Assembly (NCBI GenBank): GCA_001600095.1
Contig: BCIX01000001.1
Coordinates: 1,736,001-1,800,000, forward strand
Source of the DNA: Bullera alba
Lineage: Eukaryota; Basidiomycota; Tremellomycetes; Tremellales; Bulleraceae
Length of the DNA: 64,000 bases
Direction: 5' to 3'
Shown here: one piece after another, positions 1 to 64,000 of the stretch
Position numbering within the stretch: position 1 is the first letter of the stretch
How the letters are laid out: every line of letters starts with the position of its first letter
Program-made: the position numbers and the translations under genes
Notes under the pieces: model-generated
What the model was told of the DNA's origin: nothing
What the model saw: the letters and a program-made list of their open reading frames with translations, nothing else
Database searches by the model: none

Positions 1-643
1 AAACGAGACTGATGGAGTATAGGCCCTCGTTCTCTTTGGCAACCCTGCGTCGGTCACTGGTTTCTACAGGAGTCTGGCGGGCGGAGACAGCAAGGGCAAA
101 AGTGATTGCATGTTCACCGTCGTCCTTCAGTACGGAGGCGAGCAGTCGGATCTTGTCGTCACCGTCAAATCTACAAACATCACAAGGAGTGAGTCCCAGG
201 GAAGCTTTCACGGCTTGGCAGCGCTCCCGCTCCGAAGCTGATCGATCGCCCACTCTACTTCAGTGCAAACACAATTCAAGTACTTTGCGCGAGGCACCGA
301 CGGCACGTACATCAAATTCGGAGAGGATCAGCAGGCCACACACATCAAACAAGGGATGCAAGTCACCGACCAGGGTTACGGCGAGGAAACCGAGGAGCTC
401 TGGGGCACGCTCGAGACTGCTTCCAAGAGCGATTTGGCCATCAATGCTCAGGAGGCCAAGGGTATTTGGAAAGGCAAGGTCAAGAGCGAGAAGGGAGACT
501 ACTCTGATTACTACGAGGACGTGGCCCGAGCCATTCGAGGGGAAGTCAAGGTTGTGGTAGACCCGCAGGTGTCACGAGACGGGATCAGGGTGATTGAACT
601 GGCTAGGCAGAGCGCAGATGAGGGACGTACTCTACAGTTCTAA
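1..643 (+). CDS. Gfo/Idh/MocA-family oxidoreductase, C-terminal part (5' end outside window)
   Basis: Only the last two exons are present. Bases 1-22 look like an intron tail ending TATAG. Coding runs 23-188 (ALVLFGNPASVTGFYRS...), is interrupted by a GTGAGT...TTCAG intron (189-263), and resumes at 264-643, with codon ATG (Met) split by the splice. The visible C-terminus (DYSDYYEDVARAIRG, then RDGIRVIELARQSADEGRT) is typical of the C-terminal alpha/beta domain of NAD(P)-dependent Gfo/Idh/MocA oxidoreductases. The Rossmann domain and the EKP catalytic motif would lie left of the window, so substrate and cofactor cannot be judged. A second, complete member of the superfamily lies at 29.9-32.1 kb, but the two do not look like recent duplicates. 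Confidence 0.8.
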
Positions 644-1049
644 GTTGGCTTGATGCCAAGCCAAGGAGATCTGAGATATGCAGCGCCATCAATGCAATCA
701 AAGGAGGATGATGTGCGGATACGAATAGGACTTGTGACCGACTTGCTCCCGAATTCGTACTCCCGAGATCCGTGCCTGCTTTTACTGGGGAGAAGAGGAG
801 TAGAGAGGAGAGCGTCAGGTGTTTCACAGTGAATCGACTCAACGTGTTCTGATCCGCTGCAGCTGATCATTTGATCACTTGTTCGCTTCCCAGCAGTACC
901 CGTCAAGCGTTACCATCAATGGTGTTGCAGGACACTCACCATCATTCCCGCTCGGCGAATACACGTTATAAGCTGACCACTTCCACAATGCTGACTCTTT
1001 TCCTCACCATTCTCCCACTCTCTTGATCCCATACTTCCCTCTTTCCACA
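644..1049. other. intergenic region
   Basis: This 406-bp gap separates the oxidoreductase 3' end from the metalloprotease start. Pyrimidine-rich DNA (CTCTTTTCCTCACC...CTTCCCTCTTTCC) directly precedes the next ATG and looks like a core promoter/5' leader. Nothing else was recognised. Confidence 0.5.
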
Positions 1050-2555
1050 ATGTCCGTGCGAAATCTCCTCCTCATCGCCTCGTGCTCGACCACCTTGACC
1101 CTCGCTTTCTCCCCAGCGCTTGCCGACGAAGGTCTGGTATGTGACGGCCGCAACTTTGACCTACTCAACCCAGACTTCTACAACGAACCGCTCGGCTTCA
1201 ACAAGATCGACGACGTTGGTGACGAGGTCCAGTACAGTGATGACCTCGGCAAGGCGTATGCTCAAGCCATGGTGAACGAGTCTATGCCCTTTGACTTCGA
1301 CTGTGGTCTGCCAGAATGCTACGAGGATGCTTTCCTTCCTGAGTCTACGGTGCTACCGGTAGACGAGCCCATCGTCGTCGAGGAACCCGAGACTGTGAGT
1401 GATGGTCAAGCTCTCTTCCTTCCGAGCCCTACTGCGTGAACCTGCGCTGACCTCTCCTTGATCTAGTCCCCGACTCCACCAGAGAACCCACCACCCTCAA
1501 CACCTTCCACTCCAGCCTCCTCGCCAGAGGTCTCTAGTGTCTCCAGCAGCGACCTACCCCACCCTTCCACCGACGTCACTCCAGTTGTTGACAACAAAGG
1601 CGACGAGGGTGATTGCGGCGACGACAAAGGCGACAAGCACAGCTACAAGCGGGACACACAAGGTCTTAGCAAGCACACCTCCGTCAAGCGACTATGGTCG
1701 AGGTCCACCGATATCGAGCAACGAACCATCCCCCACTCCACCTTCGCCGGCGTCTTCGTGCCCTTTGAGCGCAGTAACCAGTCCTTGACCGAGCGTAACC
1801 GAGTCGGCAACTTCAACGACGACCTCGAAGGTGTTATTCCACGATGGAAGCGAGGTACCGTCCTCAAGTTCTCTGTTCGAGTTTGCCAATGCCCCAAAGG
1901 CCGAGGAAGCGACTTGGTGGTAGCCATGAACAGAGCGGTCGGTACTTGGGCACAGGTCAACTCGGTGATCAGAGTGTCCAAAGGCGGACGACAGTACTAC
2001 GAGACCCAGAACCTGATTGGCTTCGACGCTGTCCCCGAGAAGTCCACCCTTCCCATCGATTTTTTGGTCAGGTGCAACCCGACGCAAAAGTTGAATCCGA
2101 ACAACGGCCGAAACGTCAACGCCGAAGCCTTCTTCCCCAACGACAGGACGAAGGACACCATCGAAGTCTACCCCGCCGCATTTGCCAGCAACAGCGTCGA
2201 GAAGCTCTCCATCATTCTCCAGCACGAACTCGGTCACATCCTCGGTCTGGCTCACGAGGTGCTCAACGCCGACCGATCAGTCGCTTTCCCGGATCAGTCT
2301 GCCAACAAGTTTTCGGTCATGGGTCAAGAGACAAAGCGATCAACAAATCTCCTCGACACGGCAGCTGTGCGAAAGCTCTATGGTCTCGATGAGGGCAAGG
2401 TGATCTCCGGTCATGTGGTCAAGGCGTACGCGAGCAGGAGAAGCAAGGCACCAAAGGACTTTGCCGCTGGAGACTTTGCCAAGGATCAGTGCAAGCCTCC
2501 TCCACCCCCAAGCGAGAGGAACTGCAGAGTCGTTACTCAGCGAGTCTGTAATTGA
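1050..2555 (+). CDS. Secreted zinc metalloprotease (metzincin-like, HExxHxxGxxH)
   Basis: Two exons, 1050-1394 and 1467-2555 (intron GTGAGT...ATCTAG), encode 477 residues. An ATG 27 bases upstream (1023) is in frame, but 1050 gives the cleaner signal peptide: MSVRN, a hydrophobic LLLIASCSTTLTLAF core, then an ALA-D cleavage site. A Pro/Ser/Thr-rich and acidic linker follows, with a KR site that Kex2 could cut, then the catalytic domain. The zinc motif HELGHILGLAHE provides three His ligands and the catalytic Glu, and FSVMGQ downstream resembles the metzincin Met-turn. Together these support a secreted zinc endopeptidase of the M10/M12-like metzincin clan. The C-terminus is Pro-rich with several Cys. 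The substrate is unknown. The neighbour on the right is transcribed convergently. Confidence 0.85.
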
Positions 2556-2788
2556 TCTGTCGGCTAGTTGTCAACCATTGAGGACAATCAGGACAATCCA
2601 AAGATACGCTCCCACTCCCAAGGCCAAATATGTGCACACCCACTTCCCCTGTCATGAGATACAACAGTAATAGTCGGTTCCGGTCACAAGAAAAAAGGAT
2701 ATAATATGCATTATATGACGTCCAGCTAGCGAGTTTCTGATCATGAGATTGAGTATAGTGAGATGTTGATCATGAAACGTTGATCTAA

Positions 2789-5328
2789 TTAGAGCGTTGG
2801 CACGGCGGGCACCCCAGCGGCGTTCTTGGCTGCCTTTTCGTCTCTCTTGCCTCCCTCGTTTATCGTCTCGCTATCACTGTCCTCGTTTTCGGGCAGTGAC
2901 TGGGTGTCTGGCAGGACAATGTTGTCGATCAGGAATATGGCGATGAGCAGACCCAACGCGCAGACACAAGTGCCCACGATGACAATCGTTCGCTGAAGCC
3001 GTCGTCAGTATCTAGTCTTTGAACGAATATGGAGATGTTCTCACCTGAGCTTCGTCTTGGGCTCTGGCCACTGCCATACGGGGCTCCGTGCCCACTGCGT
3101 GTTTGGCAATGAAGCCCAGAGGGTCCTGGTAGGCCGCCCGGGCGAGAGCATCGTTGCCCATGTAGTCGTTGATCTTATTAGGTACGACGTTGGTCCAGAT
3201 GGCGCCGCCGATACTAGATCCGATACCACCCTACAGAACATGTCAGTTTGGTCTCGATCAGAGCTGGTGTCGATGACTCAGACTCACCGACAGGTAGAAG
3301 ACAACCAGATAGCCAGCGGTGATGGCTCCGAGGTGCTCGTGCGAAGAGGCAGATTGAATGATGGCCTAGTCAACGATCAGCATGGCTCGATCTGGCTGGG
3401 GGGAGAGCTCGACGCACCTGTAGAGGGAACGAGATACAACCGATTCCGACTCCCTTCAGGATCTGGACGATGATGATCTCTCCAATACCGTTGGAACTTT
3501 GTCTGAATCGGATCATCAAGCCGTATGCGAGGGTCTGGATGGCAAATCCGAAAATGACCTATTGGCGAGGTCAGAATTGAGGTGATTGAGGTCCTGGCCC
3601 GGTCTCACTTACAATAGGCTTCAGTCTCCTGATGTATCTAGTGAGCAGGGCGGCGAAGATGGCCGAGACGGTCCCTGCCAATCCAGAGACCGCGGTCAAC
3701 CTGGTAGCCGTAGCTCGGGAGTAATTGGCCGCAACCAGCAAGAAGGTGTAGAAGTATCCGTTGACAATTCGTCCTGACATTGGGTGGACGAGTGCCAAGA
3801 GGAGGACGGCGATGACAGTTCTGTTTCGAAGCAACTTGATGGGGAGCAGAGGGTGAGGAGCGTAGAATCGCTCGTATAGTCCGAATGCAATGATGGTAAT
3901 ACCGCCTACAGTCAAGAGAGCGATACTATGGGCTAGAGCAAATGTCAGTACTTGGCAAAAGTGAGTAGGAAGCGATGAACACACCGTCGGACCATCTAGC
4001 AGTTCGAGAGTTGGCAAGAGTGACAGTGACGAAGAACATGCCGAATCCGACGACGAAGAGGAACAGGCCGATGAAGTCCAGTTGCCAGAAGAAGCTCATG
4101 AAACCAGCTTTGAAAGAGGTTCTGCCTCTGGCCTGTCGGGCAGCCTTGATGTGAGCTCTGGTAACTCGAGAAGGTCGTGTGCCGATCCATAAGGCGACGG
4201 TGATGGGAGTAGCAAGTACTGGGACGAGGATGCAGAACATTCCTGAGGTCGCAATAAGTCAGTAGAGTCTTGCTGCCTCTTGAAGTAAACTCACCGAAAC
4301 CCCATCTCCAGTTGTTGAGCTTCGCGCCGTTGCCCTCGAGCAGCGACCCGGCAACGTCACCCGAAACCCAGGTGTTGATGGCTCCGGGAATGGAGGGGAA
4401 GATGGTCCACCAGACTGTGGCACGGTCAGCATGGTCTGCAATCGATAGTAACCCGACGCAAGTACACACATCGATTCCTCAACGATGAAATGTCACTAAG
4501 GGAGAGGTCAGCCATCTGAGGACCTACAATCACAACATCAGCCGTACTCACGAGATGATGATGTTCTGGAGTAAGAAGAGGCTGCAGAAAGGTCAGTATA
4601 CGCGATCGTAAGGCAGATTTTGTGTCACACACCCAGTGATACCTACACGGGTAGTCAGCGTCACCATCTTTATGCGCGATGTCAAATGCTACTCACCAAG
4701 AATGTAGATCGAGTTTCCGACGGCGTACACCACGATGCCGTTTGAAGAAGCTACAATGATGTAGCCGATGACGAAGAAGGCAACACAGCCGAGATAGGCG
4801 TTGACTCGACCGAAAACATCTGCGAACTTGGCAATGGGCGGCTGACTCATTGCCTGGAACACCGCGGTGATAGTGTTGATTGTGGCCTGCAGAGCGTGCT
4901 GCTGGAACGATCGAGAGACGGCCTCTGTCAAGAACGTCGCAGCGGTGGCTTGGTCTGAGGCATATCAGCGCATGTCCAGCGTCCGGACGTTGATCCAACT
5001 CACTGAGAGACAACACGTAGGCGAGTAGAGCGAAGGAACCGTATAGGATGATGAGGAATTTGAGGTTGACTCTCTCTTTGAGAGATTCCATCTCGACTAC
5101 ACCTTTACTCTTGTTCTCGATGTAGCCACCACCGGCGAGGTGTGTGACGTGGGGACCATCTTCGATGACAGTGTTGTCATCGAAAGATCGGGTCTTCTCG
5201 TGCTTGTCATCGCTGGAGGGGGAGTTTGGAGTGGTCAGATCGACATCCTCATGATAGCTCGAAAGTCTAGTGGGGTAGGCAGTGACCAAGCCAGGATCAA
5301 CTGCTCCGGCGGTGGGTATAGCTGCCAT
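2789..5328 (-). CDS. Siderophore-iron transporter, MFS SIT/ARN family (copy 1)
   Basis: Twelve exons on the minus strand, all phase-consistent: 5328-5004, 4954-4697, 4642-4633 (10 nt), 4581-4552, 4495-4470, 4435-4295, 4242-3985, 3932-3613, 3558-3418, 3365-3288, 3230-3045 and 2992-2789. They give 658 residues. The protein has a polar N-terminus, then a 12-14-helix MFS core with SIT hallmarks: YILGITGLFLLQNIIISDISSL, the WRWGFGMFCILVP segment and PHPLLPIKLLRNRT. Family members import ferri-siderophores across the plasma membrane by proton symport. The other SIT gene in the window (15.8-18.1 kb) shares the same landmarks but is clearly diverged. An exact ATCTGATAA box lies about 250 bp upstream, which suggests iron control. 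The individual siderophore cannot be predicted. Confidence 0.9.
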
Positions 5329-5574
5329 TTTTTGAGGATGTGAGAAGCGAGTGCGATTTGTGATATGAGTGGATTTGCATGATCACTGCTGCCCATAAGC
5401 CTTTCTTATATGGTCGATGGAAGCCAGTGGATGAGTGGGGCAGTAGGTGCAAAATATATCAGGACATCGTACTACCTCGCATGACCGCCCTCGTGACATC
5501 CGAGGCATCGGCGAGCTGAGGAAGCAATGGTGCAATGGTGTGAACCGTTGTGGAGTGCCCTGTCGGCCGATCTA

Positions 5575-5583
5575 ATCTGATAA
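5575..5583 (+). promoter_or_regulatory. ATCWGATAA iron-type GATA box upstream of SIT copy 1
   Basis: The bases are ATCTGATAA, an exact match to ATCWGATAA, bound by iron-responsive GATA factors in other fungi (SreA, Urbs1, Fep1, Cir1 class). It lies 247 bp upstream of the permease start codon. Binding here is inferred. Confidence 0.6.
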
Positions 5584-6691
5584 AAAAACCCGTCGGATTT
5601 CCTTGGCATCAATTTCCCACTCGTTAAACATGTTTCCGTCCCTGTCCATCCTCCTCACAAAGGGGTCACACGAGGAGGGCTTTAACGACGTTTGGCTTTA
5701 GCACTAAAGATGTGGCAACGAGTGGCGCCTAGTGCCGCACATGGCCCTCTCAGGTGCTCCAGGTGTCCTCCCCCACAATTAGCTGCTCCCCAGGAGAAAA
5801 AGCTGCCATGAAAGAGCTCATGAAGGGCATAGTCGGATGTGGCGAGAGGGCTCGAGAGGGGGTCGAGGAACTGGTGAGAAGGAGAGAGAGGGAGCTGTAG
5901 GGAGCAGCAGGCAGCAGCAGGCGATGAAAGGATGAGGTAAGGTGAGGGCACGAGGAGGCACGAAAGCCTTGGTCTAGGTCCCATCCCGTCGTCTCGAGGA
6001 GTCTCGAGGTCAGCTTGCTCGCAAACTGATTGCGAGCTCCTGCAACCCCCTGCTGGATCCACCTCCTTGTTCTCTGGGACGCTCTTCCCCGGTGCCTTCG
6101 CCGAGTACCCGCGAGTACAGGCGAGTACCTCATCAAGCCAGATCAAGCCAAGCTGATGTTGTCTCTGATCAGAGCTGATCAGAGCCGATCATCGATCCAG
6201 GGTCTTATCCTCACACTCCGCGCACCCTACATACCCCTCCAGGCTCCTCCTCAGCTCCAACGGAATCTAGCAGCGGTGCGGAGTTGACTCCATCCATCGT
6301 ATCTCGCTGTCTCTCGCTTCTTGAGGGCTAGAGTGACGATCACGGATCCGATCACTGCGCGATGCTCGAATCCAGTCCGCATCGCTCCGAAGTAGCCATG
6401 CAGATCGCAGATCGATTGAAAGGCGCTCAATTGGGTCGAGAGGAGCGGCCAAGCACAGTGAGCACTCCGTAGCTATACAGTAGCCTAGAGCTGCCTAAGG
6501 TCTGGGACGCTTGCACTACAGCCAGGTTCACCAGGGTTCACCTCACCGCAAGTGTACGACGGCGTGTAAGCGCATGAAGGCCAGCAGCGACGCGTGCCTG
6601 CCGCCAATCGTAGCGGAAGATCCGCACGCCTTTTCACCTGAAAACCCGGGCGGCGTAGATTAGGCATCCCAAAAATTCGTATTGTGAGTCG

Positions 6692-6731
6692 GGTCCACAG
6701 GGGTCCACAGAGGTCCAAGGAGGTCCGGACA
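6692..6731. repeat. short degenerate GGTCC tandem repeat
   Basis: Four to five copies of a GGTCC(A)C/A-containing unit of roughly 9-11 bases run in a row (GGGTCCACAG, GGGTCCACAG, AGGTCCAAGG, AGGTCCGGAC). They lie about 170-200 bp before the NOPCHAP1-like start codon. This could be a promoter element array or simple slippage. Confidence 0.5.
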
Positions 6732-6898
6732 GGAACAACACAGTCAGGCACAGCTTGCAAAATCAGAATCTTCAGCAAACGCTCTGTCTCTTTCTGCATT
6801 GGTTCTGCACTCCCACCAACGCGCTCCTCGCTTCGTCTAGCTTCCCCCTACTCAGACGTCTTACCTACAGACTGCCACACCCCCTCGCGCCATACAGA

Positions 6899-7549
6899 AT
6901 GAGCAAGCAAAATGGCGGAGAAGGTCAGAGAGAGAAGCTAGACTTCGAATCGCCCGAGGACCGACAAGCGAGACTGGGTCAACTGCTGTCTGGTCTATCT
7001 GCGCAGAGCTCGCCCAATAGCACAGAACCAGCTTTCCCCTCGCCGCCCGCTGGAATGGGCAGTAGACCGTATCACGTCGGAGAGAGCGATGGTAAGTATT
7101 GAAATGGCGCTGGCGGGATGGTGCTGATCGTCACCTCTCTAGTCCTAGCCCGAGCTCGGCAATTCCTGCCGCTGTTGGCATCGTCGAATCAGGATCTACT
7201 GTCGAGGGCAGCTGCGAATCCCGATGCTGTCAACATTGAGAACACGGACGGTCAGGATCAAGTCATCGCAATGGTGGGTAGATGCGGCAAACGGCGCATG
7301 GACGTACACTGATGATTTTGTGATCATCAGGACTTGAATCTTGGTGTATTCGACGTGAATGGAGACGTGAAGCAGAATCTTGGGCCCGAGGTCGAGTTGC
7401 GAAGTAGCGACGACAATGATGAACAGGGGGCCGACGGGGCCAGCAGCTCCGATAGCAGCGACAGCTCGAGCAGTGAGGACGATAGTGATGACGAAGAGGA
7501 CGCCCAGGATGCCCAGGAAAAGGAAAAGGACAATCAATCCGCCAAGTGA
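6899..7549 (+). CDS. NOPCHAP1-like box C/D snoRNP assembly cofactor
   Basis: Three exons (6899-7091, 7143-7273, 7331-7549) encode 180 residues. The central segment RQFLPLLASSNQDLLSRAAA, then NIENTDGQDQVIAMDLNLGVFD, matches the conserved core of the NOPCHAP1 (human C12orf45, former DUF4598) family as I recall it: a leucine-rich helix, then N-I-E-N, then an aliphatic V-I-x-M-D strand ending in a short L-G-V-F-D motif. In humans this protein bridges NOP58 to the R2TP chaperone during box C/D snoRNP assembly. The C-terminal 60 residues are a Ser/Asp/Glu run (SSDSSDSSSSEDDSDDEEDA), common in nucleolar proteins. Several ATGs lie upstream in other frames; this one opens the conserved frame. Confidence 0.75.
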
Positions 7550-8243
7550 TCGATCTTTCAGTGAGGTCCATCCCTTGAGATAGCGCCAAAACACTGCGAG
7601 GATCTCATCACCTCGCGGCATTCGCCAAGATTGCGCAAGACGATCCGCTGCGCAATTCTTGCGCGATACACAATCCCATCCCGTCAGAATCGGGACTGGG
7701 TCAGCGACCCTGTGCTTCTGCAATATTGTTACACCAATGGCTGGGCACTTCAACGCATACACCTTGGTCGACATACAGTACATACGACCACTTGATAGGT
7801 CGTCCAATACGCCGATCATGATCATGTATGCTCGAATTCGAGCCACTAGGTGCTCTGTATTTTTGTATATAGCTGGTCTCTGAAGGTCTCTGAGCGTGTG
7901 CAAAGATCGCTGACTCTTGAGTCTGGACTGGTGACTGACTGAGACTTCTCGTGCCCCGCGTTAAGAGCGCTTGCTGGTTGTTGGTTTGTGACCTTTGCGC
8001 GTGCCTGAGCGGGGCAACGGCAGAGACATGACGCACTGACCGCGACTGACGCAGTGGCGGTTTTGGTTTCGACGACAACAATTTGGGTTTCCCCTGAACA
8101 AACCGCAGTCACAGTTGTATCAGAGCGTCGTGTCCCAGTTATCTCTTCCTATCTCATCGACAAGTTTGCTGCTGTTGTTGTACTATCTATCTCACATCTC
8201 ATCGTCTCGAACACCACCCGCAGACTACGCTTTCACGCCCGTC
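7550..8243. other. intergenic region with an imperfect inverted repeat
   Basis: No gene was recognised in this 694-bp gap. About 80 bp after the NOPCHAP1-like stop, an 11-bp imperfect inverted repeat (7630-7640 ATTGCGCAAGA against 7657-7667, one mismatch) could form a hairpin in the 3' UTR. The right half is pyrimidine-rich and probably holds the promoter and leader of the phospholipase D gene. Confidence 0.4.
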
Positions 8244-11200
8244 ATGACGGGTCCTGTGGGCGCGAGTCACGGTCGATCCACATCTTTCCTCGCATCTCAC
8301 GCATCGCTACCTAAATACAAAGACTCCGGCAAAGGCCAGAGCACGGGCGGCGGCTTCTCTGCCTTGGTGAGGAACCTCAAGAAGAAGAGCGAAGATGAAT
8401 CGACGGAATACCTCCCGGATGGCCAGGGACCAAGTAGAGGACTGCCTAGTACGGGCTTGAAACGCAACACTGCAGAGTTCAAGGAGGCAGAGGCCAAGAA
8501 GAAGAAGGAGAAGGAGAGGAAGAAGAGGGCTGCGACTGGTGCCGCGAATGGAGACGAAGATGGATACTCATCAAGCAGCTCAATACCCGATGGCGCTGTC
8601 AGAGGAGACGATTCGGAGACAGAAGCCGAGAGGGAACAGGGTCAGGAGGGCGCGACCGGTAGAGGACCTGGTCAACATGAGAAGGACCTAGCCAAACGCT
8701 CAGAGTCGAGTCGGTACTTCGACAACGATCCAGCAGAAAGTCCCGCCGAGGAGCTGGACGAGGACTCAGCAGTAAAACAATCAGATCCGCCTAAGGACGA
8801 TGACAGCAACATTCGACATGAAACACCCCTACAAGGCCACTCCGATGGCCGGGGCGGTAGCAAAGCTCAAGCCAATGGCGACAGCAAGGTTCACGACCAC
8901 GATGAAGACGGCTCCAGGAGACGGAAGTCTGACGGATTCGACCCAGAAGAGCGGATGTTGCGGCACGATGACGAGCGAATGCGAAGGTTGACGGATGAAG
9001 CGGGAAAGTATCCCGACACACTGAAAGGCGTCAAGCCTGAGGTACCGCCCGGACCACAGAACGAGATCGTGCTTGACCCAAGGATTTCACACATGCACGT
9101 GAGTACAGACCGGTCATTCTGCCCCAGACTCCCAGTGTTTGGAGCTGATCAGGCTACTAGTATCACCAACAAAAGGACGAGATGAACCATCACGCCAAAT
9201 CGGGACCTATCCTCAAAATCACTCCAGACGGCGAGGACGAGCTTCCCCCTGGGCAAAGTCCCCACCCATCTCGCCAAAACTCTCACGAGTCACATCCCGA
9301 CGAACCGCACCTGCACAAGACGCGATTCGAGCAGTTGCGCGATGGAGAGGAGGACGAGGGACACTGGACTACCGCTGTCCAAGCTGGATCATCATCGCAC
9401 TCGAGACCGAAAGAGCACCATCGCTTTTCTTCATTTAGGCACTCCGCTCCTGAGGACGACCTTGAGGATCAAGGACATGGCTTCCACGATTTGTTCCCAA
9501 GGAGGAAGAGCACGAAAGAGCACCAAACCTCTGGCGATGAGGATGGCGAGCAGCAGCAGGTCTCACCCGCAGCAGAACAGGCACAACGGCGATGGTCGGC
9601 ACTCAGGTCAAAAGTGTTGCCTAGTGCTGGTTCAGGTGCCGGACCCAGCCCCGGCAAAGTCTCGGCGATGGCTCACACCGCGATCGCCTCTGTACCCATC
9701 ACCACGGAACTGCTGGCGGGACAATTGCCTGTCATGATCTTGAAGACATGGATCGACAGGGATGACGAGGGAAATAGGGCAGTACCAGTGCTGCTGGGAA
9801 ACATGCGATTCCGAGTGGGAGACTCTGTCGGACTCCGAGCTGGCAAGCAGACCGGCAAAGAGATGTTCAAGGTCGAGTGCGAGTATGGTGATGGAGCTGT
9901 GAAATGGGTAAGTCGCAGCTGTTTCCTTTCGGTACTTGACTTCCGAACTAAGCTCACCGTCATACCAGGTCATATACCGGGAACTCCGTGACTTCTTGTC
10001 CCTTCACGCTCACTACAAAGCCGCCAACTTCGGTTCTTCCGTCGCCGGTCTTCGATCTGCCCGTAAAGTGACGATCCCAGACTTCCCTCGTATGAGTGAG
10101 TAACCGCATCCAGTCGTTATATCATAGCCGTGCTGACCATCGATAGGCATTCCATACTTGAAGAAGCTTGGCGGGGACAAGAAACCGGCTGGCAAGATGG
10201 AGTACGCTCAAGCGAGCCGAGACGCCTTGCAGCAGTATCTTGTGGAACTCATCCGGGCTGTGGTGAGTCTACATTCGCTCTTGCGGACTCTCATGTGCAC
10301 TGAACGAGTCTGACACGATCTCAGATCTTCCGACCGGAATCCAACAGACTGTGTAAATTCTTCGAGCTGTCCAGTTTGACATTATCGCTTGCGCCTCGAG
10401 GAGGATTTCAAGGAAAGGCTGGATATCTTAAACTTCCCGGAAGCAACGCCAGTAGAAGAGCCAATCAGCCTGGCTTGACGCCCACGAGCTGGATCGCCAA
10501 TCGAGAGCCAAAGTGGTTCATCGTCAGGGATTCGTACTTTGTCGTCACCGATGGCCCCGAGGCGGTGAGTAGACAGTTAGACTGGAATACCGAGAACAAG
10601 AACTGACCTCCACCATTAGACCGAGTTCTACGACGTCTTCTTGATCGACGATGACTTCGCGATTGAAAGGCCAAAAAGAGCCTACCGACACGGCTTGCAC
10701 CTCATGACAGGACACAGCACCACCAAGACCTTGCGGGCGAAGTACGACAAGGACGACCCGATCGAACACCCCGAAGACAATGATATCGACTTGGACAACC
10801 CGTTTGCTCAGGAGATGATCATCAACAGCGGTCGAGGAAAGGGCGACAAGGGGTTGGGTATCTACAAACGTGGAGAAGACCCCGCCAACATGAGTGATGA
10901 CGACGAGAATGGACAAGAGAGCCACGCGTCTCAGCATACCTTCTACATCATCAGCTCGCAGCGACGGCTGAAATTGGTCGCCAAGAATGCAGTACGTCTC
11001 GCGTTTGGTGCCCATGGAGACTCAGCTGACAATACCTGTCCTTCAGCGTCAGATGCACCAGTTCATCGTCAGTATGGAGCGTATCGCAGCACAATGCGTC
11101 TGGACGGGCAGGAATCGATTTGACTCTTTCGCCCCTTTGCGTGTCAATGTCGCTGCTCAATGGCTTGTCGACGGAGTGAGTGAATATCCGGCTAGCTCTG

Positions 11201-14200
11201 CGCGGTACTGATATTGGTGCAGCGAGATTACTTCTGGAACCTGAGTCGAGCCATCAACATGGCCAAGGAGAGAATATACATTCACGACTGGTGGTGAGTA
11301 AGCTGGGTATATCGCGGGAAGCGATCGGGAACCAGCTGAGCCGCTCTTAGGATCTCGCCGGAGCTGTACCTCCGACGACCGGGTGATGAGAGGTACCGAC
11401 TCGACAACCTGCTCAAGCGAAAAGCTGAAGACGGCGTCAAGATCTTCATCATCATCTAGTCAGTCGTTTCCCCATACAGAGTCAATGGCGATACTGACGC
11501 ATCGACAGCAATGAGGTTTCGGACAAAACGACGCCAGTGGACAGTACATATGTCAAGAAGACGCTAACCGGCTTGCACCCGAACATCATGATCCAGCGAT
11601 CTCCAAGTCATTTCCAGACTGGAACATTCTACTGGTCGCACGTGAGTACACCTTCAGGGAAAGTAGGCCGGCGACAGCAAGCACTGACACGTTGCAGCAC
11701 GAGAAGATGTGTGTGATTGACGAGACTATCGCTTTTATGGGTGGTCTAGACCTGTGAGCTCAGCTGCTGGACCCTATGCGAGATCTGATAGCTGAGCGAC
11801 TTTAGGTGTTACGGCCGATGGGACACCTCTCAGCACATCTTGACGGATGAGGACCATACTTCGCCCGATGGACCAGACGGACCCGTTTGGAGAGGAAAGG
11901 ATTACGCCAACGAGCGAGTCGCCGAGTTTGCAAACTTGGACAAACCCTTCGAAGACACTTTCGACAGGACTAGGATCCCTCGAATGCCCTGGCATGATGT
12001 TGGGCTTCAGATCGTTGGTCAACCTGCCCGAGATATCTGCAGGCACTTTGTCCAGAGATGGAATTTGCTGATCAGGACCAAGGTATGTCAAGCGTCGAAT
12101 TTATCTGCCCTACGGTGATAGCTGACTGCCCGATGTCAGAATCACAAAAGGCGGTTGCCGTTCCTCCTCCCCGCTGCGGATTTCACCGAGCGAGAGCTAC
12201 AGGACCTCAAGCTCCAAGGGACCTGCGAGGTTCAAATCTGTCGATCTGTCGGGCCCTGGTCCATGGGCACTCTCACAAAAATTGAACACTCAATTCAGAA
12301 CGCATACTGCAAATGTAAGCTACAGTAGTTTGTGTACCGACAATAGCTGAATCTCACCTACCTAGCTATCGAGATGTCCGAACACTTTGTCTACATCGAG
12401 AACCAGTTCTTCATCACTTCTACGGTGGTCGACGGTGTGACGATCCACAACAAGATCGGTGACGCTCTCGTCAACAGGATCATCAAAGCCCACAAGGAAG
12501 GCACTCCCTGGCGAGCATGTGTAGTGATCCCCTTGCTGCCAGGATACACCTACCCGATCGACGCTCCGGAAGCATCTTCAGTCCGACTCATCCTCGAATG
12601 TCAAAACAGGACCATTTGCAGGGGAACCCACTCGATCTTCTCTAGACTCAAGAAGGAAGGTATCGATCCCGACGAGTACATCAACTTTTTCAGTTTGCGA
12701 GGTTGGGGCAAGTTCAGAAACGGCAGTCTCACCACTGAGCAGGTCTACATCCACGGAAAGACAATGATCATCGATGACCGTGAGTCAACACCAGTCTTTG
12801 AATCGGTAGACGCTCACTCGATGTAGGACTGGTACTCTGTGGATCTGCAAACATCAACGAGAGGTCTCAGCGGGGTGATAGAGACTCGGAGCTGCTGGCC
12901 GTCATCCGAGACACCGACATGATCGACGGGTAAGTTGACTGAAGGCTACAGACTCAGGAGATCAACTGACGTCTCCGGTTAGGACGATGGCTGGCAAGCC
13001 GTTCAAAGTCGGTCGATTTGCGCACACGCTACGGATGCGACTCATGCGCGAGCACGTCGGTGTGGATGTCGACTCGATCGAGGAGGATCAGCTCATGTCC
13101 AGAGAGCCCGTGGCAGATGCAGACGAGATCGAGACTTGGGACCCGGACCACGAACAGGAGACCGGAGAGACCGAACGAGGTGTCACCACTATCAAGAAGA
13201 GGACTGCCCGGGATAGAATGATGACCACCATCAAGAGCGGTGTCTCAGGCGGTGAGTGATCTTGTCGCGGGAGACGAAGCTTGCTGATTGGTCCTGCAGT
13301 CACCAAGGGCATGAGCGAGAACATGCAGGACAACATCGGTCGAGTTGCCGACAAGATCATTCACCCAATCGCTGTCCTCAAGCACGGCGAGTTTGCCATT
13401 AAAGAGGACAAGCCGACCGAATACGACGAAGCGAGACGTGACTACGACAAGTCGGGCAATCGATCGGAAGGATTCGCCAGCTCCATCGTCCCGACGTTGG
13501 AGGAGAGGACAATCTACGAGCGACGACCGTCTGCAGCTCATGCCAATGGCCAGCCACTGTTTTCCCTCATTGAGGAGAAGGAGAGCAAGGGAGAGGGATC
13601 AGGACCTGCTGAAGCCGAGGTACCCAGCGAAGTCAAGAAGATGAACACTGTCGCCGATGGCAGTGATGCCGAGGGCAAGTCCGGCGTGCCCAAGGTCCAA
13701 GGCAGCCCTGGCGACAAGGAACTTTACGGAGAACCCGCCAATGCTGTCGACAATGACGACGCCCCGCCAAACCAAGGTACCGAGCGAAGTGACGAGGAGG
13801 AGCAGTACCGCCTAGCTGTCGAAGCGCGAAAGGTTCTCCGAAAGCACATGAACGCCAAGGTCGGTATGAGCCCATGGACAATGCCTACCCCTACTCCAAA
13901 GATCAACCCCAATCGATTCCACGACCCGCTCGACGAGACGTTCTGGAAGGACATGTGGGTCGCTGTCGCCGTGCACAACACCGAGATCTTCAGAAAAGTC
14001 TTCCGATGTATTCCCGACGATTTGGTCACTACCTGGGCAAGCTACAAGGCCTTTGCCAATCATGCCGAAAAGTTCAACAAGGTTCCCGAGGACATCGCCG
14101 GCAAAGATCAAGACGAGCCACCCAAGGTGGTCCACGACGGTCCAGGTACTCAAGGCGCCGGCGGAGGTGGAAGTGGTGGTGGTGTCGTCGGACAAGGCCA

Positions 14201-14675
14201 GAACGACTCGGCAAAACCCTCTGAGAACGGTCACGAGTCCGTCAAGGAAGGTAGCGAGGGCAGCCATGAGAAGGGTTCCAGTGCCACAGGTCGAGGGGTC
14301 CCTCTGGAGCCAATGAGGAGCGAGGCTCCTACGTCGCCCAGGCGAGCCTCGGAGCACGGGAGAGAGTCGTCGAATGGTTCGCAAAAGCAAACTGCCAGTG
14401 GACCCAACGACGCTTGGCACCAATGGGAGAAAGAGGAAATGGAGGCACTCCTCGGAGAGGTCAGAGGGCAGCTGGGTGAGTATGCGAGCTACGGCAGGAG
14501 GTATTGTAGCTAACCGATACTGTAGTCATTTACTCTACCCGATTCTTGGAGCAAGAAGACGTCGCTGGTCAATTCCTATTCCAGGTGAGTGCCGCCTTTC
14601 CGGATCGGACTTCAGAACTTCCGCTGATGCTCATTTTAGAGCGATCGTATCCTGCCCCTGCCGATTTTCGACTAG
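8244..14675 (+). CDS. SPO14: Phospholipase D1 (Spo14-type, PX-PH-HKD)
   Basis: Nineteen phase-consistent exons (first 8244-9098, last 14640-14675) give about 1820 residues. The Lys/Glu-rich N-terminus is long. A PX-like region (MILKTWIDRDDEG... VIYRELRDFLSLHAHYK) and a PH-like region (FFELSSLTLSLAPRGG... KWFIVRDSYFVVTDG) follow. The catalytic half carries both HKD motifs: HEKMCVID (exon starting 11698) and HGKTMIIDDR (exon ending 12779), plus IHDWW and SANINERSQRG, all canonical for eukaryotic PLD. The enzyme hydrolyses phosphatidylcholine to phosphatidic acid and choline; yeast Spo14 acts in prospore membrane formation. An in-frame ATG at 8115 is possible, but 8244 lies after the leader-like DNA. 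The C-terminus ends SDRILPLPIFD. SPO14 is a resident of the C. neoformans MAT locus. Confidence 0.95.
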
Positions 14676-15205
14676 ACTCATGACCCAATAATTACCGCAG
14701 GCTCCACTCATCTCAGCGAGCATCTGCGTTCACGATCACGCTCTCGGCTGTTCAGCCAGGTTCAGCCCACTGATACTCATACACGCATTGATCAGATTCA
14801 GCATATTACCACATCAGCCATACCACGTCTTCGCTTGACATATTGCGCATTATAATCGTTCTTCGGCCATACCATCGCTTTTTCATTACTGGCATGCACT
14901 CTGTACGACTTGCATCGGAGAAACTCGCTCCACAATGTCGTGTGAGGGATGTTCCTGAATGATCTGCGGTGGAGTCGTCGGAAGTCGCTCGCAGTCAGAG
15001 AGCTTCAGAGACTTTTAGAGAGCTATTTGCAGACTCAGGGCCACCGTCGGGTCCGATGAGGCGTAGCATCTTTGGCTTGGCTTTCAGGCTAGTCGATCGA
15101 CCCTTATAGACCCTTGTGCACTCCTCCTCGCTCCTTCAGCGCCAGGAGGTCCAAGGACCGAAAGTTCCGGCATGGCTTAATTTGACTCCGCGCTATCAGA
15201 TTGCC

Positions 15206-15214
15206 TTATCTGAT
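15206..15214 (-). promoter_or_regulatory. ATCWGATAA iron-type GATA box upstream of SIT copy 2 (distal)
   Basis: The plus strand reads TTATCTGAT, so the minus strand is ATCAGATAA, an exact consensus match about 640 bp upstream of the start codon. A near-match (ATCAGATTG) lies just to the left, near 15195. Confidence 0.55.
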
Positions 15215-15463
15215 ACGAACTCCTCTCGTCTTCCTCCCTGAACGCCCTCTTCGGCCGACTCAAGACAAGGTTGCCGTGCTCGCGGCTCTTGCAGCATGCG
15301 CGTTCGCCGTCAGGGTACCGAAGGATCGGGCAAGTGAGTGCAGCATGCGACGTCCTGCCGTCCTCTGCCGTCCCAAGACGTCCCTTGACCTTCATCTGCT
15401 TGGGGCCTATCATAGGGTTTCGATCGGCGGCACTCCCGCCCCTCCGCCTGGCAGTAGCGCTCT

Positions 15464-15472
15464 ATCAGATAA
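15464..15472 (+). promoter_or_regulatory. ATCWGATAA iron-type GATA box upstream of SIT copy 2 (proximal)
   Basis: The sequence is ATCAGATAA, an exact consensus match about 380 bp upstream of the permease start. Confidence 0.6.
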
Positions 15473-15522
15473 AAATTTACCGTTTGGAGAGGGCATCGTG
15501 TCGATTGTCTAGGCACCGAGAT

Positions 15523-15572
15523 GGACGGGTGTCCGCCTGTGTCCGCCTCTAAGTCCGCCTGAGGACGCCTGC
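15523..15572. repeat. GTCCGCCT-type short repeats
   Basis: GTCCGCCT occurs three times in close succession (after GGGT, GT and CTAA), followed by a diverged GGACGCCT copy. The spacing is irregular (11-14 bases). The array lies between the proximal GATA box and the permease leader. Confidence 0.5.
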
Positions 15573-15848
15573 GGAGAGACAAGAAGCCCTCGGCGCCATT
15601 CGGATCGACAGAGTGCGGACTACCCGGCCGTGCCAATGGTTCGCAAGCGGGTGGAGCGTTCAGAAAAAGTTGCGCAATGAAAAACTGAAGCTTGAAGGTG
15701 CACAGTGTGCTGCAGGTGATCAGCAGGTCGATATATAGCGCGCTTCTTGACCTCCCTCTCCTCGTCTCATCATCCCTCTCACCAATTCTCCTTCTCCTCC
15801 AACCTCTCACGCTCACCCTCCTTCCCCGAGTGAGAATCTTCACGCAAG

Positions 15849-18141
15849 ATGTCTCGACTACCTATCGAAAACAACCTCCGTTCGCTCGCCATGAACGAAA
15901 CTCCCCTCACGGCGAGAGACGACGACAACGACGAGAAGAATGACCACAAGTCGGCCACCGACCCAGAACACCAAGTCCCCACCCTCAACGGTGATGACGA
16001 GTCTGCTATCGAGCAGGACGATGGTGTGACCCGAATCGAGGCCCTTTGTGAGTGGACCACTTGTATTTGACATCGAGGGAAGGGTGCTGAAACGCTCCGC
16101 AGACCTGGTCTACGGTAAAGGCTGGGGACTTTACGCTCTGTGGGCGTCCATTGGTCTTATCTCCTATGTCTACGCTCTGAGTGGAAGTACTACCTACTAC
16201 TACGCTCAATTCGCGACCTCGGCGTACGGCGAGCACACTATCATCGGTACTATCGGTGTCATTACGCAGATCATGAACGGTGTTGCCCAGCCCTTCATCG
16301 CCAAAGTGAGTAGCCAGCTTGAACAGATGTTCGTTCCAAGACTGACATCTTGATCAGATTGCCGACCTGTGGGCCCGACCCCACGCTCTTTGTGTCGCTG
16401 TGATCTTGTACGCCGTCGGATACGCCATGTGCGCCGGTTCCAACAACGTCGCTACAGTCGTTGCCGGCCAGGTTATCTACACCCTGGGTAACAGTGGTAT
16501 CTCGTTCCGTGAGTTCTTATCATCTGGCAAACAGCGACCGGTAGCTCATTCCAATCTCAGTCAATTCCCTCCTGATCTCCGACATCACGTCTCTCCAGTG
16601 GCGAGCATTCGTCATTGGCTGCACGTACCTTCCCTTCGTCCTAAACGCCTTCATTGCCGGCTACATCACCACTGGTGTCGGAGGCTTCAGCGCCAATGGG
16701 TGGCGATGGGGTGTAAGTGGTAGTCTCCAAGTCGGCGGGCGCAACTGATCTGTTTCCAGTACGGTATGTTCTGCATTCTTGTCCCAGTTGCCATCTCGCC
16801 CGCTCTCATCGTCCTGTTCATTGGCGACTACCGAGCCAAAAAGCTCGGTGCTCTGTCGCTCGCTTCCTCTTCTTACGCTAGACGACAAATCCTTGCTGGA
16901 CGGGCGTACGAGAAGTCCCAGAGGACCTACCTCCAGAGCTTCCTCCACTACTGGCGACGAATGAACGGTACTGGTCTTCTCCTCATGGGCTTCGGTTTCG
17001 CTCTCATCCTCACCCCGATCACCCTCAGCACCAGTGCCAAGGGTGGATACACCAACCCATCTCTCATCGCCATGCTGGTCATCGGTGGTTGCTCTTTCAT
17101 CGGATGGGGTGTTTGGGACGGATACTTTGCTCAATACCCGATCATGCCAAAGCGAGTCCTCAACCGAACCTTCATGGCCTGTGTCGCTATCGACTTCTTC
17201 TACTACTTCTCCGGATACTTCATGGACGCCTACTTTGGTTCGTGGGTATTCATCATCAAGGACTGGTCTTCTTGGGATTACACCACGTACATGAACACCC
17301 TCACCGTTGGTCTTTGTGGATTCGCCATCATCGTTGGTGTCATCATGCGATACACCCACAGGTACAAGGTGCTCCAGCTCACTGGTCTTGCCATCCGATG
17401 TGTCGGTGTTGCCTGCATCTACCGATCGTCCATCGACCCTACCGATGCTGCCCTTGTCTGCGGTCGAGTCTTCATCTCCATCGGTGGTGCCATCTCCGTC
17501 ACCGCATCGACAGTTGCTACCCAGGCATCCGTTCCTCACCAAGACATGGCCATTGCTGTCGCTGTGCTCAACTTGTGGACTTCGGTCGGTGGTTCCATCG
17601 CCACTGCCATCTCCGCTTCTGTCTGGAACAAGCGAGTCCCCGCCAAGCTCGTAGAGTACTTGGGTCCAGACTACAACCAGACTGCCATCGCTGAGATCTT
17701 CGCCGACATCAACGTCGCTAAGATCGCCGAGCCAAGAGACGTTATCAAGCTTGGTGAGTGTGCTCCCCCTACCTTTAGTGACGACCTGTACTGACTGCTG
17801 TTTTAGCCTACCAAGACGCTATTCACCCTCTCTTCCTCGCTGCTTTGGTCACCTCGTTCGGCGGTCTGCTCGCCGGTTTCTTCGCGTCCAACTTTTACCT
17901 CAGTGAGGCTCACAACGCCATCGAGACCCACAAGATCATCAAGTGGCGAGGACAGGACGAGACCAACCCAGAGGTCATTGCCGCCAAGGCCAGAGAGGTT
18001 GAGGAGAAGATTCTGCAGGCCAAGGTTGCTAGCTCCGCGGGCGGTGCCGCTCCTCTAGCTGAAGGCGAGACTCAAGCTCCTCAGCCTCCTCAGTCCAGGC
18101 GCAGCAAGTTCCTTTCTTTCATGTCCGGGGGTACCAACTAG
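15849..18141 (+). CDS. Siderophore-iron transporter, MFS SIT/ARN family (copy 2)
   Basis: Six exons (15849-16047, 16103-16305, 16358-16508, 16561-16712, 16760-17753, 17807-18141) encode 677 residues. A 70-residue polar, acidic N-terminus leads into a 14-helix MFS core: VYGKGWGLYALWASIGLISY, QPFIAKIADLWARP, FLNSLLISDITSLQWRAF, WRWGYGMFCILVP and MPKRVLNRTFM. These are SIT/ARN/MirB-type landmarks. The soluble C-terminus is Ala/Pro/Glu-rich and ends KFLSFMSGGTN. The predicted role is ferri-siderophore/proton symport at the plasma membrane. Two exact ATCWGATAA boxes upstream suggest repression by an iron-sensing GATA factor. It is a diverged paralogue of the permease at 2.8-5.3 kb, in the opposite orientation. 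Confidence 0.92.
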
Positions 18142-18435
18142 ATCATATAATACACGTACAGCCGTACACTCATCCTAGATACTAGATGCACATGCAACAT
18201 TCTTTTGGTTACACTCGCTCAGTGCTTCATCCTTGCTTCCTTGCTTGATTCCTGGCTTCATCCTCGCATTCAATCTTCTCGGGACGCTCGGCCCGTTTAC
18301 AACCCGTTTCGGATATGGCCGGTGGAGGCTGTCATCGATGAGGTGCCCATGAGGATGTCATCGGACAGTCATCTGCCCGCACATCCTGATGTATCCCGTC
18401 TTCTCTGTCTTCATCTCTCACAAACCCCTTTCAAG

Positions 18436-19505
18436 ATGCCTTGGTCTACTGTTGAGCTGAAAGATGGGCGAAAAATCCCTCAGATCGCCTTCGGCTCTGC
18501 CGCTCACTCGAACGAGTCCACCTCTGACATCATCAACCAGGCCATCGATGTCGGCTTCGACCACATCGACACCGCTCAGAGTGGGTCAATCGTCCTCTAA
18601 CACTGTGACATAATCATATACTGATAGGAGCAAAGTGTACGGGAACGAAAAGGAGGTCGGACAGGGAATCAAGGAATCCGGCCTGGCTCGAAAGGATATT
18701 TGGATAACGACAAAGTGGTCCGGATATGCGCCTATCAAGCAGTCCATTCAAGAGAGTCTGGAGAAGCTGGGCGTGGAATATGTCGACCTGTACTTGATAC
18801 ACAACTCGAGGATCTGCAATGGGGACATCAAGGGTGCTTGGGCTCAGTTTGAGGAGGTCTACAAATTGGGATATGCCAAATCGATCGGGGTGTCAAAGTG
18901 AGTGTTGCATCCTCGAGCTTCTCCGTCCACTATCACTCCGAACCTTAAGCTCATAACCACACTCTCTAGCTTCTCGATCGAACAGCTGGAGGAAGTCCAC
19001 TCTGTTGCCAAGGTCAAGCCTGTCATCAACCAGATCCTGCTTCATCCGGGTGTATGGAGAGACACCGCCCCGCTCATCGAGTATCACACCAAGCAGCACA
19101 TCGTCACCGAGGGATACTCCCCACTTCGACCTCTGCGGGACGTTTCCGCCCCAAATCTCGTCAAAGTCGTCAGCAAGCTAGCTGAGAAGAAGGGCGTGAA
19201 GCCCGAGACTATTCTGCTCGCCTGGAACAAGGCCAAGGGGTGAGTAGCGCTCTAATGATGATCAGTAGAGAAGAGTCTGATAAGTGAGTAGAGCGATTCC
19301 AATCACCTCATCATCGGTCAAGGAGCGAATGGAGGGGTATATCGCCGCTGGGGACCTCGCCCTCACTGCAGAAGATGTCGAGGAGATCGATCGAGCGGGT
19401 GTCAAATCGCAAGAACAAGCCGAAAGGCGTCAGAGGATAGTCAGAGTCACTAAAGTGTTAATCGGGGCTGGTGCGGTCTGGTGGACCGTCTCCAGATACT
19501 TGTAG
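18436..19505 (+). CDS. Aldo/keto reductase with hydrophobic C-terminal tail
   Basis: Four exons (18436-18580, 18636-18897, 18970-19239, 19292-19505) encode 296 residues. The first intron ends ...CAAAG, which restores the AKR signature HIDTAQMYGNEKEVG. The catalytic tetrad is visible: Asp in FDHIDTAQ, Tyr in MYGNE, Lys in ITTKWS and His in LYLIHNS. The family is a TIM-barrel NAD(P)H reductase of carbonyls and sugars; the substrate cannot be told. After the barrel the chain ends in a basic stretch and a hydrophobic segment (VLIGAGAVWWTVSRYL), which resembles a tail anchor and is unusual for soluble AKRs. The gene starts about 295 bp after the siderophore permease on the same strand. No GATA box was seen directly upstream. 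Confidence 0.88.
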
Positions 19506-19975
19506 AAGCCGTCTTCTTGCTGTTCGTTGGAGGGACCAGGATGAGTTGTGTTCGGTATGCACGGCAGTCGGCATCAAGCTCAGTTCGCCAGGAGGCATGA
19601 GCCTGCCGACTTATCGCCTAGGAAGTTCACATCCTGATGACCTAATCTCGCTCGTTGCCATACCAGACGGAGGCCCACCGCGATGTAGACTTAATGCAGA
19701 TGGCGAGACTACATGAAGAAGTGGGCGAGTTATGCAAGCTGTCATAGCTGGTAGTCGCAGCGTGGCTGCATCAGCAGCACACCCCGGTGCCACACCCAGC
19801 AGTCTCGACCCATGCGCGTCAAAATGCCGAGAAATGCCGAAACGGAATCAAATTTCCGAAACGTCGAACGGTCGTGTCAAAAATGTTGAGCTCGACGCTT
19901 CTGGTCCTCTGTCCACCACCAAAAACCACCTCAACCCCTCACACCAAAAGTTTTGCAGGAAATACTCTGTAGACA
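19506..19975. other. intergenic region / RPL22 promoter
   Basis: This 470-bp gap holds the AKR 3' UTR and the ribosomal protein promoter. Just upstream of the RPL22 ATG is a C/A-rich leader (CCACCACCAAAAACCACCTCAACCCC). No other gene was seen. Confidence 0.5.
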
Positions 19976-20526
19976 ATGGTACGTGAGGGCTTTAATGCAC
20001 CGTCCTGCTGGTCACCGGAGGACGCGTCAACGCAAAGGAAATCGCGCTGACCTAGTGTTTTTATTTCAACTGTTCGCTAATCTGACAACCTTTGTCCGAC
20101 GAATAGCCCAAAGCCGCCCCCGCCCAGAAGTCTGCCGCTGGCAAGACCCTCCACAAGTTCTACGTCGACTACTCTGTCCCCGTCGCCGACAACGTCTTTG
20201 ACGCCGCTTCCTTCGAGAAGTTCCTCCACGACCGAATCAAGGTCGACGGAAAGCCAGGACAGCTCGGTGACGCCGTCCAGATCAGCAAAGAGGGCAACAA
20301 GCTCGTGTTGACTTCCAACATCCCCTTCTCGAAGAGGTACCTCAAGGTGGGTCACGCGTGGGAATGAAACCTGCGTCATTGTTGACCTTGTTTCCAGTAC
20401 CTAACCAAGAAGCACTTGAAGAAGAACAACTTCGAGAACTTCCTCCGAGTCGTCGCCACCTCCAAGGACACCTACTCTCTCCGATACTTCAAGGTCGACC
20501 AGGCCGACGAGGAGGAGGAGGAGTAA
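19976..20526 (+). CDS. RPL22: 60S ribosomal protein eL22
   Basis: Exon 1 is only the ATG (19976-19978). A 128-nt intron (GTACGT...GAATAG) leads to exon 2 (20107-20346) and exon 3 (20398-20526), giving 123 residues. The protein starts [23 protein letters not shown], contains [14 protein letters not shown] and [15 protein letters not shown], and ends in an acidic DEEEEE tail. These are clear eL22 signatures, and the length is normal. It is a structural protein of the large subunit near the exit tunnel. RPL22 lies inside the fused MAT locus of C. neoformans; here it is about 14 kb from the homeodomain pair. I saw no clear C/D or H/ACA snoRNA motif in the first intron. Confidence 0.96.
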
Positions 20527-20722
20527 TCGTTTCGCTTGGCGATATGATCTCCGGACGGCCGAGAATGTATCGCACATCTTGATTGATCGTGTGGTGCAGG
20601 ACAGTAGTGTTGACATACGGACTATGGATGCATTTCTGGCTCGGCTTCAAATGATCAATGCTGCATATGCTGTGGACACTTCGATGCGACAGATGCGAGT
20701 GATACACTATAGATGATTACAG

Positions 20723-21514
20723 TCAAATCCTATCCAACACGTAAAACCAATACACAGTCTCTGGCTCAAACACGGTTCTGAAACCTCCTCTGCCGTCTGA
20801 TATCTGCTTTCCTCCTGGCTCTGCCTGTATAGTCAAGGGCCTCTTGGCCAGTACCTTCCAGGGTATAGCGGTGAACTGGTCCAGATCCTCGAACCGCGAG
20901 GACGAGTAGCTTATACTCATCCACCGGGATCCGGGTCGCGTGACACACGCCAAGTTGCTACACATGGCCGCCATGGGCCGGACAACCTCAAGATCGTTGA
21001 ACTCTTTGCTCTCTAGACCAGGCTTGATTGTCGATACCTCGACGTTCGGTCCGCAGGAGATGGCGTCTGCTGTCGACTTGTCGAGTATCAAGTCCCAGCC
21101 GGCATCACCACACTGTTCCTCCGTTCTACGGTGTAATGCCTCTCGATCCAGCACATTCATCTGAATCAGAGGCACTGAACGCTCCGTGGTGATTGTTGAA
21201 GCGACGTAGTCCGCGTCGATGACTTGGACCGGGTACTCAGGGCCATCTTCCTGGTCGAGAGTATGTTGCAGCTGAGAGCCGAGATTGGAAGTACCGCAAC
21301 CGAGATGTAGCACCTTCAGAGGACCATGTGTCGATGGACCTGCATCACCGATACTTGAAGATTCGCCTCGAGTCGTGGAGCGGGACTTGACCACCTCGGC
21401 AATCACCTCCAGTATGAGCGGTAGAATGACATCCGACTCGGAGAGCCACTCGAAGGATGTCTCCTTGGTGAAGCGATTGGACCAGTACTCGGAGCTCGAG
21501 AAGTCTGGCGGCAT
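20723..21514 (-). CDS. SAM-dependent methyltransferase, EEF1A-lysine methyltransferase-like (EEF1AKMT4/METTL13 type)
   Basis: A single exon encodes 263 residues. The N-terminus has EYWSNRFTKETSFEWL, the start pattern of the EEF1AKMT4/METTL13-like class I methyltransferases. Motif I (VLHLGCGTSNLG) binds SAM, an acidic loop (QVIDADYV) follows, and WDLILDKSTADAI matches the family's post-II D-K-G/S-T-x-D signature. The C-terminus ends VYWFYVLDRI. Probable substrate: a lysine of translation elongation factor eEF1A, by family inference only. The gene is convergent with RPL22, whose stop lies about 200 bp to the left. Its upstream side shares an intergenic region with the ferric reductase. Confidence 0.8.
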   Translation of the reverse strand: MPPDFSSSEYWSNRFTKETSFEWLSESDVILPLILEVIAEVVKSRSTTRGESSSIGDAGPSTHGPLKVLHLGCGTSNLGSQLQHTLDQEDGPEYPVQVIDADYVASTITTERSVPLIQMNVLDREALHRRTEEQCGDAGWDLILDKSTADAISCGPNVEVSTIKPGLESKEFNDLEVVRPMAAMCSNLACVTRPGSRWMSISYSSSRFEDLDQFTAIPWKVLAKRPLTIQAEPGGKQISDGRGGFRTVFEPETVYWFYVLDRI

Positions 21515-21731
21515 GACCCTCTCGCAAAGACCAGCTTGGTGACGCCTTGGTCCAGTCCTGGTCTTGCGGTGTTCGGTGGATGGCGGTCTTCCGTGGTCAT
21601 CGGTCAGCGCCTAGACACGAGCAAGAGTATAGGACGAGGACGAGGAGCCGGACCATGGCGCAGGGCGGACCACGTGTCGCGAAAATTTGCCACAGCCAGC
21701 TTGGGGATTAGCAACGCCGGTTTGTCCGGTA

Positions 21732-21740
21732 ATCAGATAA
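21732..21740 (+). promoter_or_regulatory. ATCWGATAA iron-type GATA box (ferric reductase, distal)
   Basis: Exact ATCAGATAA, about 830 bp upstream of the reductase start and 220 bp upstream of the divergent methyltransferase start. It could serve either gene. Confidence 0.5.
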
Positions 21741-22238
21741 CAAACACCTCTTTTAATTAGACGCCGCCACCCAGGGCAAACGACTCCAACTGAATTTCGT
21801 CGGGCCGTGGGCGCTGTCAGTTCTCTTCGTCAAGCATCCTTGCATCGTTGTCTAAGCTTAGTTCTTCTCAACCAGCTGCGTACAGTCCTTTGAGCATCAA
21901 TATACCCACAGTCGGCTTCTGTAGACCCCGAACGGACCGAATCACTGCATCGAGATTCGAAAATACCCAACACATCGGCCCGTCCTCTCGATTTCGCGGC
22001 GCCCTGGATCGTCATTTCTTTCTTTCAACATCGGCCGACGCATTTAATTCCAAGCACCTCGACACCCTCTTCCTCTGTCGTCACGCCTCCTTCCTGGACA
22101 ACGCCATTCGAGACTCCACGCGCATCATCCGCAAGCTAGGCGCCTGGACCGCTTTTCGATCTCACGCAAAGTCGAATTGCAACAGGAGGGTCAGGACCTC
22201 ACAGGAATCACTGTTTCAGCCTTTCCGCCTTGCGCTGC

Positions 22239-22247
22239 TTATCTGAT
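22239..22247 (-). promoter_or_regulatory. ATCWGATAA iron-type GATA box (ferric reductase, proximal)
   Basis: The plus strand reads TTATCTGAT (ATCAGATAA on the minus strand), about 325 bp upstream of the reductase start codon. Confidence 0.6.
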
Positions 22248-22569
22248 AGCAAATCCCCCTTCTCACCTGACACCAATCTGCGACGGCCGACCAATATCGA
22301 CCGACAAAAGGCTCAAGCTTCTACGAGCTCACGAGCTCGACCCCGATACTCTCAGCACTCTAATCTGATTAGCGAAAAAAGGCGTATGGAGAGCGTCTCC
22401 AGCCAGGCCTCATCGATATGAGTGGGAGAGAACGGTGACAATCGTGAGTTGACTCACCTTCCGACTTTCTCTCTCTTCATCCTGCCATTCCCGGCACTGT
22501 ACTATAGAAGTTGTACTGGCATCTGTACACATTGGATCTCCCCAGCTGACACGCTACTCGCCGCTCAGC

Positions 22570-25443
22570 ATGGACGACTTTCACGAGCGGTATCTCGCTC
22601 AACAACCTAATCAAGTCCCCATGTCATCGTTCCCCTCCGCCACCGCCACCCTCTCCACGGTCGCATCCGCCGTCACGACAAGTCTTCGCAGTGTCGCATC
22701 GGGGCATGGGGGACATGGCGATGGAGGAAAGCCAAGGAAACGTCATCAAGCTGCCGTGTACTATCTGTCAAGAGTGTCATGGTTGTTGTTCGCGGCGATC
22801 ATCCTTGTGTTGGCGATACATCACCTCATCGTGACGCGACAACAGAAGAACGAGCTCAAGCGGAGGATAGCACTCGCCACCTCCCCACCCAAAGGCTCAA
22901 GGGACAGAATACCAGACTCCGACACGCCCTATACCGATGACGAGACGGACGACACGAGTAGCATCAGCAGTATTGGAAAGAGGGAGAGGAGGCGGACCAA
23001 CGACAGCAGCGGGCTGGGTGATATTGAGAGCCAGTCAAATCGGAGGGGATCAAGATGGGCCTGGTGGTTGGCCCAACAGAGGAATTGGCTATACCTCAAG
23101 ATGATGCCAAAGTGGCTTTATGGCCCCGAAACTCTGGCCGACGGGTTCTGGACTCTCACCTACTGCGTCATCCTCTGCAGTTTCGCTGCATACTCAAGTG
23201 AGTGCCCTCACTCTGCCGCGTAGACCCGGATTAATCTTCTCAGTCATCGAGGCAACCGAGTACAAGCTACTGGTGTTCGCAAACGCGCTTGGTGTTCTCG
23301 TACGTTCTGCCTCTCAATTAATTAGGACAAACTGCTGACACCCGGCACAGGCATTCAGTCAAGTGCCCATGATCATCATCCTCATCCAGAAGAACAACCC
23401 GATATCCGCCTTGACGGGCATTACATATCAAAAGCTCAACTACCTCCATCGAGCGAGCTCACGAGCGTGCTTGTTATTCAGTTGGATTCATGTTGTCATT
23501 TGGTTCTTCCCATTGTGAGCTTAGCTGCTCGATCCGTCCAAGTGATTATAGAGCTAATACCCGAGTGCAGATGGGAGCGGACGGATGTCAACTATTTCCT
23601 AGTCGGCTGGATCGTTTGGGTGAGTGAATACTTCCGAGACTGTGTACGGACTAGTGACTGATTGGAACAGGGCTACGTCGCTATCTTCGGCTTCACGCTG
23701 CTCTGGATTACCAGCTTCCGATTGATCAGGCGGATAGCGTTCGAATTCTTCATGGTATCGCATATAGTCGGAACGCTGTGAGTAGACCAGCTCTAGGTCA
23801 AATGCTCGTCGGCTGATTTCCTTCACCAGTCTTTTCATCGTTGGGGGCATCTTCCACTGGTGGAGGTTGGCATACTGGCTATGGGTAAGCCAGCTGCAAA
23901 CTTTATCATCGCATCTCAGCTGACAATTTATGAACCTCAGCCTGCTCTCGCCATCTATGCTTTCGACCGTGCTCTTAGATTTGTCAAGCTCCTTCGGATC
24001 AATCCGCCTCGCTCATTGCGCTTTCTCGGATCAAGAAGCGCACCTGAGCAAGCTGGACAATGTGAGATCACCCTTTTGGATAATGAGAACATGCTGCTCG
24101 TAGCAAAGCGCCCGGGACTGCACTGGACTCCTGGCCAGCATTTGTGAGCTGTTTTTGGCGTTCCTTTCCGCAAAGACAAAGCTGATCACCGCACCTAGCT
24201 ACATGTCCGTGCCTACCGTTCACGCGTCGCCTCATGAGGGCCATCCGTTTTCCATTGCGAATGTGCCAAATGAGCGGGACGAGCTAGTCTTCTTGATCCG
24301 AGTGCATGGAGGTGAGCTTGATATTCTTCTCGAGGCAGCACTTAAAGCTCACGAACCGATTCTTACAGGTCTGACCAAGCGCCTACGTGATGCTCTCAAG
24401 CAGGAAGTCACAGCGGACATCCCTGTCTACTTCGATGGGCCATATGGTTCCTCTCACAGCATGGCTCACTATTCCACGGTGATCCTCGTGGCTGGTGGAA
24501 CTGGTATCACCTTCCTCTCGTCCCACCTGCTCGGCCTGCTGGCACCCTCGGTAGCTCCAACACGCAGGCACATACACCTCATCTGGCACATCCGACACGC
24601 TAGCGACACTGTCTGGCTCGCGAGCCTGCTCAACGAAGCCGCCGAACGACTGAAAGACTTCCCCTTGACCCGCCTTACCCTCGACGTACATGTCACCAAA
24701 TCCGGCAGAGGCAACGAACCCTCGCAGCCCTTCAGCCTGACAGAGCGTATAGCCGAGACGGTAGCTCCGAGACGATTCAGTCGAAACTCGCCTAGAATGG
24801 ACCACAGCGAGTTGCCCAGTGCAATTGGTAGCGACAACGGCGACGAGGTGATCGAAGACGATGAGGACACCGAAAGCGTCATGATGGACAGTCTGAGGAG
24901 TTCGCGGCGGAACAGCTCGGGCGCCAATCCCACCGAAGACAGCAGGATAGTTCGAGGCAGAGACCTGGAGAACGGAGTGAGGGAGAGACTGCTCAGCATG
25001 GGGATGGATCGACGAACCACCGACTTTGCAGATTTACACCGACTACGACACGGTACCGAGCAGGACGGTCAAGAAGAACGGGAGACCCAATACCTCCTTC
25101 CGCCTCGTCCATCAGTGCGCTTCGACATGACTCAAGAGGGCGAAGACGACGATACATTCGGCTTGACACGCGACGCTGCCAATCTGCTCGTGTGGAAGAA
25201 AGGCCGGGCGGACTTGGTCGAAGTGCTGGAAAACGACCTGGAGTGTACCGACGGAAAGGTCATGGTCACTGGTGAGTTGCGATTGAGTGGTGAAGTCGGA
25301 TTGTAGCTGACTTTCGTCCAGTCTGCGGCCCAGTCCAACTCTTGCATGCGACGAGGAAAGCGGTCAAATTGGTGTCGACTCCAGAACGAGCATTGCGAGG
25401 TCAACCACAAGTCGAGTTCTTCGAAGAGACACTTGGATCGTAG
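22570..25443 (+). CDS. Ferric-chelate reductase (FRE family)
   Basis: Ten exons (first 22570-23197, last 25322-25443) give 799 residues if the 57-nt intron at 24312-24368 is removed. The ferric reductase transmembrane domain has two His pairs spaced for bis-haem binding: LHRASSR with SWIHVVIW, and VSHIVGTLLF with IFHWW. The FAD-binding motif is HPFSIANVP. The NAD(P)-binding domain starts ILVAGGTGITFLSSHL and ends in CGPVQLLHATRKAV. A ~150-residue acidic Ser-rich insertion sits between the two halves of the NAD(P) domain. Such enzymes reduce extracellular Fe(III) or Fe(III)-siderophores with cytosolic NADPH. Upstream GATA boxes match those of the two siderophore permeases. An NADPH oxidase was considered, but the long insertion and overall layout fit FRE better. 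Confidence 0.9.
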
Positions 25444-26296
25444 ATCTGTAGATCTGCGCTTTCTTCGGAGTTCGGATTCGCGATCTGCGCTCTATCGATT
25501 TTTGGGTCGTGTTTCAGGTTTATTGACGAGGAAGGAAGGAAGGATTGTGTATCAGTATAAACGACAAAGTAACGAATGGTCACTCATCTCAAGGCATGTT
25601 CTCTGCTTGCATGCATCTGCACTCACACAGACAGGATGCGGACAGTGGCACGCGACATGCGAGTGCTCACACGATAGAACACCCCGAGCGGGGAGCTAAA
25701 CATTGCCCTGGCTGACCGAAGAGGTCTTGAAGGGGAGATCAAAATGGTAAACATTGAATGACCCTCACCGATTCAGGTTCTATAGCTACACCAGTCCGAT
25801 CATCCTCCTGAACCTCAAGCTCGGCTCCTACGCCATTCCACCCCGAAAGCCAAGCTTGACGACCGGTCATGGAAGGGTAAAGAAGGGGGTGAGGCCGTCA
25901 TAGGTTGAGTGATCGACGACACCACACCACACCGTAGGAGGAAACCCGATCCGAGCGTCATTTTAGGCCTTGTTCGTTGATCCACAGGAACCGACCCACA
26001 CAGCACACTCTGAGGGGAGTGTAGGGACAGCGGAGGACAGCGGGCAGCGTGTTTCATCACCGACATAAACAACTCGATACCGACAGACGTCCTAACACGG
26101 TGAGCAGAGCGATACAAACAAAACTTGTAGCACCATCCTATTTTGCTGATCCAGTTCGTGCCATTTCACCTCAGCCCATCTATCCAGCTTGACTTTTGCT
26201 TCGCATCCAGTCACTCCTCAGCTGCTTCTTGCCAGTCATTACAGAGACTTATCACCACACATCATCTCCATCCCGCCTCGAGGCCACCTCGACACT
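25444..26296. other. intergenic region
   Basis: No gene was recognised in 853 bp. The segment before 26297 is C/T-rich (CATCTCCATCCCGCCTCGAGGCC) and suits a promoter/leader. The open frames are short and unsupported. Confidence 0.45.
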
Positions 26297-29200
26297 ATGT
26301 CATCCTCGACTTACGGCTGGAGCTCGAGCCAGCATCCTCGGGCTCAAGAACCCGAAGATAACTCATCGATCGAGCAGCATCCCGAGCAAGATCAGTATCA
26401 ACCCCAGCACCCCCTGCTCTCCGGCTATCAACAGCCATACCCACTTTACCACATGCCATCAACTTACTCAGCCTACACTCATCCACCTCCCTCTTCCGTT
26501 CCAGTATGGTCACATCACCATCCCTCGATGACAGGGGTCATCGTCCATCCTCCGCCCCAATACCCCCTTGCAAGGCGATCCCCGGATAGAGACGAGGATA
26601 GTATTCGAAGCCACCACTATGGTTCGGCATCGGGCACTCCTCTGCCCACACCGGTGTCCGCCACTTCCTTCCGATCGATGACCTCCTCCACTTCTACCTC
26701 GGCATCAGCTTCCACTCGAGACAGCGAGCTGCGCCCCAATGATGGTTCCAGGCCAATCATGCTAGCTCGCTCACGAAGAGCAGCCGCTGCTAAAGCCAAT
26801 TCAAACATCTCATCAGTAACGGCAATCCTCCGAGCCCCGTCCCTTCCCATTGTCCAGAGCGTCGACGAAGAGTCCCCGCCAAAGACCGGTGCTTCCAGCT
26901 CGATATTGGTCTTGCGTGAGAAAGACGAAGTCAGCAGTGACGAGGAGAGTCTTCCCGAGGCCAACGAGACCGATGACGAGGAATATGGTGTTACTGCAAG
27001 ACCCAAGCGAGACCTTGTTGGTGCCGCTACGAGACCCAAGCGAGCCGGTTACACAGCTCGAGCGGTCAGAGCCAGGAACCCAGTCAATAGACAAGCACCG
27101 GTCAAGGCGAAGCCCGGTCGATCTCGTGCCCGTGGTAAAGCCAGTCGAGCAAAGAAGGAGCAACAAGTCGACGACACCCTGCCATTCGCATTGCAGAACT
27201 GTCGAGGTCCACTTCTTGACGTTCCACCCGGTGCCGAAGTCGAGGTCAATGGTCTACTCATCCTCACTCCTCCAGCTGTTCAAGCTCCACCAAGCGCTTT
27301 CCAACCTTTCAATCAGTACTCCCAGGCGCCGGCACCAGAAGGCTATCAAAGCCCCTTCGAAATGTATACCTGCCGAGCCTGCGCGAAGACCTACGACGGG
27401 AAGAATGCTCGAAGTGTCGCTCGTAGGCATCTCCAAGACAAGCATGGCGTGCCGTTGGCATTGCAGGCGAGGAGGACGAGGTGGGACGGCGGTAGGTGAT
27501 TGAACGTCGACCAATGAAATTGACGCGTCGAGCTGAAACAACACCCACTTTTTAGCGCCAGCTGAAGTTCCACATGTTGTTGCGGCGGAAGCGAGAGAGA
27601 AGAACTTGCTTTCCAAACGGCTTTGGGCGAACAAGAACAGGTGAGCGATGCTTTCCGCTAACCTCTTCCCTGGGCGGCAGAAGCTGATCACGATCTCCCA
27701 GATCAATCCAACGAATCGAACGTGAATATGCAACTTTCCTCGCGCCATACGGTCCCAATGGTGTCGTCACTCCCTGTGGTGTCCGACTGGTCGCGCCGGA
27801 GATGCGAAAGGTCCAGCCGGAAGATGGCGAGTACTCCGATGGCGAGCGACTATCCTGGCTGGTACTTCCGCCCAACATGAAGTCGTACATGGACATGGTG
27901 CGACAAGGTCAAACACTCCCTCTACTGTTACTCCGCCGACCGCTAGGCGAGAATGAAACGAAAATGGTGCCGCTGGTTCCCGGTCCAATCAAGACTGGTG
28001 CAAAGGCCAAAACTTCCAAGAAGCGTGGTGGTCAGAAGCAACCCATTGTCGACCCTGGGCTCCAAGATGCCGACTCTGGTGCTGAAGAAGACCTCGACTA
28101 CTCATTCAACGAGGATCAAGCAGCTGGCCCGTCCACATCACAATCCAACAGCCTCTACCCTCTGCAATCCACTTGGCCACAAGGCGACCTACACACCGCC
28201 CCAGCGCCTCATCTCTCCGAGCAGGAGCTGCAAGCTGGCTTGGCTCATCACTCGGCCTCCGCCCCATACGCCTACGGCTCGGTGCAATATGGGCACACCT
28301 ACCCTCAGCCAGCATTCACCGCACCTCATCACTTTCATCCTCGACAAGACGGCTATAACCAGGACCAGCTTGGTGATGATGATGCGTATGATGTCGAAGG
28401 AGAAGAGGAGCTCGATGACCAGTCTGAGCATTCACCAGTGTTACAACAGCTGCAGCCGACAGCCGTGGTGCACCAGCAATGGGTCCAAACGGTCATGCCT
28501 CCGATCTACACCAACGGTGTTTGGTATCAACCATTCTCTGGACCACAGAGCTACTCCTATCCTCAAGGTCCCATCGCTAGCCAGCAGAATCAGATAGAAG
28601 TCGCTCATATCGAGGAGGTGCCCAATCTCGACGTCAAAGGGATGGACGATTCCCTAGCCGAGACACACCTGCAAGAGGAAGATGTCCACGGTGTCGTCGA
28701 AAATGAGAAGAGCGATTCGGATATTGAGGTCGAGAACATCGCAGCGGAGTCATTGCTCGACCTCCATTCCACACCTATGCAACCAGAGACCGATTCGTCC
28801 AGACCTGCCGTCAACACTTCGATCCTCAGCTCCTCGTCTCTAGCTACCCTTCAACGCACGGGTAGCGATCCCTCCTCCGATCCCTCGACCGTCACCAAAT
28901 CATCTCACCTACATCCAGAGGTTGACTCGTCGCGATCTGGTCTCATGGAAGCGCCCGAGATCATGTCCCGCCCACGACCTGTTCGATCGAGGTCCGTGGT
29001 CCAGCCGTTCGTCAAATCCCGCCCCGACGCCTATTCCCGCTCTATATCGTTCAACGAGCACGTCGAGCTCGATGACCCATTCATGACTGGATCTCCGGTG
29101 CCGAGCAACAAGAAACGTCGGAACACTGTCGCCTCGCCCTCCCCGCTCCAGCAGAAGAAGAAGAGGGATACGATCTCGGACAGGATGCCATTATCGGTGC

Positions 29201-29556
29201 TACAAGCTAACAGCGCTTTGGGTGGCAGTCTACTGGGCAACATACCCAACGTATCACCCATGAAGCTCGACAAGTCCAGTCTTGATCGACCGGGAATGGA
29301 CTATACCACCCCGATGCGACCATCACACGGTCTCAGTGCTTCGGCTAGTAGACCAAGTCTGTGGATGCTGAGCTCGCCAGCAAATGGGGATGCAGCAGCC
29401 AGCTTGGGCTTGGCTCCTGGATGGGGTGGATTGCTCTCGACTCCGGGGGTCAGTGGCATCGTGGCGAGCGATACCCCCGGGAGGGGAGGAGGAAGCATGT
29501 CGAAGCTTTGGGATCGAAGAGGGAGCGTGGTTGGGATGGGGAAGAAGGAGACCTGA
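26297..29556 (+). CDS. Zinc-finger nuclear protein, probable transcription regulator
   Basis: Three exons (26297-27491, 27556-27640, 27702-29556) give about 1044 residues. An in-frame ATG at 26189 would add 36. The N-terminus is rich in His/Pro/Tyr/Ser; a basic Arg/Lys region (KAKPGRSRARGKASRAKKE) suggests nuclear import. A single zinc finger (C-x2-C...H-x4-H: YTCRACAKTYDG then ARRHLQDKHG) straddles residues ~355-390. After the first intron comes SKRLWANKNRSIQRIEREYATFLAPYGPN, which looks like a conserved helix. The remainder is low-complexity with acidic patches. No specific family was recognised. The C. neoformans MAT locus contains a zinc-finger gene (ZNF1); whether this is its homologue cannot be decided by eye. 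Confidence 0.7.
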
Positions 29557-29923
29557 TCCCGATCAGGCGGAGAAGCAGACGCCCACCCGAGACAAGCGAC
29601 ACCTCGCGACATCGGCTTGACCAGTCAACGTTTGGTGACTGTATATACTAGTAAGAATAACGACGCAGTAACGAGTGTAACTCATGACCTATACCCATAA
29701 CGACCTTCCGCTTATGCTCTTGCTCATACCTATACCCACATTACCTATGCCCAGTGCGCGATACATACTCAATTTCTCCATAGATTTGCCTAAATGGACA
29801 GTGCAGTATGCAACATAGTACCTTGGATCAGAGTCTACCTCAAGGCGACACCGCACAAGGAGCTGTTAATTGAGGATCGTCACGTAGTGCATTGATACCA
29901 TCTACAAGATAAGAGTAACACGA
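29557..29923. other. convergent intergenic region
   Basis: A 367-bp tail-to-tail gap between the zinc-finger gene and the minus-strand oxidoreductase. It is AT-richer than its surroundings, with two ATACCTATACCCA-like stretches (about 29690 and 29727), probably the overlapping 3' UTRs. Confidence 0.5.
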
Positions 29924-32058
29924 TCATAGCTGCACGCCAAGGAGCTCCTTGATCTGAACCAATTGACCCGTCTTGAAACTCTCGTTGGCGGCAAGACCGA
30001 CAGCCATGGCCAAAGCCCCGTCGACCTGGTTGGCCGACAACCTGGACACGGCCGTTGACGAGGGTTTCTGACCTGGGCGAGGGCCGAAGATCTGGTCCAA
30101 CATGGCGTCGTCACCACCACCTGGAGTGAAGGTCAGCTGTTTTCCGACATCCGGGGCTATACACAGCTTGTAGGATTGGGCAGAAGTATCTCAGGACACT
30201 CACCGTGACCGCCGGTTCCCTCCTCGAAGGGAACGTCTCGACTCGTCTCCCATAGAGGATGCAGCTTGATGCTCTTCCTGGACTCATTTGGCAAAGCCTT
30301 CTCTCCGTGAACAAAGTCGGAAGCATCTCCTCCCTTCTTGGTAGGGTTTCGATGCGAGCTTTCGACGACTTCCAGCTCGAGTCGACCTTTATCACCGTTG
30401 ATCATGACCCTGTATCCCTCCCAAGGCTGTGAAGAGGATTGACCGCGTGGATGGTAGTAAGTGGGTCAGGATGGCAGAGGACGTAGAGAGAAGAGGAAGG
30501 TAGACGAGTCAGCTTTCTAGGTCTAGGAAGCAAAGAGCTGGACAGCTGACTGACCGAGTATGCAGTCAAGTGGTAGGTCATGGTAGCCCCATTGTCATAC
30601 TTGACCAACACTGACATGTCATCTTCGATGGTGATGTCCTCTGCGAAGACGTTCATATCTCGGTGGTAGTTGTCTATGAAGAGTCAGCTTAGCGCCACGC
30701 CAGAGACATGCGACAAATTCCAGCTGAAAGACCACAAACACTCACCGACGTGCTCCGCGTCTGTATACAACGCCTTCAGATCCTCCTGATCCTCAAGGTG
30801 GATGGCGAATGGATCGTCAGCGGCCTCGGCACTGCCACTGGCTCGATAGTAGTCTCGAGCCCAGCCCGACTTCTTGCCGTTCTCTTTGCCGTAGAAAGCG
30901 AGGGAGCCCATTCCGAAGACGGACTGAGGCTTGGCGTTGATCCAGAAGTTGACTAGGTCGAACTGTAGCAAGTGGTCAGCTGTTGACGCCTACAAAATCG
31001 AAACAGCAGACTTACATGATGCGAGGACTTGTGCACCATGAGACCTGAAGGTGGTGTCAGCTTGATTCAAGGCGCGAGGATGCATTGATTAGCTCACCGC
31101 CAGATTTGTCCTTATACCTGTGCCACCTCCTGAAGTAGTCGGCACCATGGACGGTGTCCTGAGGGAACATCAGCCGGTGATCAGGCCTCCATTGATCCTG
31201 TTGCAGCTCACCAAAAGCCACTCGAAGTGGACCGACTTGACATTTCCGATAGCACCGGAAGCGACGACCTCCTCAACCTTCCAGTGAACGGGGTTGTATC
31301 GGTAGTTGAAGAGGACTAACGGGGGGGTTCAGCTTGGATGTTCGAAGACATATATGAAGCTGATGGTTGAGTGAGATGGCTCACCCTGCAGAGATCCTTT
31401 GGTCTCATCGACGGCTTTCAGGATTTCCTGGCATTTGGCGACGTCCCTGCACAAGTCAGTCAGCTGGTTGCTTTTCGATTTTTCAAGAGCTGTACCTGAC
31501 GCATGGTACCGCAGACGAGTGCAAGTAGAAGTGAGATCACTCACGTAGTCATGGGCTTCTCCGTCAAGACTCGGATACCAGCCTTAAGAGCTGGGATGAT
31601 GAACTCGTGATGCGTGGCGTCGACGGTAGTGACGACCAGGACATCAAGCTTCTCATCCTTGAGCATCTTGGCGAAATCAGCCTGTGGAATGGATCAGCTC
31701 GTACTGTAACATGGGACTGAGAAAATCTGTATGATGTCCTCCAAGAGCAACTCACAGATGCATACTCCTTGGCAGGAGGCTGGCCCAGCTCTTTGAGCAG
31801 ACCTTGATGGTGCTTCATTCGCTCAGAGTTGACATCACATAGCGAGACGATAGTGGAGTCTGGTCTGGCGGCAACTGCTCGGACGTAGAGCTGCAAAGGT
31901 ATCAGCCCGGTCCTGTCCATGGGACGATTGGGAAGCTGCAGAGCTCTGCCCGTATTGGCGCAAGAGCCATTGGCGTCGGCGCCCAGACTCACTCTTGCTC
32001 GGTGGCCGGTACCGACGACACCGACTCGTCCGCCGACTTGAGTGGTTCCAGTGGTCAT
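29924..32058 (-). CDS. Gfo/Idh/MocA-family NAD(P)-dependent oxidoreductase
   Basis: Multi-exon gene on the minus strand; the first exon is 32058-31993, the second 31890-31756, and the stop is at 29924-29926. The protein starts [22 protein letters not shown], a Rossmann GxGxxxR-like motif, followed by [17 protein letters not shown] holds the catalytic EKP lysine. Downstream, [39 protein letters not shown] and [27 protein letters not shown] fit the C-terminal domain of large fungal and bacterial family members. The C-terminus is ELLGVQL. An upstream in-frame extension exists, but 32058 starts directly before the Rossmann fold. The substrate (sugar or related) is unknown. It sits about 730 bp downstream of the HD1 stop, on the same strand. 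Confidence 0.88.
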
Positions 32059-32787
32059 AATTCTGTTCTCACTGTATTCTGGGGTGAATATCAAAGCAGA
32101 CAAGGCAGGGAAGGGATGTAGAAGGAGAACATCACCCTCGCCCGAGGATATTGCAAGTTGTTGAACGCACTGGCCGACCTCCACCGGCGATTTACGGACC
32201 GGAAAGAGGTCACGGAGACAGCGGGTCATAGCGGCCCGGGCGGAGGGTTGTTCCAGCGAGCCAGGACTGCGTTGTAGGCTTGCAGTGCTATTGCTGCTCC
32301 TACCGTATGCTGGGAGGGGACTGACAGAGACTGCGATGACAGCGAGCAAGACAAGTTGCATAAATCATGAGATACGAAGAAGTCAGAGCCCCCGACAGAT
32401 GCTGCGCAACTTCTGACAAAGTGGCAGTAAGACACGCGAGTCTGATAGGCTGGAAAGTACGGAGAAGAGTGGTTTCGCAGAGCCGCAGACGTTAAACCGA
32501 TCCATTCGTTTATCGTTACAACTGATTTACTGAGCCAAAGATAAAAACAAGCAGTATCGAAGCACACCAATGGGTATGACTAGCACGTAAATATATGTAT
32601 GTCAGGCCCCGAGCCTTTGAGAAGATCGAAGGAGCCGATGATCCCAAGTTTCGATTCGAGCGGAGATGGAATCAACTCCCGCGTCTGCCAAACTCCCTCC
32701 ATCTCCGATCTCCTCCTCCTATGTAACGCGACTCGTCTTCGTTCCAACTACCACCATCTACCACTATCTCTTCGACGATCCCCTCGA
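32059..32787. other. intergenic region between the oxidoreductase start and the HD1 stop
   Basis: No gene was recognised in 729 bp. It should contain the oxidoreductase promoter and the HD1 3' UTR. A minus-strand frame runs through it without family resemblance. Confidence 0.45.
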
Positions 32788-34679
32788 CTACTGGCTCCAT
32801 TGACCGACGGGCGACCTAAACTCCCACTGTTGGGGCATCTGCCATGTATTCGCCTGATGGACCTGCATGTGCGGCAACAACGGCATCGGCGCGTTCGACG
32901 ACCACATTCCACCGTTGTCACCGTGACCCGTCGGCTGACCTTGGGGAGATTGCTGAGGATGACCCTGTCCGAGATGAGGATACTGCGTTGGTGGGGCGTA
33001 GGAGTACATGACCTGCTGGGGTTGCGGGTAGATCGGGTACGAGGATACGGCGTGACCGACGTGGAAGCCCATTTGCTGAGGAGGGTATCCATGTGCGAAG
33101 TACGCTGGAGGAGTTGGTCGACCACCGTAGTTGGGGTCGGTGACCCATTGAGGAAGGTCGCCTTGTGGTGAGTAGACCTGGGCGGAGTGCTTGAATCGCT
33201 GTTCGCGCTCGGCCGAGGTCGCCATCTCAGTTGGAAGTTCGCGCTTGGTACCACCATTCAAACCACCATAGCCACTGGACATGGTGCCGCTGTATTGGTA
33301 CGGCTTGCACTCGAAGTCCTTGCTCAAGACGGAAGAGGTGGATGACATCGACGACGACGAGGCCGATCGAAGGGATACCGCAGGGGAAATGTCTGTGCGC
33401 ATGGCCGAGGTGGCTGTGGCGAGGGACGAGATCGATGACATGGTGGAGAGTGAGCCCGCTGGGGCATGTTGAGTGAGTGGTGGGGTGAGCTCTCGAAGGG
33501 TCTCGGACTTGATGTAGTCGTCCTCGACGTGTTGCTCGTCTTCGGTGAGTCTTGCCTTTTTGGCAGCCGGTTTGGCCAATGCAGTGAGCTAAGCGCATAG
33601 TCAGCTGGATGCTCAAGGACCTGAGATAGGGCAGTTGACTCCTGGCAGAGAGATGGTGACGAAGCGATGAAGGGTCGAAAGGAGGGGCGGTTGATTGAAC
33701 CTTGAAGTGGTGGTTTCGGGCGGCGACGACCAATGAAGTGGTCGTCTGGACGCGCCAAAGGTGCGGTGGACTATGGGAGATGTGGTAGAGGCGATGTGAA
33801 GAGGGTTGGATGATGATGAAGAGGCGTGGGAACGACGATCACGATCGAATAACTTACCTCTTTGACCCAGTCGCCGACTCGCTCCTCCTCCCTACGCTCC
33901 AGGTACGCCTTCATCTTCTCCACCGCCTCCCTCACGCCCTTCCTCTTCTCCTGGCCCGACTCGACCTTCTCGATGAGGACTCGCATCGCGTCTCGGGAAC
34001 CATTGGCCCAGTTGTCTTTGATGTCGGTCCAGCCGGCCCGTCGCCGCCAATTGGTCATGTCGCTGTCGATCTTTGATCGAGGGATACCGCTGAGTTCGGA
34101 CAGCGAGTCTTTCTCGACGGCGCTGGGGTATGGGTTGGCGAGATGTTGGAGAAACCATTCGCGTATGTGGTCGGTGGGCTTCGCCCCACTAGGCTGGTAG
34201 GCATGACCTGTCTTCTGATCATGCTGATCGCGGCCAGGATCGGTATGAGCAAGACCATCGGTTTCCTGCATTATGTTCATAGGCCGTCTCTTTCTGCTTC
34301 GAGCTGGGACAGTATCGTCTCCAATATCTGAGTATGGTGAGCTCTAATCTATCAAGCCAATCGAACAAGAGGGAGACACACCGTGATGCTCCGACGAGAC
34401 TATGTGGCGGAACTCTGAAGACAGCTTCTCCAGTTGATTATCATGGTCCTCCTCCGCACGTAGGGCTTGTTCGGCAAGCACGCCAATGTTCGTGGCCAAT
34501 CTGGCTGCCAGTCTGAGAATATCGGTGGAGATCTGGCCATTTGCTGTTTGGGCCCGGATGAGCTCTCCCATCTTCTGCCATGCTTTCACACTTCCTTCGA
34601 GATTTGCGCCTTTGGAGAAATCGTTGATGACGGTCTCGTACAAGCACATCAATTCTTGAGCAGTTGCGGCTGTAGACAT
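32788..34679 (-). CDS. HD1 homeodomain mating-type transcription factor (Sxi1/bE-like)
   Basis: Three exons (34679-34382, 34327-33858, 33588-32788) give 522 residues. Residues 1-99 are helical (MSTAATAQELMCLYETVIND...) and correspond to the N-terminal specificity/dimerisation region of HD1 proteins. RSRKRRP near 110 is a likely nuclear signal. The homeodomain spans about 149-199 (HIREWFLQHLANPYPS... IDSDMTNWRRRAGW). NPYPS marks the TALE-like three-residue extension of HD1 proteins. The helix-3 Asn (192) and Arg (194) are kept, but the usual WF pair before them is DM. The tail is Ser-, Pro-, Tyr- and Gln-rich. It is divergent from the HD2 gene across 250 bp, the standard arrangement of basidiomycete MAT-HD loci. 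HD1 heterodimerises with HD2 from a compatible partner. Confidence 0.9.
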
Positions 34680-34929
34680 GCTGGAAGGAGTGGCGAGGAT
34701 AGTGAGTCTTGATACGCGATGTAGCAAAGCAGCAAAGCAATCTTATAGAGCCGCTGGAGAAGAGTGTTGTGAAACCCGAGAGCGGGAGACAAAAAGATTT
34801 CTCGACGAAAACGAAACACGTCTCCCAGCCGAGTTCTTGTTTGACCACATCCTACGTTGCGACCTGCAAACCTGATCTTGTTCACCTCCATTGCTCTCTC
34901 ATCCTCACACTCTATTCACCTCCAGCAGC
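34680..34929. promoter_or_regulatory. bidirectional promoter between HD1 and HD2
   Basis: Exactly 250 bp separate the two start codons. No obvious TATA box is visible. Divergent HD1/HD2 promoters of this kind are shared in basidiomycete MAT loci. The first codons on both sides lie in regions expected to be highly polymorphic between mating types. Confidence 0.75.
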
Positions 34930-37441
34930 ATGAAGCCTGCCCACCGCACTGCATATCATTCGCTGCTCGCCAGCAGTCTTCAAGTCGAGCGAATTTGCCA
35001 ACCTGAAAATGGCCTACCACTCGGTAGGCTCATTGTCATCAACCCAGCACTCAACCTGGTCCTGGTGGATCAGCACTTCGATCTACCCGACGGCACATCT
35101 TCCATCCCTGGAATAGGAACCCTCAAGCCGCGGATTGAATCATTGTTGGCGGACTATGTGCGAAGGGTGAAGCGGGATGTGCAGGTCTCGTGTGCGAATG
35201 AGCTCAGACGGACGCTATCTCTGGAAGAACACACAGATATCAGCGACGACAAGATTCAGCAAGCTATCCAGATTAGCTTCGAACGACTCTATCATGAGCT
35301 GGTGACCAGGGCGAAGACTGTCGTTACGGAACGACTTAGGTCATTCGCTGAGCAGAACAGAAAGACCGCTGGTTTCTCATCGGTGAGTTTAGGACCTGCG
35401 CATGATTGAGTAACATCATCATTGACTGTAAGCGCAGGGCTCCACAGCCATATTGGAAGCTGCATTCGACCGTTCTCAAAGCCTGTCGCAACGGGAATGC
35501 TCCATCGTGGCTCAAGCTGCTGGCATCACGCATCAACAGGTGAGGGCACGCTCTTTCCTTGCCGTCTCACTGTACTGACTCTGCATAGGTCCGGACATGG
35601 GTACGTCGTCTCTATACTCTCAGCCGCATCGCCACTATCCGCTTGTACTGCTACACTGCCACACCCTCTACTCGACGACCCCTTCACCCCCTCTTCATCT
35701 CCCGGTTTTTGATGGTGTCAAGATGGTCATTGCGTATTGTTCATCGGCCTTTCCCCTCTCGTTTCACCCTTTGAACCCGAAATTCAAAAGGGCTCGGACC
35801 CGTTCCTGGGTGATCGACCCTTGTTTCATCCATCAAACTCCCGGTCTCATTGTCATTTTTACCCCTTTCGGCAATTATCCCATTCCACCCCTCCTCACAC
35901 ACACACACACACACACACACCGCTTCACCCGCTTTGACCATCGCGCTCCATTTTGATGGTGACTGCGAGAGTCTAACCCTTTTGTCTTCATTACGCGTCT
36001 GTGGCAGTGCCAGTGTGGCAGTCGGCGAGAGTGGCAGTGTGGCACTTCGACATGATCCGCCGCTGAGCGCTGACCATGCTATTAGTTCCAGAACAGGAGG
36101 AACAGGAAGACGAAAGGTCGCAGGACGGCTTCAACTTCAGCACTCCCGACTCAACCGGCCGATCAAGCGATCCCAGCAACTCGACGAGTAATATCCCTTC
36201 CGAAGAGGGCGACAAAGACCGCCTCGTCTATCACACCGACACCTGCTTCTACCGCTGCTGCCGCTGCCAAGAATGGCCGAGTCATCAGGAGCCTGCCCAA
36301 GCGAGGTGGCCAAGCCGCGCAAGCTAATGCAGTCTCGCCAACCTCGAGCCTATCGTCGATGTCGACCGTAGGATCGATCCCTCCTGCTGGAGGCTTCACC
36401 TCGCCTATGAACCAGAACAACGGGTGTCAACCAACTATCTCGTTCGGCGGATCGACTGTCCCCTACATCCAGACCACGCCGACTCAGTATGCTGAGTACA
36501 ACCAATCGCAATCTCAGTCCAATCCCTCGCTCAACCTCGTTCCTCCTACTCCCGGACACGACTGGTACACCCAGGGCAACTTCAGCCAGAGTCCAGTGGA
36601 GATGACTCCTTCGTCCGAGTTCCCCAGCTTTCAACTCGCTATGGGAAACGACAATGCTGCCCAGCTAGACGAGAGCGCGATCGACCCGACTCTGGCTCAT
36701 ACCCCTTCGTGGTCATCGCCCACCAGCTCCGACTGGTCCAACTTCTCCTTCTCCCAAGGCTCCGACCCCACCCCTGAGCAGTACTCTAAGTTCAGGCTGG
36801 ACGAGATGGTTGCCAAGTCGGAAGAGGAGATGCTGTTCCAATTGAAAGAATGGCTCGATACGTCTTTCGAAGTCGACGCGGCTCCCTCATCGATGGAATT
36901 GGGCGGAGAACTGGATATTGACTTCAGTTCGGATATCCTAGACGGGATCATGGAGCAGAATACCGATGTGGGAATGTTCGACTTCGACAACGCTATGGAG
37001 CTGGCTGCTATCGAGGGAGAACCACGACCCGTCCCCGTTTCGATCTCCGGGAGGAGCACGCCATCACTGGTCAACTCAGCCTCGACCGGTGATCTCTCCA
37101 CCCAGGCTTCTACCGAGAGCTTCTCATATCAGTCGGTCGGATATCCCTCGATTGCTGTGTACCCGACTTCCGTCGCCGCAGCCAGTGGCAGCATCATCGA
37201 CCCATCCCTACAGGCCGAGTCTGCTCAAATCGACCAATCTGCCCAGTCTCACTTGGCACCCACACAGATCCCATCGCAGGCCGTGGCTCAAGCTGTGGAG
37301 AGCAGTGGATGGGCTCAAGGCGCCTTGCCATTCGCCGACTTCGGGTACAAGGTTGATCAGGGTGCATCCCAAGGCAGCGGCTGGAGCGAGGGACAGGATC
37401 TCGTCAACGGCTGGGATCAGAGGATGACTACGACTGCGTGA
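34930..37441 (+). CDS. HD2 homeodomain mating-type transcription factor (Sxi2/bW-like)
   Basis: Four phase-0 exons (34930-35382, 35438-35539, 35589-35600, 36086-37441) encode 640 residues. Residues 1-150 form the N-terminal variable/dimerisation part. The homeodomain (about 140-200) reads STAILEAAFDRSQSLSQREC... THQQVRTW, then FQNRRNRKTKGRR, the canonical WFQNRR recognition helix. Exon 3 is a 12-nt micro-exon (VRTW), and a 485-nt intron containing a CA repeat separates W189 from F190. Downstream come a Lys/Arg-rich region and a long Ser/Gln/acidic tail (DWSNFSFSQGSDPTPEQY, ELDIDFSSDILDG), probably transactivating. An in-frame ATG 39 nt upstream (34891) reads only simple Ser/Thr sequence, so 34930 is preferred. 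It pairs with HD1 to control sexual development. Confidence 0.92.
35896..35920. repeat. (CA)12 microsatellite in the long HD2 intron
   Basis: An uninterrupted CA dinucleotide run of about 25 nt inside the 485-nt intron that splits the HD2 recognition helix. It is likely length-polymorphic. Confidence 0.9.
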
Positions 37442-37883
37442 GCGACTCTTGGAGGAGAGGAGCGGGAGAATCCGGGCTCAACATTGCCGACTCTCAATAT
37501 GGGTTTCGATCTGGACCAGGAAGGAGTTCGGGTCGGGTTTCAGTGCTCGGGTTGTAGGGCGTAGAACTTGAAGGTGGACTCGTAGAAGTGTAAACGGATT
37601 TGGTGTCGAATATCTCGCTAGGATTTCGTCTTGTTCATACCTTACAGTATCTGCCATACCATAGTTTCAGGATGGATCGTGTCACGACATTGCTTGTCTG
37701 ACGGGCTTATTGGATGTTGCTTGCATTTGGTTACAATATACTTTGATTTGATACTACTTCCCACTTCTCTCGTGCGCCCGGGTTTGCGTGCCCCTCGGCT
37801 TGGTTTGCGGCTTCTCAGATCGACTCTGAAGTCCTCGATGAATCCCCTTCCGAGAGTAGAGGCATCCGGCGTTCACTTGCTTC
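37442..37883. other. convergent intergenic region (HD2 / TBL1-like 3' ends)
   Basis: A 442-bp tail-to-tail gap, presumably the two 3' UTRs. No gene was seen. Confidence 0.5.
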
Positions 37884-40643
37884 CTACTCCTGCTTCCCCA
37901 GATCTCCCGTGTACACCGTCATCAACGACTTGTTGTGCATCCCAATTGCGAGGTGCTCCCCATCGTCCCTCCACTGCATTGTCATCTGGGAACATCGGGT
38001 CAGCGCTTCATCTCGAGGCTCCGTGTGATTCGGTTACACTCACCATCATTGGCTTCTCCCTGGATGCCTGCTTGCCAGCGTCTTCCTCGATCTCCAGCTC
38101 TTTGACCCGTTTGCCAGTCTGCCCAATTGTCAGCTCATGGCTTGGTAGCTGTCTGGAGCGTTTGATACTCACTTCGATATCCCATATGACCAGCTTTCCG
38201 TTCCATCCGCCACCGGCAACGAGGTTCTTCGCAGCGGGAGAGAAGCATATCGAGCCAGTACCGGTTTCCAGACCAGATAGTGTGTACAGCGTCTGCCCTG
38301 ATAACGCGTCGAAGAGCTTCACCGTGGAATCCTGTCCACCACTACAAGGGAGTCAGTCTCCATTACAGCTGAAGCGGGTATCGTGCACAGAAGGCAGCTG
38401 TAGGACTTACGCAGCGAGGATCATTCGGCCGTCTTTACAGCTTGGACTCCATTCTAACGTGTCCATCCGCCTGTTGACGCTCCTGGTCACCACATTCAAC
38501 CGATTCACACAGTGGTCGATCCCGATGACAGCACCATTGCCCTGGAAGTAATCGTCCTTCTCACTGCCTCCGGGTCCATTGGCAATAGCACCGGCATTTG
38601 ACATCTTGGTCGGTGATGACGAGCGCGAAGTCGTTCCTCGGTCTTCAGGGTACGAAGGCAGTTTCCACACCATACACGTTCCGTCGTCCGACACACTGGC
38701 AAGCAGTCTTTTCTCCCATTCTTTTGACGCTCCACCGAGTTTGTTGATGGTGGAAGCAGTGGGAGACCACTTCAACTTGGTCACATCGTCGGTATGTCCC
38801 TTGAAGGTGTATCGCGGACGTTTGTCATTCGTCCTGAAGATGAAGATAGTATGGTCGTGGCCTCCAGAAGCAAAGACGTCGTCGTCCAACCAGTCAATGT
38901 CGGTCACTTTTCCTTTATGACTCTCAAAGCTCCTCAACATCGGTCGTTGATACACATTTCCAATTGACCAGAGGCATATCGTGAAGTCGTCCTTGGCTGT
39001 CAGGATGAACGATCCGGAGGGCGAGAACTTCAGGGCACTGATAGCTCCTCGGCCGTAGGACATGATGCCCTGCATCGATCCTGACGGGGTGAAGAGCCGT
39101 CCAACTCCATCTTGGCAGCCTGATACACAATCAGCTCTGTCGACTTAAGGGATTTCATAGCTGCAACTAGTGATAGTACACCACTCACCGGTCGCAAAGA
39201 ATGTCCCATCCGGGTGCCATGCCAACGCCGTCACACCCTTCTTCGAGCTTTCTATGCTTTTGTGAGGAATCGGAGTTTGCCTCAACAACGACAATGCGGA
39301 CCGTTCATCCTTCTCGTCAAAGTCCCATAGTCTCGCCGTACCATCGCTCGAGCCCGTCGACAAGTTCAACCGATTCTGCGGGTTCCAAGCCACACACGAG
39401 ACCATATCCCGGTGTTCGACAAACGTGGCGATATGATCCTCTGAGATGATATGTGCTGGAGTTTCCACCTTCTTTTCTTGAGATGCAGTGGATTTACGCC
39501 CATTCCGACTCGGTTTCTCCGGTTCATCCTGTTCAGACTCGGTATCCGGTATCCTACCCTTCAACCGAGGTGTCGACTTCATAGGGCTTTTCGACCTCCT
39601 ATCGGGTTTCTCCTCGACGCCGAGTTTGCTGGAATCGGCTTTTCCATTCGGACCGGATTTCGCTTTCGACCGTCTTGACTCTTTCGGCTCGTCGTCAACG
39701 TCCATATCGTCGCCGTCATCCTTATCTCTTTCTGCACGACCTTTCCCTTGGTCATCCTTTTCGAGATCGCTGGCCATGGCGGTAGCGGTGTCCGATATTC
39801 TGGCCCGTTTCTTGTCTTTATCCCGTTTCTTCGATTTCGTCGTAAGCACTGGCGATTTGGCCCTGGTTGATGCTGCGGGCGATGCCTCTCGCGAATCAGA
39901 AGCATCGGATTCTCTCCTCGACTTCCTTTTGCCCTTGACCGGGTCGACAGTGCTGGTTTCGGCTTGACTGGTCGTGCTGATGTTTATCGCTTGACCACTG
40001 GATCGATTGGTCCTCGATGGTCCCGCTTCTGGCGCCTCTGGACCTGGAGGGAATACTTCGGGTCTTTTGGGCGGAGGTGGACTGACTCGCAAACTGGGTG
40101 GAAGAGGCAGCGTGGGGTTGTTCGATGAGGAAGGGAATGAGGGTGGGCAGGCATGTGGTATGAGTAGGTGGAAAGGATTTGGACAGCTTGGTTTAAATGG
40201 CTCCCCATTGGCTCCGATGTGTCTTTCGACCTCTTCCCAGCGTAAAGACTTCCATAGTCTCCTGACTAGTTCACCCCGTTCTATCCGGCCTTCGCTCTTG
40301 CCAAAACCATCAGGTTGCCTCGATGGCCCCGAAGAGCCATTGGCTTGCTTACCCTTGGAGTTGGGCGCGGTAGGGGTGGGGAAAGAAGGGTTGTAGTGCT
40401 TGAATAGCGAGGTCGAGGGCAGGTTGGATTCGGAAAGAAGGGTGAAGGCGGTATGGGTGAAATTGGATTCGAGGAGGTACTACAGCAGATCATATTCAGC
40501 TCGAAATTCTCGAAATGAAACTGTCGGGAGCTGGAGGGACTCCCACTCACGAGGTATATCAGTATGTTGATCTCAACACTTGACAATTCCACTCTGGATT
40601 CCTCCTCGTCCACCTCCATCTCCATGTTAACGTCGTCTGCCAT
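37884..40643 (-). CDS. LisH + WD40 protein, TBL1/Sif2-like corepressor subunit
   Basis: Minus-strand multi-exon gene with start codon at 40643-40641 and stop TAG at 37886-37884. The N-terminus (MADDVNMEMEV, then INILIYL across an intron to YLLESNFTHTAFTLLSESNL) is a LisH motif used for oligomerisation. A long Lys/Glu/Ser-rich linker follows (KSRRESDASDSREASP...). The C-terminal half is a WD40 propeller: HRDMVSCVAWNPQNRLNLSTGSSDGTARLWDF, KKGVTALAWHPDGTFFATG, AISALKFSPSGSFILTAKDDFTICLWSI, HTDDVTKLKWSP and LLASVSDDGTCMVWKL. This layout matches TBL1/TBLR1 and yeast Sif2, subunits of the NCoR/Set3 histone deacetylase complexes. Other LisH-WD40 proteins cannot be fully excluded. It ends in KQE after YTGDLG. 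Confidence 0.8.
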
Positions 40644-41334
40644 TGTGGCGGGGTCAAAGTCCCTGCTTGACAGCTTTGGCGGATCAGGCGGCAGCATTCT
40701 GGCTCATTGGCGTGTGTGATGGTGTGTGAGGTGAGGTAGCCTTCAAGCAGCTTTTAACTTCGACAAGGTACCACAGGGGCCAAGTGAAGTAAAGGTATCT
40801 CGAAGATGTCGAATGCGGCAATACGACGATTTCAGCAGTCCGAGATGCTGATCACCGCTTGATCCTCCTGGGTATGTGGGTGCGACTGATTTGTAGCTCG
40901 TGTCGATGGAAGATGCCCTGGCTACTTCGTCTTGGGCCGGCGTCGTAGAGGTGATCAGGTGAGGGGTAAGAGTGAGCAAGTATAGATTTGTTGTTGCTGC
41001 TATTGAGTGCAGGTGATAGATCGAAGGTGCCACACTGCTGTAACCCCGATTTACTACTGCACCGGTTAGGATTATAACGCCGGGGTGTAGCAGATCTCGT
41101 TAGAGCGAGACGCGTTCTATTCCATGTTTTGATAAATTCAACGAGGGAGACTAGGTCCAGTGACCTCGACCAAAGAGGATCAAAGGCGTGTTCCATCATC
41201 GTCAACGTAGGGAGGACCGCTCCCAATAATTTCTGGATCCACCAGACCACCAACTTCGGTACAAGCCGTGATCTCGAAAGTCACGCAAGTCGCCTAATAA
41301 CCTACCGTTCCTGTGCCTTCCCATCCCATCCGAC
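40644..41334. other. divergent intergenic region
   Basis: This 691-bp gap separates the divergent TBL1-like and TMEM115-like genes and presumably carries both promoters. Open frames within it have no family resemblance. Confidence 0.5.
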
Positions 41335-42730
41335 ATGCCTGCTATCTCGTTCCTCCCATTCCTGCAGACGGTACCCGTCGGCACGAGAATCCTCACCGCG
41401 GTATTGGTCGTCGCATCTCTTGCTGCAATTGCTCTATCGACATTAGCGGCACAGAATGAGCACACGCCCAGTCCAACGGGCACACATATGCCATGGTTGG
41501 TCATGGTTCCAGGAGAAAGTTGGAGGTTTCCTTGGGTTTTGTTGACGGCTGGATGGGTGGAGTTGAGTGTAATCGAGGTGGGTAGAGGTCACAACTCTCG
41601 CTAGACTCGGGCAGCTTCTTCCCAGGGCCAGCCTCCGGAACTCAAGCTGATACCTGTTCTAGCTTATAATATCCGCTGTCACCCTTCCACTGGCCTGCCG
41701 ATATCTGGAGAGAATATGGGGGGCGAAGGAGTTGATAAGATTCTGCTGTATCACGATAGTGGGCAGCAATATAATAGCTTTCGGGTACAGCTGGCTGCTG
41801 TACATCCTACTAGGTGTGGAGGAGGCTCTGTGAGTGAAATGCCGAGATCCGCATCTTTCCCCCTGCCTCATCAAGCAACGACGACAGCATACTTACTGTT
41901 ATACAGCTGGGGTCTGCCTTACCACGGTCTCTCGGGGCTACAAGTTGGTTTCCTGGTGGCTTTCACGCAACTCATCCCTGAGCATCAATTGCAATTGCTG
42001 GGCAAGCTTAAAGTTCGGGTCAAGGTCAGTTGCCGTATATCCTTGGTCGGTCAAAGCCAGCTGACCGTTGTTTGACATTTCTAGACCCTTCCTGGACTGT
42101 ATCTTCTGGTGTCCAACGTCTTGGTGATCCTCCTCGGTTCATCACCATATATCCTCATCCAATTTGGCTTCTTTGTGGCCTGGGTATACCTCCGGTTCTT
42201 CAAGATCTCCGAGGATGGCCTGTCCCGTGGAGACAGGAGCGAGACTTTTGCTTTCCAGTACTGGTTCCCCCTTCCTATCAGGTAAGACTGGTCTCAGCTG
42301 TCTGCCATCAGATGTAGGAAAGCTGATGTTCGTCCAGGCCGTACATTTCGAAAGCTGCCAACTTTGTTCACAAGCTTGCTATCCGGGTCGGATTGGTAGA
42401 AGCCTGGGATGAGCCTAGTCAAGGTGGTTCTTATGCCATGCTGCCTGGGCCAGGAGGTGCTCGGGCCGAAGCCGAACGCAGGAGGTATGTCAGCTTATTA
42501 AGTGTGTAGCCTAGCTGATCATCACTTTCTCTAGAGCACTCGCCTTGAAAGCTTTGGACGCGCGACTGGCATCGGGATCCCCGGCGCCCAGCACATCACC
42601 CAATCCGCCTGCCTCGGCAACAGTCCCACCTCCAGCGGCAGCACCCTCCGCTGTCTCATCTGAGCCACCCAGATCCACCCTGACAAGGTCTCTGTCCGTC
42701 AGCGAGAACAAGCCGAAAGAGAAGGATTAA
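41335..42730 (+). CDS. TMEM115-like rhomboid-fold Golgi membrane protein
   Basis: Six exons (41335-41577, 41663-41829, 41907-42024, 42085-42281, 42338-42484, 42535-42730) encode 355 residues. Several hydrophobic helices (LTAVLVVASLAAIALSTLA, WVLLTAGWVEL, LIISAVTLPLACRYLERIWG) precede the hallmark YHGLSGLQVGFLVAFTQLIPEHQ, which matches the TMEM115 (former DUF1751) family. Human TMEM115 is a catalytically inactive rhomboid-related Golgi protein that contributes to COG-dependent Golgi function and glycosylation. No rhomboid Ser-His dyad was noticed. The C-terminus is a Pro/Ala/Ser-rich cytosolic tail. The next gene is an O-mannosyltransferase on the same strand, so a glycosylation pairing is possible but unproven. 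Confidence 0.8.
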
Positions 42731-43236
42731 AGGAAACGTTAATTGGTATCTTGTGTTGATGTCTTGAAACTGTGACGAGATAGAGAGCTGCATACATCTG
42801 TATATCACATGCATTGGCTGCGTTTGCAGAGACAGGGTGTGCTCCATACACAAGCAGAGAGCAGCAGCAGCAGGAGCCAGGAGGAGTACGCACGTCCTCG
42901 CACATCGCACACCGGCCGGTCCTCCCCGCGTTTCCCGTTGTGGAGATGTCCGCCTTTGCTGTGTCCCGCATCCCGCGAGTTGCTGTGAACGGTGAACCGA
43001 GTTGCGCAGATGTAGACCGCTGCTGGATCCTTTGTGCTCCCATCCGTCAAGATCATTGCAGACCGACTCGACAACGGAGAAGGAGGAGCGAGCTCACTGA
43101 ATAGCGCGCTTGCATAACTCGGCTCGCCATCACGCTCGAGCCGACTTTGAGCTCGGACGCCAAGATTGTAAAACGTGGAACTTGAAGTTCACATCTCCCT
43201 TGATCTCGTTCTTCCTCCTCTTCCCTACGTACCGCC
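42731..43236. other. intergenic region
   Basis: A 506-bp gap between the TMEM115-like stop and the PMT start. It contains a GCAGCAGCAGCAGGAG run near 42868 and a C/T-rich leader before the ATG. No gene was seen. Confidence 0.5.
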
Positions 43237-46200
43237 ATGCCCTCTCTATCCCCACCACCGGGGCCTAGGCTGGCAGCACCGATATCCACCGCTCCTATCA
43301 CCTCGACTGGCAAGACCACCTCCACGTACACCGACGCATCGCTAAGTAAACGCAGCTCCAACTCCCAACTCAAGGACTCGGACGCGGACCTCAGGCTGAA
43401 AGAGCGAGATGCGACAACATGGCCCAGTCGCCCTTTGTCGGGCGGTATGAGAAGAGCAGGAAGAACGGATCTGGGGCTGAAGACCAGGGAGTGGCTGTTA
43501 TTGGCCTCGGTGTGCCTATTGGGAGCAGGGGTTAGGTTGTATGGGTTGGATTATCCCCATTCCGTGGTGTGAGTGCTCCTTCCTCGGTCAGCTCGCCCTT
43601 GCCAGTTGCCCGAGGTCTAGGACAGATACTTGGAACATTGGCAACCCAGGAGGCCCGTACTGACATCTAGCTTAGCTTCGACGAGGTGCACTTCGGAGGT
43701 TTCGCTTCGAAGTATATCCGACAGGTGTTCTTCATGGATGTTCACCCTCCTCTGGCAAAGTTGCTCATCACGCTATCGGCCAAGATTGGCGGGTTTGACG
43801 GCAACTTTGCGTTCAAGGACATTGGAAAGTGAGTGGAACGCTCACCCGATATCAGCCCCGCTGCGCGTGAAGAACGGCTGAGCTGATGGGCCCGCAGCGA
43901 ATACATCGGAGAGAAGGTCCCATACCTAATCATGCGATTCTTCCCTGCGGTCCTGGGTCTGGCTCTCATTCCAATCACCTTCCTCACCCTTCTCGCCTTG
44001 CGACTATCACTAGCCACAGCTCTCCTTGGCTCGCTTTTGATCACCTTTGACAACGCCCTCATCACCCAATCCCGGCTCATCCTCCTCGACTCCTTCTTGG
44101 TCTTCTTCACCGCACTCACGATGTACTTCTGGGTCCGGTTCTCCAACCTCGACGCCGAGGGGCAGGCCTTCACGACCAAATGGTGGAAATACCTCACACT
44201 CTCGGGTCTTGCCCTTGGTGCTACCTTCTCATGCAAATGGGTCGGCTTGTTCACCATTGCAACGCTTGGTCTGGCGACTTTGAGACAACTATGGCTATTA
44301 CTAGGAAACCTCAAGGTCACGCCTACAATGTGGATCAAGCACTTCCTGGCAAGGGCACTTTGCTTGATCTTGATTCCGACTTTGTTTTACATGGCTATGT
44401 TCCAGATCCACTTCATGGTCCTCAACCGATCTGGAGATGGGGATGGGTTCATGAGCTCCGAGTTCCAGCACACTTTGATTGGACACGGCATGGAAGACAC
44501 TTATGCAGGTGAGTCGGGTGACGTCGTCAGCAATGAATCAGCTAGACAGTACTCGTGTTGAAGCTGATCATTGCCGCTGTCAGACGTCTCGTTTGGTTCG
44601 CACGTCACTATCCGACACGTCAACACCCAAGGAGGATACTTGCACTCACACGCTTCTGCCTATCCCGGTGGTTCTCAGCGTGAGTCCGCGCGCCGCGCTC
44701 GATGCAGATATCTACCCGCATTTCCTTCCTGCCGATACGGAGAAGACCAGCTAATGCGAAATTTTAGAGCAACAAATCACACTCTACCCCCACCGTGATG
44801 ACAATAACATCTGGCGTATTGTCAATGGTTCGGAGACCGACGGACCACTTTCCTACCCATGGGACGATCTGCCAATCGAGCATATCCTGACTGGAACCAA
44901 GATCAGGCTCGAGCACATCTCCACCGAGAAGCGATTGCACAGTCACGACGTCAGACCACCTGTCAGTGATGTCGACTTCCAGAACGAAGTATCGGGCTAC
45001 GGCTTTCCAGGGTGAGCGACTATACCAGCCAGCTTCCGGGTCTTCCAAGGCTGTGACGTATGAAGCTGACACTGTTTTTAGATTTGCTGGAGACGCCAAT
45101 GACGACTTCATCGTGGAGATTGCGCCGAAGACCCGAGGGGGACGGGACAAGCAAGCGAGGCATCGATTGAGGACGCTGCGAACAGAGTTCAGGTTGAGAC
45201 ACGTCTTGTCGGGTTGTTACCTGTTCTCGCATAAGGTTAAGCTGCCAGAATGGGGTTTCGAGCAGCAAGAGGTAAGGCCGAATCTGCTATGCTGAACCTC
45301 ATAACACAGAAAGCAGTCTCTAACCCTTGTTAGGTCACCTGCAACAAGAATCCAACGTGGGACAACTCGCTGTGGTACATCGAGACCAATACACATGCGC
45401 AATGTTAGCCGCCCGCCTCGCCAGTGTATCAAGGATTGAAGCTGACACTTTTTCCAGTGCCCCCCGACGCCGAAAAAGTCAACTACAGCAAACCCTCGTT
45501 CTTGACCAAATTCCTCGAGCTACAGAGCGTCATGTGGAAGACCAACGCCGGTTTGACGGACAGACACGCTTATGACTCGAGGCCACAACATTGGCCTGTC
45601 CTCAGAAGGGGAATCGTGAGTCAGCTGTTTCGTGCTGTCTCTCTTTGCAAGTAAGCTGACAAACGACACAGAACTTCTGGGTCAAGGAGAATCACCAGGT
45701 GTACTTGATTGGTAACCCGGTAGTCTGGTACGCTAGCACTATCGGAGTGCTGCTATACCTTGGTGTCCGGGCGCTACTGGTTCTGCGAGCTCAAAGAGGT
45801 TACCGAGACCTATCGCGACGTGAGTGACAAGGTTACAGCTGCTACGAACGTAGACAAACACAAGCTGAGCTTCGCATCCCTCATAGCTAAGCTTGCGTAT
45901 TACGACGAAGTCTGCTCGTTCTTGGTCATCGGCTGGGCGCTCCACTACCTTCCCTTCTTCCTCATGCAGCGACAACTCTTCCTGCATCACTACCTCCCCG
46001 CCCTGTATTTCGCCGTTTTGACCTTCTGCGCCGTATTCGACCTGGTCACCTCGGCTCTGAGGCCAAGAACGCGGACCCAAGTCGCGGCTGTGGTCCTCAT
46101 CCTGGCGATCTGGTCGTATAGCCATTTCAGCCCGTTGACCTATGGCGGCGACTGGACAAAGGGCAAGTGCGAGAAGGCGAAGTGGTTGAAGACGTGGGAC

Positions 46201-46858
46201 TTCTCGTGGTGAGTAACGGTTAACCGCCCATGATCCAGCTTCTTAGAAGATAGTAGAGCTAAGCTGATCATCCATTCAGTAATGACTTCCACGACAGTCT
46301 TTCTCAGTACAACGCCCCAATGCCAGTTAAGAGCATCAAGGTCGGATCAGAGGCGCTGGAGGATGGCCTCGGCGCTGATGTCATGACTACGATCATGGTG
46401 GTGGGTCACTCTGCTGCCCCTTTCGCTCCACCCCCGGCCATGTAAGCTGATCTCTCACGATCCAGGACGAAGCTCCCGAGCCGATCAAAAACGCCTTCGA
46501 CGACCCTAACGCGCCTCCCGAGGAAAAGACCATCGCGCCAGTCGGACCCGCCAACGAGGTCCAAATGCAGGAATCCACAATCGCCATTCCTCTTAATGAG
46601 AACCACGAGGCTCAGCGGGTGGAGGACCTTCGTAACCCCGTCGGCTTGGACGCCGGCGCTCCAGAAGTCACTGACGCCGCAGAGGACGTTGGCGGATGGC
46701 ACGGAGGTGCTGAGGATGCTGGAAAGAGGGAGGTCGAGCAGCAGCAGGAAGTGGAGGCGAAGGACAGAGTGAGGGTGGATGATGTTCCGGAGATGAGGCT
46801 GGATGCGGAGGCGCGGAGAATTGCAGAGGCGGCGATGAAAGCGGATGAGGAGGTGTAG
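43237..46858 (+). CDS. PMT2: Dolichyl-phosphate-mannose--protein O-mannosyltransferase, PMT2 subfamily
   Basis: Multi-exon gene (first exon 43237-43568, second from 43676). The polar N-terminus is followed by the PMT core: YPHSVVFDEVHFGGFASKYI (acidic DE in the first lumenal loop), DVHPPLAKLL, and GNFAFKDIGNEYIGEKVPYLIMR; the FKDIG...VPY pattern points to the PMT2 branch. Lumenal MIR-type repeats (DVSFGSHVTIRHVNTQGGYLHSH, EKRLHSHDVRPP, YLFSHKVKLPEWGFEQQEV) follow, then the C-terminal helices (LPFFLMQRQLFLHHYLPALYFA) and WLKTWDFSC. The enzyme transfers mannose from dolichol-P-mannose to Ser/Thr in the ER, usually as a Pmt1-Pmt2 heterodimer. After the last helix there is a long acidic, coiled-coil-like tail (QQQEVEAKDRVRVDDVPEM), not part of the usual core. 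Confidence 0.92.
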
Positions 46859-47365
46859 TGAGAGGAGGAAAAGCTGAATATCTTGCAACAGACTCGACGG
46901 GATGCGAGAGGATGTCACTCAACCATGCATTATACGGTATCAAGAGCTGTATACTGACCACCTGGCGGACGAATGGGAATCATAGCGACAAGACCCTTGT
47001 TTCTTAGCCAGCACGGAAGTCATGCGACGATGGGAAAGCCGAGGTCTAAGTGCGCAGCGTCGGAGTCGGAGTCAAGTAGAGGAGGCAGAAGCTTCTCCTT
47101 CAACTATTCGGCATGATGCGCTCTTCGACCGGAAACACCGAGAATGACGACCTACGCCGGTGATATGGGCATGTGTGACAGTGAATATGAGACAGTAAGT
47201 GTGAGAAGGAGGTATCCTTTGTGTTCTCGGGCAGCTTCAAACCCCAAACGCGACCAATTTCCAAGCGATTCATTGCCAGTACTTGCAAAACGGTGTATAA
47301 GAGCTCATCAGTCTCACTAAAGCACTACACTCCCAAACCGGGATCACAGCACCACGAAGTCGATC
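46859..47365. other. intergenic region
   Basis: A 507-bp gap holding the PMT 3' end and the promoter of the acidic-protein gene. No gene was recognised. Confidence 0.45.
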
Positions 47366-50300
47366 ATGGATCCTCTGCATGGCGATGAACGATCTCATCC
47401 TGGAAGAAGGTCGAGCTACAGTACCAATACCTCGACCCCATTCACCTCTTATGGATTTGCGAGTACAGCTCGTAGAGCACTCGATCCACCTCGCCGGCGA
47501 GTCCGGACAACATATGACTCCAATCCCCCCAGTCGATTTCCGCCTCGGTTTGCTGATCAAGAGGACTATGACGATCCTGCACCTGACGATTCGGGTCTGA
47601 CATACCCTGACCCGCAAGATGGTAGAGCTGTTGACCGTGAGACTGTAGTGAACGATACTCTCGCTGCCGCTTTGGCGGCATATGCGTATGAGCGGTACTC
47701 CCACTCAACTCCGGCTTGCGCTTGTAGAGCCCGAGTGGTCGGATGACGACTTGCCGATCACACAAAAGCCACGGAGGCGGCACCAGTGGGAGGAGAATGA
47801 GAATAATTCGGAAGGACTTCAGCTTATGAAGGGACAGGAGCACGATGGAGAGCAGGACGGGGGAGGAGTGGCTGAGTGGGTGATAGCTCCACAGACGTCT
47901 ATGGGATTCCTGGAGAAAACCGCTCAGTGGCTGGGAATCCCTGAAGGAGGGAGAATGCCTAAATTGCTAATGGCTCCAGAGGAAGAGCAGAGCGTACACG
48001 CTCCCGGTGCTGAGAGACAACTACGGATCGAAGGGAAGAGGGCTGATGAGTCCTCGCCTCATGGGAGCGGTGATATTGGATCACAAGCGCCAAGTGCGGG
48101 AGGATCGAGTGTAGGACTCCTAAACTTCGAAGATGACGAAGACTACGGGGACGAAGAAGATGATATAGGCGATATCCTCAAAGTCAAAAGTGACGTTGAG
48201 AAAGTAGCGATCAAATCTCAGGACGAAGGATCAGAGGTCGGAGACGAGCCAAAAGTGGAACTCCTAATGGCACCACCGGAGCCGCTGGAGCCGCCAACTA
48301 CCCTGATGATGGCGCTGCCTTCCGTCCCAGAACTACCATCGGCACCTGAGGCTGAAGTTTCGTCGTCTTCGGATATGGAGTCTGTCGATCCTGGAGAAGA
48401 TACCGAGCTAGGGGTCGGCATCTATCATGGCGGATCGTCGAGAAGAGAAGTAAGGAGGATGGCTGCGGACCAGTACTTCGGTTTAGAGGAAACCGATGCC
48501 CAACAGGGAGAGGGCTCTGAGTCTGGTGACTCTTTCGATGGGTGAGTGGGCGACACTGCCCAGATCGCACGAAGCAAGCAGCACTGACTGGACGAACTCG
48601 TAGTTATCCCTCGGAATTCCAATATGTCCACCCTCGTTTGTATATTCCACTGCGACCTGTACAAGAGGAAGACGAGCTGGAAGATAATGTCCGCCCTGGC
48701 CTGCATGACCAAGTGGACGAACACCCGCCGGTCGAGCATGAAGAGGCCGATGCTGGATCTACCAATGGTTCGGTAATAACGCCGCCTTTGCATACGTTCG
48801 ACGTTGACGCCGGAACCGACTCAGCTGGTTCCGATGCAGAGGTCGAGGCAGATAGTCCAAGCAAAGTGCAAGCAGCAGTATCAGCAAATCGTCCCGCAAG
48901 TTCGCCCCTGGACGGGACATATCACGTGTACCAGTCTACGCACGATACCTCGAGGGAGGCCTCTGTGATCATTGCCTCTTCGAGTGAACATGAGGAGAGC
49001 GATGATGATGACAGCAGTTCGGAAGACAGCGATGAGGAGGAAGCAGATGAGACCAATGAGACTGACGGTATCGACGACGACGAGGGTATCGACCTGCTGC
49101 CATCTGACCTGCCCAGCCCAAGAGCGCGCGTCAATGTCATCCAGTCTGTTTCTGGGATTGTTGGGATTGAAGGGAAACACGCTGACCCAGAAGTGGGCAT
49201 GAATCGGATCGACAGTGGAATCGCTATGGCCGACGGCAGTCCACATGCTGCCGACGGTCGAGCGTCCATTGTGAAGGGAAAGATGGCCCAGCCTGAGGTC
49301 GAGTCGAGTGAGGAGAGTAGTGAAGAGAGCAGTGATGCTGAGTCTGACGAGGAAGGGGGCGAGGCTTCAGATGTCGACACCTCCAAACCGGTCGTCGAGG
49401 TCAAAATCCAGATAGCCGAAGAGTACAGCACAGGGGACGAAGAAAGTGCAGAAAGTGGGGAAAGTGAGGATGATGATGGCGGAGACAAAGATGAAGAAGA
49501 AGACGAAGATGGTGATGGCGAGGAAGATGACGAGCAAGATAGCGACCAAGAGGACGAAACAGGCGATGAGAAGGAGGTCCAACAAGCAGTCCAAGCAGGA
49601 GCTGGCAAGACCAGGACTCATACTAATGTGGAGTCGACCACACAGATGTCACCTCAGCAGGACTTGATGGACGACGATGATGCCCCTGAGTCAAGCAGCG
49701 AAGACGAGAGCGGCGAGGTAGAGAAGGATCGCAATCCGCCTGCCACCAAAGCTCGCCTGCGCGCCGATGATGAGTACCAACGGTATCAAGGGGGCGGGTT
49801 CGCCGACACTGACACGGACGACGGAGTGGGGAGATCACATGTCTTCCAAGATTCATCTCGTGCCGCCTCCATCAAGTCGGCTCGGACCAACGATAGCAGA
49901 TCGACGCACGGCAGTATCACCAGAAGGGAACGTGATGAGAGGATACATGGATTGAAATACCCCTTCTCCAGATACAAGCCGACAACTTCGAACGGAGGGA
50001 CAAGCCGTGTATCGGCAAAATCGAGGACAGGCAGTCTTTTACGTACTTCAGCTGCTACACAATATCTTGAAGTCGAGGATGACAATAGAGATGAGGATGA
50101 CCTGGAGAGCGACATCAGAGGTGGATCCACTGCGGGTACCTCAGTCCGCTTTGAGGAGGCTCCGACAAGTCCATCAACCAAGTCGAGAGAGCACGGAAAG
50201 CGGCGTCGACGTCGGCGTCCGCGTACTGATCAAGACGACGAGACATCCGTTGGACAGTCGTCACGGAGACGTGCTCACCGGTCGAGGGAGGAGGTAACTA

Positions 50301-50461
50301 GTTCGGCGGTCTCGAGTAATCCACTCAAGTGGTTACTGGGAAAGACAGGCAGCACGGCCGATAGGACGAAGTCATCCACGGGCGGAAGTGAGAGTGACCA
50401 TACTAGACGTCGCAAATCGTCCAAACGGACCGAAAACACCACGGGGAGTTCGAGGAGGTGA
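47366..50461 (+). CDS. Unrecognised acidic Ser/Asp/Glu-rich protein
   Basis: I do not recognise a family. Three exons (47366-47636, 47728-48541, 48604-50461) give 980 residues. The first splice (GTGAGA at 47637, TTGTAG at 47727) was chosen because it joins the two long frames with consensus sites. The N-terminus is Ser/Arg-rich; the middle contains APQTSMGFLEKTAQWLG and an ordered-looking YPSEFQYVHPRLYIPLRP. Residues ~640-780 are an extreme acidic run (EESSEESSDAESDEEGG, KDEEEDEDGDGEEDDE). The C-terminus turns basic with Arg/Ser (KRRRRRRPRTDQ, SSRRRAHRSRE) before SNPLKWLLGKTG. Acidic-then-basic composition suggests a nuclear or chromatin role, but this is only composition. Confidence 0.65.
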
Positions 50462-51566
50462 TGTTGTGAGGGTGAATCCTGTCCCATACAGTAGTGGTTC
50501 TGCGACCGTAGAAAGAGTCAATAGCGGCTAAAGAAGACAAAGTCCGTGCCTCGCTCGAGTTCCTCCGTGACTGCCGATTGTAGCAAGGGTCTGGCTGATA
50601 GGCATAAGCTGCGACGCTGCGGCTGAGTAGACTAAGTTAGTGAGTACCGAGAATGGCTTGATCAGGATTGGGCAGGTCAGTCTTGGAGCAAGCTTAATAG
50701 TGCCGAGCAGAAGATAGGGCAGACCAGGGCAGACTTGAGCTCGGAATCGGATCTCTCGGGGCTCGGACTCTCGGCAAGCTAGACGGATCAGTGAGCATGC
50801 ATGCTGCGATTACGAGGAGTCCTACTCTCCAAGCATTCAGCAAACACCACTGCACAGATGACTCCTATGCATGTGATGCTCACGGCAAGTCGGTCTTCAA
50901 CGTTCAACTGCTGTCAAATGCTGTCTAACACGGTTCGAGCGTTTTGATGGTGGATTCAAGGTGAATCTTGGCATTGGTAGTCAGGGGAAAGTGACGCATC
51001 TTGAAGGTTCTTGGCAGGCAGTTTCGCTGTCACAGGAGTTCGGAGTGGTGAGCGGGGAACTCTTGGTATGACTTAGACGTGTTCATGGCATGTTCGATCT
51101 CCCAAGTTATCGATAAGATAACAGGAGGAGGTGTGGAGTGTTGTTGACAGCGTTCTGCTGCTCACCGGATCGATGCAGATCGACGAGGAACGACGTCGAT
51201 CATGGATCTCGGAGTGCCACACTGGTGACCAGTGGTGACCCACCTCGGCGATTGGCTGGATCTCCGTTGGGCTATTGTTTGCGCAAGGGCCCCGTCTCTC
51301 GGCGGAACTAATTTTAGAACGGGGAAGGAGGAGGGCGCAGGGCCGGGCTGGACAGATCATACAATCGTCAAAGGGGGAAGCTAGCACGCGCAAAAAAGGT
51401 GAGGAGAGGAGCAGTGATCATAGCGCACAGCATAACAAAGATCTCAATCGTCACTTGCCTTCATCCACACCTCACATCGTCAATCGCGCCGCTCGACTGG
51501 AACCACGAAACGAAAGACACTAGATGCCAGCGATTGACATCCCCCGACCGTAATCCCGTTCTCCCC
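50462..51566. other. long intergenic region
   Basis: No gene was seen in 1105 bp. A palindrome TTATCGATAA (51107-51116) abuts another GATAA, forming a small GATA cluster about 450 bp upstream of the KRE6-like start. It does not match ATCWGATAA. Confidence 0.45.
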
Positions 51567-54500
51567 ATGTTTAGCAAGTCATCCGCCAATAACAACAACA
51601 ACACCTCGTACGCATTCTCACAACCCGCCGCTGTCAATTCATCCACCGCCGTCCGCAAACAGGAGAACGACACTTTCTACAACCCTCTTCCCGCGCCGAG
51701 ATCATCCCAGGACCAATCTAGAGCTCAACCATCGGTCACGGGTCAATCGGCAAATCCATTCACGGATCCGAGAAGGGATTACGTCTCACGTACTCCCTCG
51801 CCTCACGCGTCCAACCCGCTTCTATCCTCCCAACTCTCAGACTCTTCCTCTCCTTCCTCTTCGCAGTTTCACAACTCGTCAAACATGCCTTCAGCTTCTC
51901 GATACGCCCCTAGAGCCGGCACTGGGATGCCACAAAGAGGCGAATCTCAGAGCGCTTTACTAGGCGGGAACGGTCAGGTGAGTTCACGTTCCCACGTTCT
52001 TTTTCGTGGTTTGCACAGCCCGTTTTCCGATCCGCGTATCACACTTCCCATCGATCTATGCTTCGAGAGACTTGATTATCGTCTACATGACTTGAAAGAT
52101 CCACAATCCGATCTCCAGCTCGGACCCTAGTCGGGACCGAAATAGTACGAGGATGGCGCGCCAAGAGGACGAAAAGGATCATCCATTTCAACGCGGGGCT
52201 ATGTTGTTTCCCGTCAATCTGTCCCCGTCTCGATCTGGCAGAGAGGATTGGGAAGCATACTGGAAGGTCCTGTGATTCTTGTGCGCGGTTCTCTCACTTC
52301 CTGCCCATTATTTCTGCCATAGTGTCTTCTTGCACATCTCCCTTGTCATGCCTCGCAACCCTGTGTTTCAGGATGGACCTCCTCCACTGCCCCCTAAAAC
52401 GCAGCCCGGACCAGCCCTTCCACCATTTTCCTTCCTGCCTTTGAGTCACGAACCAAAAGTGCTTCAGTCCTAGAAGACCATCCATAAACAACAGGCTGAC
52501 TCTATCTAGTCCTCGAACGCCCGGAAATATGGTCCTACAGCCTCCGCCGCACCCATCGGTGCCAGCGCAGCCCTGCTTTCCTCCCCATCACAGTCATCGT
52601 CGGATAAGGCAGGCATCAACAACCAGGATGGATCGGCTTGGGGATCGGGCATGGACATGATGAGCCCGGAGGCGGATGACTACCTGCACAACCCGGACCC
52701 CAAGCGGGATAGACGAGTGAGTTGCGCCGGCATTGCACAAACGAAAATTGCAGCGGTCACTAACGCATCAAAGGGTGATCACGGTGGAACAATCTTCACT
52801 TCTAGAGGTTTGATGAACATCGGCTGTTTGTTCATTCTCCTGCTCGGTGTCATCTGTTTGTTCGCCGGATACCCCATCATCACATTCTACACCCGACACA
52901 ACCTGAGCACAAATGGTGCCTACAACCTTGGTGGTATCAACTCTACAGGACAGGTTCCCCTCATCAGCAATTTCCCCTCGCCCATCGATCCTGATACGCC
53001 ACCTGAGGCTTACACCAGACAAGGCTTCGATGATGGACATACCTACAACCTGGTCTTCTCGGACGAGTTCAACAAAGACGGCAGGTAGGTCGATCAACCA
53101 AGGGTAGCCTGAACAGTGCAGCTGACATCACGCGTAGAACCTTCTTCCCTGGTGATGACCCATACTGGACAGCAGTTGACATCCACTACTGGCCGACCGG
53201 GTGAGCGATCCTAGGCCTACGCTGCTTAAGGTCACCAGCTAACGCATCTTCAGTGATCTTGAGTGGTACGATCCATCCGCTGTGACTACCAAAGGAGGAA
53301 ACCTTGTCATCACTCAGACGCAGGAGCCAATACACGACCTGAACTTCAAATCTGGTATGCTGCAGTCATGGAATCAGATGTGCTTCCAGTACTCTGTCTA
53401 CTTCGAAGTCCGATTGTCCCTTCCAGGAACACCGGAAGTGGGAGGTTTCTGGCCTGGTGTGTGGATGATGGGAAACTTGGGCAGACCCGGTTACGGAGCC
53501 ACAACCGAGGGTACTTGGCCATACACCTATGACAGTTGCGATGTTGGAACTCTGGCGAATCAGACGCTGGCGGATGGATCTGGACCCGAAGCCGCTTTGA
53601 CCACTGGAGCGAACGGAGGACCACTCTCGTACCTACCCGGACAGAGACTTTCCGCTTGTACATGTGCTGGAGAAGACCACCCAGGACCCGACCACACCTA
53701 CGGTCGAGCTTCGCCAGAAATCGATGCTATTGAGGTGAGTTGCGCTATCCGATACTGGGAGGCTTTGGCTGATATCTGTGCTAGGCCCAAATTGACCTAC
53801 GACTGCCTCGAGGAGAGTTGTCACAGTCGAATCAGATTGCACCATTCGACGACTACTACCAGTACAAAAACGGCACCAACGATGTGATCCGATACGATAC
53901 CACTGTCACGCACTGGAATACGTACCTTGGTGGTAGCTACCAGCAGGCCGTCTCTGGTTTGACTTACATCGACAACTCGGAGTACGAGTTGACCAATGGC
54001 GCCTTCGGTGTTCACGGTGAGTGTGCTTGAATCGGAGTTGTTACGAGAGGCTGACTCAGTATAGGCTTCGAGTACTTCTCCAACCCGAACGACCGAAACG
54101 CAGGCTACATTACCTGGCTCGCCGACGGAAAGAAGTCGTGGACGATGCACGCATCCGCTACTGGACCCAACCCAGTCACCGGTGTCGGGCAGCGGTTGGT
54201 CAGTGAGGAGCCAATGGCTATGGTGAGTGTGGCGCTTCTCCAGTTCAGAGAAGTGAATTGACGCAAAGCAGATCATCAACTTTGGAGCCTCGAACAATTT
54301 CCAAACTGTCAACCTGAATCAATTGACCTATCCCGCTCACTTCCTCATCGACTACGTGCGAGTCTACCAGAGACCCGATGTTGGAAAGATGGGATGTGAC
54401 CCTGCGGACCGACCCACGGCGGACTACATCGCTAGACACAGGCCTGCCTATGACAATGCCAACTTCACCACTTGGGCCGAGGCTGGATACACGTTCCCCG

Positions 54501-54576
54501 TGAGTAGGATACCGATCCAACTGGGAATTCAGCTGACCTCTTTCTGCAGAAAAACTCGTTGATCGACAAGTGTTAG
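51567..54576 (+). CDS. Kre6/Skn1-type GH16 beta-glucan synthesis protein
   Basis: Multi-exon gene. Exon 1 (51567-51977) encodes an Asn/Ser/Pro-rich cytosolic N-terminus; a 532-nt intron follows, and exon 2 starts at 52510. A single signal-anchor helix (GLMNIGCLFILLLGVICLFAGYPIITFY) marks a type II membrane protein. The lumenal GH16 domain has [44 protein letters not shown] and the catalytic-type EIDAIE (ExDxxE), then EYFSNPNDRNAGYITWLADG, and ends near YVRVYQRPDVGKMGCDP. These are Kre6/Skn1 landmarks (PF03935). Family members are needed for beta-1,6-glucan in the cell wall. The start 51567 was chosen; an in-frame upstream ATG at 51399 lies in leader-like DNA. Confidence 0.92.
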
Positions 54577-55935
54577 ACAGGCGGACTAGTGGTAGGAGTA
54601 GAAGGCCGCCGCAGGTGACCCGCTGCTCAGGGCTAGTGTGGCCCCCTAGGAAGAGGGGAGGCAGTTGACATGGTCGACGCGTCCGGTGTAGTGTTCATCG
54701 GCGTGTTGGCATTTTGTGTACAGTATCAGGGTTGACATACCCTTTCATCATTGCTGCATTCGTTTTGTCGCCATCATGTAGATTTACCCCTGAGCGCTTT
54801 GCAGCTATGGACATTGATAGCTATGCAATACTGCAGTCTTATTTTACAGGCTGGACTGATTCACGGACACCGCTTCTTGGCTGTGATGTGATGTCGACGA
54901 CTCGACAGACCTCATGATCATGAAGCTTGAAGCCCCAAGGGGGGAACGTCTGACGCCTATTGGACGGTAAGTGCTAAATAGGCACTGGCTCCCATTTTTG
55001 GCCCGGACCTAGCCGTGCCTACTCGCTTGTTAGGTGGCCCAAAACAGGTTCTTGTGGGCAAATAATTATTCTGTAACCCAAGTCCACTCCAATTCAAAGA
55101 CCCGGACTCGCGCCCGGCGGCGGCCTCAAGACGCCTAAAAGCTGCCCCAAGAGCCGGCATCAGTCGCGCGAATCCGGATCCAGAATTGCTAGGCTCGCAA
55201 CAACTGGATTTAGGTCTGTCAAAACAAGCTCTTGTGAGTATGTGACTGGTGAGATAACTCGAATCCGGATCTGCATATGGATTGAGGGCTGCTTGCGGCC
55301 GAACCTGAGGCCTGAGGCCGGACCTGGGGCCGGGCCGGCTGCTTCGAGACCGTTTCGACTTTCGAGGCTGACATGGCGGTCTTCCCGCACCTCATCTTCA
55401 GCGGAGCCAGCTGGCTGAGTAGCTCGTGCAAGTTTAGGAATCGCACAGCATCATAATAAATATCACTTCCTACTCCTCTCTACAATCCTCGACACCTCTC
55501 AGCATGCTGTAAGTACTCTCATAAAGTACATGCTTTGCGTGCCGCATCGAGGCGGTCGTCCGAGGAGCCGAGCCTTCTCGCTGTGCCGAATGCCAAGAGC
55601 ACAGGTGTTCGGCAGGTGATGTCATCCTTTGTTTGTGATTTGTGAGTGCAGCGAATCTGGGTTGAAATCAGGTAGAATCAACATGATCCGCGGTGCTCGT
55701 GGTCTGGGCAGGTCTGGGCGGCGCCTTGGAAAGCCTCACAATCAGCTCATTCCGACGGCCACTCTGACAGACTCTGAAAGGCGCGATGACGATATGAGTC
55801 CTGCGGATGATGTTTCAGATGCAGACAAGAATCAATCTCGGTCATCCCTTACACCCCCTAGGATAGCTCCTAGGATACTCCCTTCAACTCATCTGTCTGA
55901 CTGGCGCCAACTTGCCCATCTCAACTCGTACGGTC
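54577..55935. other. intergenic region with diverged repeats
   Basis: No supported gene was found in 1359 bp. About 55030-55345 holds diverged duplicate segments and GGCCTGAGGCC-type GC-rich DNA. From about 55445, AATAAATATC then pyrimidine-rich DNA precedes CAGC-ATG-CT followed by a consensus GTAAGT (55504-55514), which looks like a gene start with a 5-nt exon. The frame 55629-56006 overlaps the next gene and lacks family resemblance. Confidence 0.4.
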
Positions 55936-57070
55936 ATGAGCAAACCTCATCAAGATACACACCGCTTCTCGGAACATCACACCTCATCAGCTCCCACTTC
56001 AAATAATATGCAGCCAGAGTCTCAGCGGAGTCGGTTCCGGTACCACCTGCAGACGATCAGGACGTCTCGAGGAGGAGCACAGACTTGGAAGGGCGCGGTC
56101 AAGGATCTCAAGATCTTCTTCACCGATTGCTGGCTGGACATTGTCACGCTTCTCGTCATTGTGGCCACCGCAGCTGGGGTGAGTGAGGTCGTGACGGAGC
56201 GGTATCGCAGACTCAATACTGATACTATGACAGGTATGGGTTGCGCCTCACACTCACGATCGACTTTTCCCCATCACCTTCTTCACCGACGGCGCGGTCG
56301 TCTACCCTCAGTTTGCGTATCCCTACGTCGAATCGATCTTCTCACCCGGAGCAGCAGGATGCGTGGCCGGATTGGTACCCCTTGCGTGTGTTCTCGGCGC
56401 ACAGATATGGTTGAAATCAGTCTTCGACCTGGGTAATGGCGTTCTCGGTCTCGCCTACTCCCTCTCCTCGGGGGTTCTCTTCCAAGTCACCCTCAAGAAG
56501 ACGATCGGTGGACTGAGGCCACACTTCCTATCGGTCTGCGAACCGGTCATACCCGAGGGTCTGGTGGGAATCGGATTCCAAAACCTCATGTTCACCGCGG
56601 AGCAGGTATGCACTGGCGACCCCGACAAGGTTAAGAATGGTCTCGAGTCTTTCCCCTCTGGTCACTCTCAGATTGCCTGGTCGGGATTGGGATACCTCTC
56701 GATCTACCTGTTCACCCATCTCCGCGTCCAGAGCTACCGCAGGCGACCTAGTCACTGGAAGATGCTGGCGGTGTTGGGACCCCTGTTGCTGGCCACATAC
56801 ATGTCGAGCTCTCTCGTTCTTGGATACCACCACCATGGCTACGATGTTATCTTCGGTGCAATCATCGGAATCGTGACCAGTTTCTTGGGATACAGGATGG
56901 TGTTCATGAGTATACTCAACTCTAAGTGGAACCATATTCCATCTCGACGGTGGGAAAGAAGGGAAGGGGACAAGCGAGATGAAGAGACTGTTGTGGATGG
57001 AGACCGAAGTGACGGCGATAGGGCAATGAGGAGCAGGCTGGATAGCGATAGTACTCAGGTCATCGCATGA
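55936..57070 (+). CDS. Lipid phosphate phosphatase (PAP2 family, Dpp1/Lpp1-like)
   Basis: Two exons (55936-56178, 56234-57070) give 359 residues. The frame is closed by TAG at 55864, so 55936 is the first in-frame ATG without invoking an upstream exon; 56008 is also possible. Six hydrophobic segments are visible. Phosphatase motif C1 is KTIGGLRPHF and C2 is FPSGHS. C3 reads SLVLGYHHHGYD, aligned to SRxxxxxHxxxD: Ser, His and Asp are present but the second position is Leu rather than Arg. Family members dephosphorylate phosphatidic acid and diacylglycerol pyrophosphate in membranes. The C-terminus is basic then acidic (RRWERREGDKRDEE). If the missing Arg is real, activity may be altered. Confidence 0.82.
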
Positions 57071-57569
57071 GGTGAAACCTGGGAAAGGTTCTCCTTTTGT
57101 ATTCGTTCCTATAATGCAGCCATGTGTCTGGTAATGTTGCTAGCACTTTGGGCCTCAACTGAGCACATGCAAGCTTTCAAGGTCCTCGCAGTCTGATGCA
57201 GCTCACTGCCCAGCAGCATCATGCAGCATGCAGGTAGCTGCTGCTCTCGACTCTGTCAAAAGTACCCGTACTTCCGTCGGAAGTAATCGTCCTCGATCTT
57301 CGGTCGATATGAACGGACATGAAATCAACATTTCGTCCTGCGTTTCGTGCTACGCACACTCTATCACTTGCTACCACTTGCGCTCCTACATAGCTCTGTC
57401 GCCATCCTCGTGTAGGCTGCGGCTGAGCACACGCTTGTCAGCCTTCAATTCAGGTAGGTGCTATACCCACAAGTCGATACACATCACTGATGTCTCTCAG
57501 CGAAGCCGACGACACACGACAGCTGTAGTCTAATATTCGGCTTGGGACTGGACGAGGACTTGCTCAGGA
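57071..57569. other. intergenic region
   Basis: A 499-bp gap. CAGCAGCATCATGCAGCATGCAGG-type triplet-rich DNA lies near 57210. No gene was recognised. Confidence 0.45.
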
Positions 57570-60329
57570 ATGCCATACAGAGCTCGGGTCAACCCTGGGA
57601 CACTGCTCAAGAGACGCACATATTACCCACCAAAGGCGAATAGCTCTTTGGCAAGCAACATACTACCCCTTCATCTACATCGCCAGTCCAGACCGGAACA
57701 GCCTGTTGCTAGCTGCTCATACTCAACCAGCTCTGTTGCTCCCTGTCACCAAGATGTAGGCCCCTTCAGAATCCCAATACATACTCTAGCGCGTCGAAAT
57801 TTCATCTCATCCGCCGCTTCTCTACAATCGTCGTCCTCAGCCCCCTCGCCCCGATCCGTAATTTCGAACTTTTTCTCCTTTCGCCAACGGAATTCCGCGA
57901 CAACTATACCTTCACGCCTACGGGACAAGTTCCTCACCGCTATCCGGACCAATGATATCGACGACTTTTCCGCCGCATACGATATGCTCGTCAAAGCCTC
58001 GGCCTTCATTTCCGAGGACGAGGGTGTCTTACTCGCTCAAAGCACGCTATCGCCTCAGGAGGTCTGCCTAGGATTGTCGATGCTGGCCACGTCGGATCAA
58101 ACTCGATCTCTATATTACCTCCGGAGGATTTACGCCGAAGTGGAGACTCGGTTCAAATACGAAATATCGGACATTCACCGTCTAGCGCTATTGTTCAGTA
58201 CGTGCAGGTTCGAACAGACACTGGAGGAGACTATAGCTGTCTTGGACAGTATAGAGGATCAGAGCACGGTCGACTGGACAGCGCTACTCGAATACACCTT
58301 GCAACACTGCTCGGGAACGACATCCGGCATGATGTCCCAAATGCTCATTGTGTATGATCGGATGAAAAAGATTCGACAGCCAGCCGAGCAGGATATGGAG
58401 ATCATGCTGAGAGGAGTCAAGGCCTTGGGGGGAGTGAGAGAGATGCCGACATTGAAGCAGAGCAGATTCGTGGAGGATCTAGAGGCTTTGGGCGACAAGC
58501 TTAGTGTAGCCGCTTTGGGGACCATGTTGAGCATAGAAGCGGAAAGTGGAGACATTGAAGCAGCGGAAAACATCAAATCTCAGATCGAGCAAATCACCTC
58601 CGACCCATCTCACACCGACGCTCAACGCCGCGAAGAGCTCGATACGCTACTCCAGGAAGGATACACCGAAGAGTCTGGTCAGAGGGAGATTAGACGAAGG
58701 GCGGCTTTACGCAAGCGAGATATCCTGCGGCTGGAGACGTGGGTTGGTCTGTGCGATCTGGCTATCGCGAAGGACGACACGGCAGAATTACAGACACTCG
58801 TGTCGGAGATGGTGGAATGTGGGTATACGCCACAGCCTAACGCCCTCGTCCACCTAATCGACTCAGGGATTGGTCAGAATCGGACGACGTTCTTGAACCA
58901 TATTGTCGAGGGTGATCGCCAGAAGGGTGCCCTGCCTGGTTTACGGCACATACCTGGCCTCCAAGTCACGGCAGCACATTGGACAGCATTCATCCGACAT
59001 TTTGTCAATAATGTCGACCACGACAATGACGCTCGAGAACCGGACTCTGCCTCTGTCAGCACGGACGAACTGAAATGCGATGTGCTTCGAGCCTTATATC
59101 CGATCATCCGACATCATGGCGTAGAGCTCGATATCGAACTCGCTGCTTGCTTGACCGCTCCCCTGCCTGAGCTGGTCCGGAACGACGATATAATGTGGTC
59201 CATCTATGAAGAGTTGTCGAATAATGGAGCTCTAGCCACCTGTACTGGTCGTCAATTCCGCGTTCGCCGAGAATACATAAACCAGTTACTCTCACACTGC
59301 GGCTCCGGTGGGGCGACATTGGACCAAACAACGCGGGCGCTCCGCGACCTCCGGCACTTTGGCATACAAGTCAAGCTAGCTCAGGTCTTCTCCCCTCTCA
59401 TGCGAGCCATATCTCGAGCCCAAACCTATCAGGCGGCCTACGACCTATACTATGAGATTTACTCGGTATTCGGGTCTCGATTAGACAGGCGGCATTTCGA
59501 AAGCATCGTCGAGGCGTTATTGGACCTGTCACCGAAAGCACCGACGTTCATCCTCCCTCCATCCGAGTTGTTCACATCCATGCTGAAGGATATGAATAAT
59601 GTGGGACTTCGACCGGATGGCAACATACTTGCTGCGTTGATACGGAAATACGGCCGGCTTGCTTCCGATGTAGTACCCAATCCGAGGGATCGACGCGAAA
59701 GGCTCCTCACCCTCGAAGATGCGGTCAAGGATCTACACGCCAAGCTCAAGCTCGATCCATCAATACAACTCTCAATGCCAATCCTGAACTCGCTTCTCGA
59801 CGCCTACAATAGGATCGGGCTGCATCAATCGTGGTTGGATACCTGGGACGAGATTGTCGAACGAAGACAGAGGGAACCTCTCGAAAAGGCCCGTCACTTC
59901 ATGTACTCGGTCTCGATCGCTTTGGACTTTTGCGGTTATAAGAAGTTGGATAAGAAGGCAGACAGGATCTGGGCATGGGCCATCCGTTGGAAGTTCATCA
60001 ACTACAAGACAGTCGAATCCCGCTTGGAATGCTTGTGCCGGTTGGATAACTTCGACGAGGCGTGGAAGCTCATCACCGGAATCCAAACGCTACCTGAGGC
60101 GGAGATCAGTGTCGACCGGCCTAAAGTCGACGAGAATTTGCTGAAGGTCTACCTCAAACTCAGCTGGCGATTGCAAAGGAGAGGGAGGAATATCTGTGTT
60201 GAGAATGTACAGACGACGTTCCCGGAATTATGGCCTCTCGTTCGTCAGGTGGTTGACAGCGAGGACTATCGCCAGGGGGAACAGGTCTTCGAATTTGTTC
60301 CAGGGAGTGGGAAAATCCCGTTAGAGTAG
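57570..60329 (+). CDS. Mitochondrial PPR-like RNA-binding protein
   Basis: A single intronless exon encodes 919 residues, unusual in this intron-dense window. The N-terminus is rich in Arg, Ser and Leu and almost without acids (MPYRARVNPGTLLKRRTYY), consistent with mitochondrial import. The body is alpha-helical with degenerate pentatricopeptide-like units: VSEMVECGYTPQPNALVHLID, LFTSMLKDMNNVGLRPDGNILAALI, and MPILNSLLDAYNRIGLHQSWLDTWDEI. PPR proteins bind organellar RNA for processing, stability or translation. The individual identity could not be determined. Confidence 0.75.
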   Translation: MPYRARVNPGTLLKRRTYYPPKANSSLASNILPLHLHRQSRPEQPVASCSYSTSSVAPCHQDVGPFRIPIHTLARRNFISSAASLQSSSSAPSPRSVISNFFSFRQRNSATTIPSRLRDKFLTAIRTNDIDDFSAAYDMLVKASAFISEDEGVLLAQSTLSPQEVCLGLSMLATSDQTRSLYYLRRIYAEVETRFKYEISDIHRLALLFSTCRFEQTLEETIAVLDSIEDQSTVDWTALLEYTLQHCSGTTSGMMSQMLIVYDRMKKIRQPAEQDMEIMLRGVKALGGVREMPTLKQSRFVEDLEALGDKLSVAALGTMLSIEAESGDIEAAENIKSQIEQITSDPSHTDAQRREELDTLLQEGYTEESGQREIRRRAALRKRDILRLETWVGLCDLAIAKDDTAELQTLVSEMVECGYTPQPNALVHLIDSGIGQNRTTFLNHIVEGDRQKGALPGLRHIPGLQVTAAHWTAFIRHFVNNVDHDNDAREPDSASVSTDELKCDVLRALYPIIRHHGVELDIELAACLTAPLPELVRNDDIMWSIYEELSNNGALATCTGRQFRVRREYINQLLSHCGSGGATLDQTTRALRDLRHFGIQVKLAQVFSPLMRAISRAQTYQAAYDLYYEIYSVFGSRLDRRHFESIVEALLDLSPKAPTFILPPSELFTSMLKDMNNVGLRPDGNILAALIRKYGRLASDVVPNPRDRRERLLTLEDAVKDLHAKLKLDPSIQLSMPILNSLLDAYNRIGLHQSWLDTWDEIVERRQREPLEKARHFMYSVSIALDFCGYKKLDKKADRIWAWAIRWKFINYKTVESRLECLCRLDNFDEAWKLITGIQTLPEAEISVDRPKVDENLLKVYLKLSWRLQRRGRNICVENVQTTFPELWPLVRQVVDSEDYRQGEQVFEFVPGSGKIPLE

Positions 60330-60672
60330 GTATAGCATCATGATATCTGGAGGTAGCCATCTTTGCATGCACTGTAGCCTTAGTTCTCTCTCGCCTCTGT
60401 ACATAACGCGACGGTGTTGCAGTTCTGCAGACAACCTATGCGTGCAGCATCCTGACCAAGTGTCCGCTCAGTGGTTCAATTAGCCCTGGCCGGCCGGATT
60501 TGTCGGAAAGCTTTTGGTGGATAGCCGGTGGCCCGAAGAGCATACCGTGGGTTCCATTTGTCGCTTCTGCCTCTTCGACAACTTGACCTGCTATACACTT
60601 TACTGCCCATTGCTATGCCCATCTACTGAGTACGTACCGGTCACACACATTCATCAGGATATCGTCAACAAG
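60330..60672. other. intergenic region
   Basis: A 343-bp gap between the PPR-like gene and PEX1, presumed promoter. An in-frame ATG at 60514 would extend PEX1 by 53 residues with no family resemblance. Confidence 0.5.

Positions 60673-64000
<3,328 letters not shown>

Follow-up and report, generated by a model that had tools for sequence, protein, structure and literature searches.

An intact, divergently transcribed SXI1/SXI2-type gene pair at a probable homeodomain mating-type locus

The window, the whole 64-kb stretch of DNA analysed here, carries at 32788-37441 two intact homeodomain genes transcribed divergently, an HD1 or SXI1-type gene on the minus strand and an HD2 or SXI2-type gene on the plus strand. 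Judging from sequence, they very probably constitute the HD mating-type locus, deciding mating compatibility, of a jelly-fungus-type yeast, in all likelihood one of the Tremellales, in which HD and P/R are unlinked and HD1 and HD2 would dimerise heteroallelically after fusion. Our reading is based on gene structure, Sxi1/Sxi2 similarity, RPL22, a P/R-type cluster and N-terminal divergence in one relative, and for heteroallelic dimerisation and the role after fusion we rely on related species. It represents a known type of locus, here well preserved, and is not something new.

By analogy with those species, a haploid cell would make a single HD1 and a single HD2 protein, which cannot function as a pair. 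Once the cell has fused with a partner of different alleles, HD1 of one parent would pair with HD2 of the other via their variable N-terminal helical regions, and the heterodimer would then bind DNA with both homeodomains and turn on the sexual programme.

Structure of the gene pair

All five introns of the two genes are GT..AG and keep the reading frame (Table 1). By eye, a CTGAC/TTGAC motif lies near the 3' end of four of the five, HD1 intron 1 being the exception. The stretches scanned held three in-frame acceptors for HD1 intron 1 and two for intron 2; our model uses introns of 54 and 269 nt, and with several acceptors available its uncertainty reaches 8 residues at intron 1 and 11 at intron 2. 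The 3' end of HD1 is supported by a C-terminal ending that is conserved in several relatives (by eye), and that of HD2 has weaker support, from an LPF motif shared close to the end (by eye). A broken or one-gene locus was ruled out, the HD1 and HD2 frames both being open.

Table 1. Coordinates of the homeodomain gene pair and its flanking genes in the window
Feature	Position	Strand	Remarks
RPL22 (PF01776)	20146..20520	+	only one found in genome; ~12 kb from HD1
Ferric reductase (FAD_binding_8 / NAD_binding_6)	24104..25303	+	gene type also near Naematelia HD locus
GFO_IDH_MocA oxidoreductase match	31538..31726	-	43.1 bits; 2 TGA within match; adjoins HD1 3' end
HD1 coding sequence	32788..33588, 33858..34327, 34382..34679	-	3 exons, 522 aa
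HD1 exon 3	32788..33588	-	C-terminal tail; conserved ending MWSS..PLLPHM...W.MP..WEF, matched in Naematelia and Kwoniella relatives
HD1 intron 2	33589..33857	-	269 bp, GTAAGT...CTTAG
HD1 exon 2	33858..34327	-	TALE-type homeodomain, PF05920 match at 34038-34157; helical extension after homeodomain
HD1 intron 1	34328..34381	-	54 bp; two further in-frame acceptors possible
HD1 exon 1	34382..34679	-	variable N-terminal domain
Inter-start region	34680..34929		250 bp separating HD1 and HD2 start codons; presumably their shared divergent promoter region
HD2 coding sequence	34930..35382, 35438..35539, 35589..35600, 36086..37441	+	4 exons, 640 aa
HD2 exon 1	34930..35382	+	N-terminal region, 151 codons
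HD2 exon 2	35438..35539	+	first part of homeodomain, upstream of recognition helix
HD2 exon 3	35589..35600	+	12-nt micro-exon, codes VRTW
HD2 intron 3	35601..36085	+	485 bp within homeobox; CA run at 35896-35919
HD2 exon 4	36086..37441	+	FQNRRNR and long C-terminal region
WD40 protein, two ORFs	38410..40479	-	HD2-side flank
SKN1/KRE6-type gene	52510..53884	+	gene type also near Naematelia HD locus

HD1 matched the Homeobox_KN profile (PF05920) with 44 bits (cut-off 24) over its full 40 positions, and HD2 the Homeodomain profile (PF00046) with 41.1 bits (cut-off 22.9). In keeping with these two profiles, the HD1 homeodomain is of the TALE type, with three extra residues between helices 1 and 2, whereas that of HD2 has the typical length. 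The 485-bp intron splits the WFQNRRNR of HD2, so that VRTW stands on the 12-nt exon and FQNRRNR opens exon 4; QVRTWFQN is uninterrupted in the alignment of six relatives, consistent with the position of the micro-exon. Structure prediction gave a confident three-helix domain for HD1 exon 1 (mean pLDDT 94.5). With the model of HD1 exon 2, Foldseek placed Pbx1 and other TALE homeodomains at the top ranks (best E 0.04; no match at E 0.001), and a profile of the HD1 alignment matched Meis2 free of gaps. Among the PDB sequences matched by HD2, DUX4 came first and yeast MATa1 was included.

The search for homologues returned 16 matches for HD1, among them four Sxi1 entries of K. heveanensis; homeobox proteins of Naematelia, Kockovaella and Tremella were matched too. 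HD2 had six matches, including K. heveanensis Sxi2 as well as Cryptococcus and Saitozyma proteins, and its identity to these relatives is low, at 25-33% with 37-96% of the query aligned.

These results agree with the original prediction of two intact homeodomain genes lying head to head 250 bp apart with all joins in phase: coordinates, strands and gap were all correct. The NPYPS TALE-type insertion that it described in HD1 is present, as is the canonical WFQNRRNR of HD2, though split by an intron, and the comparison with Sxi1 and Sxi2 that it proposed paired HD1 with Kwoniella Sxi1 and HD2 with Kwoniella Sxi2.

Divergence of the HD1 N-terminus

Identity between HD1 and one relative, P0001, varied strongly along the protein: 47/94 in exon 1, 15/45 in the linker, 62/63 in the homeodomain and 42/44 after it. 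Comparison of HD1 intron 2 with the P0001 read-through yielded two matched stretches in different frames, of 35/48 and 15/24 residues. The matched stretches of this non-coding intron are better conserved than exon 1, suggesting selection for diversity in exon 1. As a yardstick we took all six pairs of the four K. heveanensis Sxi1 entries, which share 23-31 identical residues of 95-100 at the N-terminus and 103-107 of 110 from the homeodomain onward. The variable N-terminus and conserved homeodomain seen between HD1 and P0001, which possibly belongs to another species, are like the K. heveanensis pattern.

By these comparisons P0001 behaves like a second HD1 allele, one that may come from a sister species. 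There is close to an even chance that it is instead a sister-species orthologue and not an allele, which would be compatible with the locus being a mating-type locus, since divergent trans-species alleles would give the same picture. Against orthology, both the homeodomain and the matched intron 2 stretches exceed exon 1 in conservation, so an even clock fails to explain the divergence of P0001. Whether alleles or sister orthologues, HD1 and P0001 form a pair for studying N-terminal recognition. High N-terminal divergence had been anticipated for both genes; it was seen for HD1 exon 1 against this single allele-like relative, whereas a search for a second HD2 allele, with an exon-1 query extending several codons into the adjoining intron 1, found no relative among 99 candidates at E 0.01.

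Flanking genes and genome layout

The locus combines one HD1 and one HD2 gene in divergent transcription with RPL22, an HD-locus gene, in its flank. RPL22 is described as HD-associated in Naematelia (PMC13085929), in Kwoniella heveanensis (PMC2873909) and in Cryptococcus. The GFO_IDH_MocA match next to HD1 is one of 13 in the genome, and, RPL22 excepted, the flank resembles that of Naematelia by gene type alone. Pfam, run on 30 of 47 selected ORFs of the window, matched 8 of the 30 at E 1e-4, one of them (PF00413) under its own cut-off; an Rfam scan of the whole window gave no matches at the gathering threshold.

The HD pair lies on contig C1, while STE3, a pheromone-like gene, STE12 and a STE20-like match are clustered on contig C2; a second STE3-like gene stands alone on contig C4. 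Such a distribution of HD and P/R-type genes over two contigs points to a tetrapolar-type layout. Together with the Sxi1/Sxi2 likeness and RPL22, it supports the original view of an HD mating-type locus of the paired, ancestral or tetrapolar type. A fused bipolar locus was rejected, STE3 being on another contig.

Location on different contigs also makes it improbable that HD and P/R sit far apart on one chromosome, the pseudobipolar arrangement described for K. europaea (PMC12510652), although C1 is very large (8.0 of the 19.4 Mb genome). In the 1,500 bases at each contig end, C1 showed a telomere at its start only and C2 none. Separate chromosomes are therefore likely, not proven; if C2 followed the right end of C1, HD and P/R would still be >6 Mb apart.

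About equally doubtful is a structurally intact locus in a species that no longer crosses (being asexual or self-fertile), with the pair kept for other roles or lately freed from selection. Red yeasts with no known sexual stage are indeed described as retaining sex determinants (PMC3236058), but here both frames are full length, the HD1 tail is conserved, the P/R-type cluster has one STE3 with a pheromone-like gene, and the N-terminal regions of HD1 and P0001 have diverged further than the intron stretches that match. That two non-MAT homeodomain genes came to lie head to head by chance is scarcely credible: other homeodomain genes occur in the genome (five PF00046 matches), but the relatives are named Sxi1 and Sxi2, RPL22 is nearby, and HD1, the single HD1-type gene and one of two PF05920 matches in the genome (four candidates scored; the second at 24.2 bits, with the cut-off at 24), directly adjoins the HD2 gene.

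The mating-type locus proposed here can be set beside several known ones. The matA locus of Naematelia sinensis (PMC13085929) likewise has HD1 and HD2 head to head, RPL22 associated and P/R elsewhere (on another chromosome), with an oxidoreductase of unstated type beside the pair and SKN1 and ferric reductase types nearby. RPL22 is a direct flank there and ~12 kb away here, and the WD40 neighbour on our HD2 side is unlike that locus. Kwoniella heveanensis (PMC2873909) shares the divergent Sxi1/Sxi2 pair with a near-constant homeodomain and a variable N-terminus; multi-allelism was shown there with strains, whereas we have the single relative P0001. Cryptococcus amylolentus (PMC13059729) also has a two-gene HD locus unlinked to P/R, in which a single heteroallelic Sxi1-Sxi2 combination is both necessary and sufficient; function was demonstrated there by deletion and crossing and is inferred here. 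The MAT locus of Cryptococcus neoformans (PMC6730849) contains the same gene families, but with HD fused to P/R and one of SXI1/SXI2 per mating type, whereas our locus keeps both and P/R lies on a separate contig. Filobasidium floriforme (PMC9210288), of a different order (Filobasidiales), resembles our locus in its divergent SXI1/SXI2 pair, likely tetrapolar layout and divergent 5' ends. In tetrapolar Cryptococcus and Kwoniella a paired HD locus is reported to be normal (PMC12510652), and such a pair is also found in Naematelia (PMC13085929) and Filobasidium (PMC9210288), so the intact pair was to be expected and is not notable in itself. What our analysis adds is a species near the named non-Cryptococcus Tremellales that keeps both HD genes and has P/R on a separate contig, which fits an ancestral state with HD paired and unlinked to P/R.

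The HD1 recognition helix and a triple-repeat pheromone-like gene

Homeodomains nearly always have the W and F of WFxNxR as core residues. Helix 3 of HD1 reads SDMTNWRRR instead. In HD1 proteins of this group of fungi, D and L/M take the place of W and F, and an aromatic residue (W or F) follows one turn further along the helix, right after the conserved N. The WF is likewise missing in all 16 HD1 matches, including the four K. heveanensis Sxi1 entries, so its absence is no argument against membership of the SXI1/SXI2 type; over the sequences examined, it was missing from HD1 in 17 of 17. Tentatively, HD1 proteins of this fungal group may have a rebuilt recognition helix, packed and perhaps reading DNA unlike other TALE homeodomains, with dimer specificity lying more on HD2; we consider this possible rather than probable. 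A text search of the literature for WFXNXR in connection with Sxi1 returned one paper, which has the motif once, in the legend to a supplementary figure.

This altered helix and the pheromone-like gene on C2 offer more room for new work than the locus itself. The latter gene, found by a CAAX scan of 40 kb of C2 that also returned chance ORFs, has three tandem repeats ending in CVIA. Searching the genome with its own sequence gave no second copy, a search that an unlike pheromone gene could escape. The literature text searched held no report of tandem pheromone precursors in Tremellomycetes; in red yeasts, tandem pheromone peptides are described (PMC3236058).

Gene structure and family identity of the HD pair

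Re-splicing from the window sequence bore out the original prediction of an intact divergent pair, with HD1 on the minus strand, HD2 on the plus strand and start codons separated by 250 bp: all five introns of the pair have GT..AG ends and keep the frame. The scanned stretches of the HD1 introns offer more than one acceptor that keeps the frame, three for intron 1 and two for intron 2. The WFQNRRNR helix predicted for HD2 is present in the spliced protein, but the motif itself is cut by a 485-bp intron that follows an exon of only 12 nt, coding for VRTW. The splicing of this exon is supported because QVRTWFQN is uninterrupted in six relatives in the multiple alignment. When the genome was searched with Pfam in six frames, HD2 was not listed, probably because an intron splits its homeobox. 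A CA run was seen inside the 485-bp intron (micro-exon and intron, window 35589-36085).

Pfam assigned HD1 to Homeobox_KN and HD2 to Homeodomain, each exceeding its cut-off, while a Ustilago_mating match in HD1 stayed below threshold (22.4 bits vs a cut-off of 28.1). Comparison of the spliced proteins agreed with their assignment, HD1 matching Sxi1 and HD2 matching Sxi2 of Kwoniella heveanensis. The HD1 search gave 16 matches, all with Homeobox_KN, among them Naematelia encephala, Kockovaella imperatae, Tremella mesenterica, Kwoniella mangroviensis and four K. heveanensis Sxi1 entries; the C-terminal ending of HD1 is conserved and common to the Naematelia and Kwoniella relatives. The HD2 search gave six, all with a homeodomain (25-33% identity, 37-96% of query covered), including K. 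heveanensis Sxi2 and proteins of Saitozyma, Kwoniella and Cryptococcus. The multiple alignment agreed in the homeodomain and in several short motifs C-terminal to it, and the relative P0017 has no counterpart to most of the N-terminal part. HD1 was the sole clear HD1-type gene found in the genome by a PF05920 search (one other match, 24.2 bits, cut-off 24), and a protein search of the genome with HD1 matched the HD locus only. Judging by the closest relatives that carry a name, the fungus is probably one of the Tremellales.

Features of the HD locus, its flanks and the P/R-type cluster (window positions unless a contig is named)
Feature	Position	Strand or side	Remarks
HD1 CDS	complement(32788..33588, 33858..34327, 34382..34679)	minus	522 aa; re-spliced
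HD1 homeodomain, PF05920 region	34038-34157	minus	contains helix 3 without WF
HD2 CDS	34930..35382, 35438..35539, 35589..35600, 36086..37441	plus	640 aa; re-spliced
RPL22	20146-20520	HD1 side	only RPL22 found in genome
Oxidoreductase match	31538-31726	HD1 side	one of 13 family matches in genome
Ferric reductase		HD1 side	
WD40 gene		HD2 side	
PMT gene		HD2 side	
SKN1		HD2 side	
Pheromone-like gene	G000:C2:672703-672924 (stretch L013, about 7703-7924)	+	74 aa; near STE3
STE12	C2, 676 kb		near STE3
STE20-like PBD match	C2, 660 kb		near STE3

Predicted structure and the third homeodomain helix

The predicted structure of HD1 exon 1 is confident (mean pLDDT 94.5) and consists of three helices, at 3-22, 28-46 and 52-97, which suggests a single variable helical domain for this exon. 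For exon 2 the prediction, mostly of high confidence, is a homeodomain of three helices with another three behind it. With the exon-2 model, Foldseek placed Pbx1 and other TALE homeodomains on top (best E 0.04), with no match at E below 0.001; Meis2 superposed on it at 0.7 A over 47 columns. Meis and Pbx also led a PDB sequence search with the HD1 profile, and DUX4 led that with HD2, with yeast MATa1 among the matches.

W and F of WFxNxR are homeodomain core residues. Both are lost from helix 3 of HD1, which reads S-D-[LM]-[TV]-N-[WF]-R-R-R, with an aromatic residue after the conserved N instead, in 17/17 HD1 sequences (the window and matches P0001-P0016), a sample picked by similarity to the window and leaving C. 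neoformans HD1 and other orders outside. At the same positions Meis2 has N-W-F-I-N-A-R-R-R (ungapped alignment with the HD1 profile). WFXNXR is marked for Tremellomycete Sxi1 in one paper's figure legend.

Allele-like divergence and a putative non-self switch

P0001, one of the HD1 matches, reads through both HD1 introns. It is identical to the window HD1 at 62/63 residues of the homeodomain and 42/44 after it, vs 47/94 aligned residues in exon 1 and 15/45 in the linker. Its intron-2 read-through matches window intron 2 in two stretches (35/48 and 15/24 residues) lying in different window frames; these matches are local, so setting them against exon 1 in full gives the intron some advantage. 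Despite this advantage, the coding N-terminus of HD1 is less conserved than the matched stretches of intron 2. As a yardstick, the six pairs among the four K. heveanensis Sxi1 entries share 23-31 of 95-100 N-terminal residues, whereas from the start of the homeodomain onward they share 103-107 of 110. Judged from sequence, the divergence between HD1 and P0001 has the pattern of mating-type alleles, whether P0001 belongs to the same species or to a sister. A search for counterparts of HD2 exon 1 found no relative among 99 candidates.

By analogy with the Sxi1-Sxi2 pair of C. amylolentus, the most likely role of the HD locus is that of a non-self switch; there, once cells have fused, one heteroallelic pair is described as both necessary and sufficient (PMC13059729). 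The evidence obtained here covers gene structure, similarity, neighbourhood and divergence; from there on, we infer that N-terminal domains from different alleles would pair and that the resulting HD1-HD2 dimer would regulate sexual genes. AlphaFold models described in the C. amylolentus study include homoallelic dimers, at lower confidence (PMC13059729), so pairing by itself may fall short of the whole switch.

Neighbourhood and genomic layout

A compact HD locus with two genes has been described in tetrapolar Cryptococcus and Kwoniella (PMC12510652), in Naematelia (PMC13085929) and in Filobasidium (PMC9210288), and the window locus adds another case. In the Naematelia sinensis account, oxidoreductase and RPL22 flank the HD pair, with SKN1 and ferric reductase near (PMC13085929); the window shares these flank gene types but differs in gene order, and the likeness is one of type except for the single RPL22. 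The ORF at the oxidoreductase match (31567-32364) has no Pfam match of its own. RPL22 is also described as linked to the K. heveanensis HD pair and, in C. neoformans and C. gattii, as one of the MAT-locus genes (PMC2873909).

The HD pair lies at 1.77 Mb of contig C1 (8.0 Mb), which has a telomere at its start, whereas the Kwoniella HD locus is described as mostly subtelomeric (PMC12510652). STE3 lies at 674-675 kb of contig C2, with a pheromone-like gene nearby. The layout is therefore of tetrapolar type, in keeping with the system originally suggested. With 1,500 bases viewed at each contig end, a telomere was found at the start of C1 and none on C2; if C2 joined the right end of C1, the distance between HD and P/R would still exceed 6 Mb. 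The pheromone-like gene has three tandem repeats, PVN[DE]ERDPWRTGMSPMCVIA, each with a CAAX-like CVIA end. Pheromone peptides in tandem are described for red yeasts (PMC3236058), and a literature text search found no report of them in Tremellomycetes.

A homeodomain match of 29.4 bits lies about 110 kb from STE3 (G000:C2:786344-786499, minus strand, stretch L017). A second STE3-like receptor gene, which we presume may be CPR2-like, lies away from the P/R-type cluster (G000:C4:1548677-1549225, plus strand). The assembly comprises 19.4 Mb in seven contigs, and the size of C1 recalls the giant chromosomes described for Kwoniella (PMC12510652). The telomere-like repeat is TTAGAGG(G), vs plain TTAGGG, at the starts of C1, C3 and C6 and at the ends of C3 and C6.
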